Shown here: piece after piece, positions 1 through 64,000 of the stretch
How positions within the stretch are numbered: position 1 is the stretch's first letter
Layout of the letters: the number at the start of each line of letters is the position of its first letter
Assembly (NCBI GenBank): GCA_001797465.1
Contig: MGPQ01000019.1
Span: 1 to 64,000 of the forward strand
Direction of reading: 5' to 3'
Length of the DNA: 64,000 nucleotides
Source: Deltaproteobacteria bacterium GWB2_55_19
Lineage (GTDB): Bacteria; Desulfobacterota; GWC2-55-46
Notes under the pieces: generated by a model
Database searches by the model: none
What the model was told of the DNA's origin: nothing
The model's input: the letters and a program-made list of their open reading frames with translations, nothing else
Made by a program: the position numbers and the translations under genes

Positions 1-1
1 A

Positions 2-1843
2 ATGGACGAAAAGACGGCTACAAGAGAGGCGGGCCTTACCGAAAGGCTCGCATCCCTCCTCGGGAAAAAAGAAGAGGCGGCAGGGAAGCAGAGCGAGAAA
101 GAGACGCCGATTGCCGCGCCCGAATCCGGATCCCATTCGACGACGGACGCGTGGCACATCTCTCTCCGCTTCGGTCCGGACATGCTCCGCTCCGGCATGG
201 ACCCGGCGTCGTTCATCTCGTACCTCGGAAGGCTCGGGGAGATAATCTCGATAGCAACGCTCTTCGATTCCATGCCTACAATCGAGGAGATGGACCCCGA
301 GACCTGCTATCTCGGCTTTGAGATAGATTTTAAGAGCGACTTCGACAAAAAGGCGATAGAGGACGTATTCGAGTTCGCACGCGAGGACTGCATGATAGCC
401 ATACTCCCGCCCCACAGCAGGGTCGAGGCCTACGCGGAGCTTATAAGAGAACTACCTGAGGATACGGTCCTCTTGGGGGAGATACTCGTCAAGGGCGGGG
501 CGTTGACGAAAACGGAGCTCGCGGAGGCGCTCTCGCTCCAGAAATCATCGGAGGCCGCCGCTGACGGGTCCAAGCGACTCATCGGCGAGATACTCGTTTC
601 CGAAAGGATGGTCCAGTCCGATATCGTCGCCGCCGCGCTCGAAAAACAAAAAAAGTCCCAGGAAACAATGTCAAAGGAGGCCCGCACCATACGCGTGGAC
701 GCGGACAAGCTCGACAAGCTCATCAACCTCGTCGGGGAGCTCGTCATAGCAAGCGCCAATATCGACCAGCAGGCGCAAAGGGTCAAGGACGCGTGGCTAC
801 TTGAGTCCGCCTCCTCCATGATGAGGCTCGTGGAGGAAATACGCGACTCTTCCATGAAGATACGGATGGTCCCAATAGGAGAGACCTTCAGCAGGTTTAA
901 CAGGGTCGTCCGCGACATAAGCAAAGAGACGGGCAAGGAGATAACGCTCGACATAAAAGGCGGAGAGACGGAGCTCGACAAGACGGTCGTTGAGAAGATC
1001 AGCGACCCGCTCATGCACATCGTGAGAAATGCGGCTGACCACGGGATAGAGCAGTCCGAGGCGCGCGCCTCAGCCGGGAAGCCCAGCGCCGGGACGATAA
1101 GTCTGAACGCCTTTCATGACGCGGGCTCGATAGTAATCGAGATAACCGACGACGGCAGGGGGCTCAACAAAAACAGGATACTGGAAAAGGCTACTGCCAA
1201 GGGGCTCCTGAACCAGGGACAGCAGTATTCGGACCCCGAGATATTCCGCGTCATATTCGAGCCGGGTTTTTCAACCGCCGAGGCGGTGACAAAGCTCTCG
1301 GGCAGGGGCGTGGGCATGGACGTAGTGAAAAGGAACATAGACGCGCTCCGCGGCTCCGTCGACGTGGAAAGCGTTGAAGGCGCAGGCACGATTGTCCGCA
1401 TAAGGCTCCCGCTTACGCTCGCCATCATCGACGGCTTCAGGGTAGGGGTGGCGGGCTCGTCATACGTCATACCGCTCGACATGGTCGTCGAGTGCGTGGA
1501 GCTCCCGGAATCCGAGCGGGAAGGCAACAGGAGGAGCTACATAAACTTAAGGGGAGAGGTACTGCCGTACGTGAGGCTTAAAGACTACTTCGGCCTCGCA
1601 GGCAGGGCATCCAGGTACGAGAACATCGTCATCGTAAGGTACGCGTCAGTGAAGATCGGGCTCGTGGTGGACGAGCTCTTCGGCGAGGTACAGACGGTCA
1701 TAAAGTCGCTCTCCAAGGCGTACAAGGAGATAAAGGGCATATCCGGGGCGACTATCATGGGCAACGGCGAGGTGGCGTTGATACTCGACATCCCGCGCCT
1801 CTTCGAGGCCATTGAACGCGTAGCAACAAAAGCGGCCTGTTGA
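2..1843 (+). CDS. cheA: Chemotaxis histidine kinase CheA (5' end outside window)
   Basis: Central chemotaxis kinase that phosphorylates CheY/CheB under control of receptor-CheW arrays. The 613 visible residues lack an N-terminal Hpt (P1) domain with its phosphorylated His, so the gene most likely begins upstream of the window and the ATG at 2 is internal. Visible in order: a conserved linker domain (about 50-140); two short repeats GEILVKGG and GEILVSER (about 158 and 194) like those at the N terminus of GspE-type ATPases; P3 dimerisation helix VDADKLDKLINLVGELV (about 232-248); HATPase with N-box HIVRNAADHG (about 339), G1 DDGRG and G2 GRGVGMDVV (about 435); C-terminal CheW-like P5 domain (about 480-605). 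First gene of the che cluster seen here; the receptor gene follows after 108 bp. Confidence 0.93.
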   Translation: MDEKTATREAGLTERLASLLGKKEEAAGKQSEKETPIAAPESGSHSTTDAWHISLRFGPDMLRSGMDPASFISYLGRLGEIISIATLFDSMPTIEEMDPETCYLGFEIDFKSDFDKKAIEDVFEFAREDCMIAILPPHSRVEAYAELIRELPEDTVLLGEILVKGGALTKTELAEALSLQKSSEAAADGSKRLIGEILVSERMVQSDIVAAALEKQKKSQETMSKEARTIRVDADKLDKLINLVGELVIASANIDQQAQRVKDAWLLESASSMMRLVEEIRDSSMKIRMVPIGETFSRFNRVVRDISKETGKEITLDIKGGETELDKTVVEKISDPLMHIVRNAADHGIEQSEARASAGKPSAGTISLNAFHDAGSIVIEITDDGRGLNKNRILEKATAKGLLNQGQQYSDPEIFRVIFEPGFSTAEAVTKLSGRGVGMDVVKRNIDALRGSVDVESVEGAGTIVRIRLPLTLAIIDGFRVGVAGSSYVIPLDMVVECVELPESEREGNRRSYINLRGEVLPYVRLKDYFGLAGRASRYENIVIVRYASVKIGLVVDELFGEVQTVIKSLSKAYKEIKGISGATIMGNGEVALILDIPRLFEAIERVATKAAC

Positions 1844-1951
1844 GGGGGATGTTATGACAGAAGACGCGCCGCCGTAATACAGGCCATTGGGCCGGCCTCA
1901 GGCAGGTTTCAGGGATAAAAAGATTTTCAATATAACCAGGCGGAGGAAAAG

Positions 1952-3658
1952 ATGAACTTTTTCAGAGACATGAAAACAAGCTCCAAACTTACGTTAAGCT
2001 TTGCCCTTGTGGTGGTCTTCGTGGTGATCCTTGGGGGCTTGAGCATCGAGAGGATTATGAACATGAAGGGCAATCTCCAGTCGCTCTACGCCGACAGGTT
2101 CGTGCCGGTCGTGGACCTCGGCAAGGTGAATATGGAGCTCGCCAACATCAGGATGGGCGCGCTGAAGATAGTGAACGAGCCGGACGCGGCAAAACGCCAG
2201 GCTATCGCAGGCCAGGCCTCCGAGAACGAAAAGCTGGTAAACGAGCTCATTGAGAAGTACGCCGCGACGACCCTCGTCCCTGAGGAGGAGAAGGTCCTCT
2301 CCGAGTTCCGCCCTGCGTGGAAGGCCTATAATGATTCCAGGCTGAACACCTACAAGTGGGCGCTCGAAGGCAAGTTCGACCAGGCCAAGTCTAACGCGGT
2401 TAACGACGCGGGCCCCAAGTTCAAAGTGGTCGACGAAAAATCACAGAGGCTTATAGAAATACAGGACGAAGTAGGCAAGGCGCTCTACGCCCAGGCCACG
2501 ACCGATTATATATTTACGAGGAACGTCGTCATCGGCGCGACCATGCTCGCCATAATCGTAGCGATAGCGGCGGTAATGCTCCTTACGAAGCTCATAGCGA
2601 GGCCCCTTGCCGACCTTACGACCAACGTCGCGAACAGGCTCGCAATAGGCGACCTCACGATGGAGATAGAGGTAAAGGGCAAGGACGAGACCGGCCAATT
2701 GCTCGCGGCCATGAAGAACATGGTGGAGAAGCTACGCGGGGTAGTGACCGACGTCCGGACTGTATCCGACAACGTCGCGGCAGGCTCCCAGGAGCTCTCT
2801 TCCGGCGCCCAGCAGATTTCAGAGGGCGCGACCGAGCAGGCGGCATCTATCGAGGAGACCTCGTCCTCCATGGAAGAGATGACCTCTAACATCAAACAGA
2901 ACTCGGATAACGCCCAGCAGACCGAAAAGATCGCGAACAAGTCGGCCTCTGACGCGAAGGAATCAGGTCAGGCCGTCGCTGAGACCGTCAGCGCCATGAA
3001 GCAGATAGCCTCCAAGATATCGATTATCGAGGAGATAGCGAGGCAGACGAACCTACTCGCCCTTAACGCCGCGATAGAGGCCGCGAGGGCCGGGGAGCAC
3101 GGCAAGGGCTTCGCGGTCGTGGCTTCCGAGGTAAGGAAGCTCGCCGAGAGGTCCCAGACCGCGGCAGGAGAGATAAGCCAGCTCTCGTCCACAAGCGTGC
3201 AGATCGCCGAGAGGGCCGGGGATATGCTCTCAAAACTCGTGCCGGACATACAGAAGACCTCAGAGCTCGTGCAGGAGATAACAGCCGCGAGCGGCGAGCA
3301 GAACAGCGGCGCCGAGCAGATAAACAAGGCGCTCCAGCAACTCGACCAGGTCATCCAGCAGAACGCCGGGGCGGCCGAGGAGCTCGCCTCTACGTCTGAA
3401 GAGCTTTCCTCGCAGGCCGAACAGCTCCAGTCGGCGATAGCCTTCTTCAGGATATCGGACTCCGGCGCGCCGCAGGCAACGAGACAGCTAAAGGTCGTTA
3501 AGGGCGGAGCTAAGACGACTCAGAAGGCAAAGGCTGGCCACATAAGGGAAGCCGCGCCTTCCGCGCACGCGAAGCACGCAAAGGCGGCCGCGAACAGCGG
3601 GGTCGCTTTGAACCTCGATGCCGGCGACGAGGAAGAGAACGAGTTCGTCAAATATTAA
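1952..3658 (+). CDS. Methyl-accepting chemotaxis protein
   Basis: Inner-membrane chemoreceptor, 568 aa. TM1 lies at about residues 13-30, followed by a helical periplasmic ligand-binding region of about 160 residues resembling a four-helix-bundle (4HB_MCP) sensor, then TM2 (about 191-216, [17 protein letters not shown]), HAMP and a long signalling coiled coil. The hairpin tip is canonical ([20 protein letters not shown], then [18 protein letters not shown]), the site that contacts CheA and CheW. The C-terminal tail is Lys/Ala-rich, then acidic, ending EFVKY; no NWETF-type CheR-tethering pentapeptide. The start has a good SD (GGAGG, 1942-1946). It sits between cheA and cheW, so it is probably the dedicated receptor of this pathway. 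Confidence 0.95.
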
Positions 3659-3671
3659 GGAGGCCCGACCG

Positions 3672-4166
3672 ATGAGCGTAGCCGCCATAACAGAGACCAC
3701 GCAGTACCTGACGTTCAAGCTCGCGACCGAGGTCTTCGCCCTCGACATCACCAAGGTGAGGGAGGTCCTCGACTTCACGGCCGTGACGAAGGTCCCGAGG
3801 ACCCCGGACTTCATGCGGGGGGTAATTAATCTACGCGGGTCCGTAGTGCCGGTAGTGGACATGCGGCTTAAGTTCAACATGTCGAGGACCGAGCAGACCG
3901 TGAACACCTGCATCATCATAACGGAGATAAACCTCGACGGGGACAAGGTCGTGCTCGGCGCCCTGGCGGATTCGGTCCAGGAGGTCATAGACCTCGAGCC
4001 CGGCCAGATAGAGCCGGCCCCGAGGATAGGGACGAGGCTCAATACCGAGTTCATCAAGGGCATGGGCAAGCGTGACGACCAGTTCATCATAATCCTTGAG
4101 ATCGACAGGATCTTCTCGACCGAGGAGCTCATTGAGGTCCACGAGGCCAAGGCCACAGCGGCCTGA
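3672..4166 (+). CDS. cheW: Chemotaxis adaptor CheW
   Basis: Scaffold that couples the receptor to CheA; 164 aa with a single CheW SH3-like domain across the whole chain. Characteristic blocks are YLTFKLATEVFALDITKVREV near the N terminus (shown in part), then PDFMRGVINLRGSVVPVVDMR and later the KGMGKRDDQFIIILEIDRIF type end. An in-frame ATG further upstream at 3618 would overlap the mcp gene; the ATG at 3672 is preferred because AAGGAGG (3657-3663) lies 8 nt before it. Fourteen bases separate it from the receptor gene, consistent with one operon. Confidence 0.95.
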   Translation: MSVAAITETTQYLTFKLATEVFALDITKVREVLDFTAVTKVPRTPDFMRGVINLRGSVVPVVDMRLKFNMSRTEQTVNTCIIITEINLDGDKVVLGALADSVQEVIDLEPGQIEPAPRIGTRLNTEFIKGMGKRDDQFIIILEIDRIFSTEELIEVHEAKATAA

Positions 4167-4210
4167 GAAAAGGGGCGGCAAGGGTTTTTGTTCATCAACA
4201 AGGTATCCAT

Positions 4211-5065
4211 ATGGCAGGTATAACAGGGTCCGTCAAGATGGACGACGATACGTTCCAGTCCTTAAGCGGCTTCATAGAGAAGGAACTCGGCATAAAGATG
4301 CCTCTTGCGAAAAGGGCATTGCTTGAGTCCAGGCTCCAGAAGAGGCTCCGCGCGCTCGGGCTTTCGGGCTTCGGGGAATATACCGACTTCGTCTTCAGCC
4401 CCGCTGGCGCGGACGGGGAGCTCATCCATATGATAGACCTCGTTACAACCAACAAGACGGATTTTTTCCGGGAGCCGTTCCACTTCGAGTTCCTCTCCAA
4501 CACGGTGGTCCCTGAGCTCGTAAACAGCGGGAGGGCCGGACCAGGCTCCCCGCTTACGGTTTGGTCCGCCGGTTGCTCGACCGGCGAGGAGCCGTACACC
4601 ATCGCAATGACGCTCTCGGAGTTCGCGCACGCGAACCTGGGAATAGGGTTCGACTTCAGGATATCCTGCACAGACATATCCACGAGGGTCTTATCGATGG
4701 CCCACAAAGGCATCTATAAGGAGGAGAGGATAGAGCCTGTGCCGATGGACTTCAGGAAAAAGTATGTATTGAGGAGCAAGGACTCGTCAAAGGGGCTCGT
4801 GAGGATGTCTCCCGCGCTTCGCTCCCGCCTCCATCTTCAGAGGCTTAACTTCATGGACAGCGAGTTCCCGTTCAGGTCCCTCGACGTAATATTCTGCAGG
4901 AACGTAATAATCTATTTTGACAAGAAGACCCAGGAGAGGCTCTTCCGCAAGTTCGCGCAGTGCATGCGCGCAGGGGGCTACCTTTTCATCGGCCACTCCG
5001 AGACCTTGAGCGGGCTCGACCTCCCGTTCGAGAAGGCCGCAACCTCTGTTTACAGGAAGGTGTGA
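4211..5065 (+). CDS. cheR: Chemotaxis protein methyltransferase CheR
   Basis: SAM-dependent methyltransferase that methylates receptor glutamates for adaptation. 284 aa, usual length. The N-terminal helical CheR domain (FIEKELGIKMPLAKRALLES) is followed by a Rossmann-type domain with SAM motif VWSAGCSTGEEPYTIAM (about residue 117) and the diagnostic FCRNVIIYFDKKTQERLF (about 230), ending GYLFIGHSETLSG. No TPR tether domain. The following cheD starts 1 bp after the stop, so the two are probably translationally coupled. Confidence 0.96.
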   Translation: MAGITGSVKMDDDTFQSLSGFIEKELGIKMPLAKRALLESRLQKRLRALGLSGFGEYTDFVFSPAGADGELIHMIDLVTTNKTDFFREPFHFEFLSNTVVPELVNSGRAGPGSPLTVWSAGCSTGEEPYTIAMTLSEFAHANLGIGFDFRISCTDISTRVLSMAHKGIYKEERIEPVPMDFRKKYVLRSKDSSKGLVRMSPALRSRLHLQRLNFMDSEFPFRSLDVIFCRNVIIYFDKKTQERLFRKFAQCMRAGGYLFIGHSETLSGLDLPFEKAATSVYRKV

Positions 5066-5066
5066 C

Positions 5067-5612
5067 GTGCGCATATCAGCCCCCGAAGGCATCCCGCTCC
5101 TGTATCTCCGTCCTGGTGAGCTTTTTTTCAGCGCAAGGCCCTCAGCCGTCCACACGGTTTTGGGTTCGTGTGTCGCGGTCCTCCTCTACTGCCCCGACCT
5201 GCGCTCCGGTGCCATCTGCCACGCCCTGCTTCCGCGCCCGCACGTAAGGTGCGCCTTTGAGTGCACTTCCTGCTCGATGGACGAAAGGGACGCCATGATC
5301 TTCGTCGACGGCTCGGTCTCTCTCATGCTCCGGAGGTTCGAGGAGCACGGGGCCGGACCCTCAAGGCTCGTGGCAAAGGTCTTCGGGGGGGCGTCTTTTA
5401 CGGATCTCCGGGGTCCGGCCTCCATCGGCGCCAAAAACGCACGCGCCGCCTTTTGCGCGCTCGAGAGGCGGGGGATTAGGGTAACGGCCTCGGAGACAGG
5501 GGGAAACATAGCGAGGAAGGTCCTCTATCTTACGCATACGGGGCACGCGATAGTCAGGCCAGTCCAAAGGACGGCTGACGAGCGCTCCGCGCTCGTCGGG
5601 AATTACGACTGA
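5067..5612 (+). CDS. cheD: Chemoreceptor glutamine deamidase CheD (first copy)
   Basis: Deamidates receptor glutamines, and in other species interacts with CheC. 181 aa; GTG start with SD AGGAAGG. The catalytic pair is present: Cys in HTVLGSCVAVLLY and His in GAICHALLP; VAKVFGGASF and TASETGGNIARKVLYLTHTG are further family blocks. Unusual for the family is a cysteine cluster RCAFECTSCS between the catalytic core and the FGG block. It is the first of two cheD genes in this operon, separated by a kinase-like gene; the two proteins are clearly diverged, not a recent duplication. Confidence 0.93.
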   Translation: MRISAPEGIPLLYLRPGELFFSARPSAVHTVLGSCVAVLLYCPDLRSGAICHALLPRPHVRCAFECTSCSMDERDAMIFVDGSVSLMLRRFEEHGAGPSRLVAKVFGGASFTDLRGPASIGAKNARAAFCALERRGIRVTASETGGNIARKVLYLTHTGHAIVRPVQRTADERSALVGNYD

Positions 5613-5640
5613 TATGGAAAACATACACGGAGGGGCCGGC

Positions 5641-6543
5641 ATGGAAAGGTATCGCGACGAGGAGATAATAAACGAGCTAATGCAGAGGCTGAAGGCCAGG
5701 GACAAGGCCTGCCACGACCTTACCGCGATGACAAAAAACCTCGCGACGCTTAACGAGAGGCTCGTCGAGTCAGAGAAGGTAAAGGGCCACTTCCTCTCGA
5801 ACATAAGGAACGAGATAAACAACCCGCTGACCTCGGTCCTCACCATGTGCGAGCTTATACTCTCATCAGACGGCCCGGACGCCTTCGACGCGGAGACCTG
5901 CCGCTCCCTCGTCGCCACGATAAGGAAGGAGGCCTTCAGCCTGAACTTCCAGCTCCGGAACATCTTCGTTGCGGCGGAACTCGAGGCCGGGGAGGAGGTC
6001 CTGAGCGTCTCTGCCGTCGACGTCGCTACTCTCCTAAAAAGCACGGCTGGGGCCTTCGCCCACAGGGCCGCTGAAAAGAAGTTAACCATCGCCACGAACA
6101 TTTCGGACGATGTCAGGCACCACTGTTTCAGGACCGACCCGGAAAAGCTCCAGTGCGTCCTCTCGAACCTCATCGCCAACGCCATAGAGTTCAGCTACGA
6201 GGAGAGGCCGGTTTCCATCAGGGCATGGAAGGACAATGGCGAGCTCTCGGTCTCTGTAACCGATTACGGGATCGGCATGGACGAGCGGGACCAGGGGGCG
6301 ATCTTCGAGAGGTTCCGCCAGCTTGAGGCGGGCGCGACAAAACAACACGGAGGACACGGCCTCGGCCTCTCTATAATCAAATCGACGATCGAGCTCCTCG
6401 GCGGCGCCATATCCGTGGTGTCAAAAAAGGGCGCGGGCGCGGTATTCACGGTTACGGTCCCGGAGATGGCCGGCGAGGAATCCTCGGTCTTCGCCGTTGA
6501 CGGGAACGAGTTCTTCTTCGGAACAGAAGGTGAGAGGTTCTGA
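5641..6543 (+). CDS. Histidine-kinase-like protein lacking the phospho-acceptor His
   Basis: 300 aa, soluble: a coiled-coil N terminus (residues about 1-45), a HisKA-like helix pair and a HATPase_c domain. ATP-binding boxes look intact (NLIANAIEFS, DYGIGM, IFERFRQL, GHGLGLSI). The H-box reads FLSNIRNEINNPL where canonical kinases read FLxNxSHExRTPL, so the phospho-acceptor His is Asn57 (codon AAC, 5809-5811). No transmembrane segment, PAS or receiver. I chose ATG 5641 because GGAGGGG (5629-5635) precedes it; ATG 5614 is in frame and only 1 bp after cheD but has a poor SD. It overlaps the next cheD by one base (TGATG). It may act as a phosphatase, an ATP-dependent regulator or a partner of CheD/CheA; this is inference. 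Confidence 0.85.
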   Translation: MERYRDEEIINELMQRLKARDKACHDLTAMTKNLATLNERLVESEKVKGHFLSNIRNEINNPLTSVLTMCELILSSDGPDAFDAETCRSLVATIRKEAFSLNFQLRNIFVAAELEAGEEVLSVSAVDVATLLKSTAGAFAHRAAEKKLTIATNISDDVRHHCFRTDPEKLQCVLSNLIANAIEFSYEERPVSIRAWKDNGELSVSVTDYGIGMDERDQGAIFERFRQLEAGATKQHGGHGLGLSIIKSTIELLGGAISVVSKKGAGAVFTVTVPEMAGEESSVFAVDGNEFFFGTEGERF

Positions 6544-7052
6544 TGGGCATCGAGAGCGCCTTGCAAACGAAGCCAGCTAACGCCCATTTCCTCTATCCCG
6601 GGATGATATACGCGGAGACGGGCCAGTGCGTGATTTCAACGATCCTCGGCTCCTGCGTCTCGGTATGCCTCTGGGACCCGGCGCTCCGGAGGGGGGGCAT
6701 GAACCACTTCCTACTGCCCTTCTGGAACGGCGAGGGTCTGCAGACGCCGAAGTACGGGAACGTCGCGATACCGATGCTCATAGAGAAGATGCTTGTACTC
6801 GGCTCGGTCAAGGGGAACATCCGCGCCAAGGTCTTTGGAGGGGGGAACGTCCTTGAGTCCACGAGCGGGCTACTTAACGTCGGCGAGCGCAACATCGCGC
6901 TCGCCGAAGAGGCGCTCGCCGAGAACAGGATAGTCACATTGTGCAGAGATACGGGCGGTGGCTGCGGCAGAAAGGTCATGTTCATGACCGGGACCGGAGA
7001 GGTATTCGTCAAGAAGATCATCAAGGGACAGTCGGCCCAACAAGGGGGATAA
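6543..7052 (+). CDS. cheD: Chemoreceptor glutamine deamidase CheD (second copy)
   Basis: 169 aa. Catalytic Cys in ISTILGSCVSVCLW and His in GMNHFLLPFW; RAKVFGGGNVL and CRDTGGGCGRKVMFMTGTG complete the family signature. It has a long insertion around WNGEGLQTPKYGNVAIPMLI, which is common in proteobacterial CheD and absent from the first copy. The start ATG overlaps the stop of the kinase-like gene (TGATG) and cheB begins immediately after its stop, so all three are probably translated together. It is closer to the textbook CheD than the copy at 5067. Confidence 0.94.
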   Translation: MGIESALQTKPANAHFLYPGMIYAETGQCVISTILGSCVSVCLWDPALRRGGMNHFLLPFWNGEGLQTPKYGNVAIPMLIEKMLVLGSVKGNIRAKVFGGGNVLESTSGLLNVGERNIALAEEALAENRIVTLCRDTGGGCGRKVMFMTGTGEVFVKKIIKGQSAQQGG

Positions 7053-8141
7053 ATGGAGGCGCTCAGGAAGATAAAGGTCCTTATAATAGACGATTCCGCT
7101 GTCGTAAGGCAGGTGCTCTCGGGGATAATCTCGTCGGACCCGGCGCTTGAGGTCATGGCCATGGCCGCGGACCCGTTCGTGGCCGCCGAGAAGATAAGGG
7201 AGGCGCTCCCGGATGTGATAACGCTCGACGTCGAGATGCCCCGCATGGACGGCGTCACCTTTCTCCACAAGATAATGACGCAACACCCCATACCGACGAT
7301 CATCATTTCGAGCCTGGCGGAGTCCGGTTCCGAGACGGCGTTGAAGGCGCTCGAGTACGGCGCGGTGGACATCATACAGAAGCCCCACATAGGCACGAGG
7401 CAGTTCCTCGAAGAGGCGAGGATACTTATATGCGACGCAGTGAAGGCGGCGGCCTCGGCGCGCCTGAAGCCGATAAAGGCGATGCAGGTCGCCCCCAAGC
7501 TCAGCGCCGACGCGGTCCTCGCTAAAAAAGCGAACAAGGCGATGCTGAGGACGACCGAGAAGGTAATCGTCGTCGGCGCCTCCACGGGGGGCACGGAGGC
7601 GATAAAGGACTTCCTCATGGCCATGCCCATGGATTCGCCCGGCATCGTAATCGTCCAGCACATGCCCGAGAGGTTTACGGCCTCTTTCGCAAGACGCCTC
7701 GATGAGGCGTGCGCCATCTCGGTCAAGGAGGCCGAGGACAACGATACAGTCATAAGGGGCAGGGCGCTCATCGCCCCTGGCAACCGGCACATGCTCCTTA
7801 AAAGCAGCGGGGCAAGGTACTTTGTCGAGGTCAGGGACGGGCCGCTGGTCTCAAGGCATCGTCCGTCTGTCGACGTCCTTTTCAGGTCCGCGGCCCAGCA
7901 CGCCGGGCGGAACGCCGTCGGCGTGATCCTGACCGGCATGGGCGACGACGGCGCTCACGGGATGCGTGAGATGAAGGAGGCCGGGGCGTACAATATAGCG
8001 GAGGACGAGCGCTCATGCGTGGTATTCGGGATGCCGAAGGAGGCTATAAAGGCCGGGGCGGTGGACGCGGTCCTGCCGCTTGCTTCCATTCCGCAGGCGG
8101 TCCTGAGGGAATGTCTTCTCCCAGGCGCAAAGGCCTCTTGA
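7053..8141 (+). CDS. cheB: Chemotaxis response regulator protein-glutamate methylesterase CheB
   Basis: Receptor demethylase and deamidase activated by CheA phosphorylation; 362 aa. N-terminal receiver begins [18 protein letters not shown], with phospho-acceptor Asp58 in [13 protein letters not shown]. The C-terminal methylesterase domain carries the catalytic triad in [10 protein letters not shown] (Ser, about 178), [13 protein letters not shown] (His, about 203) and [13 protein letters not shown] (Asp, about 298). SD AAGGGGG precedes the ATG, which follows the cheD stop without a gap. This is the last gene of the cluster; no cheY is present in the window. Confidence 0.97.
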
Positions 8142-8163
8142 GACGGTCTCCCCCGGATTTCTG

Positions 8164-8192
8164 TTGACTTAAGAGCGCGTATTTCATACTAT
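8164..8192 (+). promoter_or_regulatory. Putative sigma-70 promoter upstream of 8201/8299
   Basis: TTGACT (8164-8169), a 17-bp spacer and TACTAT (8187-8192). The expected transcription start (about 8199-8200) falls at the ATG of the short frame at 8201. Confidence 0.45.
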
Positions 8193-8200
8193 TTTCCTGT

Positions 8201-8302
8201 ATGGAACGCGTTGCGGAACAAAAGCCATATCCACACTGCGAACATCTTTCGCGGCAGACAACCCCGCTTGAAGACTTGCCGGGACTACGCCTGTCCCCAT
8301 GA
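8201..8302 (+). CDS. Possible 33-aa leader ORF, overlapping the next start (ATGA)
   Basis: An open frame of 33 codons beginning MERVAEQKPYPH and ending GLRLSP. It fills the space between the predicted promoter and the cytochrome gene, and its TGA overlaps that gene's ATG as ATGA (8299-8302), the geometry of translational coupling. The cytochrome gene itself has no SD, which would fit coupled initiation. The predicted transcript would begin within 1-2 nt of this ATG, so it would be leaderless. I do not recognise the peptide; it could be chance. Confidence 0.35.
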   Translation: MERVAEQKPYPHCEHLSRQTTPLEDLPGLRLSP

Positions 8303-9471
8303 AAAAACCTCTAAGGCCCTTTCTTTTCGCCGCGTTATTCCTTTTATTTTCAGCGCTGTTGTCCTTTTCCGCTTGGGCCGATGACAGGGTATTGAACATC
8401 CTGTATACCGGCGCGATCAGGGGGGAGCTCGAGCCTTGCGGGTGCGCCCCGGAGACCCAGTCGGGCGGGCTCGCCCGGCTCTCTGGCTTTATAAACGCCG
8501 AGAGGGCGGCACTTGACCCATTCATATTGGTGGACGCCGGGAATGCCCTTGCCGCGGATACGCCGCAGGGGAGGCTCAAAACTGAGGCGTTGCTTAAGTC
8601 CTTCAGGGTCATCGGCTATGACGTCGCGGCGCTCTTTGATGTCCCTGCCTTCGCAAGACCTCTCCTGAAAGAGACAGGCCTCCGCGCGCTCTCATCAAAG
8701 GCCCTTGTCCGCTCTGTTACGGTTAAGCGCGGACATTTAAAGATAAACGTAAGTGTCGACCCGAATGCCCGTAAAAATGGGATGCTCAACCTGCTCCTGA
8801 CTGACAAGCCTGTATCTGAAGCCGCGTCCCTGGGGTGGGACGTCGTGATAACGTCGTCGGGAGAGACGACGGAAGGCGCGGACAAGACAACAGGCCCGAT
8901 AGTCGCCTCCGGGTATCCCAAGGGCGAGAAGCTCGGCGTTATCTCTCTCAGGCTTGACGGCAATGGGAGGGTATCGGGCTTCGATCAGAGATGGCAGACG
9001 CTCGGCAAGGACGTTGCGGAGGACGCGAGGGTCAGGGAGGTCCTGAAGGAGTATGACGCGAAGGTCGTTGAACTTACTAAGGACGAGGAGAAAAAGACAG
9101 CCCTTGCGGGCCCCTGGCTCGGCGCCGTAGCCTGCATAGAGTGCCACGAGCCTTTTTTTGAAAGCTGGGCCGCCACGAGGCATTCAAAGGCCTTCGCTTC
9201 GCTTGAAAAGGCCGGAAAATCCAGGGACCCCGAGTGCGTAGTCTGTCACACCACAGGCTACGGCAAGGAGGGCGGGTTCATAAGCAAGACAACGACCCCG
9301 GGGCTTGTGGGTGTGCAGTGCGAGGTCTGCCACGGCCCTGGCAAAGACCACGCGAGGGGCTTTTCAGCGCCATCTGGGCCTGTTAATGAAACCGTATGCC
9401 TTAAGTGCCACACAAAAGAGAACAGCCCTGAGTTCGATTACGAGCTTTACAGGGAAAAGATAATACACTAA
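8299..9471 (+). CDS. Tetrahaem c-type cytochrome with metallophosphatase-like N-terminal domain
   Basis: Periplasmic redox protein, 390 aa. A signal peptide (about 1-27, hydrophobic, ending SAWA) is followed by a region resembling the N-terminal half of 5'-nucleotidase/UshA-type phosphoesterases (VLNILYTGAIRGELEPCGC, GGLARLSGFI, ILVDAGNAL), common in deltaproteobacterial cytochromes. The C-terminal third carries four CxxCH haem sites: CIECH, CVVCH, CEVCH and CLKCH, with the cytochrome c554-like spacing FFESWAATRHSKAFASL. The phosphoesterase half lacks an obvious full metal-ligand set, so it is probably structural or a binding domain. A DsbA-like gene follows 10 bp downstream; co-expression with a thiol oxidoreductase suits cytochrome maturation or extracytoplasmic redox work. 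Confidence 0.85.
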   Translation: MKKPLRPFLFAALFLLFSALLSFSAWADDRVLNILYTGAIRGELEPCGCAPETQSGGLARLSGFINAERAALDPFILVDAGNALAADTPQGRLKTEALLKSFRVIGYDVAALFDVPAFARPLLKETGLRALSSKALVRSVTVKRGHLKINVSVDPNARKNGMLNLLLTDKPVSEAASLGWDVVITSSGETTEGADKTTGPIVASGYPKGEKLGVISLRLDGNGRVSGFDQRWQTLGKDVAEDARVREVLKEYDAKVVELTKDEEKKTALAGPWLGAVACIECHEPFFESWAATRHSKAFASLEKAGKSRDPECVVCHTTGYGKEGGFISKTTTPGLVGVQCEVCHGPGKDHARGFSAPSGPVNETVCLKCHTKENSPEFDYELYREKIIH

Positions 9472-9481
9472 GGAGATATGT

Positions 9482-10111
9482 ATGCTAAAAAGGTCGGTCG
9501 TTTTAATCGCCATGTTTCTACTCTTGCCGCTGGCCGCATTCGCGGCAGGCGCGCCTGCGACGATAAAGGGGAGCTTCACCCAGGTCCCTGGCAAGGAGTT
9601 CAAGTTCGACGGCAAGACCGTTGAGGTGATCGAGTTCCTGAGTTTCTACTGCGATCACTGCTACCAGTTCGAGAAGGCGATACCGGCCATAAAGGGCAAT
9701 TTCCCGAAGAAGGTCAAGTGGAAGATAGTCCCGCTTTACTGGGGGCAGTCCTCCTCCAAGCCCGGTGAGGCGTACCTGATCGCGGCAGACGCAGGAAAGG
9801 GCGAGGAGATGAAGCGGGCGCTCTTCAACGCCAACTTCGTCGAGAAGAAGGACATCGGAAGTGTCGAGGTGCTCGAAGCCATCGCCTCTAAAATAGGGCT
9901 CGGCTTTGACTTCAGCAGGAAGCTCAGGGGAGGCGAAAAGGCGAAGGAGGCGGGCAAGGCGCTCGACGCGGCGCAGGAATACAGGGTAGAGGAGACGCCG
10001 ACGGTCGTCATAGCCGGGAACATTATGACTAACCCGCACGCCTCGGGCCACGACCTTGAGGACTTCAAGAAGAACATTATAACCATAATGAAGAGCCTCT
10101 TCGAAAAATAA
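9482..10111 (+). CDS. DsbA-family thiol:disulfide oxidoreductase
   Basis: Periplasmic thioredoxin-fold protein, 209 aa, with a signal peptide (1-21, LLPLAAFAAGA). Active site CDHC lies in FLSFYCDHCYQFEKAIPAI (about residue 57), and the cis-Pro loop is EETPTVVIAG. The helical insertion between these matches DsbA rather than plain thioredoxin. Strong SD (AAGGAGATATGT) in front of ATG. It probably introduces or shuffles disulfides in exported proteins; being directly behind the multihaem cytochrome it may protect or reduce haem-site cysteines, but that is inference. Confidence 0.9.
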   Translation: MLKRSVVLIAMFLLLPLAAFAAGAPATIKGSFTQVPGKEFKFDGKTVEVIEFLSFYCDHCYQFEKAIPAIKGNFPKKVKWKIVPLYWGQSSSKPGEAYLIAADAGKGEEMKRALFNANFVEKKDIGSVEVLEAIASKIGLGFDFSRKLRGGEKAKEAGKALDAAQEYRVEETPTVVIAGNIMTNPHASGHDLEDFKKNIITIMKSLFEK

Positions 10112-10121
10112 CGGGGTCAAG

Positions 10122-10748
10122 ATGGCGGATTGTTGTAGTGACAAGGCCTGCGAGATAGAGGCGCTGAGGGGGCGGCAGTCCTCGGTATTGAAGGCTGTTC
10201 TGGCCATAAACGCGTTCATGTTCATCTTCGAGTCAGCGGCGGGCTACATCGCCGGCTCTACGGCGCTTTTGGCCGATTCGCTCGACATGCTCGGCGACGC
10301 CCTTGTTTACGCCTTCAGCCTCTACGCCATCGGAAGGGGGGCGAGATGGCAGGCGGCCTCCGCGCTCTTCAAGGGTACGGTCATGGCGGCCTTCGGTTTC
10401 TTTGTCCTCGGCGAGGCCCTTTACAGGGCGCTGTATCCCTCGCTCCCTGACGCCCTGACCATGGGCTGGGTAGGCGCGCTCGCGCTCAGCGCAAACACCC
10501 TCTGCCTCACCCTCCTCTGGAGACACCGGACAGACGACATCAACATGCACTCTGTCTGGCTCTGCTCAAGGAACGATATCATAGCAAACGTATCGGTCCT
10601 GATCGCGGCCACAGGGGTCTGGACCGCTGGCTCGGGGTGGCCGGACCTCGTCATAGGCGTAGTGATCGCCGCCATATTCCTCCGCGGAGCCCTTTTCGTC
10701 ACCGTAAGGGCGGTCAAGGGCCTGAAGAACCCGGATAAGGCCCCGTAG
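10122..10748 (+). CDS. Cation diffusion facilitator-like transporter, membrane domain only
   Basis: 208 aa, five to six TM helices. The TM2 metal-site motif is recognisable as LLADSLDMLGDALVYAFSLY and TM5 as SRNDIIANVSVLIAATG, the usual positions of the CDF Asp/His ligands. The usual cytoplasmic C-terminal dimerisation domain is missing: the protein stops soon after TM6. The N terminus starts ADCCSDKACEIEALR, a Cys-rich tail that may bind metal. CDF proteins export Zn, Fe or Co from the cytoplasm; the substrate cannot be read here. It follows the dsbA-like gene by 10 bp. Confidence 0.8.
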   Translation: MADCCSDKACEIEALRGRQSSVLKAVLAINAFMFIFESAAGYIAGSTALLADSLDMLGDALVYAFSLYAIGRGARWQAASALFKGTVMAAFGFFVLGEALYRALYPSLPDALTMGWVGALALSANTLCLTLLWRHRTDDINMHSVWLCSRNDIIANVSVLIAATGVWTAGSGWPDLVIGVVIAAIFLRGALFVTVRAVKGLKNPDKAP

Positions 10749-10759
10749 ACGCGCCCTTA

Positions 10760-10788
10760 TTGACACCCGCCGGAAAATCTTTGATAAT
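10760..10788 (+). promoter_or_regulatory. Putative sigma-70 promoter for 10821
   Basis: TTGACA (10760-10765), exactly 17 bp, then GATAAT (10783-10788). It is one of the best sigma-70 matches in the window, and the expected start near 10795 leaves a 26-nt leader. Confidence 0.7.
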
Positions 10789-10820
10789 GGGCCTCTGACT
10801 TTTGTCTCAGGGGTCTTCGG

Positions 10821-12200
10821 ATGTTTGCAGGAAAAAAAGCCGGTATCTGGTTGCCGTACATAGCGATAGCCTTAGCCGTCGTTGCGCTCTACGGGCGGAC
10901 GGTCTCCTTCGATTTCATTCCTTCGTGGGACGATAAAGAGTACGTCGTCGAGAACATCCTTATTCAGTCCCTGTCAATGGGGAACCTCAAGAGGGTATTC
11001 ACGGAGACGTATTTCTCGAACTACGCGCCGCTTCATCTTCTGAGCTATTCCGTCGACTTCGTTGTATGGGGGCTTAACCCGGCGGGGTATCACCTTACGA
11101 ACGTCGTCCTTCACCTTCTGAACGTCTGTCTCCTCTTCGTGTTGCTCTCAAGGCTTCTGAATGACAGGACCGTCGCGCTCATGGCCGCGCTCCTCTTCGC
11201 CGTGCACCCGATAAACGTCGAGAACGTTGCCTGGGTCTCGGAGAGAAAGACGCTCCTCACGGCGTTTTTCTCGTTCCTCTCCATCCTCTCTTATCTGAGT
11301 TTCAGGGACAATGGCAGGCCCCTCCATTACGCGTTCTCTTTCGTCTTCTTCCTCCTCGCGCTTCTTTCAAAGCCACTTACGGTTACGCTCCCGCTCGCGC
11401 TTGTCTCCTACGAGTTTTTTATAAAAAAGGAGAGGCGCGGCTGGTTGAAGCCAGTCCCGTTATTTTTGCTCTCCGCGCTCGGGGCGGGGGTCGCCTTCTG
11501 GGCGCATCTCTCGCACAAGTCGATCGAGGGCGGCAGTCTCTCACTCGACGTGCTCTTCGGTACAGTGTACCCGACGATGGTCCCGGTATACTGGAAGTAC
11601 ATAAGGCTCATCCTCTGGCCTTTTGGACTCAGCGGCTTTTACGATACGACGCTCTTCGGTTCGTTCCTTGAGCCGACGGTCGCTCTATCTCTCGCTGGAT
11701 GGATAGCGCTGACAATAGCGGTCCTCTGGCAGGGGACCGGACAGACGAGGTTCTGGTACCTCTGGTTCTGGATATGGCTCATGCCGGTAGCCAACATCAT
11801 CCCGATACCCGTCTATTACGCGGACAGGTACATGTATATACCGGCGACCGCCGTATTCGTCCTCTTCGGGTCGGTATTGTCTTATATAAGGAAATCCCCT
11901 GGCGCGCAAAAGGCCGTGTACGCGGCCTTCGCGGTCAGCTTCCTTTTTTACGGCTCTATCGCGTTTGAGAGAACAGGCGTCTGGAGGAACGAGCTCTCCT
12001 TCTGGCAGGATACCGCGCTGAAATCCCCCGGCCAGGACAAGGCCCAACTGAACCTCGGCTACGCGTACGAGATGGCGGGGAGATTAGAGGAGGCTGAGAA
12101 GGCCTACGAGGCGGCTCTGCGCATATACCCGAGCCAGGAGGCGGTCTCAAACCTCGATATGGTGAGGGCGAAGATAGAGTACCAGAAGAACAAGAGGTAG
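10821..12200 (+). CDS. TMTC-like polytopic membrane protein with C-terminal TPR (GT-C glycosyltransferase candidate)
   Basis: 459 aa, about ten TM helices and a short cytoplasmic or periplasmic tail with one clear TPR (AQLNLGYAYEMAGRLEEAEK, residues about 410-445). The first loop holds FIPSWDDKEYV, an acidic pair in the position typical of GT-C glycosyltransferases, and conserved blocks YHLTNVVLHLLN, AALLFAVHPINVENVAWVSE and LLSKPLTVTLPLAL match the TMTC/DUF1736-type bacterial proteins. Eukaryotic TMTCs are O-mannosyltransferases; the bacterial homologues are mostly uncharacterised, so activity is only suggested. It has its own promoter and is followed 60 bp later by the SurA-like lipoprotein gene. 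Confidence 0.8.
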   Translation: MFAGKKAGIWLPYIAIALAVVALYGRTVSFDFIPSWDDKEYVVENILIQSLSMGNLKRVFTETYFSNYAPLHLLSYSVDFVVWGLNPAGYHLTNVVLHLLNVCLLFVLLSRLLNDRTVALMAALLFAVHPINVENVAWVSERKTLLTAFFSFLSILSYLSFRDNGRPLHYAFSFVFFLLALLSKPLTVTLPLALVSYEFFIKKERRGWLKPVPLFLLSALGAGVAFWAHLSHKSIEGGSLSLDVLFGTVYPTMVPVYWKYIRLILWPFGLSGFYDTTLFGSFLEPTVALSLAGWIALTIAVLWQGTGQTRFWYLWFWIWLMPVANIIPIPVYYADRYMYIPATAVFVLFGSVLSYIRKSPGAQKAVYAAFAVSFLFYGSIAFERTGVWRNELSFWQDTALKSPGQDKAQLNLGYAYEMAGRLEEAEKAYEAALRIYPSQEAVSNLDMVRAKIEYQKNKR

Positions 12201-12260
12201 GCGTCATCCGCCGGTTATAAGACTATCGAACATAATCGACACAGTAAAAAAGGGTTAACA

Positions 12261-13052
12261 ATGAAAAAGATATTCCCGATAATATTGACGGCGCTTTCTC
12301 TCACGCTCGTCGCTTGCGGCACAGGCGAGAAGGACAAGGGTGAGGCGGTAGCGACGGTCAACGGCTCATCGATAGCCCTTAAGGAGTTTCAGAAGGAGGT
12401 CTCGACCGTTCAAAAGAGGGACCTGAGCCTCAAACTCACCGAAGAGGCGCTCGAGCACCAGCTCCATACCGTAATAGACAGGAAGCTCATGGTCCAGGAG
12501 GCGGTCAAAAAGGGGTTGTCGCAGGACGAGAAGTTCCTCGACACCCTCAAGGAGTTCTGGGAACAGACGCTCATAAGGGAGCTCGTGAACTCCAAATCCA
12601 GGGAATGGTCCGAGAGGCTCTTTGTCACCGACGAAGAGGTCAAGGCACACTACAAGCGCATAGGGACAAGGCTCTTCTTGAGGCTCGTAGACGCGGAAAA
12701 TAAGGAAAAGGCCGGGGAGGCGAAGGCCGCGCTCGCTTCGGGCTCATTCGACCACGCCGAGGCCGTGGGCCCACTGCTCATAGAGGACGCGAGGCTCGCA
12801 AACCCGCTCTACTCAGCCTTTGACCTCTCCGAAGGCGAGACCGCAGTCCTTCAGGGCAGGGACGATTTTCTCGTTGTGCGGGTCATTAAGAAAGAGCGGA
12901 TACCCGCGCCGCCCTTAACGACGGTATACGCGGATATAAAGGAGAGCCTCCTTGAGCAGAAAAAGGAGAAGGCGCTCGAAGACTGGCTGGAAGAGTTGAA
13001 GGGGACGGCGAAGATAGAAATAAATAAGGAAACCCTAAAGAAGGTGAAGTGA
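12261..13052 (+). CDS. SurA/PrsA-like peptidyl-prolyl isomerase lipoprotein
   Basis: Envelope chaperone candidate, 263 aa. The signal peptide ends in lipobox LVAC (Cys20), so it should be lipidated. A SurA_N-type domain follows: VATVNGSSIALKEFQKEV, then VIDRKLMVQEAVKKGLS. The second half (TDEEVKAHYKRIGTRLFLRL to VVRVIKKERIPAPPL) resembles a degenerate parvulin domain, and a C-terminal helix IKESLLEQKKEKALEDWLEE closes as in PrsA/SurA. It is probably a folding factor for outer-membrane proteins or lipoproteins. Its stop overlaps the next start (TGATG). Confidence 0.82.
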   Translation: MKKIFPIILTALSLTLVACGTGEKDKGEAVATVNGSSIALKEFQKEVSTVQKRDLSLKLTEEALEHQLHTVIDRKLMVQEAVKKGLSQDEKFLDTLKEFWEQTLIRELVNSKSREWSERLFVTDEEVKAHYKRIGTRLFLRLVDAENKEKAGEAKAALASGSFDHAEAVGPLLIEDARLANPLYSAFDLSEGETAVLQGRDDFLVVRVIKKERIPAPPLTTVYADIKESLLEQKKEKALEDWLEELKGTAKIEINKETLKKVK

Positions 13053-13663
13053 TGGGCGATAGAGCGCAATACAAGAGAAAAAACATATTCATAAAAAAAG
13101 GGTTCCAGACGAACTTCTCCATAAAGTTCCTCATCCTCATCGTGATAGAGTCGCTCATGGTGAGCGGGCTCTTCAGCTACCTGCTCCGGGGCACCGTCAT
13201 AACAGGGTACACCGGGACCGAGCTCGTGATGGCCCGCACAGGCGAGTACTTCATGCCGAAGATGCTCCTTGCGAACCTCGCGGTGATAGTCATAACCGCG
13301 TCAGCCGGGTTCTTCATCCTCCTCCTTGTCTCCCACAAGATAGCCGGCCCGCTCTACAGGTTCGAGAAATCCCTTGAGGAGACAGGCAAGGGGGACTTGA
13401 CGCACAGGTTCAATCTCCGCACCGACGACCAGATGGGTCTGCTGGCCGAGAGGCTGAACGGTTTCAACTCTTTGATGGACGCGTCAATTGCTAAGATGCA
13501 GGATGATATCGCCGGGCTTGAGGCCACACTCGTCGAGCTGAACGGTTCCGCCGGAAAAGACCGCGGAAGGGCCGGGTCCCTTATCGATGAAGCGTTGCAT
13601 AAGGCGAGGGACCTAAAGACCTCGGCCGGTTTTTTTAAAACCACAAGGTCAAAGGGGCGCTGA
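13052..13663 (+). CDS. Two-TM HAMP-domain membrane protein
   Basis: 203 aa. TM1 (about 21-46, FLILIVIESLMVSGLFSYLL) and TM2 (about 73-95, LAVIVITASAGFFILLLVSH) bracket a short periplasmic loop. A HAMP domain follows (KIAGPLYRFEKSLEETGKGD), then a coiled coil to the end. No kinase, cyclase or MCP signalling domain is attached, so it resembles the truncated HAMP proteins often found next to secreted-protein genes in deltaproteobacteria. ATG 13052 shares one base with the previous stop; a GTG at 13049 is the other option. Function unknown. Confidence 0.8.
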   Translation: MGDRAQYKRKNIFIKKGFQTNFSIKFLILIVIESLMVSGLFSYLLRGTVITGYTGTELVMARTGEYFMPKMLLANLAVIVITASAGFFILLLVSHKIAGPLYRFEKSLEETGKGDLTHRFNLRTDDQMGLLAERLNGFNSLMDASIAKMQDDIAGLEATLVELNGSAGKDRGRAGSLIDEALHKARDLKTSAGFFKTTRSKGR

Positions 13664-13674
13664 ACCTCTCCATT

Positions 13675-14250
13675 ATGCCATCTCTCTTGCTTGTCCTGAA
13701 TAGGATACGCGGCGTCCAGGTCCTCGGCGCCCTACTGTGGTTGCTTGCGGCCTCCCTCTTTTATCCCGCGGGCCGCGTCGCGGCGCAATCCGAGGCGTAC
13801 GCCTTCGAGACGAGGTACGCGACCATCCGGTATTCGGATGAGGCGGACCTTCTCGATTTCGGAAAAAAGACAGGCGGCGCGTCGGTCTCACTCGTCCGGG
13901 ACAGAGGAAAGGCGCTCTCCCTTATAAAGGAGAATACCGATAGGATCGTCTTCAGGGTGAAGGCCCTCCTGGACATGCACCCGGAACTCCACTTCAACAT
14001 ATCCGTCCATAAATCCCCGGACGAGGTCAGCGGCATCTACAAGGACCTCGGCATGACCGGCGCCCCGCCGATCGCCTTTTACGCACATAAGTCACATACA
14101 ATATTCCTCTCCCCTGATAGACTCTCTGACGGCATCTTCGCGCACGAGGTCGCACACGCGGTCATTAACTGCTACTTCGCTCCTCCGCCTCCTCCCCAGG
14201 TGCAGGAAATACTGGCGCAGTACGTGGACAAGCACCTGTGGGGCGATTAA
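13675..14250 (+). CDS. Secreted HExxH metallopeptidase-like protein (peptidase MA-like)
   Basis: 191 aa with an N-terminal signal or anchor (hydrophobic about 15-36). The C-terminal part contains IFAHEVAHAVINCYF, a zinc-protease HExxH site (about residue 160); upstream text such as YATIRYSDEADLLDF resembles the N-terminal strand of the peptidase-MA-like family. The chain stops 31 residues after the HExxH helix, and its tail (QVQEILAQYVDKHLWG) may provide the third zinc ligand Glu in the EIL(A/S)xY-type glutamate helix. It lies 11 bp after the HAMP gene and may belong to the same operon. Substrate unknown. Confidence 0.7.
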   Translation: MPSLLLVLNRIRGVQVLGALLWLLAASLFYPAGRVAAQSEAYAFETRYATIRYSDEADLLDFGKKTGGASVSLVRDRGKALSLIKENTDRIVFRVKALLDMHPELHFNISVHKSPDEVSGIYKDLGMTGAPPIAFYAHKSHTIFLSPDRLSDGIFAHEVAHAVINCYFAPPPPPQVQEILAQYVDKHLWGD

Positions 14251-14277
14251 AATGACATTAACAAAAGATTAAATAGC

Positions 14278-14305
14278 TTGATTTTTGTGGATTATCGTTT
14301 ATAAT
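14278..14305 (+). promoter_or_regulatory. Putative sigma-70 promoter for 14364
   Basis: TTGATT (14278-14283), 16 bp, perfect TATAAT (14300-14305). The same TTGATT-16-TATAAT arrangement precedes the glucan phosphorylase gene at 21208. Confidence 0.7.
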
Positions 14306-14363
14306 TATGCGCTTCGTAGAGGCGTTTCTAACCTTAACTTACTAAAAGCAGGAGGATGGACGA

Positions 14364-14879
14364 ATGAAGAGAGGAATATTCACAGCGATAATGGCTACGG
14401 CTTTCACCATGGCCGCGCTCGGGGCGGCAGGCGCCGCCGAAAACCAGGAAGCGATAGCGAAGCTTGAGGCCGCGAAGGGGAACTACCTCGCGAGCCTCCG
14501 CATGGAAGCCCTCCAGACCGGAAACCCCGTCCCTGAGAGGATGTCCACCGGACCCGCGTCCGCGTGGCTCAAGAAAGTGGCTTCCAACGAAGTGAACATG
14601 GCCACAAACACCTTCGAGAAGAAGGAGCAGAGGTCCATAAACATCGACGGGAAGAGTTATTTCACGAACGGAGAGGCGAGCGAGTTTAACCTCGCGGAGA
14701 ACTCCTCTGCCCGTTTTGGGATTGACCCGCTCACCAACAAGAGGGTAGACAAGGCCTCTGCCGCGGCCTATGCCGACGCCTCTGGCAGGGTCTTTTACTT
14801 CGAGTCTGACGCCACCTTCCAGGGCTTTATCGCGCTGGCGACACCCCAGACCGTATACGGGTACTCAGCGGCGAAGTAA
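14364..14879 (+). CDS. Secreted protein with a cysteine-less YHS-like domain
   Basis: 171 aa. Signal peptide about 1-25 (ends GAAGAA). The rest is polar, and its C-terminal half (FGIDPLTNKRVDKAS, then AYADASGRVFYFESDATFQG) follows the pattern of YHS metal-binding domains (DPVCGMxVD, then YxGKxYYFCSxxCxxxF), with every Cys replaced. It could be a structural derivative of YHS or an unrelated convergence; I do not know a function. Strong SD AGGAGG (14350-14355), its own promoter and a downstream intrinsic terminator make it a single-gene unit, probably well expressed. Confidence 0.65.
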   Translation: MKRGIFTAIMATAFTMAALGAAGAAENQEAIAKLEAAKGNYLASLRMEALQTGNPVPERMSTGPASAWLKKVASNEVNMATNTFEKKEQRSINIDGKSYFTNGEASEFNLAENSSARFGIDPLTNKRVDKASAAAYADASGRVFYFESDATFQGFIALATPQTVYGYSAAK

Positions 14880-14901
14880 GCATCTGAAAAACAGCGGAAA
14901 C

Positions 14902-14934
14902 AAAAAAGCCCCGGGCGACCGGGGCTTTTTTGTT
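14902..14934 (+). terminator. Rho-independent terminator of 14364 gene
   Basis: GC stem AGCCCCGG / CCGGGGCT with a 4-nt loop, preceded by A6 and followed by T6, 25 nt after the stop codon. The flanking A tract would let it work from both sides. Confidence 0.9.
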
Positions 14935-14963
14935 TCTCTCAAGCGATTGCAGGTTAAGGTTTT

Positions 14964-15236
14964 TGCGGGTTCAGGTTTGTAACTTGAACCCAAAAGTTCG
15001 TGCCTCGTATATGTTTGTATGGGCTCGTCGAATCTTCTGCCTAAGGCCATTTTGCTCGCTCCGCGCGCTTATCCGCAGGGGCTCCTAACGCCTCCTTCCT
15101 CCCCCACCCGCTCGCGCGCCCCTTAGAGCGCAAGCGTCTAATCCGCCCCGGCGCGCTCGCCTCCGCCTCCCTTATGCGTTCTCCGCCCTGCGCCTTGTAT
15201 TGGTGAAACAGAACAAAAATCAAAATCCCCCCCTCA
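14964..15236 (-). repeat. Structured intergenic repeat, copy A (inverted relative to copies B and C)
   Basis: Reads on the minus strand. The core (about 15074-15192) is near-identical in places to copy C at 25 kb: AAGGGAGGCGGAGGCGAGCG, then GGGGCGGATTAGACGC, CTCTAAGGGGCGCG and GGGGGAGGAAGG. Its ends can pair: CGCAGGG (15074-15080) with CCCTGCG (15186-15192). On the far side it carries GGCAGAAG and a terminal hairpin (plus-strand GGGTTCAGGTTTG...AACTTGAACCC, 14966-14991) that copy B also has. Confidence 0.75.
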
Positions 15237-15287
15237 CCCCGGCCCTCTCCCACAAGGGGAGAGGGGAAACTTTTTGCGGGTTTTGTT

Positions 15288-15540
15288 TTTCAAAACACCC
15301 AGGCATGGGGTGAGCGACCTTAAGGGAGGAAGCCTGATGAGCGAGACGGGGAAGTAAAAAGGCGCGACAGCGCCCTAAGGGGCGAGCGAATGGGAGGGGG
15401 AGGAAGGAGGGAGCGAAGCCCTATGCCGAAAAAAGCCCGGCAGGGCGTAAAAGGCTTCTGGCAGAAGGTTCACATAGCCATACAAGCGAAACCGGGTCAC
15501 GAATCAAAGGGTTCGGGTTGCAAACCTGAACCCGCGAAAG
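15288..15540 (+). repeat. Structured intergenic repeat, copy B
   Basis: Shares with copy C the lead-in GTTTTTCAAAA, a GGCATGGGG arm (15302-15310), CCTAAGGGGCG, GGGAGGGGGAGGAAGG, a CCCTATGCC arm (15419-15427; pairs with the first arm through one G-U) and AGCCCGGCAGGGCG (15434-15447). It continues into GGCAGAAGGTTC and a hairpin at 15510-15536 that copy A shares in opposite orientation. Confidence 0.75.
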
Positions 15541-15580
15541 AAACTGATATAGAAAATCCGCGTTAAACACTACCCTGAAT

Positions 15581-16816
15581 TTAATTCCTTTCCTTTAACA
15601 GCCTTATCCTCTCAGCCACAGGCGGGTGCGAGTAGTTGAAAAAGACGTAGAGCGGGTGCGGGCATGGGTTGGACAGGTTGTCCTCCGTGAGCTTTACAAG
15701 CGCGCTTGTCATGGCCTCGGCGCCTTCGAGCCTGGCCGCGTATGAGTCGGCCTCCCTCTCGTGCCTCCTCGATACCGCGTTCATGACAGGCGTTACAAAG
15801 AAACCGGCTATCGACCAGAGCATCCCGAGACAGACGAGCTTCGCGAAAAAGCCAGGGTCTTTGAGCCCGAAGAGGCCTCCGAGGAGGTCCCCCTCCATCA
15901 GCCTGAAAGAGACATAAAAGGCCGCAAGCGCCCCGGCCTCCATAAGGGCCATGTGCTTTAAAAGGTGGCGCCCCCTCCAATGACCCATCTCGTGCGCGAG
16001 CACGGCGCACGCCTCGGCTGGGGTGAGGTTCTTAAGGAGCGTGTCAAAGAGGACTATCCTTTTGACGGACCCGAGCCCGGTAAAATACGCGTTCGTGTGC
16101 CTCGTCCTCCTTGAGGCGTCTATCCTCTGTATCGCCTTTATCCTTATGCCCGCCCTTGCGGCAAGGGTCTCAATCTTCTCTCTCAGGCGTTCGTCATCGA
16201 CGGGCTCGAACCTGTTGAAGAGCGGCTCGATGACATAGGGGGAGAGATAGACCATGAAGACGGAGAAGGCGAGGAAGAAGGCCCAGCCGAGGAGCCACCA
16301 GAGGCCGGGTGAGGCCTCCACCATGAAGAGGCCTCCAGCGGCCACGATTGAAAAAAGCGTCGCGGACAGGACGAGGGACTTTACAAAGTCAGTAAACCAC
16401 AGCCCAGGGGTCATGGCGCTGAAGCCGTGCCGCTTCTCAATGCCGAAGGTCCTGTAAAGGGAGAAAGGGGTGGATATGGCCTCGCTTGCAAAAGAAAGAA
16501 TAAGGAAGAAGACTATGCCCGAGGGTATGAAGCCGAGGCCGAGGGAGGCTACCCATTTGTCGTAATATTCCAGAAAGCCGAAGACAAAGGCCAGGGAGAC
16601 AAAGGCGGTGATAATGGAAGAAAGAATTGCGAAGCGCGTGTTCTCGGAGAGGTACGCCCGCGACCTCTCCAGAAGCCCGGCGCTCATGCGTCCATCGAGC
16701 GCGTCTCCGGCGCATTTTTTGAGGCTACGGAGGTTCAACACGGAGAGCCACCAGCCGAAGGCGGCCTTCAGCATATAGAGCATTGCTATGGCGAGCGGGC
16801 CTTGTCCCATGGCCAC
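15581..16816 (-). CDS. M48-family (Ste24-like) membrane metallopeptidase
   Basis: 411 aa integral-membrane protease. The zinc site is HEMGHW in ACAVLAHEMGHWRGRH (about residue 275), with the second ligand region ReREADSYAARLEG (about 365). Hydrophobic helices precede and follow, and NAYFTGLGSVKRIVLFDTLL is the family strand next to the active site; TFGIEKRHGFS is typical of CAAX-protease-1/Ste24 homologues. Such proteins degrade or process membrane proteins in quality control. Start is GTG at 16816 (in-frame ATG two codons later); SD weak. Codes opposite to the preceding genes and ends beside the repeat block. Confidence 0.92.
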   Translation of the reverse strand: MAMGQGPLAIAMLYMLKAAFGWWLSVLNLRSLKKCAGDALDGRMSAGLLERSRAYLSENTRFAILSSIITAFVSLAFVFGFLEYYDKWVASLGLGFIPSGIVFFLILSFASEAISTPFSLYRTFGIEKRHGFSAMTPGLWFTDFVKSLVLSATLFSIVAAGGLFMVEASPGLWWLLGWAFFLAFSVFMVYLSPYVIEPLFNRFEPVDDERLREKIETLAARAGIRIKAIQRIDASRRTRHTNAYFTGLGSVKRIVLFDTLLKNLTPAEACAVLAHEMGHWRGRHLLKHMALMEAGALAAFYVSFRLMEGDLLGGLFGLKDPGFFAKLVCLGMLWSIAGFFVTPVMNAVSRRHEREADSYAARLEGAEAMTSALVKLTEDNLSNPCPHPLYVFFNYSHPPVAERIRLLKERN

Positions 16817-16862
16817 TGATTCTATCAGGTAAATAAGGAATAGGGAATGGCGGAAGTCCCGG

Positions 16863-18656
16863 CTACCATTCCATTTTGAAAAACACCTCGACCACCTTCG
16901 GGTCGAGCTCTTTACCGGAGAGCGACTTCAAGTGGACCCTGATCCTCTCGTCGTCCCAGGCCTTCCTGTAAGGGCGGTCCGAGTGGAGCGCGTCCCATAT
17001 GTCGACAAGGGTGAATATCCTCGCCGAAAGAGGGATATCGGCGCCTTTAAGCCCCCTAGGATAGCCGGAGCCGTCCCACTTCTCATGGTGGCAGTAGGGT
17101 ATGTCGAGGGCCGGTCTCAGGTAGTCTATGTTGTGGAGGAGGCCATAGGCGTAGGCCGGGTGTTTTTTCATTATCTCCATCTCTTCCGGGTCGAGCGGCC
17201 CTGGCTTAAGGAGTATGGCGTCGGGTATCCCCATCTTGCCGATGTCGTGGAGCAGGGCCCCCCGCCTTATGTGGACGATCTCTGCGTCAGGCAAACCCAT
17301 CGCCCGGGCTATCCTGGCCGTCATCCCAGTAACCCTCTGGGAATGCCCTTCGGTCTCCTTGTCTCGCAGGTCGAGTGCGCTGGACCACCCCTCGATCGTC
17401 GTCTCATACGCCATCGACAGCTCCATGTTGGCCTTGTAGAGGTCGTTGAAAAGGGCGGCGTTGTCTATGGCTATCGCGGCCTGGAGGGCGAGTGCCTCCA
17501 TGAAGTCGTAGTAATCCGGGGGAGGCGTGCGCTCGGACCTCGAAAAGACCTCGAGCACCCCCTTGAGGGCGCCTTTTGAGACGAGCGGGATCGCGCAATA
17601 GGAGACAAAACCCTCGTCTTTGAAAAGCGGCGCGTTTGCGAAGCCATCGCCGGAGGCCCTTAAGTCCCGTATGCAGAGGAGCTTGCCGTCAAACGCCGCC
17701 CTGCCCGCGTGACCCTCGCCTACCTTCAGCCTCGTCTCCCTGAGCGCGTTGGTGCGAAACCCCTTGCCGGCGTGGAACTCAAGCCGTGTAGTGTCCTTGT
17801 TAAAGAGGAGGATGTCCGCCGCGTCCGCCTTAAGGGTCGCGGCCATCTGGTCGAGTATGACGTTCAGGGTGAGGCGCAAGTCCATCGAGGCGGTTATGGC
17901 CGTGTCGATGTTCCGGAGGGCTGTCAACCTTTCAAGCTGGTCATTTATCTGCGCCTCGGTCTTCTTCCTCTCCGTTATGTCGCGGAGTATAGCCGTCACG
18001 AATACGTTGTCCCCGACCGAGTACGACGATAAGGAGAGCTCTACGGGAAAGAGGGTCCCGTCCTTTCTGAGACCTTCAACTTCGCGGAGCCCGCCGGACT
18101 TCATCGCGCCGGTCGCCATGAATTCGGCGAAGCCCTTGAGGTGCGCCTCCCTGTACATCTCGGGGACTATCATGACGATGTCCCTGCCGATGGCCTCCTC
18201 CCGCGAGTACCCGAAAGACGTCTCGGCGACCCTGTTCCAGAAGATGATCCTCCTCGTCGAATCGGCCACGATGATCATGTCGTTCGAGGTCTCAAGGAGG
18301 ACTTTGTACTGCGCGTAAGTGGATTTAAGCTCTCTGACCTTCTCCTCTATCTTCCCCTCAAGCGAGCGGGCGTATTCGTTTATCTTCGCGTTCGCCTCCT
18401 CGAGCTTCAATCCTGCCTCGTGCCTTAGGGCGACCTCCTTTGAAAGGGGGCGGTAGACCCAGGCGTATATGGTCGGGATGAGGATCAAGGAGAGGAGGGA
18501 GGTGTCTATGGCCGCGCTTATAAGCCCTCCGGGGACCTGGAGATACCAGAGGAAGAGCATTATGAGCGCTTCCGTCAGGATCACGAGGACGGCTATTTTT
18601 GCCGCGTAGCCGAATGCGGAAAAGGCGCGCGAGGGCGATTCTTCTTTTTCGTCCAT
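16863..18656 (-). CDS. Membrane PAS-GAF-HD-GYP cyclic-di-GMP phosphodiesterase
   Basis: 597 aa. Two N-terminal TM helices (about 13-60), a coiled coil, PAS (about 110-215: DMIIVADSTRRIIFWN, then ILRDITERKKTEAQ), GAF (about 230-380: ALRNIDTAITASMDL to AIAIDNAALF) and a C-terminal HD-GYP domain (about 410-597). The HD-GYP catalytic residues are present: GHSQRVTGMT, LLHDIGKMGIPD, HHEKWDGSGYPRGLKG and DIWDALHSDRPYRKAW. It should hydrolyse c-di-GMP (or cGAMP) in response to a signal read by PAS/GAF. SD GGAGG stands 8 nt before ATG. It probably counterbalances diguanylate cyclases elsewhere. Confidence 0.94.
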   Translation of the reverse strand: MDEKEESPSRAFSAFGYAAKIAVLVILTEALIMLFLWYLQVPGGLISAAIDTSLLSLILIPTIYAWVYRPLSKEVALRHEAGLKLEEANAKINEYARSLEGKIEEKVRELKSTYAQYKVLLETSNDMIIVADSTRRIIFWNRVAETSFGYSREEAIGRDIVMIVPEMYREAHLKGFAEFMATGAMKSGGLREVEGLRKDGTLFPVELSLSSYSVGDNVFVTAILRDITERKKTEAQINDQLERLTALRNIDTAITASMDLRLTLNVILDQMAATLKADAADILLFNKDTTRLEFHAGKGFRTNALRETRLKVGEGHAGRAAFDGKLLCIRDLRASGDGFANAPLFKDEGFVSYCAIPLVSKGALKGVLEVFSRSERTPPPDYYDFMEALALQAAIAIDNAALFNDLYKANMELSMAYETTIEGWSSALDLRDKETEGHSQRVTGMTARIARAMGLPDAEIVHIRRGALLHDIGKMGIPDAILLKPGPLDPEEMEIMKKHPAYAYGLLHNIDYLRPALDIPYCHHEKWDGSGYPRGLKGADIPLSARIFTLVDIWDALHSDRPYRKAWDDERIRVHLKSLSGKELDPKVVEVFFKMEW

Positions 18657-18693
18657 CCAGGGCCTCCAAAGAGTTTTTTATGACCCGAGAAAC

Positions 18694-21081
18694 TTATATC
18701 CCTGCCGAGTTTTTCCTGATGAGCGTAAGGCGCGCCTTACTGAAGAGTTCCGAGGGGTCTTCACCGGAGAGACGCATGTATTCGCCGTAGCTCCTCAAGA
18801 CCTTCTTGGCGTAGTTGCGCGTCTCTCGGTAGGGTATCGACTCTATGAACTCGTCATACTCTGATGGAGAGGAGCGCGCCCACCTGGAGACCGCCTCCGG
18901 GCCCGCGTTGTATCCGGCTATGGCGAGTACGACGTCGTTATCGAACCTCGCGAGGAGCGAGGAGAGGTACCTTGAGCCGAGCTCGATGTTGACGGACGGG
19001 TCGAAGAGGTCAGCGGGGGTGAAACCATCGTTACCGGCTTGACGGGATAAGCCCCTCGCGGTCTCAGGCATGAGTTGCATGAGACCGAGCGCCCCCGCGG
19101 GAGACGTCGCGCGCGGGTTGAAGTGGCTCTCCTCCCTTATGACAGCCGCGACGAGAAATGGGTCGGCGGCATAAGGCGCGCGCTCCTTTATAAGCAGAAC
19201 GAGTTTCAGCGGATAAGAGTACGCGCCGAGGGAGGCGTCGTCCTTAAGCGCGCCTGACAGGAACCTCTTGTAGAGCCTGTGCGACCGGAAAAGGTCGCCC
19301 GCCTCGTGGAAAAGGGAGGCGAGCGTCCTTAACGCCAATGCGTCCCCCGAGAACCTCCTTGCAAGCAGGTCTATCTCGGCAGAGGCGCTCTCCGAGAGGC
19401 CGAGCGTCATGAGCTCGCGCGCCGCGAGGAAGTGCTGGTCCCTCTGTAATTGGCCCTCCTCGGGCAGGATCTCTCCGGTAGCCGGGTTCTCAAACCCCTC
19501 GCCCTCCGTATCCTGAATGGGTTCGTCGATGGTTTCGAGAGAGACGCCAAACAAGGCGGAAGTCAATCCCCCGGCCTCCACGCGTAAGCGTCCCATGTCG
19601 GCCCTGCCCTTGAGGTCAGCGCCCCTCTTTGTCGAGAGCTGGCAGTAGTACCCGTCAATATCCTTCGCGCATGTTTCCAGGTAGGCCTCTGCCGCCGCAT
19701 CGGTCAGTCCGGCCTTTTCAAGGGAGCGCGCCTTCCAGTAGAGCGCCTTGGCGAGGTCCCTTCCGCTTGAGCCCCTCGCGTACCTTTGAAGCGAGGCTGA
19801 CGCGCCTTCGTAGTCGCCTTCGCGGTAATCAAGCCATCCGAGCGCCCAGAGGGCTTCGCGCGCCCCTTCGGTCCCTTCCAGGAGAGAGGCCTTTTTATAA
19901 TATGCGACGGCCCTGCCGATATCCCCTTTGCCTTCGTGATAAGTCCCGATATGGAAAATGGCGGATGCGCGCTCGGCAGACGCCGGTCCCTTCTCGGAGA
20001 GCCTCTCTTCAGCGTCAAGCAGGCCTTCAAGATCCCCTTGCCTTAAGGATACGAGGGAGAGGAGAGAGAGCGCTTCGCGCGCCTTATCGGTCTTCCGCCC
20101 CTTAAGGTACTCCTTGAGCGTTGATTCTGCGAGGCTGTAACTTTTAAGCCTCACTTGAGCGTACGCGGTCTTCATGACAGCCCTGTCGTAGTAGCCGTTT
20201 CCGGGGCTTTTGAGCCGCGCATATTCGGTAACCGCCTCCTTGTAGCGCGCCCCGTCAAAGAGCGAGCCGGCGCGGGCGAATATATCCTCATCCGTGGGAT
20301 CGGGGATATCCGCGCCGGAATCCATCATATCCGCGAGCAGGGCCGAGGCAGGGGCTGACGCCTTTGAGAGCGGGTGCCTGTACCTGACCCTTGTGAGCAT
20401 CGGCAGGGCAGAGGGGACATTGCCGAGTCCGATATGGGCGCGCGCGGAACCGAGTATCGCTTCCGGCAGAAGGGTACTCCCGGGGTAGGCTTCCATGAAC
20501 TCAGAGAAGGCCGTTAACGCCTCAAGGTGCGCCCCTGCCCCCAGAAGCGCTGAGGCCTTTCTGAACGATGAGTCTTCCGCGAGGCGCGAGTCCGGGAAGA
20601 GCGTCAAGATGGAATCGAAGACAGTAGCCGCCTCCGCGAACTCGCTACGCTCGGCGAGGGCTCGGCCCCGGTAATATACGATATAGTCGTCGATGTCCGG
20701 TACGCCGGAAGCGGCCTCAAAGTAAGGGAGCGCGTCGCCTCCCGTCTCAATCTCGATTATCCCGATGAGGAAAGACGCCCTGCTTGCCCAGACAGAGCCG
20801 GGATGTCTTGTGGCGATATCCTTAAGCCCGCGAACGGCTTCTTCGGTCTTGCCGCTATGCCTTAAGCCGAGGGCTACTGCAAAGGCCTCGGTCCCGCTTT
20901 GGGCACTCCTCTGTCCTGCCCCCTGTCCTGTTGCAGGCAGGGCTGGTTCAACGAGCGAGACCTTTGATTCCTCGGCTGTGGCAACTGGAGAAATATCTCT
21001 GCGGATGGTGCAGGAAGAGGCGACGAGGAGCGCGCCGAAGAGGCATAGAGACCGGCGAAGGGCCCATTTATCTTCTGTCAT
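18694..21081 (-). CDS. TPR-rich soluble lytic murein transglycosylase lipoprotein
   Basis: 795 aa from the ATG at 21081, chosen because GGAGGG precedes it and the chain then begins with a lipoprotein signal (LVASSC, Cys around 24); an upstream ATG at 21132 would add 17 residues. The middle 550 residues are TPR-like helical repeats (e.g. YFEAASGVPDIDDYIVYYRG, FHIGTYHEGKGDIGRAVAYY). The C-terminal SLT domain carries catalytic Glu in VIREESHFNPRATS and the family blocks ALGLMQLMPETA, NIELGSRYL and AIAGYNAGPEAVSRW. It cleaves peptidoglycan glycan strands (1,6-anhydroMurNAc products). Longer than E. coli Slt70 (about 645 aa) because of extra repeats. Confidence 0.93.
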   Translation of the reverse strand: MTEDKWALRRSLCLFGALLVASSCTIRRDISPVATAEESKVSLVEPALPATGQGAGQRSAQSGTEAFAVALGLRHSGKTEEAVRGLKDIATRHPGSVWASRASFLIGIIEIETGGDALPYFEAASGVPDIDDYIVYYRGRALAERSEFAEAATVFDSILTLFPDSRLAEDSSFRKASALLGAGAHLEALTAFSEFMEAYPGSTLLPEAILGSARAHIGLGNVPSALPMLTRVRYRHPLSKASAPASALLADMMDSGADIPDPTDEDIFARAGSLFDGARYKEAVTEYARLKSPGNGYYDRAVMKTAYAQVRLKSYSLAESTLKEYLKGRKTDKAREALSLLSLVSLRQGDLEGLLDAEERLSEKGPASAERASAIFHIGTYHEGKGDIGRAVAYYKKASLLEGTEGAREALWALGWLDYREGDYEGASASLQRYARGSSGRDLAKALYWKARSLEKAGLTDAAAEAYLETCAKDIDGYYCQLSTKRGADLKGRADMGRLRVEAGGLTSALFGVSLETIDEPIQDTEGEGFENPATGEILPEEGQLQRDQHFLAARELMTLGLSESASAEIDLLARRFSGDALALRTLASLFHEAGDLFRSHRLYKRFLSGALKDDASLGAYSYPLKLVLLIKERAPYAADPFLVAAVIREESHFNPRATSPAGALGLMQLMPETARGLSRQAGNDGFTPADLFDPSVNIELGSRYLSSLLARFDNDVVLAIAGYNAGPEAVSRWARSSPSEYDEFIESIPYRETRNYAKKVLRSYGEYMRLSGEDPSELFSKARLTLIRKNSAGI

Positions 21082-21207
21082 CAGGTCCCTCCATTTGAGC
21101 ACGATTATATCAGGCAAGGCGGATAAGTTCAAGGGTTGAGAGGGGCTGAAGGGATGAAAGGCGGCCTTGTAAGCCCTTATAAATGTTCAATAAAATTTTT
21201 AAAGCCC

Positions 21208-21235
21208 TTGATTAAAGACAGCGATGTTGTATAAT
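21208..21235 (+). promoter_or_regulatory. Putative sigma-70 promoter for glucan phosphorylase
   Basis: TTGATT (21208-21213), 16 bp, TATAAT (21230-21235); leader of about 40 nt to the ATG at 21283. Confidence 0.7.
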
Positions 21236-21282
21236 CTCGCCTTGACCCCCGGTCTTTGGGGGATAAGAGATGAGGGGAGCCT

Positions 21283-23004
21283 ATGAAATTCATTCTTTCG
21301 CAGGACCTGCTTTCAGAACCGCAGATAGCCTATCTATCGATGGAGATAGGTTTCAGGAACGATATACCGACATATAGCGGCGGCCTCGGGGTGCTCGCCG
21401 GTGATACAATAAAGTCAGCGGCAGACCTTAACCTCCCGGTTGTAGCGGTGACGCTCCTACACAGGAAGGGCTACTTCAGGCAGGAGCTCGACGCCAATGG
21501 CTCTCAGAAAGAGCACCCTGAGAAGTGGAGCCCAGAGGAGCATATGACGTTACTCCCCAATAGGGTCCGCCTCTCCATTGAAGGGAGGGAGGTCTCGGTC
21601 CAGGCATGGGTCTATAATATATCAAACGTCGTCACGAACTGGACCGTGCCGATAATATTGCTCGATACCGACCTGCCGGAAAACGAGCCAGAGGACCGCT
21701 CGATAACCGACCACCTCTACGGCGGGGACGACCGTTACAGGCTCAAGCAGGAGGTCGTTCTTGGAATAGGCGGCGTCATGATGCTCCGCGCCATCGGGAT
21801 CCGCATAAAGAAGTACCACATGAACGAGGGGCACGCGGCGCTCCTTACGCTTGAGCTCCTCCAGAGGTACAAGCGCGACATAGAGTCGGTCTGGGATGAA
21901 AGGCAGGTCTGGGATGTGGAACGGGTCAAGGACCTCTGCGTCTTCACGACCCACACGCCCGTCGAGGCCGGCCACGACAAGTTCTCATACGACCTCGTTA
22001 AGGATGTAACGGGGGAGCTCATCCCCTTTGACGTCCTACGCGAGCTCGCCGGCAAGGACAAGCTCAACATGACGCTCCTCGCCATGAATCTGAGCAAGTA
22101 TATAAACGGGGTCGCCAAGAAGCACGGCGAGGTCTCTAATATGCTCTTCCCCGGATACAAGATACAGGCGATAACCAACGGCGTCCACTCTTTCACGTGG
22201 ACGTGCGATTCCTTCGCGAGGTTATACGACAAGTACCTCCCCGGGTGGGCGAACGAGCCGGAGTTATTCGTAAGGATTGGCAAGGTCCCGGACGAGGAGA
22301 TATGGGCCGCTCACATGGAGGCGAAGAAGAAGCTCATCGACTATGTCAATGAGATCACGAACGCCGGGATGGACTACGATACCTTCACTATCGGGTTTGC
22401 CAGACGCGCTACGGCCTACAAGAGGGCGTCCCTCTTATTTTCGGATACCGAGCGGCTCCGTAAGATAGGCAAGGGGAAGCTCCAGCTCATATACGCCGGA
22501 AAGGCCCATCCGCGCGACTACGACGGGAAGAAGAACATCGAGGAGATATTCAAGAAGGCGCGCGAACTCAACCCGGACATAAAGATAGTCTATCTCCAGA
22601 ACTATAACATGGAGCTCGCGCTAAAGATGGTCTCGGGCGTGGACGTCTGGCTGAACACGCCGATGCGCCCCCGCGAGGCCTCTGGCACGAGCGGGATGAA
22701 GGCCGCGCATAACGGCGTCATAAACTTCAGCGTCCTCGACGGCTGGTGGATAGAGGGGCACATCGAGGGGTATACCGGCTGGGCCATAGGGCCGAAGCCG
22801 ACGGAGGCCACACTCGTTCAATCCACCGACGAGCTCGACGCCGACGACCTGTATCAGAAGCTCGAGCACGAGGTGATGGCGACCTTCTACGGCAACAGGC
22901 TCGTCTGGGTAAGGATGATGCAGAACGCCATCGGCAAGAACGCCAACTACTTCAACTCCCACAGGATGATGAGGCGGTACGTGACTGAGGCGTATATAAG
23001 GTAG
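21283..23004 (+). CDS. glgP: Alpha-glucan phosphorylase
   Basis: Cytosolic PLP enzyme that releases glucose-1-phosphate from glycogen or maltodextrin; 573 aa, the short bacterial/archaeal type (about 550-700 aa), lacking the extra N-terminal domain of longer homologues. Blocks: IAYLSMEIGFRNDIPTYSGG at the N terminus, YHMNEGHAALLTLE, FTTHTPVEAGHDKF, TNGVHSFTW, FARRATAYKRASLL, and the PLP-lysine region REASGTSGMKAAHNGV, then DGWWIEG. SD GAGGGGAG. It is monocistronic between divergent neighbours. No glycogen synthase or branching enzyme is in the window. Confidence 0.95.
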   Translation: MKFILSQDLLSEPQIAYLSMEIGFRNDIPTYSGGLGVLAGDTIKSAADLNLPVVAVTLLHRKGYFRQELDANGSQKEHPEKWSPEEHMTLLPNRVRLSIEGREVSVQAWVYNISNVVTNWTVPIILLDTDLPENEPEDRSITDHLYGGDDRYRLKQEVVLGIGGVMMLRAIGIRIKKYHMNEGHAALLTLELLQRYKRDIESVWDERQVWDVERVKDLCVFTTHTPVEAGHDKFSYDLVKDVTGELIPFDVLRELAGKDKLNMTLLAMNLSKYINGVAKKHGEVSNMLFPGYKIQAITNGVHSFTWTCDSFARLYDKYLPGWANEPELFVRIGKVPDEEIWAAHMEAKKKLIDYVNEITNAGMDYDTFTIGFARRATAYKRASLLFSDTERLRKIGKGKLQLIYAGKAHPRDYDGKKNIEEIFKKARELNPDIKIVYLQNYNMELALKMVSGVDVWLNTPMRPREASGTSGMKAAHNGVINFSVLDGWWIEGHIEGYTGWAIGPKPTEATLVQSTDELDADDLYQKLEHEVMATFYGNRLVWVRMMQNAIGKNANYFNSHRMMRRYVTEAYIR

Positions 23005-23062
23005 GGGGCGTTTGTTTAATAGGCGGCCGTTGTGTTTTCTTACAAGTCTCCTCTCCCCTGGC

Positions 23063-23225
23063 GGCAAAGCCGTGGCAATCGGCTGTGCTGAGGAAAGCTT
23101 ATGGACTCCGATTTGGGTTTGGCCGCGCGCCAAGCGCCCTCGCCGGGCGGGCAAAGCCGTGGCAATCGGCTGTGCTGAGGAAAGCTTATGGACTCCGATT
23201 TGGGTTTGGCCGCGCGCCAAGCGCC
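23063..23225. repeat. Two 76-bp identical direct repeats, 87-bp period
   Basis: The segment starting GGCAAAGCCGTGGCAATCGG occurs at 23063-23138 and 23150-23225 without a visible mismatch, separated by 11 bp. Each copy ends with a GGCCGCGCGCC palindrome-like tail. It lies between the phosphorylase and exchanger genes. It looks non-coding, although the period is a multiple of three and one frame stays open. Perfect identity implies a recent tandem duplication. Confidence 0.9.
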
Positions 23226-23259
23226 TCCCCTCCAGGCAATTGACCATCAGCACCGGTAA

Positions 23260-24342
23260 ATGGGCATACTCGAACTCGTCTCATTCATAGCCGGTCTTGC
23301 CCTCCTCGTAGCCGGCGCCGAGCTCCTCGTCCGCGGGGCTTCGCGCCTGGCGGCGATAGCCGGTATTTCCCCGCTCGTCATAGGGCTTACAATCGTCGCC
23401 TTCGGGACGAGCTCGCCTGAGGCCGCCGTCAGCGTCTTCTCAAGCCTTAACGGGCAGGCCGATATCTCGTTAGGCAATGTCGTCGGCTCCAACATCTTCA
23501 ACGTCCTCTTCATACTTGGTCTCTCCGCAACGATAGTCCCCTTGGGCGTCTCGGCCCAACTCATAAAATTCGACGTGCCGGTGATGATCGGCGCGTCCCT
23601 CCTGCTTATGATTTTTGCAGGGGACGGGAACATAAGCCGGATGGAGGGGGTGGTATTCCTCTACGGCATACTCGCGTACACGGCCATACTCATATACAAG
23701 TCCAAAAAAGAGTCCCGGGCCGTAAAGGAGGAGTACGAGAAGGAGTTCGGGTACCGGGACGGCCGTTCTTTTTGGGCATGGGTCAAAAATGGCTTCTTTA
23801 TCGTTATTGGCCTCGTCCTGCTTGTCCTCGGCTCCCGTTTCCTTGTTGACGGGGCGACGATCGCGGCGAGGGCATTGGGCGTAAGCGAGCTCGTGATAGG
23901 CCTTACAATAGTCGCGGCAGGGACGTCTTTGCCGGAACTCGCCACTTCGGTCATCGCAAGCATAAGGGGCGAGCGCGACATCGCCGTAGGCAACATCGTC
24001 GGGTCGAACATATACAACATACTCGCCGTGCTCGGGCTCTCAAGCGTAGCCGTATCCGGCGGGGTTTCGGTATCCAACGCGGTCCTCGGCGTGGACTTAC
24101 CAATAATGACCGCCATAGCGGCCGTCTGCCTCCCGGTTTTCTATACCGGGAGAGAGATCTCGCGCTGGGAGGGGGGGCTTTTTCTCCTCTATTACATCGC
24201 GTATACCGCTTATCTCGTCTTAAGCTCTACAAGGCACGCCTGGCTCGAAGGCTTCGTCTTCGCGATGAACTCCGTAGCGCTCCCTTTGACCGCCATCCTC
24301 ATCGTCATCTCCGTAATCCCACATTTAAAGCGGAGGGCATAA
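23260..24342 (+). CDS. Calcium/sodium (cation) antiporter, YrbG-type
   Basis: 360 aa inner-membrane exchanger of the CaCA superfamily, ten TM helices in two inverted repeats. The alpha motifs are clear in each half: GLTIVAFGTSSPEAAVS with VVGSNIFNVLFILG, and GLTIVAAGTSLPELATS with IVGSNIYNILAVLG; the Glu residues are the ion ligands. The long central cytoplasmic loop (KSKKESRAVKEEYEKEFG) separates the halves. It exports Ca2+ or another cation against Na+ or H+. SD is weak. Confidence 0.93.
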   Translation: MGILELVSFIAGLALLVAGAELLVRGASRLAAIAGISPLVIGLTIVAFGTSSPEAAVSVFSSLNGQADISLGNVVGSNIFNVLFILGLSATIVPLGVSAQLIKFDVPVMIGASLLLMIFAGDGNISRMEGVVFLYGILAYTAILIYKSKKESRAVKEEYEKEFGYRDGRSFWAWVKNGFFIVIGLVLLVLGSRFLVDGATIAARALGVSELVIGLTIVAAGTSLPELATSVIASIRGERDIAVGNIVGSNIYNILAVLGLSSVAVSGGVSVSNAVLGVDLPIMTAIAAVCLPVFYTGREISRWEGGLFLLYYIAYTAYLVLSSTRHAWLEGFVFAMNSVALPLTAILIVISVIPHLKRRA

Positions 24343-24352
24343 GGGCGCTCCC

Positions 24353-24380
24353 TTGACAAAGGCCGTGTTAGCGATAGGCT
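24353..24380 (+). promoter_or_regulatory. Possible promoter for VOC gene
   Basis: TTGACA (24353-24358), 16 bp, TAGGCT (24375-24380): a good -35 but weak -10. Confidence 0.35.
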
Positions 24381-24408
24381 TTGAAGAGAAGATCAAAAGG
24401 AGGCGCTT

Positions 24409-24765
24409 ATGCCAAAGATAGTCCATTTCGAGATACCGGCGGACGATATGAAGAGGGCGCGGGAGTTCTATTCCAAGATTTTCGGGTGGGAGTTCAAGGA
24501 GCTACCGGGGATGAACTACTGGCTCATAACCACGGGAGACGGCGCCTTGGGCGGCGGGCTTATGAAGAGGCAGGACCCGGTCCAGAGGATAACGGATTAC
24601 ATCGATGTAACAGACGTCGATAAATACGCGAAAGAGATAGAGAGGCAGGGCGGCAAGGTCCTCGCGGACAAGACGGCGGTGCCGGGGATGGGCTGGTTTG
24701 CGGTATGCATGGATACCGAGGGGAACCCGTTCGGGCTCTGGAAGTGTGACAAGGACGCTAAGTAG
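24409..24765 (+). CDS. VOC-fold (glyoxalase/bleomycin-resistance-like) protein
   Basis: 118 aa, one beta-alpha-beta-beta-beta pair repeated twice. N-terminal half IVHFEIPADDMKRAREFYSK then FGWEFKEL; C-terminal half YIDVTDVDKYAKEIERQGGK then DTEGNPFGLWK. The spacing is that of the small VOC proteins annotated as glyoxalase family; His at position 6 and Glu near the C terminus could be metal ligands. Substrate is not predictable. Strong SD AGGAGG, own promoter. Confidence 0.88.
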   Translation: MPKIVHFEIPADDMKRAREFYSKIFGWEFKELPGMNYWLITTGDGALGGGLMKRQDPVQRITDYIDVTDVDKYAKEIERQGGKVLADKTAVPGMGWFAVCMDTEGNPFGLWKCDKDAK

Positions 24766-24775
24766 CACAGCGCGC

Positions 24776-24905
24776 AAACTAAAGCATACCTGCGTTGCTC
24801 CTCGGCTCAGGCTCCGGCGTATAAGCAGAGTATGCCTCGCTCCTCGATGCCTTGACTCCTCGCCTTCGTCGTGTCTTGGTCTGCTGTGTTCTGACGCGCT
24901 GTATC
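24776..24905. repeat. CTCCTCG-rich hairpin element
   Basis: GCATAC (24784-24789) and GTATGC (24830-24835) close a hairpin, and CTCCTCG occurs three times (24798, 24841 and 24856 approximately). The outer parts AGCACAGCGCGC and GACGCGCTGT are roughly inverted. It resembles dispersed palindromic intergenic repeats of deltaproteobacteria; only one copy is present here. Confidence 0.5.
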
Positions 24906-24974
24906 AATTGTTTGCGATAGGACGAGCAGGACACAAAAAAAGACAAAGGCTTTTACTTATTCGTCTGCTGTGTT

Positions 24975-25140
24975 TTTGTTTTTCAAAAAACCGGGGCATG
25001 GGTGAGCGAAGCCTAAGGGAGGCGGAGGCGAGCGCGCCGGGGCGGATTAGACGCGCAGCGCTCTAAGGGGCGCGCCGAGCGGGAGGGGGAGGAAGGTAGC
25101 GATCGAATCCCATGCCCAAAAGAGCCCGGCAGGGCGCAAA
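24975..25140 (+). repeat. Structured intergenic repeat, copy C
   Basis: Bounded by a perfect 9-bp inverted pair GGGCATGGG (24994-25002) / CCCATGCCC (25109-25117), then AGCCCGGCAGGGCG (25123-25136). The interior AAGGGAGGCGGAGGCGAGCG...CTAAGGGGCGCG matches copy A, and the ends match copy B. The lead-in GTTTTTGTTTTTCAAAA is shared with copy B. Confidence 0.8.
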
Positions 25141-25186
25141 ATGACAAGCAAAGGAGGATGATAATAAGCTTTAAGTGGAGAGGGAC

Positions 25187-26665
25187 CTATAAGGGAAGCT
25201 CCTGCTTGCCCTCCCCCTTGTCCTTCAGATACAGCGTGCACTCCCCGCTCCCTATCCAGTCTATCTTCATCATGTTAGTGGCCCCACGCATCCCGACCCT
25301 TGTGCCTGATACTATGACGATGGTGTCCCCTAAGGAGGCGCACCCGTTATCGAGCAACGCCACCTCGCCCCGGCATATCATCTCGTCCGTGTGCGAGCCG
25401 AACTCTATCGCATAGGGCTCGACACCCCAGACGAGCGAGAGCCTCCTCCAGGTCTTCTCCAGAGGCGTGAATGCGACGATGGGAGTGGCTGGACGGAGCT
25501 TGGATAATATCAGGGCCGTCTCCCCTGTCTGCGTGAATATTACGATCGCCCTGGGATTGACCTCGCTCGATGCCGCGTGCGCGGCAAAGGCGACCGCCTG
25601 GGCGAATGATCCGGCGACGGCCTTTTTCCTCAAGAGGTGCTTATGCGTGAACGCCGCCTCTTCGGCCTGCACGGCTATCTTCGCCATTATCTCGACCGCC
25701 TTTAACGGGTACTTGCCCACGGCCGTCTCCCCTGAGAGCATGAGGGCGTCCGTGCCGTCGAATACCGCGTTCGCGACGTCGGAGGCCTCCGCCCTCGTGG
25801 GACGGGGGTTGGTTATCATGGATTCGAGCATCTGGGTCGCTGTGATGACGAGCTTTCCGGCCTCGTTCGCGCGCGAGATGAGCTCTTTCTGGAGGACAGG
25901 TATCTCTTCGGCGGCGAGCTCGACCCCGAGGTCTCCTCTGGCTATCATGATGCCGTCGGCCTCTTCGAGAATGGAATCAAGGTCGGCTATCGCCTCGGCC
26001 TTCTCTATCTTTGCTATGACCGGGATATCCGCGTTGCCTGCCTTCAGCCGGTCTTTCAGCTCCGCGACATCGGACGCCTTTCTGACGAACGACAGGGCGA
26101 TGTAATCGACGCCGTGCAGGACGCCAAAGGCGATATCCTTGAGGTCTTTTTCGGACAAAGACGGCGCGCTTACCGCAACCCCTGGCAGGTTAATGCCCTT
26201 GTGCGCCTTTAGGAGCCCGCCGTATACGACCTCGCATTCCACGACAGGGCCTGAGATACCCGTCACGCGCGCCTCTATGAGGCCGTCGTCGAAGAGAATT
26301 TTATCGCCGGGTTTTACGTCTCTCGGGAGGTCCTTGTAGGTAGTTGTGATGACAGTGGGGTCCTGCGGCTCCGCGCTTATGGATATCCTCTGGCCCGGTT
26401 TGAGCTCAATGGGCCCGTTGGAGAGGTCGCCGACCCTGATTTTGGGCCCCTGCAGGTCCAGGAGTATCGCGGCAGGGGTATTTAACTTTCTTGATACCGC
26501 GCGTATGGTCTTGACGACCTCGGCGTGGGTGTCGAGCCCGCCGTGCGAGAGGTTCAGCCTGAGCACGTTCGCCCCGGCCCGGATGAGCCCCTCTATCTCG
26601 TCCCCGGAATAAGAGGCCGGCCCGACCGTCGCTATGATCTTGGTCTTTCTTACAGGTTTTCCCAT
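25187..26665 (-). CDS. pyk: Pyruvate kinase
   Basis: Glycolytic enzyme converting PEP + ADP to pyruvate + ATP; 492 aa, usual length. TIM-barrel blocks: RKTKIIATVGPAS, LRLNLSHGG, ILLDLQGPKIRVG, VIAKIEKAEAI, IARGDLGVELAAEEIP (active-site loop) and TATQMLESMITNPRPTRAE; the C-terminal domain (about 355-480) includes IVIFTQTGETALILS. No SD is visible before ATG, and the predicted promoter places transcription start at or next to the ATG, so the mRNA may be leaderless. Confidence 0.97.
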   Translation of the reverse strand: MGKPVRKTKIIATVGPASYSGDEIEGLIRAGANVLRLNLSHGGLDTHAEVVKTIRAVSRKLNTPAAILLDLQGPKIRVGDLSNGPIELKPGQRISISAEPQDPTVITTTYKDLPRDVKPGDKILFDDGLIEARVTGISGPVVECEVVYGGLLKAHKGINLPGVAVSAPSLSEKDLKDIAFGVLHGVDYIALSFVRKASDVAELKDRLKAGNADIPVIAKIEKAEAIADLDSILEEADGIMIARGDLGVELAAEEIPVLQKELISRANEAGKLVITATQMLESMITNPRPTRAEASDVANAVFDGTDALMLSGETAVGKYPLKAVEIMAKIAVQAEEAAFTHKHLLRKKAVAGSFAQAVAFAAHAASSEVNPRAIVIFTQTGETALILSKLRPATPIVAFTPLEKTWRRLSLVWGVEPYAIEFGSHTDEMICRGEVALLDNGCASLGDTIVIVSGTRVGMRGATNMMKIDWIGSGECTLYLKDKGEGKQELPL

Positions 26666-26671
26666 TGGCTG

Positions 26672-26700
26672 ATATTATCCCTATGGCAAGGCGGTGTCAA
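26672..26700 (-). promoter_or_regulatory. Putative promoter of pyk, start point at the ATG
   Basis: On the minus strand TTGACA (26700-26695), 17 bp, TAATAT (26677-26672). Position +1 would fall around 26665, the first base of the coding sequence. Confidence 0.5.
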
Positions 26701-26805
26701 CATGGTACTCGGCGTACGGCCAGATTCAAATCCGATGACTTTGGCGTTAGTGGCGCTCAACCATTGTGACGGGAGGGTGTAACGGCTTTCATTGACCCAA
26801 AGCTT

Positions 26806-28077
26806 CTATCCTAACACCTTGAACTCCACCCCGAAGAAACTCAAGAGCAGTAAGATATTAAGCCCTATGATTATCGTCCCGCAGATATAGAGGAGGAGGT
26901 TTTCGAACCTGCCGTTAGCGAACTCCCCCATGACCTTTCTCGATCGCGTAAGGACTATGAGAGGAATGATAGTGAGCGGCAACTGCATGGAGAGTATGAC
27001 CTGGCTCCAGATGAGCGTCTGGTATGCGTCTGTCAAGACCATGATGAGGATTATCGCCGGGACGGCCGTAATGAGGACCCCCGCCCTGAACCATCTCTTC
27101 TGCGGGTCTATCTCCTTTCCGAGGAAGCCCGTAAAGACAGTGCCACCGGCGAGGCAGGCGGTTATCGAGGACGCGATGCCAGCGCATAAAAGGGCGACGC
27201 CGAAGAGGACCTCCGCGAGGTTCCCGGCGAGGGGGCGGAGCGTTTCCGCGGCCTGCATTACGTCCTTGACCATGACGCCGTTCCTGAAGAAGACCGCCGC
27301 GGCTACGATGACCATCGCGCTGTTTATCAGCCACCCGGCGCCCATTGCGAGGAGGGTGTCGAGAAACTCGTACCGGAGGAGCCGCCTCTTCCTCTCTTTG
27401 GTCTCTGCCGACCAGTTCCTCTTCTGTATGACCTCGGAGTGGAGGTAGATGTTGTGCGGCATGATGACCGCGCCGAGCATGCCCATCGCGATGAATATCT
27501 CGGCGGAGCCGAGCCTCGGTATCACCGCAGACCTCGCCGCCTCCCCCCAGTCTGGGTCGACGATGTAGAGCTCGACTAGGTAGCAAAAACCGATGATCGA
27601 GACGAAAGAAATGATGATGTGCTCGATCTGATCGTACTTCTGGACCGTGACGAGATAGAGTATGAAGACGCCTGCGGCGATAGCCGAGACCGGAATAGGG
27701 AGGCCCGTAAGGAGCGTGAGCCCTATCGCCGCGCCGAGGAATTCGGCGAGGGCTGTGGCCAGGCACGCGAGCATTATCGAGCCGCCGAGGACGGCGTTTG
27801 CTTTCTTTGAAAAATGGACCCTGCACGACTCGGCGAGGCACATGCCTTTTACTATACCGAGGTGGGCGGACATGTGCTGGAGGAAGATGAGCATGAGCGT
27901 CGATAAGGATATGACCCAGAGGAGGGAGTAGTTGAACTCAGACCCGCCGGCTATGTTCGTCGCCCAGTTGCCTGGGTCTATGAACCCGACGGTGACGAGG
28001 AAGCCCGGGCCGAGGTATCTTAAGAGTTCAAGGTTCAGGCGCTTGAACCGCTTCGGGAATTTCAGGAAGTTTGACAT
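26806..28077 (-). CDS. Nramp-family divalent metal transporter
   Basis: 423 aa, eleven or so TM helices. The metal-site motif of TM1 reads GFIDPGNWATNIAGGS (DPGN) and TM6 reads GMLGAVIMPHNIYLHSEVIQ (the MPH metal-site motif), so Mn2+/Fe2+-type Nramp selectivity is expected rather than Mg2+. The consensus transport loop GSAEIFIAMG is also present. Similar to MntH but not assigned a symbol. A perfect TATAAT (minus, 28117-28112) lies 35 nt before the ATG with only a poor -35, which could mean activator or repressor control. SD poor. Confidence 0.93.
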   Translation of the reverse strand: MSNFLKFPKRFKRLNLELLRYLGPGFLVTVGFIDPGNWATNIAGGSEFNYSLLWVISLSTLMLIFLQHMSAHLGIVKGMCLAESCRVHFSKKANAVLGGSIMLACLATALAEFLGAAIGLTLLTGLPIPVSAIAAGVFILYLVTVQKYDQIEHIIISFVSIIGFCYLVELYIVDPDWGEAARSAVIPRLGSAEIFIAMGMLGAVIMPHNIYLHSEVIQKRNWSAETKERKRRLLRYEFLDTLLAMGAGWLINSAMVIVAAAVFFRNGVMVKDVMQAAETLRPLAGNLAEVLFGVALLCAGIASSITACLAGGTVFTGFLGKEIDPQKRWFRAGVLITAVPAIILIMVLTDAYQTLIWSQVILSMQLPLTIIPLIVLTRSRKVMGEFANGRFENLLLYICGTIIIGLNILLLLSFFGVEFKVLG

Positions 28078-28406
28078 TTATCCAGTCTGCCTCGATTCGT
28101 CCTTCGGCACTATTATACCCAAAGCGAGGTCTTTTTGGGGAATCGGCCTCTCTATGGTCGTACGCCGTAAGACGATGGTTGAAGGAGGATATTGCAACAG
28201 GGCCGGTTTAGCGCCCAGAATATCATAAAAAACAGCACCAGCGCGGCCGGTTCTTCGCGGCAAAGAGAGTTTTCAAGCAGGGGGCGCGGAAAAAAGACGG
28301 CAATATGTTTTTTTTCTTTGACATTTTTTTTTCATTTAGTAATAATTCAAATGCTTAAAATTCTCCGGAGGGTTTTTTCGCTCGTCCGGCCGCAGTTTAT
28401 TCCCAG
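28078..28406. other. Divergent promoter region between Nramp and gcvT
   Basis: 329 bp without a gene. It holds the Nramp -10 box, a GC-rich middle and, next to gcvT, an AT-rich promoter. I looked for a glycine riboswitch fold and did not recognise one. Confidence 0.6.
28318..28346 (+). promoter_or_regulatory. Sigma-70 promoter of the gcv operon
   Basis: TTGACA (28318-28323), 17 bp of nearly pure T/A, AATAAT (28341-28346). The expected leader of about 54 nt contains a CTCCGGAG palindrome followed by GGTTTTTT (28362-28378), which could act as a weak attenuator. Confidence 0.7.
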
Positions 28407-29498
28407 GTGCTAAAAAGAACGTCTTTATACGACATACATCTTTCTCTCGGCGCGAGGATAGTCGATTTTGCCGGATGGGAAATGCCCGTTCAGTACAGAG
28501 GGGTCATCGAGGAGCACCTTGCGGTGAGGACCGCGTGCGGCATCTTCGACGTGAGCCATATGGGCGAGGTCGAGGTTTCGGGGCCGAGGGCCGAGGAGGC
28601 TGTGCGCCTCCTCATGACGAACGACATCGGACGGGTCACCGACGGCCAGTGCCAGTACACGCTCCTGTGCTATCCGCACGGGGGCGTCGTCGACGACACG
28701 ATAGTCTACCGTTTCAACAGCGAGCGTTTCCTCTTCTGCGTGAACGCGTCGAACACCGACAAGGCCTTTGAGTGGATAAAGGGGCAGGTCTCTGACATCG
28801 CGCTCGTTGAGAATCTGAGTGATGAGTACGGCCAGATAGCCATACAGGGGCCTAACGCGGCAAGCATACTCGAGGACTTAAGCGACGTGCCGCCCTCTGA
28901 AATAAAGCCGTTCCACTTCGTCATGGCGGAGCTTGCCGGGGGTATCGAGGCGATAGTTTCGCGCACAGGCTACACCGGAGAGGACGGCTTCGAGATATAC
29001 CTTACGCCGTCCGAGGCCCCAGAGCTCTGGGGGGCGTTAATGTACTCCGGCGAAGAGTTCGGCATCGCGCCGGTAGGGCTCGGCGCGAGGGACACGCTCC
29101 GGCTTGAGATGGGCTACCCGCTGTACGGCCACGAGCTCGGCGAGGGGATAACCCCGATAGAGGCGAACCTCGGGAAATACGTCAAGCTCGAAGGCAGGGA
29201 GTTCATCGGAGCCGAGGCCTTGAGGGCGCAGAAGGCCTCCGGCGTAAAAAAGACGCTGATAGGCCTAAAGATGAAGGACCCCGGCATCCCGCGCGCCGGT
29301 TACGAGATAGCGAAGAATGGTGAGAAGATCGGGGATGTGGTGAGCGGCACAATGTCGCCGTCGCTTAAGTCTGGCATAGGCACCGGGTTCGTGGAGCCGG
29401 CCTTCAGGGAGCCGGGCACGGAGATTGACGTAGTCATAAGGGGGAGGGCCGCGAAGGCCGAGGTAGTAAAGCCCCCGTTTTACAAAAGGCCTTACTAA
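28407..29498 (+). CDS. gcvT: Glycine cleavage system T protein (aminomethyltransferase)
   Basis: Transfers the methylene carbon from aminomethyl-lipoyl GcvH to tetrahydrofolate and releases ammonia; 363 aa, usual length. Folate-binding blocks: IVDFAGWEMPVQYRGVIEEH, FDVSHMGEVEVSG, SRTGYTGEDGFEIYL, GLGARDTLRLEMGYPLYGHE, and C-terminal GFVEPAFREPGTEIDVVIRG. GTG start with a weak SD. First gene of a gcvT-gcvH-gcvPA-gcvPB cluster; no lpd (L protein) is nearby. Confidence 0.97.
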   Translation: MLKRTSLYDIHLSLGARIVDFAGWEMPVQYRGVIEEHLAVRTACGIFDVSHMGEVEVSGPRAEEAVRLLMTNDIGRVTDGQCQYTLLCYPHGGVVDDTIVYRFNSERFLFCVNASNTDKAFEWIKGQVSDIALVENLSDEYGQIAIQGPNAASILEDLSDVPPSEIKPFHFVMAELAGGIEAIVSRTGYTGEDGFEIYLTPSEAPELWGALMYSGEEFGIAPVGLGARDTLRLEMGYPLYGHELGEGITPIEANLGKYVKLEGREFIGAEALRAQKASGVKKTLIGLKMKDPGIPRAGYEIAKNGEKIGDVVSGTMSPSLKSGIGTGFVEPAFREPGTEIDVVIRGRAAKAEVVKPPFYKRPY

Positions 29499-29591
29499 GC
29501 GTTTCTAATCCCCGATTGCTTTTATCGGGGCCATGTCGCTCTCGTAAACGGCTCCGCGTTCCTTATACAATCCGCGAGAATGACGTACCGA

Positions 29592-29621
29592 TTGCATTAC
29601 TTATACAGAAGTAAATATAAA
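29592..29621 (+). promoter_or_regulatory. Possible internal promoter before gcvH
   Basis: TTGCAT (29592-29597), 18 bp, TATAAA (29616-29621). A CCCCGAT/ATCGGGG hairpin without a T-run (29510-29530) sits just after gcvT, so gcvH-PA-PB may be partly uncoupled from gcvT. Confidence 0.35.
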
Positions 29622-29664
29622 AGAGCGCAACTTATATTGACCGGCAAGGAAAGGAGATACTAAC

Positions 29665-30051
29665 ATGGAGTTCCCGAAAGACCTTAAGTACACCAAAGAG
29701 CATGAATGGGTTAAGGTTGAAGGAAGCATCGTCACCGTCGGCATCACCGACTACGCCCAGGATTCGCTCGGGGACGTGGTCTACGTGGAACTGCCTCAGG
29801 AGGGCGTATCGGTCACGAAGAACGAGCCCTTCGGGGTCGTGGAGTCGGTAAAGGCGGTCTCGGACCTGTATTCGCCGATAAGCGGGTCGGTCCATGAGGT
29901 GAACGACGCCATCATCGACAGCCCTGAAGCGATCAACGAGGACCCGTACGGCGACGCCTGGATGATTAGGGTCGAGATAGGCAACCCCGGCGACTTAAGC
30001 GACCTCATGTCGTCGGACGAGTACCAGAAGTTCATAGAAGAAGAGAAGTAG
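29665..30051 (+). CDS. gcvH: Glycine cleavage system H protein
   Basis: Lipoylated shuttle carrying the aminomethyl group among P, T and L proteins; 128 aa, usual length. Start block KYTKEHEWVKVEGSIVTVGI, then YAQDSLGDVVYVELPQEG; the lipoylation lysine is in GVVESVKAVSDLYSPISG (about residue 63). Very good SD (AAAGGAGATACTAAC). A 166-bp gap separates it from gcvT. Confidence 0.97.
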   Translation: MEFPKDLKYTKEHEWVKVEGSIVTVGITDYAQDSLGDVVYVELPQEGVSVTKNEPFGVVESVKAVSDLYSPISGSVHEVNDAIIDSPEAINEDPYGDAWMIRVEIGNPGDLSDLMSSDEYQKFIEEEK

Positions 30052-30056
30052 AAGAA

Positions 30057-31406
30057 GTGCCGTACATCCCGCACACTGAAAAAGACAGGGTCCGGCTTTT
30101 AAAGGCGGTAGGGGCCGGCAACATCGACGACCTCATCGCCGTACCTGAAAACGCGAGGCTTAAGGGGGAGCTTAAACTCCCCAAAGGTCTTACAGAGCAG
30201 GAGCTTACAAGGGCGCTTAAAGAAAAGGCGGCGAGGAACTCGACGGTCGAGGACTATTCGAGCTTTCTCGGCGCGGGCGCGTACAACCACTACATACCCG
30301 CTGTCGTTGACTCCATCATCTCAAGGTCCGAATTCTACACCTCCTACACCCCGTACCAGCCCGAGATAAGCCAGGGCACGCTCCAGGCCATATTCGAGTA
30401 CCAGACGATCGTCTGCCAGCTGACGGGCATGGACGTCGCCAACGCGTCCCTCTACGACGGCGCATCCGCCGTTGCCGAGGCCGCGCTCATGGCGCGCAGG
30501 ATCACCGGCAGGGACAAGGTATTGTTGAGCGCCGCGCTCCACCCCGAGTACAGGGAGACGGTGAGGTCGTACCTGCACGGCGCCGGAAACCATGTCTCTG
30601 AGGTGATGTATTGCACCGAGGCTGGCGTAACACTGCCTGCGGCGCTTGATTCCGCGCTCGATAGCGACACCGCCTGTCTCGTCATACAATACCCGAACTT
30701 TTTCGGCTCGATCGAGGACTTGAAGTCGCTCGCTGAGAAGGCCCACGCACAGGGCGCGCTCCTCGTCGCTGTCACGAACGAGGCGGTCTCGTTCGGCTTA
30801 CTCGCCTCACCGGGCTCATTGGGCGCGGACATCGCGGTAGGAGACAATCAGTCCTTTGGGAACACGCTCTCTTACGGCGGCCCCTATCTCGGCTTCATGG
30901 CGACAAAGACCAAATTTATCCGCCAGATGCCGGGGAGGATCGTCGGAGAGACGGTAGATATAGACGGGAAAAGGGCCTTCTGCCTTACGTTCTCGACAAG
31001 GGAACAGCACATAAGGAGGGAGAGGGCGACCTCGAACATCTGCACGAACCACGGCCTCTGCGCGCTCGCCGCCTCGGTCCACATGGTGAGCCTCGGGGAA
31101 GCGGGTCTTCGGAGGCTCGCGCTCCTGAATCTCTCAAAGGCGGAGTATCTCAAAAAGGCGCTCGCGAATATTTCCGGAGTCGAAGTCGCGTTCTCATCGC
31201 CGACATTCAATGAATTTACTATAAAGATATCGAAAGACCCCGAAGGGGTATTGAAGGGGCTCCTTAAGAAGAAGGTCATGGGCGGGCTGAATATTAAGAG
31301 ATTTTACCCGGCCCTGGACAAACATATTCTCGTAGCAGTGACCGAGATGAACACGAAAGACGAGATGGACAGCTTCGCCGAAGCGCTCTCGAAGGTATTG
31401 GGATAA
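30057..31406 (+). CDS. gcvPA: Glycine dehydrogenase (decarboxylating) subunit 1
   Basis: N-terminal half of the PLP-dependent P protein, encoded separately as in many anaerobes and Gram-positives; 449 aa. Blocks: PYIPHTEKDRVRLLKAVG, FLGAGAYNHYIPAVVDSI, YTPYQPEISQGTLQAIFEYQ, VANASLYDGASAVAEAALMA, GGPYLGFMATK and TFSTREQHIRRERATSNICT. It forms a heterotetramer with GcvPB. GTG start 5 bp after gcvH; the end overlaps the next gene by one base. Confidence 0.96.
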   Translation: MPYIPHTEKDRVRLLKAVGAGNIDDLIAVPENARLKGELKLPKGLTEQELTRALKEKAARNSTVEDYSSFLGAGAYNHYIPAVVDSIISRSEFYTSYTPYQPEISQGTLQAIFEYQTIVCQLTGMDVANASLYDGASAVAEAALMARRITGRDKVLLSAALHPEYRETVRSYLHGAGNHVSEVMYCTEAGVTLPAALDSALDSDTACLVIQYPNFFGSIEDLKSLAEKAHAQGALLVAVTNEAVSFGLLASPGSLGADIAVGDNQSFGNTLSYGGPYLGFMATKTKFIRQMPGRIVGETVDIDGKRAFCLTFSTREQHIRRERATSNICTNHGLCALAASVHMVSLGEAGLRRLALLNLSKAEYLKKALANISGVEVAFSSPTFNEFTIKISKDPEGVLKGLLKKKVMGGLNIKRFYPALDKHILVAVTEMNTKDEMDSFAEALSKVLG

Positions 31407-32884
31407 TGGGAGAGAACGGCGTAAAAGGGTTACTGTTGGATGAGCCGCTCATATTCGAAAGGTCGTCTGAAGGCCGCGTGGGTGTAGCCCCGGCCGAGTT
31501 CGACATCCCCGAGGCCGACCCCAAGGGGTTACTGCCCGCAGGGCTTTTGAGGGACAAGATAGACGGCTTCCCTGAGGTCTCGGAGATGGACGCTGTGCGT
31601 CATTACACGAGGCTCTCTCAGTGGAACTTCGGGGTGGACTCGGGCTTTTACCCGCTCGGCTCATGCACCATGAAGTACAACCCGAAGGTGAATGAGGTTG
31701 CCTGCCGCCTTCCCGGGCTCTCGCTGATACACCCGTACGAGCCTGAGGAGCTTGTCCAGGGCGCGCTCGAATTAATGTATGAGCTTGAAGGGTATCTCGC
31801 TGAGATAAGCGGCATGGATGCGGTGACTTTACAGCCCTCGGCCGGAGCGCACGGCGAGTTATGCGGGCTTCTCATGATGGCCGCGTATTTCAAGGACAAG
31901 GGCAGGGCCAGGACAAAGATAATAATACCGGACACCGCCCACGGCACAAACCCGGCGTCTTCGCACCTCGCGGGCTTTAAAGTCGTGCCGGTCAAGTCCG
32001 ACGGCAAGGGGGCGTTGTCCGTCGAGGCTATAAAGGCGGTGATGGATGAAGACACCGCCGGGCTCATGGTCACGAACCCGAACACCATCGGTCTATTTGA
32101 GAAGAATATAAAAGAGATAGCCAGGGTCGTCCACTCAAAGGGCGGCTTCCTCTATTGCGACGGCGCGAACCTTAACGCCCTTATGGGGATTGTGAACCTC
32201 GGCGCAATCGGCGTAGATCTTATCCAGTTCAACCTCCACAAGACCTTCTCTACCCCGCACGGCGGCGGCGGGCCGGGTAGCGGCCCTGTTGGCGTTAAAA
32301 AGGCGCTTGAGCCTTTTCTGCCGGCCCCGCGCATAAAGAAGGCGAGGGGGAAGTACTCGCTTGAATACGTCCGCCCGAAGTCGATAGGCAGGTTGAAAGC
32401 CTTTTACGGGAACTTCTCGATAATGGTCCGCGCCTACGCCTACATCAGGAGGATGGGCGGCGAAGGCCTCAAGAGGGCGAGCGAGACCGCGATACTGAAC
32501 GCCAACTACATCAAGGAACAGCTCAAGGATACCTATCACCTCGCGTATGACGAGCCGTGCATGCACGAGAGCGTGTTTTCGGATAAAAACCTTTTGGGGT
32601 ATGGCGTTACCACGATGGATGTGGCGAAGAGGCTCATAGACTACGGCTTCCACCCGCCGACGGTCTACTTCCCGCTCGTCGTCCACGGCGCGATAATGAT
32701 CGAGCCGACCGAGACCGAGACGAAAGAGACGATGGACAAATTTATAGAGGCGATGAAGTCGATAGCCGAAGAGGCTCGCACCAACCCCGAGCTCTTAAAG
32801 AACGCCCCGATAAAGACGAAGGTCAGAAGGGTCGACGAGACGAGGGCGGCAAGAGAGCCGGTCTTGAGGTGGGTGAAGAAGTAA
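31406..32884 (+). CDS. gcvPB: Glycine dehydrogenase (decarboxylating) subunit 2
   Basis: PLP-binding half of the P protein; 492 aa. The PLP lysine is in LIQFNLHKTFSTPHGGGGPG (about residue 278). Other family blocks: FYPLGSCTMKYNPK, LQPSAGAHGELCGL, IPDTAHGTNPASSHLAG and MIEPTETETKETMDKFIEAM. Start ATG shares its A with the gcvPA stop (TAATG). With gcvPA, gcvT and gcvH it makes a complete GCS apart from the shared L protein. An intrinsic terminator follows. Confidence 0.97.
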   Translation: MGENGVKGLLLDEPLIFERSSEGRVGVAPAEFDIPEADPKGLLPAGLLRDKIDGFPEVSEMDAVRHYTRLSQWNFGVDSGFYPLGSCTMKYNPKVNEVACRLPGLSLIHPYEPEELVQGALELMYELEGYLAEISGMDAVTLQPSAGAHGELCGLLMMAAYFKDKGRARTKIIIPDTAHGTNPASSHLAGFKVVPVKSDGKGALSVEAIKAVMDEDTAGLMVTNPNTIGLFEKNIKEIARVVHSKGGFLYCDGANLNALMGIVNLGAIGVDLIQFNLHKTFSTPHGGGGPGSGPVGVKKALEPFLPAPRIKKARGKYSLEYVRPKSIGRLKAFYGNFSIMVRAYAYIRRMGGEGLKRASETAILNANYIKEQLKDTYHLAYDEPCMHESVFSDKNLLGYGVTTMDVAKRLIDYGFHPPTVYFPLVVHGAIMIEPTETETKETMDKFIEAMKSIAEEARTNPELLKNAPIKTKVRRVDETRAAREPVLRWVKK

Positions 32885-32901
32885 GGCGTTCTTGAATACG
32901 G

Positions 32902-32946
32902 AAAAAAAAGGGGGCGGGCCCGGAAGGGCCCGCCTTTTGTTTTTTA
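32902..32946 (+). terminator. Intrinsic terminator of the gcv operon
   Basis: GGCGGGCCC / GGGCCCGCC stem with a 5-nt loop, A8 upstream and TTTTGTTTTTT downstream; probably works in both directions. Confidence 0.92.
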
Positions 32947-32980
32947 AATAATTGCTGATGGAAATTAATCCAAAGTTTTG

Positions 32981-33009
32981 TAGGCTGGGTTAGCGTAGCG
33001 TAACCCAGC
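32981..33009. repeat. REP-like palindrome, copy 1
   Basis: TAGGCTGGGTTAGCGTAGCG followed by TAACCCAGC: a near-perfect palindrome. The same left half recurs at 35759-35784. Confidence 0.75.
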
Positions 33010-33133
33010 AATTAATTACCCGCCCCCTTGAGATTGCTTCGTCGCTCATCTCCACGCACTGATGAAAAGGAATGACGGACCCGCCCCATCGAACACGACT
33101 TAACGGGTGCGGAAACGCGCAAACCCTCCCCTC

Positions 33134-33178
33134 AAAAAAACAAACGCCCGACGAATTTTCGGCAGGCGTTTGTTTAAT
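33134..33178 (-). terminator. Intrinsic terminator of the 33211 gene
   Basis: On the minus strand AAACGCC / GGCGTTT with a loop, followed by a T-rich run. The 110 bp around it are similar to the terminator of the PEP-CTERM gene (34755-34800). Confidence 0.8.
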
Positions 33179-33210
33179 AAGAAACCCGGAAGCCTCAGGT
33201 CGGTCCCATC

Positions 33211-33528
33211 TTACTTGAGCCTCTTCTTTACATCCTCCAGAACAAGGTGATAATCCTTTTTTACCTCGGCCATTACCTTGTCCGTCGTCTTCTTCATCTC
33301 CGTAAGGAGGCTGTCCCCTTTTTTCTTCAGGACCAGGAGCTCTTTTTCGATCTCAATCTTCTTGCCGGTCTTTTTAAGCGCCTGTACTTCTTTATTGAAT
33401 CTATTGCTTACGACCTTGAGTTCCTTCTCGAGATTCTTCTGCACCTTTGCGAGCTCGCTGTAGACCCTCGTCTTCAAGTCAGGCTTTTTTACCAGCTTTT
33501 TAACTACCTTGTTGAGCGGGTTTTTCAC
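33211..33528 (-). CDS. Small lysine-rich coiled-coil protein, unknown function
   Basis: 105 aa. I place the start at GTG 33528 because AGAGGAGG stands 7 nt before it; an upstream TTG (33570) would add 14 residues encoded across that SD. About one third of residues are Lys/Arg, with heptads LKTRVYSELAKVQKNLEKEL and KKGDSLLTEMKKTTDKVMAE indicating a nearly continuous coiled coil. No Cys, no TM. Its basic character could suit DNA or polyphosphate binding or a phasin-like role; none of these is demonstrated. Own terminator. Confidence 0.75.
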   Translation of the reverse strand: MKNPLNKVVKKLVKKPDLKTRVYSELAKVQKNLEKELKVVSNRFNKEVQALKKTGKKIEIEKELLVLKKKGDSLLTEMKKTTDKVMAEVKKDYHLVLEDVKKRLK

Positions 33529-33852
33529 AAATCGCCTCCTCTGATTTTTTGTAAACTCGGTGCTTTTCAATTACGCGCGGTGGTGAGTCCTGTCCGTCCG
33601 TTTACCTCTTCTCCCGCATGCGATATTTAATTATACACTGTTGGCTTAAAATTTATATTTATTTCTGGCGAATATTTTTTGGCGCCCCAATGGGGCATGG
33701 CGGGCGCGTCAACGTTGCCGGCAAAAAATAGATTTATCGGAGCTGATATGTAGCGGCAAAAGCAACAGGCCCATTTTCATTTTCGCGGACAAACTATTTA
33801 TGTTAGCATCGTGTCTATACGGTTTTGACGACGGCGGAGGGGTTGCGGGCGC
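33529..33852. other. AT-rich divergent intergenic region
   Basis: 324 bp between two divergent small genes, with AT-rich stretches around 33625-33680 (ATTTATATTTATTT) typical of promoters. No specific box is convincing and no RNA gene is recognised. Confidence 0.5.
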
Positions 33853-34599
33853 ATGAAAAAACACACCACATACATGATCGTGCTTGCTACTGCGCTCACC
33901 GTGCTTTCAGCGGCGCTCTACTACCTGCAGATAACGCTTTTCCGCGCGCCGAGAGACACCTTTTTCTATCTTTTGCAGGACCTCGCGTTCGTCCCGGTTC
34001 AGCTCCTCATCGTGACCGTCATAATCGAGAGGATATTGAGCGTAAGGGAAAAGCGGGCCATGATGGAGAAGATGAATATGGCCATAGGCGTATTTTTCAG
34101 CGAGATAGGCACTGAGCTTCTAAAATCGTTTACCGAACATGGCGCCCTCGGAGACGCTCATCGCAAGGATCTCTCGGGCGTCAAGGACTGGGTGGGCGCG
34201 GACTTCAAGCGCGCCGCGCGCTCATCCGCTAAGACGGATTTTTCAATCGTCGGTTTTGAGACAGAGCTCGAAGGGCTTAAAGGCTTCCTGCACGATAAAA
34301 AGGACTTTCTGCTGACGCTCCTCCAGAACCCGAACCTCATGGAGCACGACTCCTTCACGGAGTTATTGCGTTCTGTCTTTCATGTCTTTGACGAGCTTGA
34401 GGGGAGGAAGAGTTTGACGGGGCTTGGTGAAGCGGACCTTAAACACCTCGAGGGAGACTTAAAGAGGGCTTATGGGTCCCTTATAACGGAATGGGTCCTT
34501 TACATGAAATATCTCAAGAAGAGCTACCCGTACCTCTTCTCCATAGCCGCGCGCAAAAACCCGTTCGACCCAGGGGCAACGGTTGAGATCAAGGGGTAG
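33853..34599 (+). CDS. Membrane-anchored protein of unknown function
   Basis: 248 aa. Two TM helices close to the N terminus (about 7-27 and 36-58) and a predominantly helical cytoplasmic part. Landmarks: VPVQLLIVTVIIERILSVRE, NMAIGVFFSEIGTELLKSF and TEWVLYMKYLKKSYPYLFSI near the C terminus. No known catalytic motif and no Cys. I do not recognise a named family. ATG follows GGCGGAGGGG with a longer spacing. It stands alone between minus-strand genes. Confidence 0.8.
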   Translation: MKKHTTYMIVLATALTVLSAALYYLQITLFRAPRDTFFYLLQDLAFVPVQLLIVTVIIERILSVREKRAMMEKMNMAIGVFFSEIGTELLKSFTEHGALGDAHRKDLSGVKDWVGADFKRAARSSAKTDFSIVGFETELEGLKGFLHDKKDFLLTLLQNPNLMEHDSFTELLRSVFHVFDELEGRKSLTGLGEADLKHLEGDLKRAYGSLITEWVLYMKYLKKSYPYLFSIAARKNPFDPGATVEIKG

Positions 34600-34754
34600 C
34601 GCGGATAGGGTTATCGTATTCAAGATACTCGATGCGGAAAAATTCAAGCAGTGTGACGGCGAGCGGCGCAAGTGTCAATCTTACTTGTCTGGCGGCAGCG
34701 CTTTGCGTCCGCCATGACTAAACGGGCGCGCAAACGCGGACGAAAGCCTCTCTT

Positions 34755-34800
34755 CAAAAAAATAAACGCCCGCCGTGCTTACGGCGGGCGTTTATTTAAT
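34755..34800 (-). terminator. Intrinsic terminator of the PEP-CTERM gene
   Basis: AAACGCCCGCCGT / ACGGCGGGCGTTT stem around a 4-nt loop, with T7 on the minus-strand 3' side; 28 bp after the stop. Confidence 0.9.
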
Positions 34801-34827
34801 AAGTAAACCCGAGGGCTTCTTTTGGTC

Positions 34828-35463
34828 TTAGCCCTTCCTAAACCTCTTCATCCTTACGACCGCAAAACCGGCCAAGCCGCTGCCGAGGAGCAACAATGTA
34901 GACGGCTCCGGTACCGATGAAGATGAAACAGTGTTAAAGGCCAGGTTGTCGATGCCTATAACGTCATCCATGTAGCCCCCTGATCCGTTAGGGGACCCGC
35001 CGCCTGTCCAACTGAAGACAAAGGACGCTATGCCCGCAGTGTTAATCGTAAGGCTGTAAGGCGTACTCGCGTTGGAGAACGATGTCGATGCAAGCAGGTT
35101 ACTGCTGGAGTCGTAGACATCCAGGTACGATGTGGTGTTCGCATAGTCGGCATATATAATCTGGGCAGTTATATAATCCGTCGTGCCGGTAAAATAGCCT
35201 GACATAGCCACATTCCCCACGCCATTATAAAGTCCGCTCTTCTCGCCGGTAGCCCATGTCGAGGAGCCGTTTTGAGAACCGTAATCCGTTGTGTAGTAAG
35301 CATTTGTAAAAACTACCCCTGAGCCAGAGTAGTCGCTTCCCACGGCTGTGCCGGATGCACCGCCCTCAAAGTCGACAGTCACAGCGCCTACGTACGCCGG
35401 CAACCCCGCAGACAGCAGTGTTGCAAGAAAAAGGGAGCCTATTTTCAGAGATTTACGCCTCAT
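34828..35463 (-). CDS. PEP-CTERM sorting-domain exported protein
   Basis: 211 aa. Signal peptide about 1-27 (FLATLLSAGLPAYVGA). The mature part is low in charge, rich in Ser/Thr/Gly/Tyr and beta-like (VDFEGGASGTAVGSDYSGSG, TAQIIYADYANTTSYLDVYD). The C terminus has the full sorting signal: VPEPSTLLLLGSGLAGF, then basic MKRFRKG. Exosortase cleaves such proteins and moves them to the cell surface or EPS matrix. SD AAAGGAGG. A sigma-54 -24/-12 promoter precedes it, and two upstream direct repeats are candidate activator sites. No exosortase or EPS gene is in the window. Confidence 0.93.
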   Translation of the reverse strand: MRRKSLKIGSLFLATLLSAGLPAYVGAVTVDFEGGASGTAVGSDYSGSGVVFTNAYYTTDYGSQNGSSTWATGEKSGLYNGVGNVAMSGYFTGTTDYITAQIIYADYANTTSYLDVYDSSSNLLASTSFSNASTPYSLTINTAGIASFVFSWTGGGSPNGSGGYMDDVIGIDNLAFNTVSSSSVPEPSTLLLLGSGLAGFAVVRMKRFRKG

Positions 35464-35509
35464 TTGGTCCTCCTTTTTTAAAGCGTTTTTTAATGTTTAT
35501 TCATTAAAT

Positions 35510-35526
35510 ATGCAAAAAAAATGCCA
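35510..35526 (-). promoter_or_regulatory. Sigma-54 (RpoN) -24/-12 promoter of the PEP-CTERM gene
   Basis: Minus strand TGGCATTTTTTTTGCAT: GG and GC are exactly 12 nt apart, as the RpoN consensus TGGCAC-N5-TTGC requires. The implied start is near 35501, giving a leader of about 38 nt with SD AAAGGAGG. Confidence 0.8.
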
Positions 35527-35621
35527 TGCATCCGCATAAAAGCATCATAGTTTGTAACTATTTATTTTTATAGGCTTATTTTTCTCAGCAGGCCTTACTG
35601 AGGAATGCCGATTGGATCCCA

Positions 35622-35732
35622 AGTGTAAAAAAAGTTGATAGCTGGTTAGCCCCTTTTGCCAGTTAAAACTGCTAACTCACTGATTTTACAGCGTTTACTT
35701 TAGTTCCACTTGTGTAAAAAATGTGGACAGCT
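35622..35732. promoter_or_regulatory. Two direct-repeat boxes, candidate enhancer-binding-protein sites
   Basis: The boxes at 35622-35643 and 35711-35732 share TGTAAAAAAnGTnGAnAGC (18 of 21 positions identical). They are 96-206 bp upstream of the -24 element, the usual distance for a sigma-54 activator. PEP-CTERM genes in other species are controlled by the PrsK/PrsR system with RpoN; assigning these boxes to a PrsR homologue is inference. Confidence 0.55.
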
Positions 35733-35758
35733 TTGAGCCGGTTTTTAACAAGGACCAG

Positions 35759-35788
35759 TAGGCTGGGTTAGCGTAGCGTAATCGAGCC
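35759..35788. repeat. REP-like palindrome, copy 2
   Basis: TAGGCTGGGTTAGCGTAGCG then TAATCGAGCC: the first 22 nt match copy 1 (32981); the closing arm has decayed. Confidence 0.65.
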
Positions 35789-35804
35789 AATCAGAGTTAT
35801 TCTC

Positions 35805-36827
35805 TCATCTCCTCCCCGGCGGCGGCCCGTAGATGACATACTCGAACGACCCCTTGATGTTTATCTCTTCTATCCCGAAGTCGTCGGGGAAAGGCGGAAA
35901 GGGAGACGCGAGGCGCAGAGCCGTCACAGCCGCGTCGTCGAGCGCCGGGTAGTTTGAGGATTTCACAAGTTTCACATCCCTCAATGTCCCGTCCTTGTTT
36001 ATCGCGAAGTCGAGCCTTAATATCCCCTGCCAGCCGTTCCTGGACGCTGAATCCGGGTAGTCCCATCTGGATTCTATCCGGTTCTTCATATTGACGAGAT
36101 ACTTTTGATACCGGAGCTCCGAGGTGTTGAGTTGAAGGGTCTTGCCCTTCTCGCCCTTCGGGGCCTCGGACTCGTACTTCTTCGTAAGCTCGGAGATCCG
36201 GTCGTCTGAGAGCAAAAGGTTAGGCCTCAAGGGCTGGATTATTGTGGTGGTTGTGGACGCGTCCCTGCCATTGGCTCTTCCATCTCCCGGGCCGTTTCCG
36301 GCAACGGCGGACGGGACAGTAGCCGGCGCTTGCTCATCAGAAGACCCCTCGGCCCCGGTGCCCTTTAACGTAATCGTATCCTCTCCGGGTAGAGTTTTGC
36401 CAGGGGCCGCTTTTTCAGCGGACTTAAGGGGAGTATCCCCGGAAGGCTTCGTAGCGACGCCAGCCCCCCCTGCACCCCCCTGAGGAGGCGCGGAAAATAA
36501 AGAGGGTTTAGGAATAGACAGTGGGACTACAAGCAGACCCTTTCCCTCTTTCACGTCAGGGAAGGTTTCTTTTGAGACACTCTGGTTCCTGTCCGCGAAA
36601 AACGACGGACGATTCGGTGGGGCGGCAACACCCTTGCCAGGCGGCAGGTCTATCACATCGACGACTATCGGCTCATTGTCAGGCATGGCCTTCAGGAGGG
36701 AATCCTGCAAAGGAGCAAAGGCGTAGAAGACAAGGAGCGCCGTCAGGTGTATGGCTAACGAAACCCCAAGGAATTTAAAGAGATTTTCGCCCCCATTGTC
36801 CGGCGGCGGGAAAGTTTTTGTTGACAT
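35805..36827 (-). CDS. TonB/TolA-like energy-transducer protein
   Basis: 340 aa. One N-terminal TM helix (about 17-36, FLGVSLAIHLTALLVFYAF), a long Pro/Gly/Thr-rich periplasmic spacer (about 55-225) and a TonB C-terminal domain (about 245-333: YQKYLVNMKNRIESRWDYPD, GWQGILRLDFAINKDGTLRD, YPALDDAAVTALRLASPFPP). It would use the proton-motive force of an ExbB/D or TolQ/R pair, not present here, to energise an outer-membrane receptor or envelope process. A weak SD (GGAG) precedes the ATG. Confidence 0.88.
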   Translation of the reverse strand: MSTKTFPPPDNGGENLFKFLGVSLAIHLTALLVFYAFAPLQDSLLKAMPDNEPIVVDVIDLPPGKGVAAPPNRPSFFADRNQSVSKETFPDVKEGKGLLVVPLSIPKPSLFSAPPQGGAGGAGVATKPSGDTPLKSAEKAAPGKTLPGEDTITLKGTGAEGSSDEQAPATVPSAVAGNGPGDGRANGRDASTTTTIIQPLRPNLLLSDDRISELTKKYESEAPKGEKGKTLQLNTSELRYQKYLVNMKNRIESRWDYPDSASRNGWQGILRLDFAINKDGTLRDVKLVKSSNYPALDDAAVTALRLASPFPPFPDDFGIEEINIKGSFEYVIYGPPPGRR

Positions 36828-36973
36828 GCAACTCCGATTCTGTCAAGATTGAGACATCGTACAAGGGTCAAGGGCCTGTGGCCTGTGGCTTGGGGCCGAT
36901 GGGTATATTAACGCCGAGCCCTTGAGGTTCCGTACCTTTCCCATTATTTTACATTTAAACCCGGAGAGAAACA

Positions 36974-37180
36974 ATGTTCGGATTAGGAACGACCGAGCTC
37001 ATCGTAATACTTGTCATAGTCCTCATCGTCTTCGGTGTCGGCAAGCTCCCGGATATCGGCTCCGGCATGGGCAAGGCGATAAAGAACTTCAAGAAGGCCT
37101 CAAGCGATGCCGAGATAGACGTAACCCCTGAAAAGGAAAGGCTCGACGCTAAAAGCAACGAAAAGACCAAGAACGCCTGA
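36974..37180 (+). CDS. tatA: Sec-independent translocase TatA/TatE
   Basis: Pore-forming component of the twin-arginine pathway; 68 aa. N-terminal TM ([20 protein letters not shown]), the FG hinge motif in [19 protein letters not shown], an amphipathic helix and a charged tail. SD GGAGAG. Monocistronic; no tatC in the window. The Gly-Thr-Thr-Glu N terminus (polar Glu8) is typical of TatA rather than TatB. Confidence 0.95.
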
Positions 37181-37204
37181 AACCTTCACCTGACCTTATA
37201 ATAT

Positions 37205-37235
37205 CAAAACCCGCCTTTGGCGGGTTTTTTATTTT
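37205..37235. terminator. Bidirectional terminator between tatA and 37248 gene
   Basis: AAAACCCGCC / GGCGGGTTTT with a 4-nt loop, then T6ATTTT on the plus strand. It serves tatA and probably also the convergent minus gene. Confidence 0.88.
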
Positions 37236-37247
37236 GGGGGGGCCGTC

Positions 37248-38000
37248 TTACACCCTCCCCCTGTCCCTCTCCTTTACAATATCTTTTGCCGCTTCCCTGG
37301 CCTGCGGGTGGATGGTCTGGTCCTCCGCGATTGCCCGAAGGTCCTGCGTCATGAGGGATTCGAGGAGCGCGACCGTTACCCTCGGAGGGGTATACGGGTT
37401 CAGGGCGACCGCCTTTTTCACGTCGTACCTCTTCGACCACTTCCCGTGGGCAACGACGAGCTTTAATATCGCCGGGGAGTTGGGCCTTTTCGACGCGACC
37501 TTCAGGACCTCTTTTTCAGTCGTCCTCGGGTTATTGAGGATGTTTCCGATGACCATCGGGTCCGGGTCTGAAAGCAGGCGGTCTATGACATCCTTTGCCT
37601 GCTTTTTTGAGAGGGCGCGTCTCTCGCCGAGGCTTAGGAGCTCCATCGGCGCCTCCTCCTCGGTCTCGTATCCTGAGAGCCCTTTTTTGAGGGGCGGGAG
37701 GTCGGTAAAGAGCCTGGAGACCTTTCCGAGGCCGAGCCCTATCGCGGCGAGGTATATGAGCCTGTATCTTTCGGGGCCGAGCGCGGTTTTAAGCCCTTCG
37801 GGGTCTACGAGGAGGGAGGCGGCCTTTTTAGCGTGTACGGCTGGAGGCCCCATCTTGTAGATGAGGTCGATGGCCCTTGCCGAGTCTTCCGGGGAGAGAT
37901 GAGAGAGCCTCCTGCCGAGGAGGTCGAGCCTCATCCTCTCCTCTGGAAGGGCGGATAAGTCGCTCAAGAGCTTATGAACGAACTCTTCGATGTCAATCAT
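37248..38000 (-). CDS. Helical-repeat protein of unknown function
   Basis: 250 aa, all-helical and soluble. Repeated helical pairs such as LSPEDSARAIDLIYKMGPPA, VIDRLLSDPDPMVIGNILNN and SLMTQDLRAIAEDQTIHPQA resemble HEAT/armadillo-type scaffolds, as in DUF2336-like proteins. No catalytic residues evident. The start lies 27 bp from the stop of the MJ0042/DUF3426 gene upstream on the same strand, so the two are probably co-transcribed. No SD seen. Confidence 0.75.
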   Translation of the reverse strand: MIDIEEFVHKLLSDLSALPEERMRLDLLGRRLSHLSPEDSARAIDLIYKMGPPAVHAKKAASLLVDPEGLKTALGPERYRLIYLAAIGLGLGKVSRLFTDLPPLKKGLSGYETEEEAPMELLSLGERRALSKKQAKDVIDRLLSDPDPMVIGNILNNPRTTEKEVLKVASKRPNSPAILKLVVAHGKWSKRYDVKKAVALNPYTPPRVTVALLESLMTQDLRAIAEDQTIHPQAREAAKDIVKERDRGRV

Positions 38001-38027
38001 TTTTAGGAAGTCGGATGGGCTGGGGAC

Positions 38028-39323
38028 TTAGCGGATTATGTCGAGCCCGTACTCGACGGTCTCTGCCGGGGCCTCTGTAAAGAGGACCATGACCGGGACC
38101 TCGGCCTTGGACGGTATCGTCCCGCCGGTTGCGTCCTTGAACTGCTTCAGCAGGTCTTCCTTCGAAAGGTTCTTAAGATCGTCCTGCGATACGACCCGTC
38201 CGGGAGAGACCGATTTGGACGCGACCTTCTCGCCCCTGGAGTCGTAGAGTATGCCCGTTACGGACTTTATTTCCTGGGGGGCCTCAGATATGTTCCTTAT
38301 CTTCGCCTCTATCACGAATACCTTGCCGAAGAGGACGTTCTCGGCGAAGTAGCCGTTTATCGTCTCTATCTCCACGACCTTTGCCGGGGGTTCGGAGCCC
38401 GGGAGGATGGACTTGGTGATGGAATCGATTATGCCGGATGAATAGACGATAACCGCGCCTATGATGAAGACGATGACGGCTATGAGGATGGCCTTCTTGC
38501 CGGGCCTGGATTTGGTTGCTCTCACAGCGGCCTTGAGGTTGGCGTCGTCCTCGCCCTCATCGAGGCCGAGGTCAGCGTCTTTTTCAATCGATTTTGTCAG
38601 TACGTCGGAAAATTCTTTTTCCACCCCGGCGTCGTCCGCTTCTGATTCAGCCAAAGGTTCGGCCTTTGGCGCTGATGCCATAGAGTCCCTGGCATAAGCG
38701 GCGGCGGAGATGGGCGAGGCCTTTACCTTCCCGGCGCCCTCTCTCTCATCTTCTTCGTCTTCGGAGCCTGTCCCTGAGCCTAAGTCCCAGTCGTCGGAAG
38801 GGGCGCTCTCCTTGCCAGGGGCCGTCTCATCGGCTGTCTTGCCCGCGTCGTCGAAGTTGAAGTCGAAGTCGAGCGCGGCCTTACCGGACTCCTCCGGCTT
38901 GAACTGGAAGCCTTCGTCGTTGTCATCGGCAAGGCCCTTAGGCGTTTCTTTTTCGGCAATCTCGCTGGAGGAAAACTTGAACTCGAACGGGTCCCTCTCG
39001 TCCTCATCGGACGCTTCGGCGGTGCGTTCGCTCGAGGCAAGGTCTTCCTCGTCAGGGGGCCTCTCAAAATCGAATTTCAGATTGAGGTCGGGCCTCGACT
39101 CGGGCTTTGGAATATTCGGCGCGCCGGTAAAAGAGGGGTCAAGGGACTTCTCGCCCTGTTTGGACCCGAAGACCTCCTCGACCTGGACCTCTTCGGCCTG
39201 AGGAGGCGGGGTGACTACAAAGACGTTCTGGCATTTGGTGCAACGCACCCTTACGCCATTGGCCGTGATCCTCGAATCATCGAGCCGGAACTTCGTAGAG
39301 CACTTATCGCACTGGATTATCAT
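38028..39323 (-). CDS. MJ0042-type zinc-finger, single-TM DUF3426-like protein
   Basis: 431 aa. N-terminal zinc ribbon IIQCDKCSTKFRLDDSRITA, VRVRCTKCQNVFVV (two CxxC), then an acidic, Ser/Asp/Glu-rich linker of about 200 residues, a TM helix (about 270-292, AILIAVIVFIIGAVIVYSSG) and a C-terminal beta domain (EIETINGYFAENVLFGKVFV, then IRNISEAPQEIKSVTGILYD), as in DUF3426. Such proteins are frequent in deltaproteobacteria, and their role is unknown. Probably co-transcribed with 37248. Confidence 0.88.
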   Translation of the reverse strand: MIIQCDKCSTKFRLDDSRITANGVRVRCTKCQNVFVVTPPPQAEEVQVEEVFGSKQGEKSLDPSFTGAPNIPKPESRPDLNLKFDFERPPDEEDLASSERTAEASDEDERDPFEFKFSSSEIAEKETPKGLADDNDEGFQFKPEESGKAALDFDFNFDDAGKTADETAPGKESAPSDDWDLGSGTGSEDEEDEREGAGKVKASPISAAAYARDSMASAPKAEPLAESEADDAGVEKEFSDVLTKSIEKDADLGLDEGEDDANLKAAVRATKSRPGKKAILIAVIVFIIGAVIVYSSGIIDSITKSILPGSEPPAKVVEIETINGYFAENVLFGKVFVIEAKIRNISEAPQEIKSVTGILYDSRGEKVASKSVSPGRVVSQDDLKNLSKEDLLKQFKDATGGTIPSKAEVPVMVLFTEAPAETVEYGLDIIR

Positions 39324-39482
39324 CTATTCCGTATTGGTTGGGGACGCTGAAAGAGACACTATCAACAAGAGATATTTAGCATATGCGCGGCGGCAATTCA
39401 AGATAATATAGATATTGTCCCTCAGACAATTATTTCGGACGGACAGGCCCGTAGGTTTAGCGTTTTAATCGTCGAATCCCAC

Positions 39483-39511
39483 TTGACAGCCAAGGGCGCT
39501 CCTTATATCCT
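39483..39511 (+). promoter_or_regulatory. Possible promoter for the HPRT-like gene
   Basis: TTGACA (39483-39488) followed at 17 bp by TATCCT (39506-39511), or at 15 bp by TATATC. Confidence 0.45.
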
Positions 39512-39535
39512 TTGGGTAATCCGAAGGACTCCACT

Positions 39536-40051
39536 ATGCCGTCTGGACAATTCAAACCCCTTCTGTCTCCCTCTGATATAAGGGATACGGTTGATTCCCT
39601 CGCCAAAAAGATAGACGAGGACTACGCCGGAAAGACCCCTTTGCTCGTAGGCGTCTTGAAAGGCGCGTTCGTCTTCCTTGCCGACCTCGCGCGCGAAATC
39701 AAGACCGACGTCGAGATAGACTTTATCCAGGCCGTTTCTTACGGCAAGAGGGAGAGCCCGTCAACTGAAGTCCTCATAACCGGCGAGATAGGGACGGCTG
39801 TGAAAGGGCGGGATATAATAATAGTCGAGGGGATAATCGACAGGGGGACGACTGCACGCGCGGTCTTCGATTACCTCTCGTCAAAAGGGCCGGCCTCGAT
39901 AAGGTTTTGCGCGCTACTTGTCCGTGACTCTCACTCGGGGCTTAATATCGACTATGCGGGGCGCTTAATCGGCCCGGGTTTCGTCGTCGGCTACGGCATG
40001 GATTACAAGGGCCTCCACAGGAACCTTCCCGGCATCCATATCGTGGAATAA
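39536..40051 (+). CDS. Hypoxanthine phosphoribosyltransferase-like protein
   Basis: 171 aa. Family blocks: LLVGVLKGAFVFLADLAREI, VEIDFIQAVSYGKRE, then the PRPP loop IVEGIIDRGTT and VVGYGMDYKGLHRNLPGI. In typical HPRT the loop is VEDIIDTGxT: here the second acidic residue is Gly99 and the Thr before Gly is Arg103, though Glu98 and the catalytic Asp102 remain. It could be an HPRT with altered PRPP binding or a sister PRTase. Start at ATG 39536 (AAGGA, 39524-39528); a TTG at 39512 is in frame. It is followed 13 bp later by the kinase fusion. Confidence 0.82.
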   Translation: MPSGQFKPLLSPSDIRDTVDSLAKKIDEDYAGKTPLLVGVLKGAFVFLADLAREIKTDVEIDFIQAVSYGKRESPSTEVLITGEIGTAVKGRDIIIVEGIIDRGTTARAVFDYLSSKGPASIRFCALLVRDSHSGLNIDYAGRLIGPGFVVGYGMDYKGLHRNLPGIHIVE

Positions 40052-40064
40052 TCATGGGGGCACA

Positions 40065-41621
40065 GTGTTTCTCCAGCCGATAATCGACGCTCTACTCCTC
40101 CCAACGGCATTTCCAGAAGCCCCCGGCACAATCACGCTCGTTCAAACCCACGTCTCTTACCTGATATTTACCGATAAATTCGTTTACAAGATAAAGAAGC
40201 CCGTGGACTTCGGCTTTCTGGACTTTACGACGCTTGAGAAGAGGCGCTACTTCTCCGAAGAGGAGGTGCGCCTCAATTCCCGTCTCGCCCCTGGCGTCTA
40301 CATCGGGGTCGTGAAAATCGTCTCAATCAAAGGGTCCATAAAAATCGAGGGCGTTGGTGAGGCGATCGAGTACGCGGTCAAGATGAAGAGGCTCCCGGAG
40401 GAGTCCATGTTGAAGCGCGCGCTCACGGATGGGGAGGTCCCGGAAGAGGTCATAAGAAGGGTCGCGCAAAGGGTCGCCGCGTTTCACGCGGGCGCGGAAA
40501 CGACCGGACATATCGCCTCGTTCGGCCTCCCTGAGTTCGTCTCAAGGAACGCTTCCGAGAACTTCACCCAGACGGACCCGTTCGTCGGTAGGATTATAAC
40601 AGGCGCGCTCCACGAGAGGCTTAAATACTGGACAGAGGGCTTTATTGAAGCGAACAGCGGCCTTTTAAGGGCCCGTGCAGGCAACGGGTCCGTCAGGGAC
40701 TGCCACGGAGACATACACACCGAGCATATCTCGATCGCTGACGGCATAAACATCATCGACTGCATAGAGTTCAACGAGCGGTTCAGGTACGCCGATATTG
40801 TGGCGGACATGGCCTTTCTTTCGATGGACCTCGATTACCTGAACAGGAGGGACCTGTCAGAGGCCTTCGATGACGAGTACTTCAGGGCGTCAAAAGACGT
40901 TGAGGGCAGACGCCTCCTCGATTTTTACAAGTGTTACCGCGCCTGCGTCCGGGGCAAGGTCGAGGGGTTCAAGTCAACTGAGAAAGAGGTGCCGGAAGGA
41001 GAAAGGCTCTCATCAGTCCTCTCGGCGCGCTACCATTTTCATCTCGCAGGGCTCTATGCCTCGGAGTGGAGGCCTACGGTCGTGATGGTCAGGGGGCTCT
41101 CAGGCATCGGCAAATCGACGCTCGCGCGTATGATAGCGGATGTGACGAACCTGGCGGTCCTTTCGACAGATAACATCAGGAAAGTCCTCGCGGGGCTCAA
41201 GACAACGGAAAAGGCCCCGTCCCGATTCGGAGAAGGGATATACTCTGCCGAGTTCACAGAGATGACTTACATGGAGATGATCGCGAGGGCCGCCTCCCTC
41301 CTTGCCAAAGGCCGCTCCGTCATACTCGACGCGACCTTCTCAAAGGCCCGGCACGCTGAGGAGGCGCAAAAGGCCGCGTTAAGGGCGGGGGCGAGAGCGT
41401 ACATTATCGAATGTGTGGCAGGGGATGAAACCGTAAAGGGACGGCTCCTTAAAAGGGACGCAGAATGCGCGGTCAAGGGCATGCCCGTATCGGACGCCGG
41501 GTGGGGGGTGTATCTCAAGCAGAAGGAAGGCTACGAGGCGGTGAGGCCGGATATAATCGTAAACTCCGAGAGGCCTTTTGAGGAGTCCCTCCCACGCTTG
41601 TTCGAGGAAGTTTTTGGTTGA
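40065..41621 (+). CDS. Fusion of APH-like phosphotransferase and AAA/zeta-type P-loop kinase
   Basis: 518 aa. The N-terminal two thirds (about 1-320) resemble aminoglycoside-phosphotransferase/choline-kinase-fold proteins: FVYKIKKPVDFGFLDFTTLE, then the catalytic loop DCHGDIHTEHISI and metal site NIIDCIEFNERFRYADI. The C-terminal part (about 335-518) is a P-loop kinase with Walker A RGLSGIGKSTLAR and VILDATFSKARH. The pairing matches the COG2187-COG0645 bidomain proteins; the substrate is unknown. GTG start, SD weak. Same strand and 13 bp after the HPRT-like gene. Confidence 0.87.
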   Translation: MFLQPIIDALLLPTAFPEAPGTITLVQTHVSYLIFTDKFVYKIKKPVDFGFLDFTTLEKRRYFSEEEVRLNSRLAPGVYIGVVKIVSIKGSIKIEGVGEAIEYAVKMKRLPEESMLKRALTDGEVPEEVIRRVAQRVAAFHAGAETTGHIASFGLPEFVSRNASENFTQTDPFVGRIITGALHERLKYWTEGFIEANSGLLRARAGNGSVRDCHGDIHTEHISIADGINIIDCIEFNERFRYADIVADMAFLSMDLDYLNRRDLSEAFDDEYFRASKDVEGRRLLDFYKCYRACVRGKVEGFKSTEKEVPEGERLSSVLSARYHFHLAGLYASEWRPTVVMVRGLSGIGKSTLARMIADVTNLAVLSTDNIRKVLAGLKTTEKAPSRFGEGIYSAEFTEMTYMEMIARAASLLAKGRSVILDATFSKARHAEEAQKAALRAGARAYIIECVAGDETVKGRLLKRDAECAVKGMPVSDAGWGVYLKQKEGYEAVRPDIIVNSERPFEESLPRLFEEVFG

Positions 41622-41652
41622 GGGTTCCCGGGGGATATGCTTTAATAATTTA

Positions 41653-42330
41653 ATGGCAGATTCTATCGTCCTCGTAAGCGGCGGCATGGACAGCGCCGTT
41701 ACCGCCGCCATAGCGGCCTCCGTTGGGACCGCCGCATTTCTCCACATAAACTACGGCCAGAGGACTGAAGCGAGGGAGCTTAAGTCCTTTAACGCTATCG
41801 CGGATCACTTTTGCATCAGGGAAAGGCTCGTCGTAGACATAACCTACCTTAAAAAGATAGGCGGCTCGGCGTTGACGGATACCTCAATCGATGTGCCTGA
41901 TGGTGACCTCGGAAGGCAGGATGTCCCGCTGACCTATGTCCCGTTCAGGAACGCGAATTTCTTGTCCATCGCCGTCTCATGGGCAGAGGTCATAGCCGCT
42001 AAAAACATATATATAGGCGCGGTCGAGGAGGACAGTTCCGGGTACCCGGACTGCAGGGAGGCGTTCTTTACCGCCTTCGAGAAGGCCGCAAACCTCGGAA
42101 AAAGGCCTGGTGCGGACATAAAAATAGCTACCCCCCTCATCCACATGAGGAAGGCTGAAATAGTAAGAAAAGGGCTGGAGCTTAAGGCCCCGCTCCATCT
42201 CACATGGTCGTGTTACAGGGACGAAACACTCGCCTGCGGCGAATGCGACTCGTGCCTTTTAAGGCTTCGGGGCTTTCATGAGGCGGGCGCGATAGACCCC
42301 ATACCATATAGGCAGAAGGCAACTCTTTAG
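41653..42330 (+). CDS. queC: 7-cyano-7-deazaguanine synthase QueC
   Basis: ATP-dependent enzyme turning CDG into preQ0 for queuosine and deazaguanine modifications; 225 aa, usual length. PP-loop IVLVSGGMDSAVTAAIAA at the N terminus, FLHINYGQRTEARELKSF, VPFRNANFLSIAVSWAEVI, and the four-Cys zinc site CYRDETLACGECDSCLLRLR at the C terminus. Start at ATG 41653 (no strong SD). No queD, queE or folE is nearby. It is separated from the fusion kinase by 31 bp. Confidence 0.95.
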   Translation: MADSIVLVSGGMDSAVTAAIAASVGTAAFLHINYGQRTEARELKSFNAIADHFCIRERLVVDITYLKKIGGSALTDTSIDVPDGDLGRQDVPLTYVPFRNANFLSIAVSWAEVIAAKNIYIGAVEEDSSGYPDCREAFFTAFEKAANLGKRPGADIKIATPLIHMRKAEIVRKGLELKAPLHLTWSCYRDETLACGECDSCLLRLRGFHEAGAIDPIPYRQKATL

Positions 42331-42366
42331 GCCCTGTCTCATAGATTTTAAAGATACGGAGGCGCG

Positions 42367-42504
42367 ATGACTTTCCTTGAATTCCTGAAGATCAAGAAGG
42401 GCATAGATACGGACGGCAAGCAGATGTTCGAGTTCATGGACGATTACTATGACGAGTACCTTTTGTATTTAAGGGGCGTCAAGGAAGGTTGCGGCCCGAA
42501 GTGA
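42367..42504 (+). CDS. 45-aa conserved-looking small protein
   Basis: MTFLEFLKIKKGIDTDGKQM to EGCGPK, acidic/aromatic: DDYYDEYLLYLRG in the middle. Good SD (ACGGAGGCGCG, 42357-42367 region) just before ATG, 36 bp after queC, and codon use like the neighbouring genes, so probably real although very short. Amphipathic helices but no TM. Function unknown. Confidence 0.6.
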   Translation: MTFLEFLKIKKGIDTDGKQMFEFMDDYYDEYLLYLRGVKEGCGPK

Positions 42505-42529
42505 GAGGGGTTAGGGGAGATTATGTTTG

Positions 42530-42606
42530 CTCCTCCCCTTAACAAGGGGAGGTTGGGAGGGGTGATTTTTGCTTTTCACCCTCTCCCCTCGTGGGAGAGG
42601 GCTAGC
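42530..42606. repeat. CCTCCCC-type palindromic repeats
   Basis: CTCCTCCCCTTAACAAGGGG with AGGTTGGGAGGGGTG (42530-42564), then CCCTCTCCCCTCGTGGGAGA (42579-42600). Related palindromes occur at 15241, 49037, 51186 and 56102; such elements are scattered in many bacterial genomes. Confidence 0.7.
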
Positions 42607-42633
42607 AATAGGGGGCGCTCTTCTGGAGATGAA

Positions 42634-42664
42634 ATAAAAAAGGCGGGTCTCTTGGCCCGCCCAC
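42634..42664 (-). terminator. Terminator of the Slp-like gene
   Basis: On the minus strand GGCGGGCC / GGCCCGCC-like stem (with mismatch) followed by TTTTTTATTTC. Confidence 0.75.
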
Positions 42665-42682
42665 TTAAGCATAAGAAGCGCA

Positions 42683-43267
42683 TCAAGGATACGGGTAGTA
42701 TGGATACGGGTACGGGTATCTCTGCGGGTATGGTCCGTAAGGGTAGGACGGCCCGTACGGGTTGAACGGGTAGTAAGGGCTGTACGGCCCATAGTACGGG
42801 TAATACGGCTGTGCGAAGTCCGGAGGCTCCATCTTCTCGAATAGCTTCATCTCGATGGGGGTTATGATTGGGAACGGGTAGTCCATCTGCCCGATCTTCC
42901 TCGTCTCCACCCTGCTCACGACGCCGGCTACTGTGACCCGCTTTTCTTCCTTGTATACGTTGGCGTCAAGGTATTTTTTGGCCTCGATTATGAACCTGCC
43001 CCTGGAAGCCCCGTTTTCGGGCCTGTCGTCAAAGGAGAGGGCCGATTCAAGGACCTCGACCTCGGTAGTCGCCTCAAGATTGCTGGTGGCGAGAACTATG
43101 CCGCCCCAGACGACCTTTTTGCCTATGTAGCGCTCCGGGTCGGCCTGGACGTTTTCAATCGAGATGTTACGGTCTATGTCCTTGACCACTTCCTTTGTAA
43201 GGACAGAGCCGCAACCGTAAGACAGGAACAGTATCAAAAGCATCGGGATGAGCGCAAGGTTCTTCAT
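42683..43267 (-). CDS. Slp-family outer-membrane lipoprotein with Tyr/Pro-rich tail
   Basis: 194 aa. Lipobox FLSYGC (Cys19). The Slp domain spans about 40-145 (ENVQADPERYIGKKVVWGGI, RVTVAGVVSRVETRKIGQMD, YPFPIITP). The last 45 residues are almost entirely Tyr, Pro and Gly in loose YPYGPYP/YYPYYGP units, not usual in Slp. The tail could be an adhesive or flexible surface extension. Codes convergently to the 45-aa gene; terminator downstream. The next gene, the dGTPase, is divergent. Confidence 0.87.
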   Translation of the reverse strand: MKNLALIPMLLILFLSYGCGSVLTKEVVKDIDRNISIENVQADPERYIGKKVVWGGIVLATSNLEATTEVEVLESALSFDDRPENGASRGRFIIEAKKYLDANVYKEEKRVTVAGVVSRVETRKIGQMDYPFPIITPIEMKLFEKMEPPDFAQPYYPYYGPYSPYYPFNPYGPSYPYGPYPQRYPYPYPYYPYP

Positions 43268-43300
43268 AGTTTAATTTTATAGTTGTTTGGGGATTTGTCA

Positions 43301-44458
43301 ATGCCAATTACGCCCAATTACCCGGAGCTTGAAGCCCAGAGGCTCGCGCCCTACGCCGTAAAGAGCGCGGAGACGAGGGGGCGCAAGCACCCGGAGGCCG
43401 AGCATCCCTTCAGGACCCCTTTCCAGAGGGACCGCGACCGTATCATCCACTGCCACGCGTTCAGGCGTCTTGAGTACAAGACCCAGGTCTTCGTATTCCA
43501 CGAAGGCGACCACTACAGGACGAGGCTCACGCATACCATAGAGGTCGCGCAAATTTCCCGGACCATAGCGAGGGCCCTGGCCCTTAACGAAGATTTATCA
43601 GAAGCCATCGCGCTTTCCCATGACTTAGGTCACCCCCCGTTCGGCCACTCCGGGGAAAACGTGCTGAACGAGCTTATGTCAGACCACGGCGGCTTCGAGC
43701 ACAACGCGCACAGCCTCCGGATAGTCGAGGAGCTTGAAAAGCGGTATCCGGGGTTCAACGGCCTCAATCTTACGTATGAGGTGAGGGAGGGGATAGTGAA
43801 GCACTCCTCCGAGCACGACAGGCCCGGGGTCAACTCCGAGTACGAAAAAGAAAAGTCCGCCTGCCTTGAAGCGCAGATAGCAGACCTCGCCGACGAGATA
43901 GCCTACAACAACCACGACATAGACGACGGGATATCCTCAGAGATGATAGACCCCTCCGCATTAAAGTCCGTCGACCTCTGGAGCGCGCACTTCGACGAGG
44001 TGAAGGCCCTTTATCCGGAGGCGGACTTCAAGGTGCTCAAATACCAGACCATAGTAAAGATAATAAACGCGCAGGTGACGGACCTCGTCGATACGGTCCT
44101 GAAGACGATCGAAACTGAAGGTATAAAATCTCTTGAAGATGTTAGACTGAGGGGTGTAGTGGCGCGCTTTTCCCCGGAGATGGACAAGAAGAACCGCCAG
44201 TTGAAAAAATTCCTCAAAGAGAACTTATATCGGCACCACAGGGTCGTGCGCATGGCGGACAAGGCCGAGCGGATAATAAAGGAGCTCTTCAAGGCGTACT
44301 TGCGCGCGCCGAAGCTCCTGCCGCCGCATGTCCATTCGCTTATCGATAAATCCGGCAGGGACAAGCACCGCGTCGTCTGCGACTACATCGCGGGGATGAC
44401 GGACAGGTTCGCGCTGGATGAGTATAAGAAGCTTTTTGACCCGTATGAGAGGGTGTAG
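43301..44458 (+). CDS. dgt: dGTPase-family HD triphosphohydrolase
   Basis: 385 aa, HD-domain dNTP triphosphohydrolase that controls dNTP pools. Motifs: FRRLEYKTQVF, THTIEVAQISRTIARAL (H of HD), ALSHDLGHPPFGHSGE (HD), FEHNAHSLRIVEELEKRYPG, ADLADEIAYNNHDIDDGI. The length and the YNxHDxDD block match the dGTPase-like type 2 group. I start at ATG 43301, 18 bp after an in-frame TTG (43283); SD weak. Downstream begins a lower-GC islet. Confidence 0.93.
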   Translation: MPITPNYPELEAQRLAPYAVKSAETRGRKHPEAEHPFRTPFQRDRDRIIHCHAFRRLEYKTQVFVFHEGDHYRTRLTHTIEVAQISRTIARALALNEDLSEAIALSHDLGHPPFGHSGENVLNELMSDHGGFEHNAHSLRIVEELEKRYPGFNGLNLTYEVREGIVKHSSEHDRPGVNSEYEKEKSACLEAQIADLADEIAYNNHDIDDGISSEMIDPSALKSVDLWSAHFDEVKALYPEADFKVLKYQTIVKIINAQVTDLVDTVLKTIETEGIKSLEDVRLRGVVARFSPEMDKKNRQLKKFLKENLYRHHRVVRMADKAERIIKELFKAYLRAPKLLPPHVHSLIDKSGRDKHRVVCDYIAGMTDRFALDEYKKLFDPYERV

Positions 44459-44475
44459 GTGAGGGCAGTCTATTT

Positions 44476-44676
44476 CTAATCCAGCTTTTCAAAATACGAT
44501 TCTTCTATAACGCCGCTACCAACGAGGCGCATACATTCGTCCGGAACAGCAGACAGAGCCTTTGTTAACACTTCCTTCAATAGGTCGGCGTCTTGAGGAA
44601 AATCTTTTTTACCGTCCCATTCATCGCTTAGCCTTTCAGCGATAGCCTTTGCCCATTTGTTTATTGAATGACCCAT
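44476..44676 (-). CDS. Hypothetical 66-aa protein downstream of the DpnI-like gene
   Basis: MGHSINKWAKAIAERLSDEW, acidic helical protein ending YFEKLD. A GGGCGGGGT sequence lies just upstream of ATG. It is 69 bp after the DpnI-like gene on the same strand and may be its second gene. No motif known; codon use is less GC-rich than in the core genes. It could be a small accessory or immunity protein, but nothing proves it. Confidence 0.55.
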   Translation of the reverse strand: MGHSINKWAKAIAERLSDEWDGKKDFPQDADLLKEVLTKALSAVPDECMRLVGSGVIEESYFEKLD

Positions 44677-44745
44677 GTTTTACCCCGCCCTATAGTTCGA
44701 GACTCGCTTCGATACCCATAGACTCGCAAAAAATGCGTAAGAGGT

Positions 44746-45516
44746 TCAATAAAGGAAACTGTATCGTCCGTTCCCTAAGAATCTAAGTATGCCTCTGTCC
44801 CGTAGCATCTGAAGCTGTTGTCTGATTTTTGCCTGTATATGCCTATTGTCAGGGTGCAAAACCTTTAGAGAAGATTCAAAGGCATACGCGTCTTTCAGTG
44901 AAAAATCCTTTTTTTTCATCTCCCTCAAAGTCTTCAACACATCGGCAGTCCATCCCCTCAGGTCGTATCTCTTATCACTTAAAAATTTAAACCGGTTATA
45001 CTGGGCGCGCACAATATCCGGTTTGATGGATTGTCTTTCCCTTATGATTGAAATGCGGCCGTCAACCGGCAGTTGTTTTAAAACGATATTGCAGCCGACC
45101 CATCCGGCCCGGCGAGCGTCTGCGGAGAGGGGTTTTCGAGGTTCTACGCAGGAGGCTGAAAGAAAATAACGCGGGACTACTATCAGGTTTTCAACGAGAT
45201 ATTTCTGTGGATTATAATGCAGAAGAAAAAGGTTTGGCGCCTTGTTGCTTTTAACGGCATTAATCATCGGCGCGTATGCAGAGTCAAGCACTTTATCCCG
45301 CAACGGCTTGCTCCGGCTCTTAAGCTGATAAGTCTCAGAGCATTCGGAGCAAACAAAATCATAAACCGATGTGTTATCAGGAGCGTGGTCGAGGCTCTTT
45401 TTTTCGCAAGAGGCGCAAAAAAGATTTCTTCCGCACCAGTCTTCGGTAAGGACACGCGCAATTTGAGACGGACTTTTGTAGCCTTTAGCTTTTTCAAGGT
45501 CGAAGGTCAGTTTCAC
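44746..45516 (-). CDS. DpnI-like methyl-directed (Type IIM) restriction endonuclease
   Basis: 256 aa, same length as DpnI (about 254). Aligning by eye: LTEDWCGRNLFCASC (DpnI LTEDWVYRQSYCPNC), zinc-site cysteines C34, C37, C56, C59, then PD-ExK region DFVCSECSETYQLKS with Asp53, Gln64, Lys66 where DpnI has Asp53, Glu64, Lys66, ARRAGWVGCNI (ARRAGWIGCNI), and the C-terminal winged-helix IRQQLQMLRDRGILRFLGNG. DpnI cuts Dam-methylated GATC; specificity here is inferred. The Glu-to-Gln change occurs in other PD-(D/E)xK enzymes. GTG start with no SD. No methylase gene is associated, as expected for methyl-dependent enzymes. Confidence 0.9.
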   Translation of the reverse strand: MKLTFDLEKAKGYKSPSQIARVLTEDWCGRNLFCASCEKKSLDHAPDNTSVYDFVCSECSETYQLKSRSKPLRDKVLDSAYAPMINAVKSNKAPNLFLLHYNPQKYLVENLIVVPRYFLSASCVEPRKPLSADARRAGWVGCNIVLKQLPVDGRISIIRERQSIKPDIVRAQYNRFKFLSDKRYDLRGWTADVLKTLREMKKKDFSLKDAYAFESSLKVLHPDNRHIQAKIRQQLQMLRDRGILRFLGNGRYSFLY

Positions 45517-45525
45517 AACACTAAG

Positions 45526-45560
45526 CTTATAGACAAACTATGGACAATGTCAATAGTTTG
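45526..45560 (-). promoter_or_regulatory. DpnI-like gene promoter overlapped by 27-bp palindrome
   Basis: Minus strand TTGACA (45553-45548), 16 bp, TATAAG (45531-45526); transcription would begin within a few nt of the GTG. The palindrome at 45534-45560 (arms CAAACTATGGACA and TGTCAATAGTTTG around A45547, 12 of 13 pairs match) covers the -35 and most of the spacer: a likely repressor site. Confidence 0.65.
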
Positions 45561-45630
45561 ATCAATAATCCAATAATCGATTAAAAATTGAATAGCAGTG
45601 TTTTTATATAATGCGAAAAGGTTTTAACCG

Positions 45631-45870
45631 ATGAAATCTTACATTTTTATTACCTCCGAGGGATTTACTTTCCAGCCGGATTCCGACTCTCCGATACCTG
45701 ACATTGAGAATTGTCAGGTACTTGGGTTTGGAAGCGGGGTAGACTCTGATGATGCCTTTCGTAATTTTTTGAAGGAGAACGAGTTTCTTCTTGATACATC
45801 TTTTGTCGAAGTTACAGCGTTAGAACTCGCAAACAATGAAGAAAGATATTTCTATTTGAAGAATCCTTGA
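45631..45870 (+). CDS. Hypothetical 79-aa acidic protein
   Basis: MKSYIFITSEGFTFQPDSDS, with many Asp/Glu; ENCQVLGFGSGVDSDDAFRNFL and YFYLKNP at the end. Looks like the small, AT-rich, function-unknown proteins often found in accessory DNA near restriction or toxin genes. Divergent from the DpnI-like gene (114 bp apart). A TATAAT (45607-45612) stands before the weak SD. No HTH evident, so it is not obviously the regulator. Confidence 0.6.
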   Translation: MKSYIFITSEGFTFQPDSDSPIPDIENCQVLGFGSGVDSDDAFRNFLKENEFLLDTSFVEVTALELANNEERYFYLKNP

Positions 45871-45984
45871 AATTGTAGTTATTTAAAAAAATAGGTTTTC
45901 CTTACTCATATACCAAACTCATGTACCAATTTTTTCAGAATTAGAAGGAATTTTGAAAGGATTTACTGCTGTGAGAAAAGAAGG

Positions 45985-48333
45985 CTAAGCCCTTCCAGCC
46001 ACGTTCTCCAGCCCCGGCCCCGGCCTCCCTATGTAGTACCCCTGCGCGTAATCTACCCCGTACTCCCGGAGGATTTCGAGCGTCTCGGCCCTCTCCACGA
46101 ACTCGGCTACGGTCCTGATCTTCAATTCCCTTGCGACGTCCACGATCGTTCTTACGAACAAGCGGTCCTTATGGTCGGTGTCGAGCTTCTTTATGAAAGA
46201 CCCGTCGATCTTCAGGAAATCCACGTCCATCATCTTGAGGTATGTGAAAGAGGAGAAGCCCACGCCGAAGTCGTCGAGCGAGAACTTGCAACCCATCTCC
46301 TTGAGCGTATTAATGAAACGGACGGCCATGTCAACGTCCTTGACCGCCGCCGTCTCCGTTATCTCGAATATGAAGTGTTTTGCCATCTCCCCGGCCCCGG
46401 CTATCCTGCCCTTCAGGAAGGAGAGGAAGTCGCTGTCCCCGAGGTTCTTCCCCGATATGTTCATGGAGAAAGTCATCCCGTCCACAGGCCTTAAGTCCCT
46501 GAACCGGAAGGCCTTGTCTATTATCATCCTGTCGATATGTTTTATTATGCCGAACGTCTCGGCTATCTCTATGAACCTGCTCGGCGGCAGTATCTCGCCG
46601 GTCTCGTCCTGCATCCTCGCCAGCACCTCGAAGTGGTTTACCGTGTTGCTCTTGAGGTCCATGATGGGCTGGAACCAGGGCAGGAACCTCCCGTCCTCTA
46701 TCGCGCTCACTATGCGGTTCTTCCAGGAGAGCCTGCTCTGCATGTTCTCGAGGTCCCGGTCTTCGGGCTCGAATATATGGCACCTGTTCCTGCCGAGGGT
46801 CTTGGCCCTGTATAGGGCCGCGTCCGCCTTGGTAAGGAGGCCCATCGAGTCCTCGGAGTGCTCCGGATAGAGCGCGCCTCCTATGCTGATGGTCATTCTC
46901 TCGGGTGTCGCGGAGGAGATGGACTCCACGCCCGCGCGGACCGCCTCGGCAACGGCGACGGCCTCGTCCCTTGCGGCGCACCCGAAAAAGACCGCGAACT
47001 CGTCGGCGCTGAGGCGGGAGAGCAGGACCTCCCCGGCGCAATCACTCCGTAGGCGGGGATTGTTTTCAGAGAGCGTCAGCAGGAGCCTTGCCACACTTTT
47101 CAAGGCCTCGTCGCCGGTGTTGTGGCCGTAAGAATCGTTTATGAGCTTGAAGCCGTCGATGTTCGCCACAAGGAGCGAGTAAGCGCGCCCTTCGACCCGG
47201 TTGCAGGAGAGCGTCTCCTCGAGGCGCGACAGGAACCTGGCCCTGTTGAGGAGGCCGGTCACGGGGTCGTATTGGGCGAGGTACTTTATCCTTGCTGAGC
47301 TCTGTCTCTTTTCAGTGATGTCCTCCTGGATGGCAAGGTACCCGGTTGTCTCGTCGGACTCGTTCTTAAGCGGCGTTATCACGCTCTCCACCCAGTATTC
47401 CTGGCCGCCCTTCTTTTCTTTTTTCAGGACCCCGCTCCAGGGCTTGCCCTCCAGCACCCCCTTCCATATGTTGCGGAGGTCTTCACGAAGGTCCGGATCG
47501 GTCTGAAGGTCCCAGGGTGTCCTGCCTATCACCTCAGACCCCTTGTACCCGGTAACCTTTTCGAACATGGGGTTCACGAACCGGATAAGGCCGCCCGCGT
47601 CCGTGACGAAGACGATGTTCGCGCTCTGCTCGATTATCGTCGAGAGCTTCCTTACCTCCTGCTCGGCCCTCTTCCTCTCGTTTATCTCGGCCTGGAGCTC
47701 GGCGGTCCTTTGTCTGACCTTTTCCTCCAGGGTCTCGTTCAGGGACTGGAGCGCGTATTCGGCCTCAAAGAGCTTGCGGTACTGGCGCATCGCGTTTTCG
47801 TATGTCGAAAGGAGGAGCTCCATTATCGCCCCTCTCCCCGCGGAGATGATATGCCTCTTGCCGTCGATCTCGACTTCGAGGCCCCGGGAGGTCTCGGTTA
47901 TCCTCCCCTCGTCCGTGCCGGACAGGAGGCGGCTTATGGTTGAGAGGAGGAGGTCCGGGTCATAGGGCTTGGTTATGTACTCGTCGGCCCCTGAGTCGAG
48001 CCCCTTTATGACATGGTTTTTTTCTATGAATACGGTGAGTAGTATGACCGGGATATCGCGGAGACCCTCATCCTTCTTTATCGCTCGGCACACCTCATAC
48101 CCGTCGATCAAAGGCATCGCAATGTCGCTTATCACCAACGCGGGTCTTCTCTGTCTTATCATCTCGAGCGCGTGAAAGCCGTCCCGGGCAACGGCGGCTT
48201 CGTAGCCGGCCAAGGAGAGGGTCTTCTTAAGCACCTCTGCCTGAACCGCGCTGTCCTCTATGATGAGTATCTCTGTCCCGGGATGGTATGCGAGCTTCGG
48301 CGGGATTTTGTCTGATATTGTCTCTTCCAGCAT
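45985..48333 (-). CDS. REC-PAS-GGDEF-EAL signalling protein
   Basis: 782 aa, soluble. Receiver (about 14-135: ILIIEDSAVQAEVLKKTL, ALVISDIAMPLIDGYEV, phospho-Asp about 63), coiled coil, PAS (about 225-345: NIVFVTDAGGLIRFVNPMFE, DITEKRQSSA), GGDEF-like (about 355-510) and EAL (about 525-780). The GGDEF signature is LSADEF instead of GGDEF, so diguanylate cyclase activity is doubtful; the EAL side is EVLAR with NISGKNL, EITETAAV, LDDFGVGFSSF, KIDGSFI, AEFVE and QGYYIGRP, so c-di-GMP phosphodiesterase activity is likely. Promoter TTGACT-17-TAGAGT lies upstream on the minus strand. Confidence 0.93.
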   Translation of the reverse strand: MLEETISDKIPPKLAYHPGTEILIIEDSAVQAEVLKKTLSLAGYEAAVARDGFHALEMIRQRRPALVISDIAMPLIDGYEVCRAIKKDEGLRDIPVILLTVFIEKNHVIKGLDSGADEYITKPYDPDLLLSTISRLLSGTDEGRITETSRGLEVEIDGKRHIISAGRGAIMELLLSTYENAMRQYRKLFEAEYALQSLNETLEEKVRQRTAELQAEINERKRAEQEVRKLSTIIEQSANIVFVTDAGGLIRFVNPMFEKVTGYKGSEVIGRTPWDLQTDPDLREDLRNIWKGVLEGKPWSGVLKKEKKGGQEYWVESVITPLKNESDETTGYLAIQEDITEKRQSSARIKYLAQYDPVTGLLNRARFLSRLEETLSCNRVEGRAYSLLVANIDGFKLINDSYGHNTGDEALKSVARLLLTLSENNPRLRSDCAGEVLLSRLSADEFAVFFGCAARDEAVAVAEAVRAGVESISSATPERMTISIGGALYPEHSEDSMGLLTKADAALYRAKTLGRNRCHIFEPEDRDLENMQSRLSWKNRIVSAIEDGRFLPWFQPIMDLKSNTVNHFEVLARMQDETGEILPPSRFIEIAETFGIIKHIDRMIIDKAFRFRDLRPVDGMTFSMNISGKNLGDSDFLSFLKGRIAGAGEMAKHFIFEITETAAVKDVDMAVRFINTLKEMGCKFSLDDFGVGFSSFTYLKMMDVDFLKIDGSFIKKLDTDHKDRLFVRTIVDVARELKIRTVAEFVERAETLEILREYGVDYAQGYYIGRPGPGLENVAGRA

Positions 48334-48630
48334 ATAACGGCCTTTTTTGAACTGCCTGGAGGTATGGACTATTTTTCATGTATACTCTATCCAAAAAAGC
48401 TTAATTAGTCAAAAAATGATTTCAAAAATAAAGCTAAATGGAAAATTAGTACAAAAACCGGCAAAAAAACAACGGCGCCTCTTGGCCCCCTTTCAGGGAC
48501 AGGCCTCGGAAATGTCATATGCGCGGTCCTTGGAATGCGGTAATATTTCCGATTGAATGCCGGGGCCTTTTGTAGTATCCTTAAATGATTGGCTTTTGGG
48601 CAAATTTTCAATATCGAGGAGGTTTTTTGT

Positions 48631-48921
48631 ATGGGTGACTGCGGAAGTTGCGGGCCGTCCGGCGGCGGGCCGTTTTCAGAAGGTGTTGAGCTTGTAGAGT
48701 TTGTCTATCAGGCGCACGGTGGGGCTGTCCGGAACGCGCCTATCCCGGACGGAGGGTTGAAGATAAAGTGCCAGGGGTGCGGCGAGGGTTTTGTCTTGAA
48801 GACATTCGTCGGAAAGTGCCCCAAGTGCGGAGGAGTTCACGCGGTCTCGCCCCCGAGGTGCGAGGACCCGGAGAACGTCCAGTTCGCGGGTATTGGGTAC
48901 AAGCTCCCTGAAGACAAATAA
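48631..48921 (+). CDS. Small cysteine-rich zinc-ribbon protein
   Basis: 96 aa. Three CxxC units: CGSCGPSGGG near the N terminus, KCQGCGEGF, KCPKCGGVHAV, and a final RCED. The last two pairs make a zinc-ribbon-like knuckle; VELVEFVYQAHGG resembles an N-terminal helix. The start at 48631 is chosen for GAGGAGG (48616-48622), not the in-frame ATG at 48589. It is monocistronic with a terminator. It might bind Zn or an iron-sulfur cluster; unknown function. Confidence 0.75.
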   Translation: MGDCGSCGPSGGGPFSEGVELVEFVYQAHGGAVRNAPIPDGGLKIKCQGCGEGFVLKTFVGKCPKCGGVHAVSPPRCEDPENVQFAGIGYKLPEDK

Positions 48922-48960
48922 AAAACCCTAATTTTTATAGGTAGCATTTAAGTCGATTAG

Positions 48961-48996
48961 AAAGCCCCCCTCCGGAAGGAGGGGGGCTTTTTTTTG
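48961..48996 (+). terminator. Terminator of the zinc-ribbon gene
   Basis: AAGCCCCCCTCC / GGAGGGGGGCTT stem followed by T8; 39 nt after the stop. Confidence 0.9.
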
Positions 48997-49036
48997 GAAC
49001 CGGCCTTCGTTAAATTCATGAGAATGCCTTGCAAGA

Positions 49037-49117
49037 CGACCTCCCCTGGCCCCTCCTTGGTAAGGAGGGGAGCTTAAACTCCTCCCCTTTTTACAAGGGG
49101 AGGCAGGGAGGGGTCAG
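49037..49117. repeat. CCTCCCC-type palindromic repeats
   Basis: CCCCTCCTTGGTAAGGAGGG (49050-49069 region) followed by CTCCTCCCCTTTTTACAAGG with AGGCAGGGAGGGGTC. Related to 42530, 51186 and 56102 elements. Confidence 0.7.
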
Positions 49118-51087
49118 GCAGGACACTTCTCATTCAGCAGTTCGAACGCCTGGTTCAACTGCGCGTGGCTCCCGAGGATGACGAGTATGTCGCCGTCTTC
49201 GATCAGGTAATCCGCCGGGGGGTTCGTCCGCGCCTCGCCATTCCGGACAATCGCTATGATAGTCGCCCCGGTCTTTTTCCTTAAGTCCAGCGCGGCGAGC
49301 GTCTTGCCGGCGACCATGCAACCCTTGTCCACATAGAATGTGTCCATCACGGTCTTCTCAAGTATCGCCGTCAGTTTTGTGAGCCTCTCTCCGGCTATCG
49401 ACGGGTTCCGGAACATCGCGTACCCTTCCTGCCTTATAAGGTCTATCTGGTTCTGGATGATGTTCCCGGGGACGCGGTAATCGCGGAGGACGCGCGCGAA
49501 TATCTCGACAGAGGTCTCGAACTCCTCGGGTATCACCTGGTTCGCGCCGAGCCTGTAAAGGTCTTCTACCTCCTTTAAATAGCGGGTCCGGACGAGTATC
49601 GAGACCGCCGGGTTCTGGTCGCGCGCGGTCTTTACGATCCTCCTAGTGCTTATCGGGTCGGATATGGCGACGACTACCATCTTGGCGGTATCCACGCCAA
49701 GCGCCTTTATTATCTCAGGGTGGGAGGCGTCGCCGAAGACGGCCTTGTGCCCTCCGGACTTGGCCTCGCGGACCCGCTCCATGTTCACGTCCATTATGAC
49801 GTGGGTTATCGCGGTCTCTTTGAGGACCCGCGCGAGGTTCCGGCCGTTTACGCCGTAGCCGACGATGATAACATGGTTGGAGAGGGAGGACTTTTTCACG
49901 GACTCTCGCGCGTGTCTGCCGAGGCGCCTGCCGACGCCGAGCGCTATCTTCGACGACCTCTGGAAGATGAACGGGGTCGCGGCCATCGTGATTATCGCGG
50001 ACGCGAGGAGCCCCTGGTAGAGACTTTCGCCGAGTAGCCCGAAGTCTTCACCCATCTTTATGAGTATGAACGAGAACTCGCCTATTTGCGCGAGGTTGAG
50101 CCCCGCCGCTATCGAGAGCCTCAGGGGATATTTCAATATCTGCCCCACGCCGACGAGCGCGAGGGACTTTATCGCCATGATGGCTATTACGACCCCGATG
50201 ATGACCGGGAGGTTGGAGATGAGATAATGAAAATCCAGGAGCATACCGATGGAGATGAAAAAGAGGGATGAGAACGTGTCGCGGAACGGTATGACGTCGG
50301 CGACTATCTGGTCGGAGTACTCGGACTCCGATATCGCGAGCCCGGCTATGAACGCGCCTAATGCGAGCGAGAGGCCGAAAAGCGAAGTGACAAGCGCGGT
50401 CCCGAGGCAGACGAGGACTATCGTGAGTATGAAGACCTCGCGGTTCCGGAGCTTCACTACCTGGTTAAATAACCTGGGGATGAGGTATGTGACCGCGATG
50501 ACTATTATGAAAAAGGCTATTATGGAGAGGCCGAGCCCGCGCGCTATCTCGATTGTCGAGGAGGCGCCCTTGCCCCCGATCGACTGTATCACCATGACCA
50601 TCAAAACGACGCAGAGGTCCTGAAAGATAAGTATGCCGAGCGAGAGGTTCCCGTGGGGGGAGTTGACCTCGCCCTTGTCCAGCAGGAGCTTCAATACTAT
50701 GGCTGTGGATGACAGAGAGATGATGAAGCCTAACAGGAGAGAGACCTGCATTGGGTAGCCGAGGAGTATCCCGACGGCGAAGACGACAAGTACGGTGATG
50801 CCCACCTGAAAGCCGCCGCCGAGTATCCCCTCTCTTCTCAAAGAGAGCATCCTCGTTATCGAGAACTCTAATCCGATGGTGAAGAGTAGGAGGACGATGC
50901 CTATCTGCGAGAGGGTCTCGACCGTGCCGATCTCGGTAACAAGCCCGAAGCCGTAAGGGCCGATGATGACGCCGGTCACAAGGAAGCCGATGACCGTCGG
51001 GAGCCCCATTCTCGTAAGGAGGATAGAGATGGGGACCGAGATCGCCATGAGGATGACTATGTCTGTGAGAAGAGGTATGTTTTCCAT
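49114..51087 (-). CDS. CPA2-family cation:proton antiporter with TrkA-N and TrkA-C domains
   Basis: 657 aa KefB/KefC-type protein. The membrane part (about 1-390) has 12 or so helices, e.g. VIGFLVTGVIIGPYGFGLV, LGFIISLSSTAIVLKLLLDK, LAIGAFIAGLAISESEYSDQ-like and AGLNLAQIGEFSFILIKMG. A Rossmann TrkA-N domain follows (HVIIVGYGVNGRNLARVLKE, about 405-520), then TrkA-C (KTLAALDLRKKTGATIIAIV, about 590-650). K+/H+ or Na+/H+ exchange gated by NAD(H) or another nucleotide is the usual role. No SD is visible before ATG. Confidence 0.92.
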   Translation of the reverse strand: MENIPLLTDIVILMAISVPISILLTRMGLPTVIGFLVTGVIIGPYGFGLVTEIGTVETLSQIGIVLLLFTIGLEFSITRMLSLRREGILGGGFQVGITVLVVFAVGILLGYPMQVSLLLGFIISLSSTAIVLKLLLDKGEVNSPHGNLSLGILIFQDLCVVLMVMVIQSIGGKGASSTIEIARGLGLSIIAFFIIVIAVTYLIPRLFNQVVKLRNREVFILTIVLVCLGTALVTSLFGLSLALGAFIAGLAISESEYSDQIVADVIPFRDTFSSLFFISIGMLLDFHYLISNLPVIIGVVIAIMAIKSLALVGVGQILKYPLRLSIAAGLNLAQIGEFSFILIKMGEDFGLLGESLYQGLLASAIITMAATPFIFQRSSKIALGVGRRLGRHARESVKKSSLSNHVIIVGYGVNGRNLARVLKETAITHVIMDVNMERVREAKSGGHKAVFGDASHPEIIKALGVDTAKMVVVAISDPISTRRIVKTARDQNPAVSILVRTRYLKEVEDLYRLGANQVIPEEFETSVEIFARVLRDYRVPGNIIQNQIDLIRQEGYAMFRNPSIAGERLTKLTAILEKTVMDTFYVDKGCMVAGKTLAALDLRKKTGATIIAIVRNGEARTNPPADYLIEDGDILVILGSHAQLNQAFELLNEKCPA

Positions 51088-51185
51088 TTATGGCCGCGAA
51101 AGGGGCTTTAGGTCAAAATAGCATTTTTTCGAGGAGGGTTGCAAGGCGGGTTGCGAGGGGCGCAAAAGGCGTGTGTTCTAAACAG

Positions 51186-51211
51186 TCCCCTCTCCCCTTG
51201 CGGGAGAGGGG
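51186..51211. repeat. CCCTCTCCCC palindrome
   Basis: CCCCTCTCCCCTTGCGGGAG then AGGGG; same type as 15241 and 42579. Confidence 0.65.
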
Positions 51212-51237
51212 AAAGGACGAGGGGGGCAGGGGCAAAT

Positions 51238-51552
51238 TTATTTTCCCGTGCCGGGCTTCTCCTTCTGCTTGAGCGCCGCTATCTCCTTTTCCAGCGCATC
51301 TGTCTCAGCCTCTATCTTTCTTATCTCCTCTATGAGCTTCTGGACCTCTGTCCTTGAGAGGGGGTTTTCCCAGGGGACCCTGGAGGATTCATATACTATG
51401 CCGCCGATTTCAGCGAAGTGCTTCTCGGCCTTCTTGTGGAGGGTGTGTGTCCGAAGACGCAATTTGCCGATCTTCGCGTTCTCCTTTACGGCACTCCAGC
51501 CCTCTTCCACCGCTTTTTTAAGCTCGTCGTTCACATTGTCCCAGAATCCCAT
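51238..51552 (-). CDS. Small coiled-coil protein, unknown function
   Basis: 104 aa. Helical N terminus MGFWDNVNDELKKAVEEGWS, KLRLRTHTLHKKAEKHFAEI in the middle, and a C-terminal coiled coil (TEVQKLIEEIRKIEAETDAL). Similar short helical proteins occur widely in deltaproteobacteria without known function. Good SD (AAGGAG). No TM, no Cys. Confidence 0.75.
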   Translation of the reverse strand: MGFWDNVNDELKKAVEEGWSAVKENAKIGKLRLRTHTLHKKAEKHFAEIGGIVYESSRVPWENPLSRTEVQKLIEEIRKIEAETDALEKEIAALKQKEKPGTGK

Positions 51553-51720
51553 GTCGGTCTCCTTTTATACCCCCATGATAATAGCCTGCAAAGGCGGCTG
51601 TCAAGCCTAATCGGCTGGATAAACGCTGGATTTACCGCAAGGGCATTCTGAATTCCTTTGCAAGGTCCATTTGTTTTAAAGTATACTGTGAGGAAAATAA
51701 AAATCCGGGATTAAGGGACA

Positions 51721-52581
51721 ATGACGAGGAAAGCGCACATAATAGACGGGAAAAAGATATCAGCCGAGGTGCGTGGGGAGCTCAAGGCCGAGGTCGCGGC
51801 CCTTAAGGCAAAGGGGCTAACTCCAGGCCTCGCGGTAGTCCTCGTCGGCGAGAACCCCGCCTCCCAGATATACGTCAGGAACAAGACAAAGGCCTGCGAG
51901 GAGGTGGGGATAAAGTCCTTCCAGCACACGCTCCCAGGCAACGCGAAAGAGGAGGAGCTAATCTCCCTCATAAGGGACCTTAACGCCGATAGCAGTGTCC
52001 ACGGCATACTCGTCCAGTTGCCGCTCCCCTCGCACATGGATTCGGACTCCGTACTCGACCTCATATCGCCATCCAAGGACGTAGACGGCTTCCACCCGTA
52101 CAACATGGGGAGGCTTATGATAGGGAACGCGCTCCTCCAGCCCTGCACGCCATACGGCATAATGAGGTTGCTGGATTCGACGGGCATCGACGCATCGGGC
52201 AAGAACGCCGTCATCATAGGCAGGTCCAACATAGTCGGCAAACCAATGGCCATGATGCTCCTTAAGAGGAACGCTACCGTTACCATCTGCCACTCGAAGA
52301 CAAAGGACCTCCCTGAAAAGGTGCGGGATGCCGACATACTCGTCGCGGCCATAGGCAGGGACAGATTCGTCAAGGGCGACTGGATAAAGGAGGGCGCAAT
52401 CGTGATAGACGTCGGCATGAACCGCGCCTCTGACGGAAAGCTCACAGGGGACGTCGATTTCGAGGCCGCGTCTTTAAGGGCCTCTTACATAACCCCGGTC
52501 CCAGGCGGGGTCGGCCCCATGACGATAGCAATGCTCCTTAAAAACACGGTCGCGGCCGCGAGGAAGGCCTCCGGCCTCTAA
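51721..52581 (+). CDS. folD: Bifunctional methylene-THF dehydrogenase/cyclohydrolase FolD
   Basis: 286 aa, standard length. Interconverts methylene-, methenyl- and formyl-THF with NADP. Blocks: [20 protein letters not shown] (Lys of the active site in YVxxK), [45 protein letters not shown] (NADP site) and [18 protein letters not shown]. MetV-like gene follows 11 bp later: two successive C1 steps. The SD is AAGGGAC. With the gcv operon this shows THF-based glycine/C1 metabolism. Confidence 0.97.
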
Positions 52582-52592
52582 CCATACCATCC

Positions 52593-53270
52593 ATGATAAT
52601 CACGAAGAAAAAAGATATAGAGAAGATAGTAGAGGCGCTCAAAGGCAAGAAGACCGTCTGGCTCTTCGGGTGCGACTCCTGCGCCGAGCAGTGCCAGACA
52701 GGCGGCAGGAAAGAGCTCGAAGAGATGTCGAGGGTCTTGACCGAGCGCGGGTTCGAGGTCGCGGGGTCGTCGCTACCCGAGGAGACCTGTTACAGGCAAT
52801 TGGCGATGCGCGAGTACAGGACAAAAGAGGCCCTGCCAAAGGCGGACGCGGTCCTTGTCCTTGCCTGCGGCGCGGGCGTGCGCACAGTCGCCGACGTCGC
52901 GGAAGAGACCCAGCCGGTGCTCCCGGCACTCGACTCCATTTTCCTTGCGACGGTTGAGAGGGTCGGCAGGTTTTACGAGGGGTGCTCGCTATGCGGCGAG
53001 TGCGTGCTCATTGAGACAGGCGGCATCTGCCCGCACACGGAGTGCCCGAAGGGGCTCTTGAACGGCCCGTGCGGAGGGGTAGTGGACGGCATGTGCGAGG
53101 TAAGCCCGGACAACGAATGCGCCTGGGTAAGGATATACAAGAGGCTCAAGGAGCAGGGCAGGCTCCACCTTATGAAAAAGATCACGCCCCCCAAGGACAA
53201 CTCCATCGGCGTCAGACCCAGGAACGTGTTGCTCCGCGAGGCCGCCCGCCCCATCCAGAAGAAGCGCTGA
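52593..53270 (+). CDS. MetV-like methylene-THF reductase C-terminal-domain protein
   Basis: 225 aa, the zinc/FeS-type MetV accessory of acetogenic and other anaerobic MTHFR. Cysteine motifs: CDSCAEQCQTGG near the N terminus, then CGAGVRTVA, CSLCGECVLIETGGICPHTE and CPKGLLNGPCGG, with VDGMCEV and ECAWV: enough Cys for metal centres. In acetogens it works with MetF, but no metF is in the window; it sits with folD. It could channel methylene-THF reduction, or be a free-standing domain. Confidence 0.85.
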   Translation: MIITKKKDIEKIVEALKGKKTVWLFGCDSCAEQCQTGGRKELEEMSRVLTERGFEVAGSSLPEETCYRQLAMREYRTKEALPKADAVLVLACGAGVRTVADVAEETQPVLPALDSIFLATVERVGRFYEGCSLCGECVLIETGGICPHTECPKGLLNGPCGGVVDGMCEVSPDNECAWVRIYKRLKEQGRLHLMKKITPPKDNSIGVRPRNVLLREAARPIQKKR

Positions 53271-53284
53271 CCAGCGTCTTTCAC

Positions 53285-53313
53285 TTGACAGGGAAGGGCG
53301 CGGCTATTATCAT
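53285..53313 (+). promoter_or_regulatory. Sigma-70 promoter of the efflux operon
   Basis: TTGACA (53285-53290), 17 bp, TATCAT (53308-53313): five of six -10 positions. Lies in the 77-bp gap before the TolC-like gene. Confidence 0.7.
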
Positions 53314-53347
53314 CCCCTTATCTCACCTACCTAAAGGTCTTTGCCTC

Positions 53348-54829
53348 ATGCGCAATTACGCGAAAACCGCCATAACAGTCGCCCTCCTCGCCCTTTTACC
53401 AACAGGCGCGAGCGCGGAGGAGCAAGGGAAAGAGATGTTTCTCTCCCTTAAGGACGGGGCTGTTTTGGTCCTCGGGAACAACCTGGACATAACGATAGAG
53501 CGGGTCTCCCCCGAGATAGCCGAGGCAGGGATATTGGCCGAGGAGGGCGCCTTTGACTTAAGCCTCTTCGGATCGATGAAGAGGCAGGACGTCATGACCC
53601 CATTGAGCGCGCGCGAAAGCGTCTCACTCGGCGGGCTCTCAACGCTTGACTCGACTACATACAGCCTTGAGACCGGCGTAACCGGCAAATCCAGGTACGG
53701 GACCGAGTACACGCTTGAAGTAAGGAACGACTGGACCTCGGAGACGCTGAACGCCTTCGACTACGAGTACCAGTCCTTCACCGGCTTTACCGTCACACAG
53801 CCTTTGCTTAAAGGCTTCGGGGAGGACTCCAACATCGCGGAGCTTAAAGTGGCGCGGAAGGACAGGGACATATCCGTCCACAGGCTCAAGCAGAAGATAC
53901 TCGACACCGTCGCCGAGTTCGGTCTTAAGTTCTGGGACCTCGTCAGGGTCCGCGAGGAGCTTAAGGTACGGGTGGAATCGCAGAACCTCGCCGGGACGCT
54001 CTATAATATAAACAGGAAAAAGCTCGATGCCGGGGCGATTTCCGCGCTTGAGGCCGTGCAGGCCGAGGCCGCCGCGGCGGCGAGGAAGGACGACGTCATA
54101 GTCGCGCTAAAATCCGTCAAGGACACGGAGAACGCGATAAAGATGCTCATCGCCTCTGACCTCCACGCCATAAAGGACACCGAAATCATTCCCTCGCCCG
54201 ACTCCCCCCTGAAGGCCGAGGACGAGGGGTACGAGGAGAGCGTGAAAAAAGCAGTCGCAACGCGCCCCGACTACCGCGAGACAATCGCGGTAATAGACAA
54301 GGGGCGTTTGCAGGCAGTCTTTGCAGAAGACCAGAAGCGCCCCGAGGTCGACCTTGAGGCGAGCTATGGATATAACGGCATAGGGGACAGATTCAGTTCA
54401 TCCTTCGATCTCGACTCCCCCGAGTGGACGATAGGGCTCTCATTCAGCTACCCCATAGGCAACAGGGCCGCAGTGGGGGCGCTAACTGCCGCGAGGCTTG
54501 AGACGGACCAGGCGGTCTTGAGGCTCCGGAGGCTCGAACAGCAGATAATACTTAACATCGACAACGCGCTTAAGGACATAGGGTCCGGGAGGGCCCGGCT
54601 GGAGGCCGCGCGCATAGCGGCAAACCTTACAAGGGAGTCGCTCGTGGCCGAAGAGAAGAAGCTCTCGGCAGGCAGGTCCACTACCTTCAATGTACTCCGC
54701 ATACAGGAGGACCTCGCGAAGGCGCGCCTGAACGAGATAGCCGCGTTCTCAGACCTCAATAAGGCGATAATCACCTATTACAGGGAAAAGGGGACGCTCC
54801 TGGACGAGCTCTCCATAAAGATGGACTGA
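53348..54829 (+). CDS. TolC-family outer-membrane efflux protein
   Basis: 493 aa. The start is ATG 53348, opening the signal peptide RNYAKTAITVALLALLPTGA (AEE cleavage); a longer frame from 53042 overlaps metV and is rejected. TolC repeats: SLKDGAVLVLGNNLDITIER, and second half FEDRFSSSFDLDSPEWTIGL-like, RLEAARIAANLTRESLVAEE, LNEIAAFSDLNKAIITYYRE. Forms the outer-membrane duct of a tripartite pump. Good SD (AAAGG). First gene of an operon with an adaptor, ATPase and permease. Confidence 0.93.
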   Translation: MRNYAKTAITVALLALLPTGASAEEQGKEMFLSLKDGAVLVLGNNLDITIERVSPEIAEAGILAEEGAFDLSLFGSMKRQDVMTPLSARESVSLGGLSTLDSTTYSLETGVTGKSRYGTEYTLEVRNDWTSETLNAFDYEYQSFTGFTVTQPLLKGFGEDSNIAELKVARKDRDISVHRLKQKILDTVAEFGLKFWDLVRVREELKVRVESQNLAGTLYNINRKKLDAGAISALEAVQAEAAAAARKDDVIVALKSVKDTENAIKMLIASDLHAIKDTEIIPSPDSPLKAEDEGYEESVKKAVATRPDYRETIAVIDKGRLQAVFAEDQKRPEVDLEASYGYNGIGDRFSSSFDLDSPEWTIGLSFSYPIGNRAAVGALTAARLETDQAVLRLRRLEQQIILNIDNALKDIGSGRARLEAARIAANLTRESLVAEEKKLSAGRSTTFNVLRIQEDLAKARLNEIAAFSDLNKAIITYYREKGTLLDELSIKMD

Positions 54830-54834
54830 AGACA

Positions 54835-55992
54835 ATGGGTCTCTTGAAGAAGAAGGCAATATTCTACGCGATACCCGCGCTCGTCGTCATTGCGGGTGCG
54901 ATATTTTTCTTTACAGGCGCGGGCAAACCCGTGAACGACGCTCTCCCGATAAAGACCGCGAAGGCCCTCCGTGGGGATTTGAGGATCGAGGTCGTCTCAG
55001 CCGGGGTCGTCTCACCCGACGTCGAGGTCGTCGTCAAAAGCAAGGCCGGCGGGGAGATAACGGAGTTCCCTTTTAACGAGGGAGACACGGTCAAAAAGGG
55101 GCAGGTGATAGTAAAACTCGACCCCAAGACGGAAAGGGCGCGAGCGAACCAGGCCGAGGCGAACCAACTGATGGCAAAGGCGCGGCTTGATAAGGCGCGG
55201 ATATCTTTGAAGGATGTCTCCGTGAAGCTCTCCCGCCAGAGGAAGCTCTTTCAGGAAGGGATAATATCAAGACAGGAGCTCGACGACGCGGAGGTCTCGA
55301 TAGAAAAGGCGCGGACCGACATCGCACTCTCCGAGGCCGAGCTACTGCAGTCCCGGGAGGCCCTGAAAGAGGCGAACGACAGGCTCTCGGATACGGAGAT
55401 AAAGGCCCCGTTCGCCGGGACGATATTGAAAAAATTCGTAGACCGCGGGCAGGTGATATCCTCTACTGTTTCCTCGGCCTCCGAAGGCACTCAGATATTC
55501 AGCATCGCCGACCTCGATAAGATCCGCGTCGTAGCCGAGGTCGACGAGGTGGACATCGCGAGGATCGTCCCAGGCCAGGAGGCCTCGATAAAGATTGACT
55601 CCATGCCCGAGAAGGCCTTCGCTGGGACGATAGAGAGGATAGCGCCGAAGGGCAAGGTCGCGAGGACTGTGACGGTCTTTGAAGTAGTCGTCGCCATAAC
55701 CGATAAGGACAAGGCGCTCCTCAAGCCGGGCATGACCGCCGACGTAAAGGTCCTCACAAAGCTCGTAACAGGCGCGCTCCTCGTCCCAAAAGAGGCGGTT
55801 AAAACCAAAGACGGCGGAACGGGCGTCTATGTGATGGAGAACGGCGCGCCCAGGTGGACGCCTGTAAAGACCGCCGAGACTAACGGAGTCCATACGGTCG
55901 TCTCAGAGGGCATAGGGGACGCCTCCGAGGTCGTCACCTCATTGATAAACGCCAACGGCGGGAAGACCCAGAAGAAGAGGTTCTTCTTCTAA
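54835..55992 (+). CDS. HlyD/MFP-type periplasmic adaptor subunit
   Basis: 385 aa. One N-terminal TM/signal (YAIPALVVIAGAIFFFTGA), a lipoyl-like barrel half (VVVKSKAGGEITEFPFNEGD), a coiled-coil hairpin (about 95-190), the matching lipoyl half (SDTEIKAPFAGTILKKFVDR) and a beta-barrel (EVDEVDIARIVPGQEASIKI). Begins 5 bp after the TolC-like gene. MacA-type partner for the ABC genes that follow after 243 bp. Confidence 0.94.
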   Translation: MGLLKKKAIFYAIPALVVIAGAIFFFTGAGKPVNDALPIKTAKALRGDLRIEVVSAGVVSPDVEVVVKSKAGGEITEFPFNEGDTVKKGQVIVKLDPKTERARANQAEANQLMAKARLDKARISLKDVSVKLSRQRKLFQEGIISRQELDDAEVSIEKARTDIALSEAELLQSREALKEANDRLSDTEIKAPFAGTILKKFVDRGQVISSTVSSASEGTQIFSIADLDKIRVVAEVDEVDIARIVPGQEASIKIDSMPEKAFAGTIERIAPKGKVARTVTVFEVVVAITDKDKALLKPGMTADVKVLTKLVTGALLVPKEAVKTKDGGTGVYVMENGAPRWTPVKTAETNGVHTVVSEGIGDASEVVTSLINANGGKTQKKRFFF

Positions 55993-56101
55993 TTCTGGAT
56001 GCCAAAGCATCTCCGGGCCTGATAGAGTAGATGCAGCACAGACGCTCGATACGAACTTTGCCCGTCCGGCAAGGACTGCTCGGCGCATGGCTGTTGGTTG
56101 A

Positions 56102-56192
56102 TCCCCTCTTTTTTAAAGAGGGGTTGGGGGGGGATTATCTCAAAGAGTTTTTTTAATCCCCCTGAATCCCCCTTTAGAAAAGGGGGAGAACA
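56102..56192. repeat. CCCCTC/AAAGAGGGG palindromic repeats
   Basis: CCCCTCTTTTTTAAAGAGGG (56103-56122 region) then GGTTGGGGGGGG, and later AATCCCCCTGAATCCCCCTT with AGAAAAGGGGGAG. These lie between the adaptor and ATPase genes and create a spurious upstream extension of the latter. Confidence 0.7.
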
Positions 56193-56235
56193 TCCCCTTC
56201 TCTCAGGGGCTCACCCTATAAACCATTTATCAAAA

Positions 56236-56901
56236 TTGATAGAACTCACTTCCATAACAAAGAAGTACATGATGGGCTCCTCGGAGGTCGACGTCCTTAA
56301 GGGCGTCGACTTGAAGATAGAGTCCGGCGAGTTCGTCTCCATAATGGGCCCTTCAGGCTCAGGCAAATCCACTCTCATGAACATAATCGGGTGCCTCGAC
56401 AGGCCGACCGGAGGCTCGTACATCTTGAACGGGACGAGGGTCGACGAGATGGACGAAGAGGCGCTGGCGAAGGTGAGGAACACTAACATCGGGTTCGTCT
56501 TCCAGACCTTCAACCTCCTTGCGAGAGAGAGCGCGACGGAGAACGTCGAGCTCCCGTTATTATATTCCGGGGTAAAGGAGCCGAGGGCGCTTGCCGTCGA
56601 GGCGTTAAAAGAGGTGGGGCTCGGCCACAGGCTCGGCCACAGGCCGAACGAGCTCTCGGGCGGGGAGAGGCAGAGGGTCGCGATAGCCAGGGCGATAGTC
56701 CTTAACCCATCGATAATACTCGGGGACGAGCCTACCGGGAACCTCGACTCCAGGACAGGCGCCGAGATAATGGACATACTTAAAGACCTGAACGCGAAAG
56801 GGACGACCCTCGTAGTAGTCACGCACGACCCCGCTATCGCGGCGCACTCGCAACGGGTCATAAACATAATGGACGGCGTTATAACGGGCAGGGCCGGCTG
56901 A
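56236..56901 (+). CDS. ABC transporter ATP-binding protein, MacB/LolD-type
   Basis: 221 aa from a TTG at 56236 (LIELTSITKKYMMGSSEVDV), the position where LolD/MacB proteins begin; an in-frame extension to 56098 would be made of repeat DNA. Walker A GPSGSGKSTLM, Q-loop FVFQTFNLL, signature LSGGERQRVAIARAI, Walker B IILGDEPTGNLD, H-loop THDPAIAAHS. Powers the following permease; ATG/TGATG overlap with it. SD for TTG weak, so the exact start is uncertain. Confidence 0.92.
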   Translation: MIELTSITKKYMMGSSEVDVLKGVDLKIESGEFVSIMGPSGSGKSTLMNIIGCLDRPTGGSYILNGTRVDEMDEEALAKVRNTNIGFVFQTFNLLARESATENVELPLLYSGVKEPRALAVEALKEVGLGHRLGHRPNELSGGERQRVAIARAIVLNPSIILGDEPTGNLDSRTGAEIMDILKDLNAKGTTLVVVTHDPAIAAHSQRVINIMDGVITGRAG

Positions 56902-58109
56902 TGTTAATCTGGCAGGTCATAAAGGTCGCGTGGAGGTCCATCCTCGCGAACAAGATGAGGACCGCCCTTACCATGCTCGGCATCATCATAGGGGTAGCCG
57001 CGATAATCGCCATGTTGTCCCTCGGCGAGGGGGCGAAGAAGCAGGTGATGGAGTCCATCTCGAGGTTCGGGACGAACCAGTTGAAGGTAAGGCCGGGCGC
57101 CGCGCGCCTCGGGCACGTCCGGACAGGGTCGGTAGAGAACCTCACCATGGACGACGCCGAGGCGATAAAAAGAGAGGTCCCCGGCATCCGGAGCATAAGC
57201 CCGTCTGTCGGCTCCACGGGCCAGCTCAAGTACGCGAACAGGAACGCGACGTCCCTGATAACCGGCACGACCCCGCTATTCATGGAGATAAACAACTTCC
57301 CTGTGGCGGAAGGCAGGTTCTTCGACGAGACGGACATCAAACTCATGAAGAGGGTCGCCGCTATCGGCACCACGGTGAGGAAAGACCTCTTCGAGGACGG
57401 CCCCGCCATAGGGGAGGAGATAAAGATAGAAGGGCAGACCTTCACGGTCATAGGCATCATGTCGATGAAGGGGCAGACTCCGTGGTTCGACCCCGACGAC
57501 CAGGTCTTTATCCCTGTCTCCACGTACATGAGGAGGTTATATAACCAGGACTTCCTTAACGACATAAACATCCAGGTCGAGAGCTACGAGGAGATCCCGG
57601 ATGTGAAGAAGGGGATTGAGCGGGTCCTGCGCGCCCGCCACAGGATACCCGAAGGCGTGGAAAGCGACTTCTCGATAAGGGATTTTTCCGAGATGATAGC
57701 TACGATGCAGAAGACCTCCCAGACCTTCTCCATCCTTTTATCCGGCATAGCCGCCGTCTCTCTCCTCGTCGGCGGCATAGGGGTCATGAACATAATGCTC
57801 GTTTCGGTTACGGAGCGTACGAGGGAGATAGGCATACGCATGGCCGTCGGCGCGCGCAGAAGCGACATACTCCGGCAGTTCCTGATTGAAGCGCTCGTCA
57901 TAACCGTTTCCGGCGGGCTCATAGGCATCGCGCTCGGCGTAGGGCTCGGCGCGTCGATATCCTATTTCGGGGACTGGGAGACTGTCATAACCCCGTCGTC
58001 CATCGCGCTCGGGTTCTTCTTTTCGGTCCTCATCGGGCTCATATTCGGCATATACCCGGCAAGAAAGGCCTCGCTGCTTGACCCGATAGAGGCCTTGAGA
58101 TATGAATAG
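56901..58109 (+). CDS. MacB-like ABC transporter permease
   Basis: 402 aa, MacB/FtsX topology: TM1 (about 20-45, MRTALTMLGIIIGVAAIIAM), a MacB_PCD periplasmic domain (about 50-245), and three C-terminal TMs (ILLSGIAAVSLLVGGIGVMN, SGGLIGIALGVGLGASISYF, SSIALGFFFSVLIGLIFGIY). Ends in PARKASLLDPIEALRYE, the classic family terminus. Together with the ATPase, adaptor and TolC-like protein it makes a tripartite exporter of a hydrophobic or peptide substrate. Confidence 0.95.
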   Translation: MLIWQVIKVAWRSILANKMRTALTMLGIIIGVAAIIAMLSLGEGAKKQVMESISRFGTNQLKVRPGAARLGHVRTGSVENLTMDDAEAIKREVPGIRSISPSVGSTGQLKYANRNATSLITGTTPLFMEINNFPVAEGRFFDETDIKLMKRVAAIGTTVRKDLFEDGPAIGEEIKIEGQTFTVIGIMSMKGQTPWFDPDDQVFIPVSTYMRRLYNQDFLNDINIQVESYEEIPDVKKGIERVLRARHRIPEGVESDFSIRDFSEMIATMQKTSQTFSILLSGIAAVSLLVGGIGVMNIMLVSVTERTREIGIRMAVGARRSDILRQFLIEALVITVSGGLIGIALGVGLGASISYFGDWETVITPSSIALGFFFSVLIGLIFGIYPARKASLLDPIEALRYE

Positions 58110-58175
58110 CAAAAATCGTTATTTTCAAAATAGTCAAAAGCCGGATATTCGCGCGCAAAGACCCGTGGAAAATGA

Positions 58176-59306
58176 ATGAAGACGGCCTTCATCTACTCTG
58201 AAAAATTCGGCTCGTTCCATTACGGCCTTGACCACCCGATGAGGCCGGTGAGGCTCAAACTCGCCTATGAGCTGATGGAGGAGCTGAAACTATTAGGCCT
58301 CCCGGACTCCGGGATAGTCCCTGCGCGGCAGGCGACGGACTCCGAGCTCGAGCTCTTTCATACGCGGGAGTATGTGAGGGTCCTTAAAGAGGCGAATACC
58401 GGGATAATCCCGGTCGATGGCTCTGTCCACGGGCTCGGCTTCGGAGACAACCCGGTATTCAACGGCGTCTACGAGTGGTCCGCGTGGTCTGCCGGAGCCT
58501 CCATACAGGCCGCCGAGCTCGTCGCGAGCGGCAAGGCGAAAACAGCCTTCAACATCGCCGGAGGCCTCCACCACGCGATGCCGAACAGGGCCTCGGGGTT
58601 CTGCTACATAAACGACGCGGCTGTTGCGATAAAGCGCCTGGTAGCCCTCGGAAAGCGCGTCGCCTACATAGACATCGACGCCCACCACGGCGACGGGGTA
58701 GAGTACGCGTTCTATGACACCGACCGGGTGCTTACCATCTCTCTCCACGAAAACGGCCAGTGGCTTTTCCCCGGCACCGGGTTTGTGACGGACACAGGGG
58801 TAGGCGTTGGAAAGGGCTATTCCGTAAATGTGCCCATGCCGCCCTCTACACAGGACGCGCTTTACCTGAAGGCCTTTAACGCCATAGTCCCGCCGTTCAT
58901 CGAGGCCTTTGCTCCTGACGTTATAGTCACACAGCTCGGCGTCGATTCCTTTGAGACAGACCCGCTGACACACTTGAGCCTTACGACAAACTCCTTCGAG
59001 AAGATGGTCTTAGCCTTCCGCTCTTTCAATATACCGTGGGTGGCGCTCGGCGGAGGCGGTTATGACTTGAGCAACGTCGCGCGCGCCTGGACGCTCGCGT
59101 GGGCGGTAATGAATAACATCAAGCCGCCAGTAAACATCCCGGAAGAGTTTCTCCGGAAGAATGGCGACATATTCAGGGCAAAGGCGCTCCGGGACCTCCC
59201 CCTTGCCTTGTTCCCCATGAGAGACGAGGAGATCAGACAGGTCGATGAGGACATCGCCTTTCTGATAAACAAAGTCCTGCCTGTCGTCAAGGCCGGGAAG
59301 GCTTGA
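58176..59306 (+). CDS. Histone-deacetylase-family amidohydrolase (AcuC-like)
   Basis: 376 aa, Zn-dependent arginase/deacetylase fold. Blocks: GLDHPMRPVRLKLAYEL, GFCYINDAAVAIKRLVALGK, YIDIDAHHGDGVEYAFYDTD (two catalytic His plus Zn Asp), TISLHENGQWLFPGTGF, QLGVDSFETDPLTHL and LGGGGYDLSNVARAWTLAWA. AcuC in Bacillus deacetylates acetyl-CoA synthetase, but polyamine or acetoin-linked roles exist too; substrate open. SD weak. Confidence 0.93.
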   Translation: MKTAFIYSEKFGSFHYGLDHPMRPVRLKLAYELMEELKLLGLPDSGIVPARQATDSELELFHTREYVRVLKEANTGIIPVDGSVHGLGFGDNPVFNGVYEWSAWSAGASIQAAELVASGKAKTAFNIAGGLHHAMPNRASGFCYINDAAVAIKRLVALGKRVAYIDIDAHHGDGVEYAFYDTDRVLTISLHENGQWLFPGTGFVTDTGVGVGKGYSVNVPMPPSTQDALYLKAFNAIVPPFIEAFAPDVIVTQLGVDSFETDPLTHLSLTTNSFEKMVLAFRSFNIPWVALGGGGYDLSNVARAWTLAWAVMNNIKPPVNIPEEFLRKNGDIFRAKALRDLPLALFPMRDEEIRQVDEDIAFLINKVLPVVKAGKA

Positions 59307-59359
59307 AGGCCGTCTGTTGACGGGAAGACCTTAAGCTGATAACTTGAAATAAGGCGAAC

Positions 59360-60454
59360 ATGATCATAGGCATACCTAAAGAGATAAAAGACAACGAATT
59401 CAGGGTTGCGCTCGTACCATCCGGCGCGCGCACGCTTAAAGACGCGGGCCACAGAGTCCTCGTCGAAAAAGGCGCAGGCTCCGGGTCCGCCATAACGGAC
59501 ACCGAGTACGCGGAGGCCGGGGCCGAAATAGTATCCGCGAAAGACGCTTGGGGGGCCGGCCTCGTCGTAAAGGTAAAGGAGCCGAGGCCCTCTGAATACG
59601 CCTATTTCAGGGACGGTCTTTCCATATTCACATTCTTTCACCTCGCCGCGGACGCAACGCTCGCCGAAGAGCTTATAAAAAGAAATGTCACCGCCGTCGC
59701 CTACGAAACGCTCGAAGCCACTGACGGCTCTCTACCCATACTCACGCCCATGAGTGAGGTTGCCGGAAGGCTCTCAGTCCAGGTCGGGGCGCACTACCTG
59801 ATGAAGACATACGGCGGACGAGGCGTGCTCTTAAGCGGCGTCCCAGGTGTCGAGCGAGGCAAGGTCGCCATCCTCGGCGCGGGTGTCGTCGGCGTGAACG
59901 CCGCGCGCATAGCCGTCGGCCTTAACGCCCATGTGACAATGCTCGATACCCGATCCGAGAGGCTCAGGCGGATAGAGGAGATATTCGGCTCAACCGTTGC
60001 AACCTTATCTTCAAGCGCCCACAATATCGAGCTCTCCATAAAGGATGCGGACCTCGTCATAGGCGCGGTCCATGTCCCAGGCAACAGGACCCCGAAGCTC
60101 ATACGCAGAGAAATGCTAAGGGACATGAAACAGGGGGCGGTCATCGTCGACGTATCAGTAGACCAGGGCGGGTGTATCGAGACGATAAGGCCGACGACAC
60201 ACTCGGACCCGGTCTATGAGATAGACGGCGTCATCCACTATGGCGTCGCCAACATGCCGGGCGCGGTCCCGAGGACCTCCACCTTCGCACTCACCAACGC
60301 AACACTCCCATACCTCCTGACGCTTGTGAACTGCGGGGTCGAAAAGGCCATATCAGAGGACGCCGCGATAAGAAAGGCCGTAAACATCCACAAAGGCAGT
60401 GTCACGCACCCGGGGGTCGCCATCGCCCTCTCAAAAGACTTCTGCCAGCCCTGA
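59360..60454 (+). CDS. ald: Alanine dehydrogenase
   Basis: 364 aa, NAD-dependent L-alanine to pyruvate + ammonia. Blocks: [102 protein letters not shown] (NAD site), [20 protein letters not shown] and [28 protein letters not shown]. Links the glycine/pyruvate amino-nitrogen economy with the Gcv system. Confidence 0.97.
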
Positions 60455-60517
60455 AAAACGCCCGCGCCTCACCCCCTCTTTGCCCGCCCCAAACCCTCAG
60501 AAAATCCGTGTTTTTTC

Positions 60518-60546
60518 TTGACTTTGTCCTTTTAAATAAGATACTT
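60518..60546 (+). promoter_or_regulatory. Putative promoter for lysS
   Basis: TTGACT (60518-60523), 16 bp, GATACT (60540-60545), in an AT-rich stretch after ald. Confidence 0.5.
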
Positions 60547-60616
60547 TTAAACATTGCATTCCGGCCTTTGGAGGCCGCCCCTTGAAGATATTTGGGGGAA
60601 ACTTCCTTGAGCGGGT

Positions 60617-60649
60617 TTGAGAGAATTTTTACAAAAAAAGTCCTCTCAA
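60617..60649 (+). promoter_or_regulatory. Hairpin in the lysS leader
   Basis: TTGAGAG (60617-60623) pairs with CTCTCAA (60643-60649); inside, ATTTTT and AAAAAA can extend the stem. It stands 40 nt before the start codon, in a leader of about 140 nt. No T-box or lysine-riboswitch signature was recognised. Confidence 0.4.
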
Positions 60650-60688
60650 TATCTAAGGGGCAAGAACATTGAAAGGGTCTCTATAATA

Positions 60689-62164
60689 GTGGAAAACAGG
60701 AGCGCTGAGTTTTTAACCCGCGCAACAAAGCTCAAGGAGCTTAAGGAAGCGGGGGTTAACCCGTATCCCAATGACTTCAAGCCCGAGACGACCGCGAGCG
60801 AGGTCGTCAGGGGTTTCGGCGCGCTTACGAAAGAAGAGCTTGAGGCCAAAAGGCACCCGGTCTGCATAGCGGGCCGCATCATGGCCATAAGGGATTTCGG
60901 CAAGGCGTCGTTCATTCAAATTCAGGACATGTCCGGGAGGCTCCAGGCCTACATTAAGAAGGACTTCCTCGGCGAAGATGGATACGCCCTCTTCAAGAAG
61001 TGCGACATGGGCGACATAGTAGGGGTCGGCGGCACGCTCTTCAGGACAAGGACGAACGAGCTCACAATTGAGGTGACGGCCTTAAGGCTCCTTTCCAAGG
61101 GGCTCCACCCGTTGCCCGAGAAGTGGCACGGGCTGACCGACGTTGAGGCCCGCTACCGGCAGAGATACCTGGACATCATGGTGAACCCCGAGGTCAAGGA
61201 AGTATTCCTCAAGCGTTCGATGATAGTCCAGTACATAAGGGAGTTCCTCACATCGCGCGACTACATCGAGGTAGAGACGCCTATGCTCCAGCCCATACCA
61301 GGCGGAGCCGCGGCAAAGCCCTTCAAGACATATCACAACGCGCTCTCCATGGAGCTCTACATGAGGATCGCCCCTGAGCTGTATCTGAAAAGGCTCGTCA
61401 TCGGCGGGTTAGAGCGCGTATTCGAGATAAACCGTAACTTCAGGAACGAGGGGATTTCCACCCAGCACAACCCCGAGTTCACGATGCTTGAGTTCTATCA
61501 GGCCTACGCGACGTTCGAGGACCTCATGGATTTAACGGAGGAGCTCGTCTCCGCGCTCGTAATTAAGATCCACGGCAGGCTCAAGATATCGTATCAGGGG
61601 CAGGAGCTCGATTTTACCCCGCCGTGGACGAGGATTTCCGTTTACGACGCCATAAGGAAGTACGCGAACGCCCCGGAGGAGATATTCACGAACAAGGCAA
61701 AGGCCCTTGAGTTCTCTAAAAAGCTCGGGATCGAGGTCGCGCCTGGCTTGAGCCACGGCAAGGTGCTCATAGAGATATTCGAAAATACCGCCGAGCACAG
61801 GTTCTCGCAACCGACATTTGTAACGCTCTACCCGCTCGACGTCTCGCCTCTGTCCAGAAAAAACGAGAAGGACCCCTCGCTCGTCGACAGGTTCGAGTTG
61901 CTCATCGCGGGGCGCGAGATAGCTAACGCCTTCTCGGAGCTTAACGACCCGGTCGACCAGAGGGAGAGGTTCGAGGGACAGTTAAATGAGCGCGCCGCCG
62001 GCGACATTGAGGCGCACGAGATGGACGAGGACTATGTCCGCGCCCTCGAATACGGGATGCCCCCGACGGCAGGCGAGGGGATAGGCATAGACAGGCTCGT
62101 CATGTTACTCACGGATTCCCCCTCTATACGCGACGTCATCCTCTTCCCCCAGCTCAAGAAATAG
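60689..62164 (+). CDS. lysS: Lysyl-tRNA synthetase (class II)
   Basis: Charges tRNA-Lys; 491 aa from GTG 60689, matching the normal length. Blocks: RATKLKELKEAGVNPYPNDF, VCIAGRIMAIRDFGKASFIQ (OB-fold), VEARYRQRYLDIMVNPEV, motif 2 YMRIAPELYLKRLVIGGLER, VFEINRNFRNEGISTQHNPE, FVTLYPLDVSPLSRKNEKDP and motif 3 GEGIGIDRLVMLLTDSPSIR. An earlier in-frame start at 60617 lies inside the leader hairpin and is not favoured. Confidence 0.97.
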   Translation: MENRSAEFLTRATKLKELKEAGVNPYPNDFKPETTASEVVRGFGALTKEELEAKRHPVCIAGRIMAIRDFGKASFIQIQDMSGRLQAYIKKDFLGEDGYALFKKCDMGDIVGVGGTLFRTRTNELTIEVTALRLLSKGLHPLPEKWHGLTDVEARYRQRYLDIMVNPEVKEVFLKRSMIVQYIREFLTSRDYIEVETPMLQPIPGGAAAKPFKTYHNALSMELYMRIAPELYLKRLVIGGLERVFEINRNFRNEGISTQHNPEFTMLEFYQAYATFEDLMDLTEELVSALVIKIHGRLKISYQGQELDFTPPWTRISVYDAIRKYANAPEEIFTNKAKALEFSKKLGIEVAPGLSHGKVLIEIFENTAEHRFSQPTFVTLYPLDVSPLSRKNEKDPSLVDRFELLIAGREIANAFSELNDPVDQRERFEGQLNERAAGDIEAHEMDEDYVRALEYGMPPTAGEGIGIDRLVMLLTDSPSIRDVILFPQLKK

Positions 62165-62234
62165 GCGCGGCGCGGTTTTTAATCAAAACGAAATCTGCCC
62201 TTAACGGGGACGGGTTATCTTAAGGCAAGCGACT

Positions 62235-63497
62235 ATGTCTTACGAACTGTTCATAGGACTCAGATACCTGAAGGCCAAGAGGAAGCAGACCTTCATCTCG
62301 GTCATAACCTTCATCTCCATACTCGGGATAACGGTCGGGGTTACCGCGCTTATCATAGTCCTCTCAGTCATGAACGGGTTCGAGGAGAACCTCAGGGAAA
62401 AGATACTCGGCATCAACGCGAACATAATCGTCACCGAGCTCGGGCAACCAATGAAGGGGTACGGGACCGTCGCCATGGATGTCAAAAAGGTCCCGGGTGT
62501 CGTCGGCGCGACCCCCTTCACGTACAACCAGGCGATGATCTCGGCAACGGGCGGGGTCATAGGCGCGGTCATTCGCGGGGTCGACCCGAAGACCGCCGGG
62601 GAAGTGACGGTGCTCCCGGAAAAGATCAAGAAGGGGTCTCTGAGCTCTCTCTCCGAGCCGGCGCGCGAAGGCGCCGAACATGTCCCGGGCATCGTCCTCG
62701 GCATAGAGCTCGCCAGAAACATAGACGCGGCGTTAGGCGACAGGATAAGCGTTATTTCCCCGATGGGGACGATGACCCCGGCGGGGCCGGTGCCGAGGAT
62801 GGCCTCCTTCAAGGTGACGGGGATATTCGAGGTAGGGATGTACGAGTACGACTCGTCCCTCGCCTTCATATCGCTACCCGACTCGCAGAGGTTTTTCAGG
62901 ATGGGCGACGCCGCGACCGGGGTCGAGGTGAAAATAGCCGATATCTACGCGGCTGAAAAAATAGCCGACGACATAATGACGCATATTAAGGGGCCGTACT
63001 GGACGCGGACCTGGATGGAGATGAACAGGAACCTCTTCTCCGCCCTGAAGCTCGAGAAGGTCGCGATGTTCATCATACTCACGCTCATAATACTCGTAGC
63101 GGCATTGAACATCATCAGCACGCTCATCATGGTCGTCATGGAGAAGGGCAAGGACATAGCCATACTCAAGAGCCTCGGCGCGTCTTCCGCCTCCATTATG
63201 AAGATATTCATGATCGAGGGGGTAATAATAGGCGTCGTCGGCACCGCGCTCGGGACCTCGCTCGGCCTCATAACGGCCCTTAACCTCGAAGGGATAATCG
63301 GGTTCGTAGAGCGCTCGTTCCACTTCAAGGTCCTGCCGCCCTCGGTCTACTACATCGACAAGTTCCCCTCGAAGGTCGACCCTGGCGTCGTCGTGATAGT
63401 CGCGCTCATCTCCATTGGGATAAGCTTTCTCGCGACGGTCTATCCCTCGTGGCAGGCCTCGCGCTTCGACCCCGTCGAGGGGCTGAGGTACGAGTGA
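62235..63497 (+). CDS. lolC: Lipoprotein-releasing ABC permease LolC/LolE-type
   Basis: 420 aa. FtsX-like permease that hands outer-membrane lipoproteins to LolA. N-terminal ELFIGLRYLKAKRKQTFISV, TM1 FISILGITVGVTALIIVLSV, MNGFEENLREKILG (LolC family), a long periplasmic domain, then three TMs (KVAMFIILTLIILVAALNII, VIIGVVGTALGTSLGLITAL, VVIVALISIGISFLATVYPS) and ends ASRFDPVEGLRYE. No lolD directly adjacent on this window; the next gene overlaps by one base. Confidence 0.94.
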   Translation: MSYELFIGLRYLKAKRKQTFISVITFISILGITVGVTALIIVLSVMNGFEENLREKILGINANIIVTELGQPMKGYGTVAMDVKKVPGVVGATPFTYNQAMISATGGVIGAVIRGVDPKTAGEVTVLPEKIKKGSLSSLSEPAREGAEHVPGIVLGIELARNIDAALGDRISVISPMGTMTPAGPVPRMASFKVTGIFEVGMYEYDSSLAFISLPDSQRFFRMGDAATGVEVKIADIYAAEKIADDIMTHIKGPYWTRTWMEMNRNLFSALKLEKVAMFIILTLIILVAALNIISTLIMVVMEKGKDIAILKSLGASSASIMKIFMIEGVIIGVVGTALGTSLGLITALNLEGIIGFVERSFHFKVLPPSVYYIDKFPSKVDPGVVVIVALISIGISFLATVYPSWQASRFDPVEGLRYE

Positions 63498-64000
63498 TGG
63501 CGCTCGACCCTGGGATAGTCTCTGCGGCAAAGGAGAGGGCCGAGGACCTCTTCGCCAGGGGGATGTACAGGGAGGCGCTCTCCACATACGAGAAGATAAA
63601 GGCATACGGAGAAAAGGACCCGCGGATCTATCTCCGCATGGGGGACATCGCGCGGAAGGACGGAGACGACAAGTCCGCGATAGCCCACTACAAGGGCGCG
63701 GCAAGCGCCTTCGGCAGGCTCGGGTTCGTCATCAAGGCCATAGCCGTATGCAAGATGATAATAAGCATAGACCCATCGGAAGAGGTAGTTCAGAAGAAGC
63801 TCGCCGAGTTCTGCGCCGGGCCGGGAGAGGCCCAGCCGGCCCCTAAGTCAGGTCCGGCGCCGGCTCCTCAAGCGCCGGTAAAAGAGACGCCGGCCATAAA
63901 AGTCCCTAAGACCCCGCTCTTCTCCGACTTTAATGAGGCGGAGTTCCTCGATGTCGTCAGGAAGGTCAGGTCCAGGGCGCTTAAGGAGGGCGAATGCCTC
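63497..64000 (+). CDS. TPR protein with start of a cyclic-nucleotide-binding-like domain (3' end outside window)
   Basis: 168 codons open to the window end; ATG overlaps the lolC stop (TGATG). Residues about 8-95 form TPR-like helices (AEDLFARGMYREALSTYEKI, YLRMGDIARKDGDDKSAIAH), followed by a Pro/Ala-rich linker (about 112-138) and then PLFSDFNEAEFLDVVRKVRS with LKEGECL, the pattern that opens cNMP-binding domains (PLFSxLxxxEF...KEGExI). So it is probably a TPR-CNMP protein; the rest of the domain is not visible. Confidence 0.75.
   Translation, partial: MALDPGIVSAAKERAEDLFARGMYREALSTYEKIKAYGEKDPRIYLRMGDIARKDGDDKSAIAHYKGAASAFGRLGFVIKAIAVCKMIISIDPSEEVVQKKLAEFCAGPGEAQPAPKSGPAPAPQAPVKETPAIKVPKTPLFSDFNEAEFLDVVRKVRSRALKEGECL

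Follow-up and report, generated by a model that had tools for sequence, protein, structure and literature searches.

The 64,000-nucleotide stretch of DNA analysed here (the window) carries a gene for a PEP-CTERM surface protein at 34828-35463 on the minus strand, and the question arises of how this gene is controlled. A sequence-only reading of the locus had proposed enhancer-dependent sigma-54 control by PrsR, exerted through two boxes upstream of a -24/-12 element. With rpoN, prsR, prsK, prsT and an exosortase gene all present in the genome and the boxes recurring, this proposal is the best-backed reading, and, judged from sequence, the region upstream of the gene is very probably a sigma-54 promoter on which PrsR acts from afar.

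Promoter and upstream boxes of the PEP-CTERM gene

The open reading frame has a GGAGG ribosome site and encodes 211 aa, comprising a signal peptide, a Ser/Gly/Thr-rich body and the tail VPEPSTLLLLGSGLAGFAVVRMKRFRKG. Its product scored 31-35 bits against PF07589 in a Pfam profile search (cut-off, 20.7). The -24/-12 element was confirmed as TGGCATTTTTTTTGCA at 35526-35511 on the minus strand, with the ATG of the gene 47 nt downstream. This site deviates from the general consensus at two weak positions only, is the sole exact TGGCA-N6-TTGCA match in a scan of the window, and is kept in the orthologous promoters of two congeners. It thus combines TGGCA and TTGC elements at the standard spacing with the presence of rpoN in the genome, as expected of a sigma-54 promoter. 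When up to one mismatch was allowed, the window contained 2 matches to the -24/-12 pattern against 1.6 expected by chance; taken alone, the site is not beyond chance.

Two predicted PrsR boxes lie upstream on the minus strand, a proximal one (TATCAACTTTTTTTACA, 35624-35640) and a distal one (TGTCCACATTTTTTACA, 35713-35729), whose ends are 97 and 186 nt upstream of TGGCA. In the pattern by which they were originally described (35624-35642 and 35713-35731), both are exact, and there is no other exact match in the 2.63 Mb genome. Allowing up to three mismatches gave 36 genome matches as compared to 15 with the reversed pattern, and eight of the 36 sit just upstream of PEP-CTERM genes. Since the two boxes are the only exact matches and the looser ones are concentrated at PEP-CTERM promoters, the boxes, unlike the lone -24/-12 site, are beyond chance. 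The unit shared between promoters is a 17-mer, TGTyCA-N5-TTTACA in gene sense, of which TTTACA is the conserved end, and the AGC flank of the earlier pattern is not common to other promoters. The paired boxes are real, but the earlier reading had taken them from the other strand and given them two bases more than the shared unit has.

Alignment of the orthologous promoters of the window gene from three species showed conservation of the two boxes, of the -24/-12 element and of two blocks resembling IHF sites, with 17/17 positions of the proximal box and 15/17 of the distal box invariant. In 30 genomes of the family, the combined box and sigma-54 pattern gave 68 matches, while the reversed pattern gave 2; 40 of the 68 are on the same strand as a PEP-CTERM motif and at most 1.1 kb upstream of it. 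It could be argued that the A-rich boxes are mere AT-rich intergenic DNA beside a chance -24/-12 match, since one to two such matches per window are expected at up to one mismatch. This would leave the family counts, the invariance of the proximal box and the recurrence of the arrangement at PEP-CTERM genes genome-wide without explanation, and we consider it extremely improbable.

Regulators and probable regulon in the genome

Direct reading of upstream DNA, together with a TTTACA scan, yielded seven promoters for the eight PEP-CTERM genes of the genome (window, C1, C5, C12, two divergent promoters on C17, and C19:94k), each with a -24/-12 site and upstream 17-mers ending in TTTACA. The third PEP-CTERM gene of C17 lies directly behind another, and that of C12 lies behind a small lipoprotein-like gene. 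The short gaps suggest that both pairs are co-transcribed, in which case the seven promoters would serve all eight genes. Two box copies per promoter are the rule in this genome, with spacers of 53-101 nt, and one box is off consensus at each of C1, C12 and C19:94k. The proposed genome scan for boxes with -24/-12 sites near other PEP-CTERM genes thus revealed the expected recurrence, and the window gene, described as an orphan, is one by position, whereas its regulation puts it in a group of eight.

The small lipoprotein-like gene (C12:328352-328759; L046:2353-2760) has no Pfam match; a PrsR-type promoter precedes it and a 748-aa PEP-CTERM gene follows. Small proteins resembling its product are also encoded behind PrsR-type promoters of other genera (L154 and L156), so that the gene may be a conserved member of this regulon.

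The search for prsK, prsR and exosortase homologues found all of them. A single locus on contig C17 encodes PrsR, PrsK, PrsT and an XrtW-type exosortase, along with three PEP-CTERM genes and glycan genes. The cut-offs of the profiles TIGR02915 (PrsR), TIGR02916, TIGR02917 and NF038142 were exceeded by the PrsR/PrsK/PrsT/exosortase set, with scores of 580 bits for PrsR (cut-off, 502.6), 382 for PrsK (300), 415 for PrsT (312) and 585 for XrtW (425). PrsR carries a GAFTGA loop, rpoN is present in a single copy (414 bits against 277), and both ihfA and ihfB are in the genome. Among named records, the closest one carrying a similar PrsR (87%) is a MAG from groundwater with the label Deltaproteobacteria. 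Because prsR and rpoN are present and the boxes recur at other PEP-CTERM promoters, neither of the two observations named beforehand as speaking against the proposal, a genome lacking prsR or rpoN and boxes peculiar to this promoter, was made.

A profile search revealed about 14 NtrC-like regulators in the genome, PrsR included, and one of the at least 13 others might bind the boxes in its place. PrsR is, however, the only one to pass the TIGR02915 cut-off, and its gene adjoins boxed PEP-CTERM promoters, being ca. 2.7 kb from one and ca. 5.4 kb from a second. Among family genomes at least 90% complete, 13 of the 14 with PrsR have PEP-CTERM genes, whereas four of the six without PrsR have none, and the motif and PrsR have a common phylogenetic profile in Haft et al. 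2006 (PMC1569441). Binding by another NtrC-family activator is therefore improbable in our view, and PrsR remains the preferred activator.

The arrangement has a precedent. Haft et al. 2006 (PMC1569441) described a 17-nt motif 1 that ends in TTTACA, is sometimes repeated and is followed by a sigma-54 motif 2; the two motifs precede 99 of 167 proteobacterial PEP-CTERM genes, and PrsR, PrsK and PrsT are the matching proteins. The window promoter thus belongs to a kind already described in 2006, the comparison with motif 1 being made through its text description, and the boxes are not the new motif they had been taken for. Shared features are the repeated motif (TATCAACTTTTTTTACA and TGTCCACATTTTTTACA) upstream of -24 (GG) and -12 (GC), the position of -24/-12 between motif 1 and the start codon, a PEP-CTERM gene that forms a unit of its own behind a long intergenic region, and the presence of PrsR/PrsK/PrsT and an exosortase in the genome. 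In contrast to the published class, two copies are the rule in this genome, and the window spacer of 97 nt exceeds by 5 nt the published maximum of 92 nt (62.8 ± 10.6, range 32-92 nt, given descriptively), a slight excess that counts against the PrsR reading. The pepA promoter of Aquincola tertiaricarbonis RN12 is similar in preceding a PEP-CTERM gene with a -24/-12 site in a genome with PrsK/PrsR; this site was mapped, RpoN dependence was demonstrated by primer extension and RT-PCR, and an enhancer was predicted upstream (PMC9850573). RN12 is of another lineage, however, and pepA adjoins prsT, whereas the window gene is far from the prs locus. We found no PrsR footprint in the literature.

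IHF-like sites and spacing

The IHF consensus is WATCAANNNNTTR, and sigma-54 promoters of the NtrC/NifA type have paired activator sites with an IHF site between the enhancer and -24/-12. The window promoter resembles these in its paired sites and, less clearly, in an IHF-like site between enhancer and -24/-12, and differs in its activator, PrsR, and in its box sequence. The IHF-like site (AAATAAATAGTTA, 35555-35567, minus strand) is weak, with 7/9 consensus letters, and lies 28 bp upstream of -24 in a position class common to other promoters; its AGTTACA is invariant in the three-species alignment. Alignment and inspection against the consensus revealed a further IHF-like site between the boxes (AATCAGTGAGTTA, 35673-35685, minus strand) with 8/9 letters, and its counterpart in G007 has 9/9.

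Many promoters carry WATCAANNNNTTR between the proximal box and -24. When similar promoters were grouped to give 30 independent ones, 12 had an IHF-like match of at least 8/9 letters, as compared to 2.2 expected from shuffles. All 12 sites fall into three classes of distance from -24, ca. 4-8, 15-19 and 25-29 bp (0.5 expected), and these classes had been noticed before being counted. The same positions were seen in a mostly separate phylum-wide set, counted without the repeats of G045, G119 and G201, without rows of the family that had entered the first count and without a few rows that looked like near-duplicates or chance matches, and again at prsR loci, some of them from the same genomes. 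The box-to-promoter spacers fall into clusters of ca. 50-54, 72-77, 82-85 and 92-101 nt, for which Rayleigh testing at 10.5-11 bp returned p values between roughly 1e-4 and 1e-5. The period came from a scan; random spacings put through that scan as a null gave 0/20,000. The spacings, near 53, 73, 84 and 96 bp, look as if they were helically phased. As patterns in sequence, the IHF-like site and the spacing classes both extend over the whole family.

Conceivably, PrsR needs no IHF for its action at the boxes, and the IHF-like element is some other AT-rich feature, such as a UP-like tract or the site of another protein. The promoter-proximal match in the window is just 7/9 and several promoters of genus g13 have no forward match, so we regard this as a serious but doubtful alternative; the 12 phase-locked sites among 30 independent promoters, the recurrence of their positions phylum-wide and the presence of ihfA and ihfB argue against it. 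We lean towards an involvement of IHF, in which the PrsR promoters of the phylum would have an undescribed fixed geometry of boxes, an IHF site ca. 6, 17 or 28 bp above -24, and whole-turn distances of ca. 53, 73, 84 or 96 bp, suggesting an IHF-bent enhancer that depends on the face of the helix. The text of Haft et al. 2006 (PMC1569441) mentions neither an IHF-like site nor helical spacing classes. We found no paper on IHF at PEP-CTERM promoters or on the spacing rule, and subscription papers may differ in this respect.

Relatives and proposed mechanism

In the phylum, 106 of 395 genomes had a match to the pattern and the reversed control was nearly empty. Loci with prsR-like genes labelled Delta, Desulfuromonadales or Nitrospirae gave 8 box plus sigma-54 sites against 0 in the reversed control. 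Close PrsR-like regulators (about 50-57% identity) are common in Verrucomicrobia MAGs (L077-L135, Verrucomicrobia and others). A search of the prsR-like loci of Verrucomicrobia found no box plus sigma-54 site, and no TTTTACA plus sigma-54 site was found near these regulators, so their target motif probably differs. This absence is in line with the limit to Proteobacteria given by Haft.

Matches of other kinds were also observed. Some family matches without a PEP-CTERM gene precede, as seen by eye, PspB-like and GAF-like genes, and are possibly chance matches or other sigma-54 promoters. In genus g13 and its relatives, conserved box plus sigma-54 sites (L199 and L204, with similar promoters in L164, L166 and L196) precede a non-PEP-CTERM protein family ending in ...GDAYIGKVQKAMESIG. 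G045, G119 and G201 contain a repeat, TTTTACAAACCTGCGATTTG...CATACGGCTC, with many matches to the pattern; it has the look of a dispersed element and not that of a promoter.

We envisage the following activation of the window promoter. Upon a signal, the membrane kinase PrsK would phosphorylate PrsR, whose dimers would bind the two 17-bp boxes, TGTyCA-N5-TTTACA, and then oligomerise. A DNA loop, probably aided by an IHF bend, would bring PrsR to the promoter, where its ATPase and GAFTGA loop would open the RpoN-polymerase waiting at -24/-12. The XrtW-type exosortase would then sort the PEP-CTERM product to the surface of the cell or into the matrix. Observed directly are the sites, which recur at the promoters serving all eight PEP-CTERM genes and are conserved in congeners, and the genes for every protein named. 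For the exosortase/PEP-CTERM system of an uncultivated groundwater lineage, this gives a regulon that is precise and can be tested, and the sharpened box, the IHF-like site and the spacing rule should ease the finding of PrsR targets elsewhere, also where the PEP-CTERM gene is the second of an operon.
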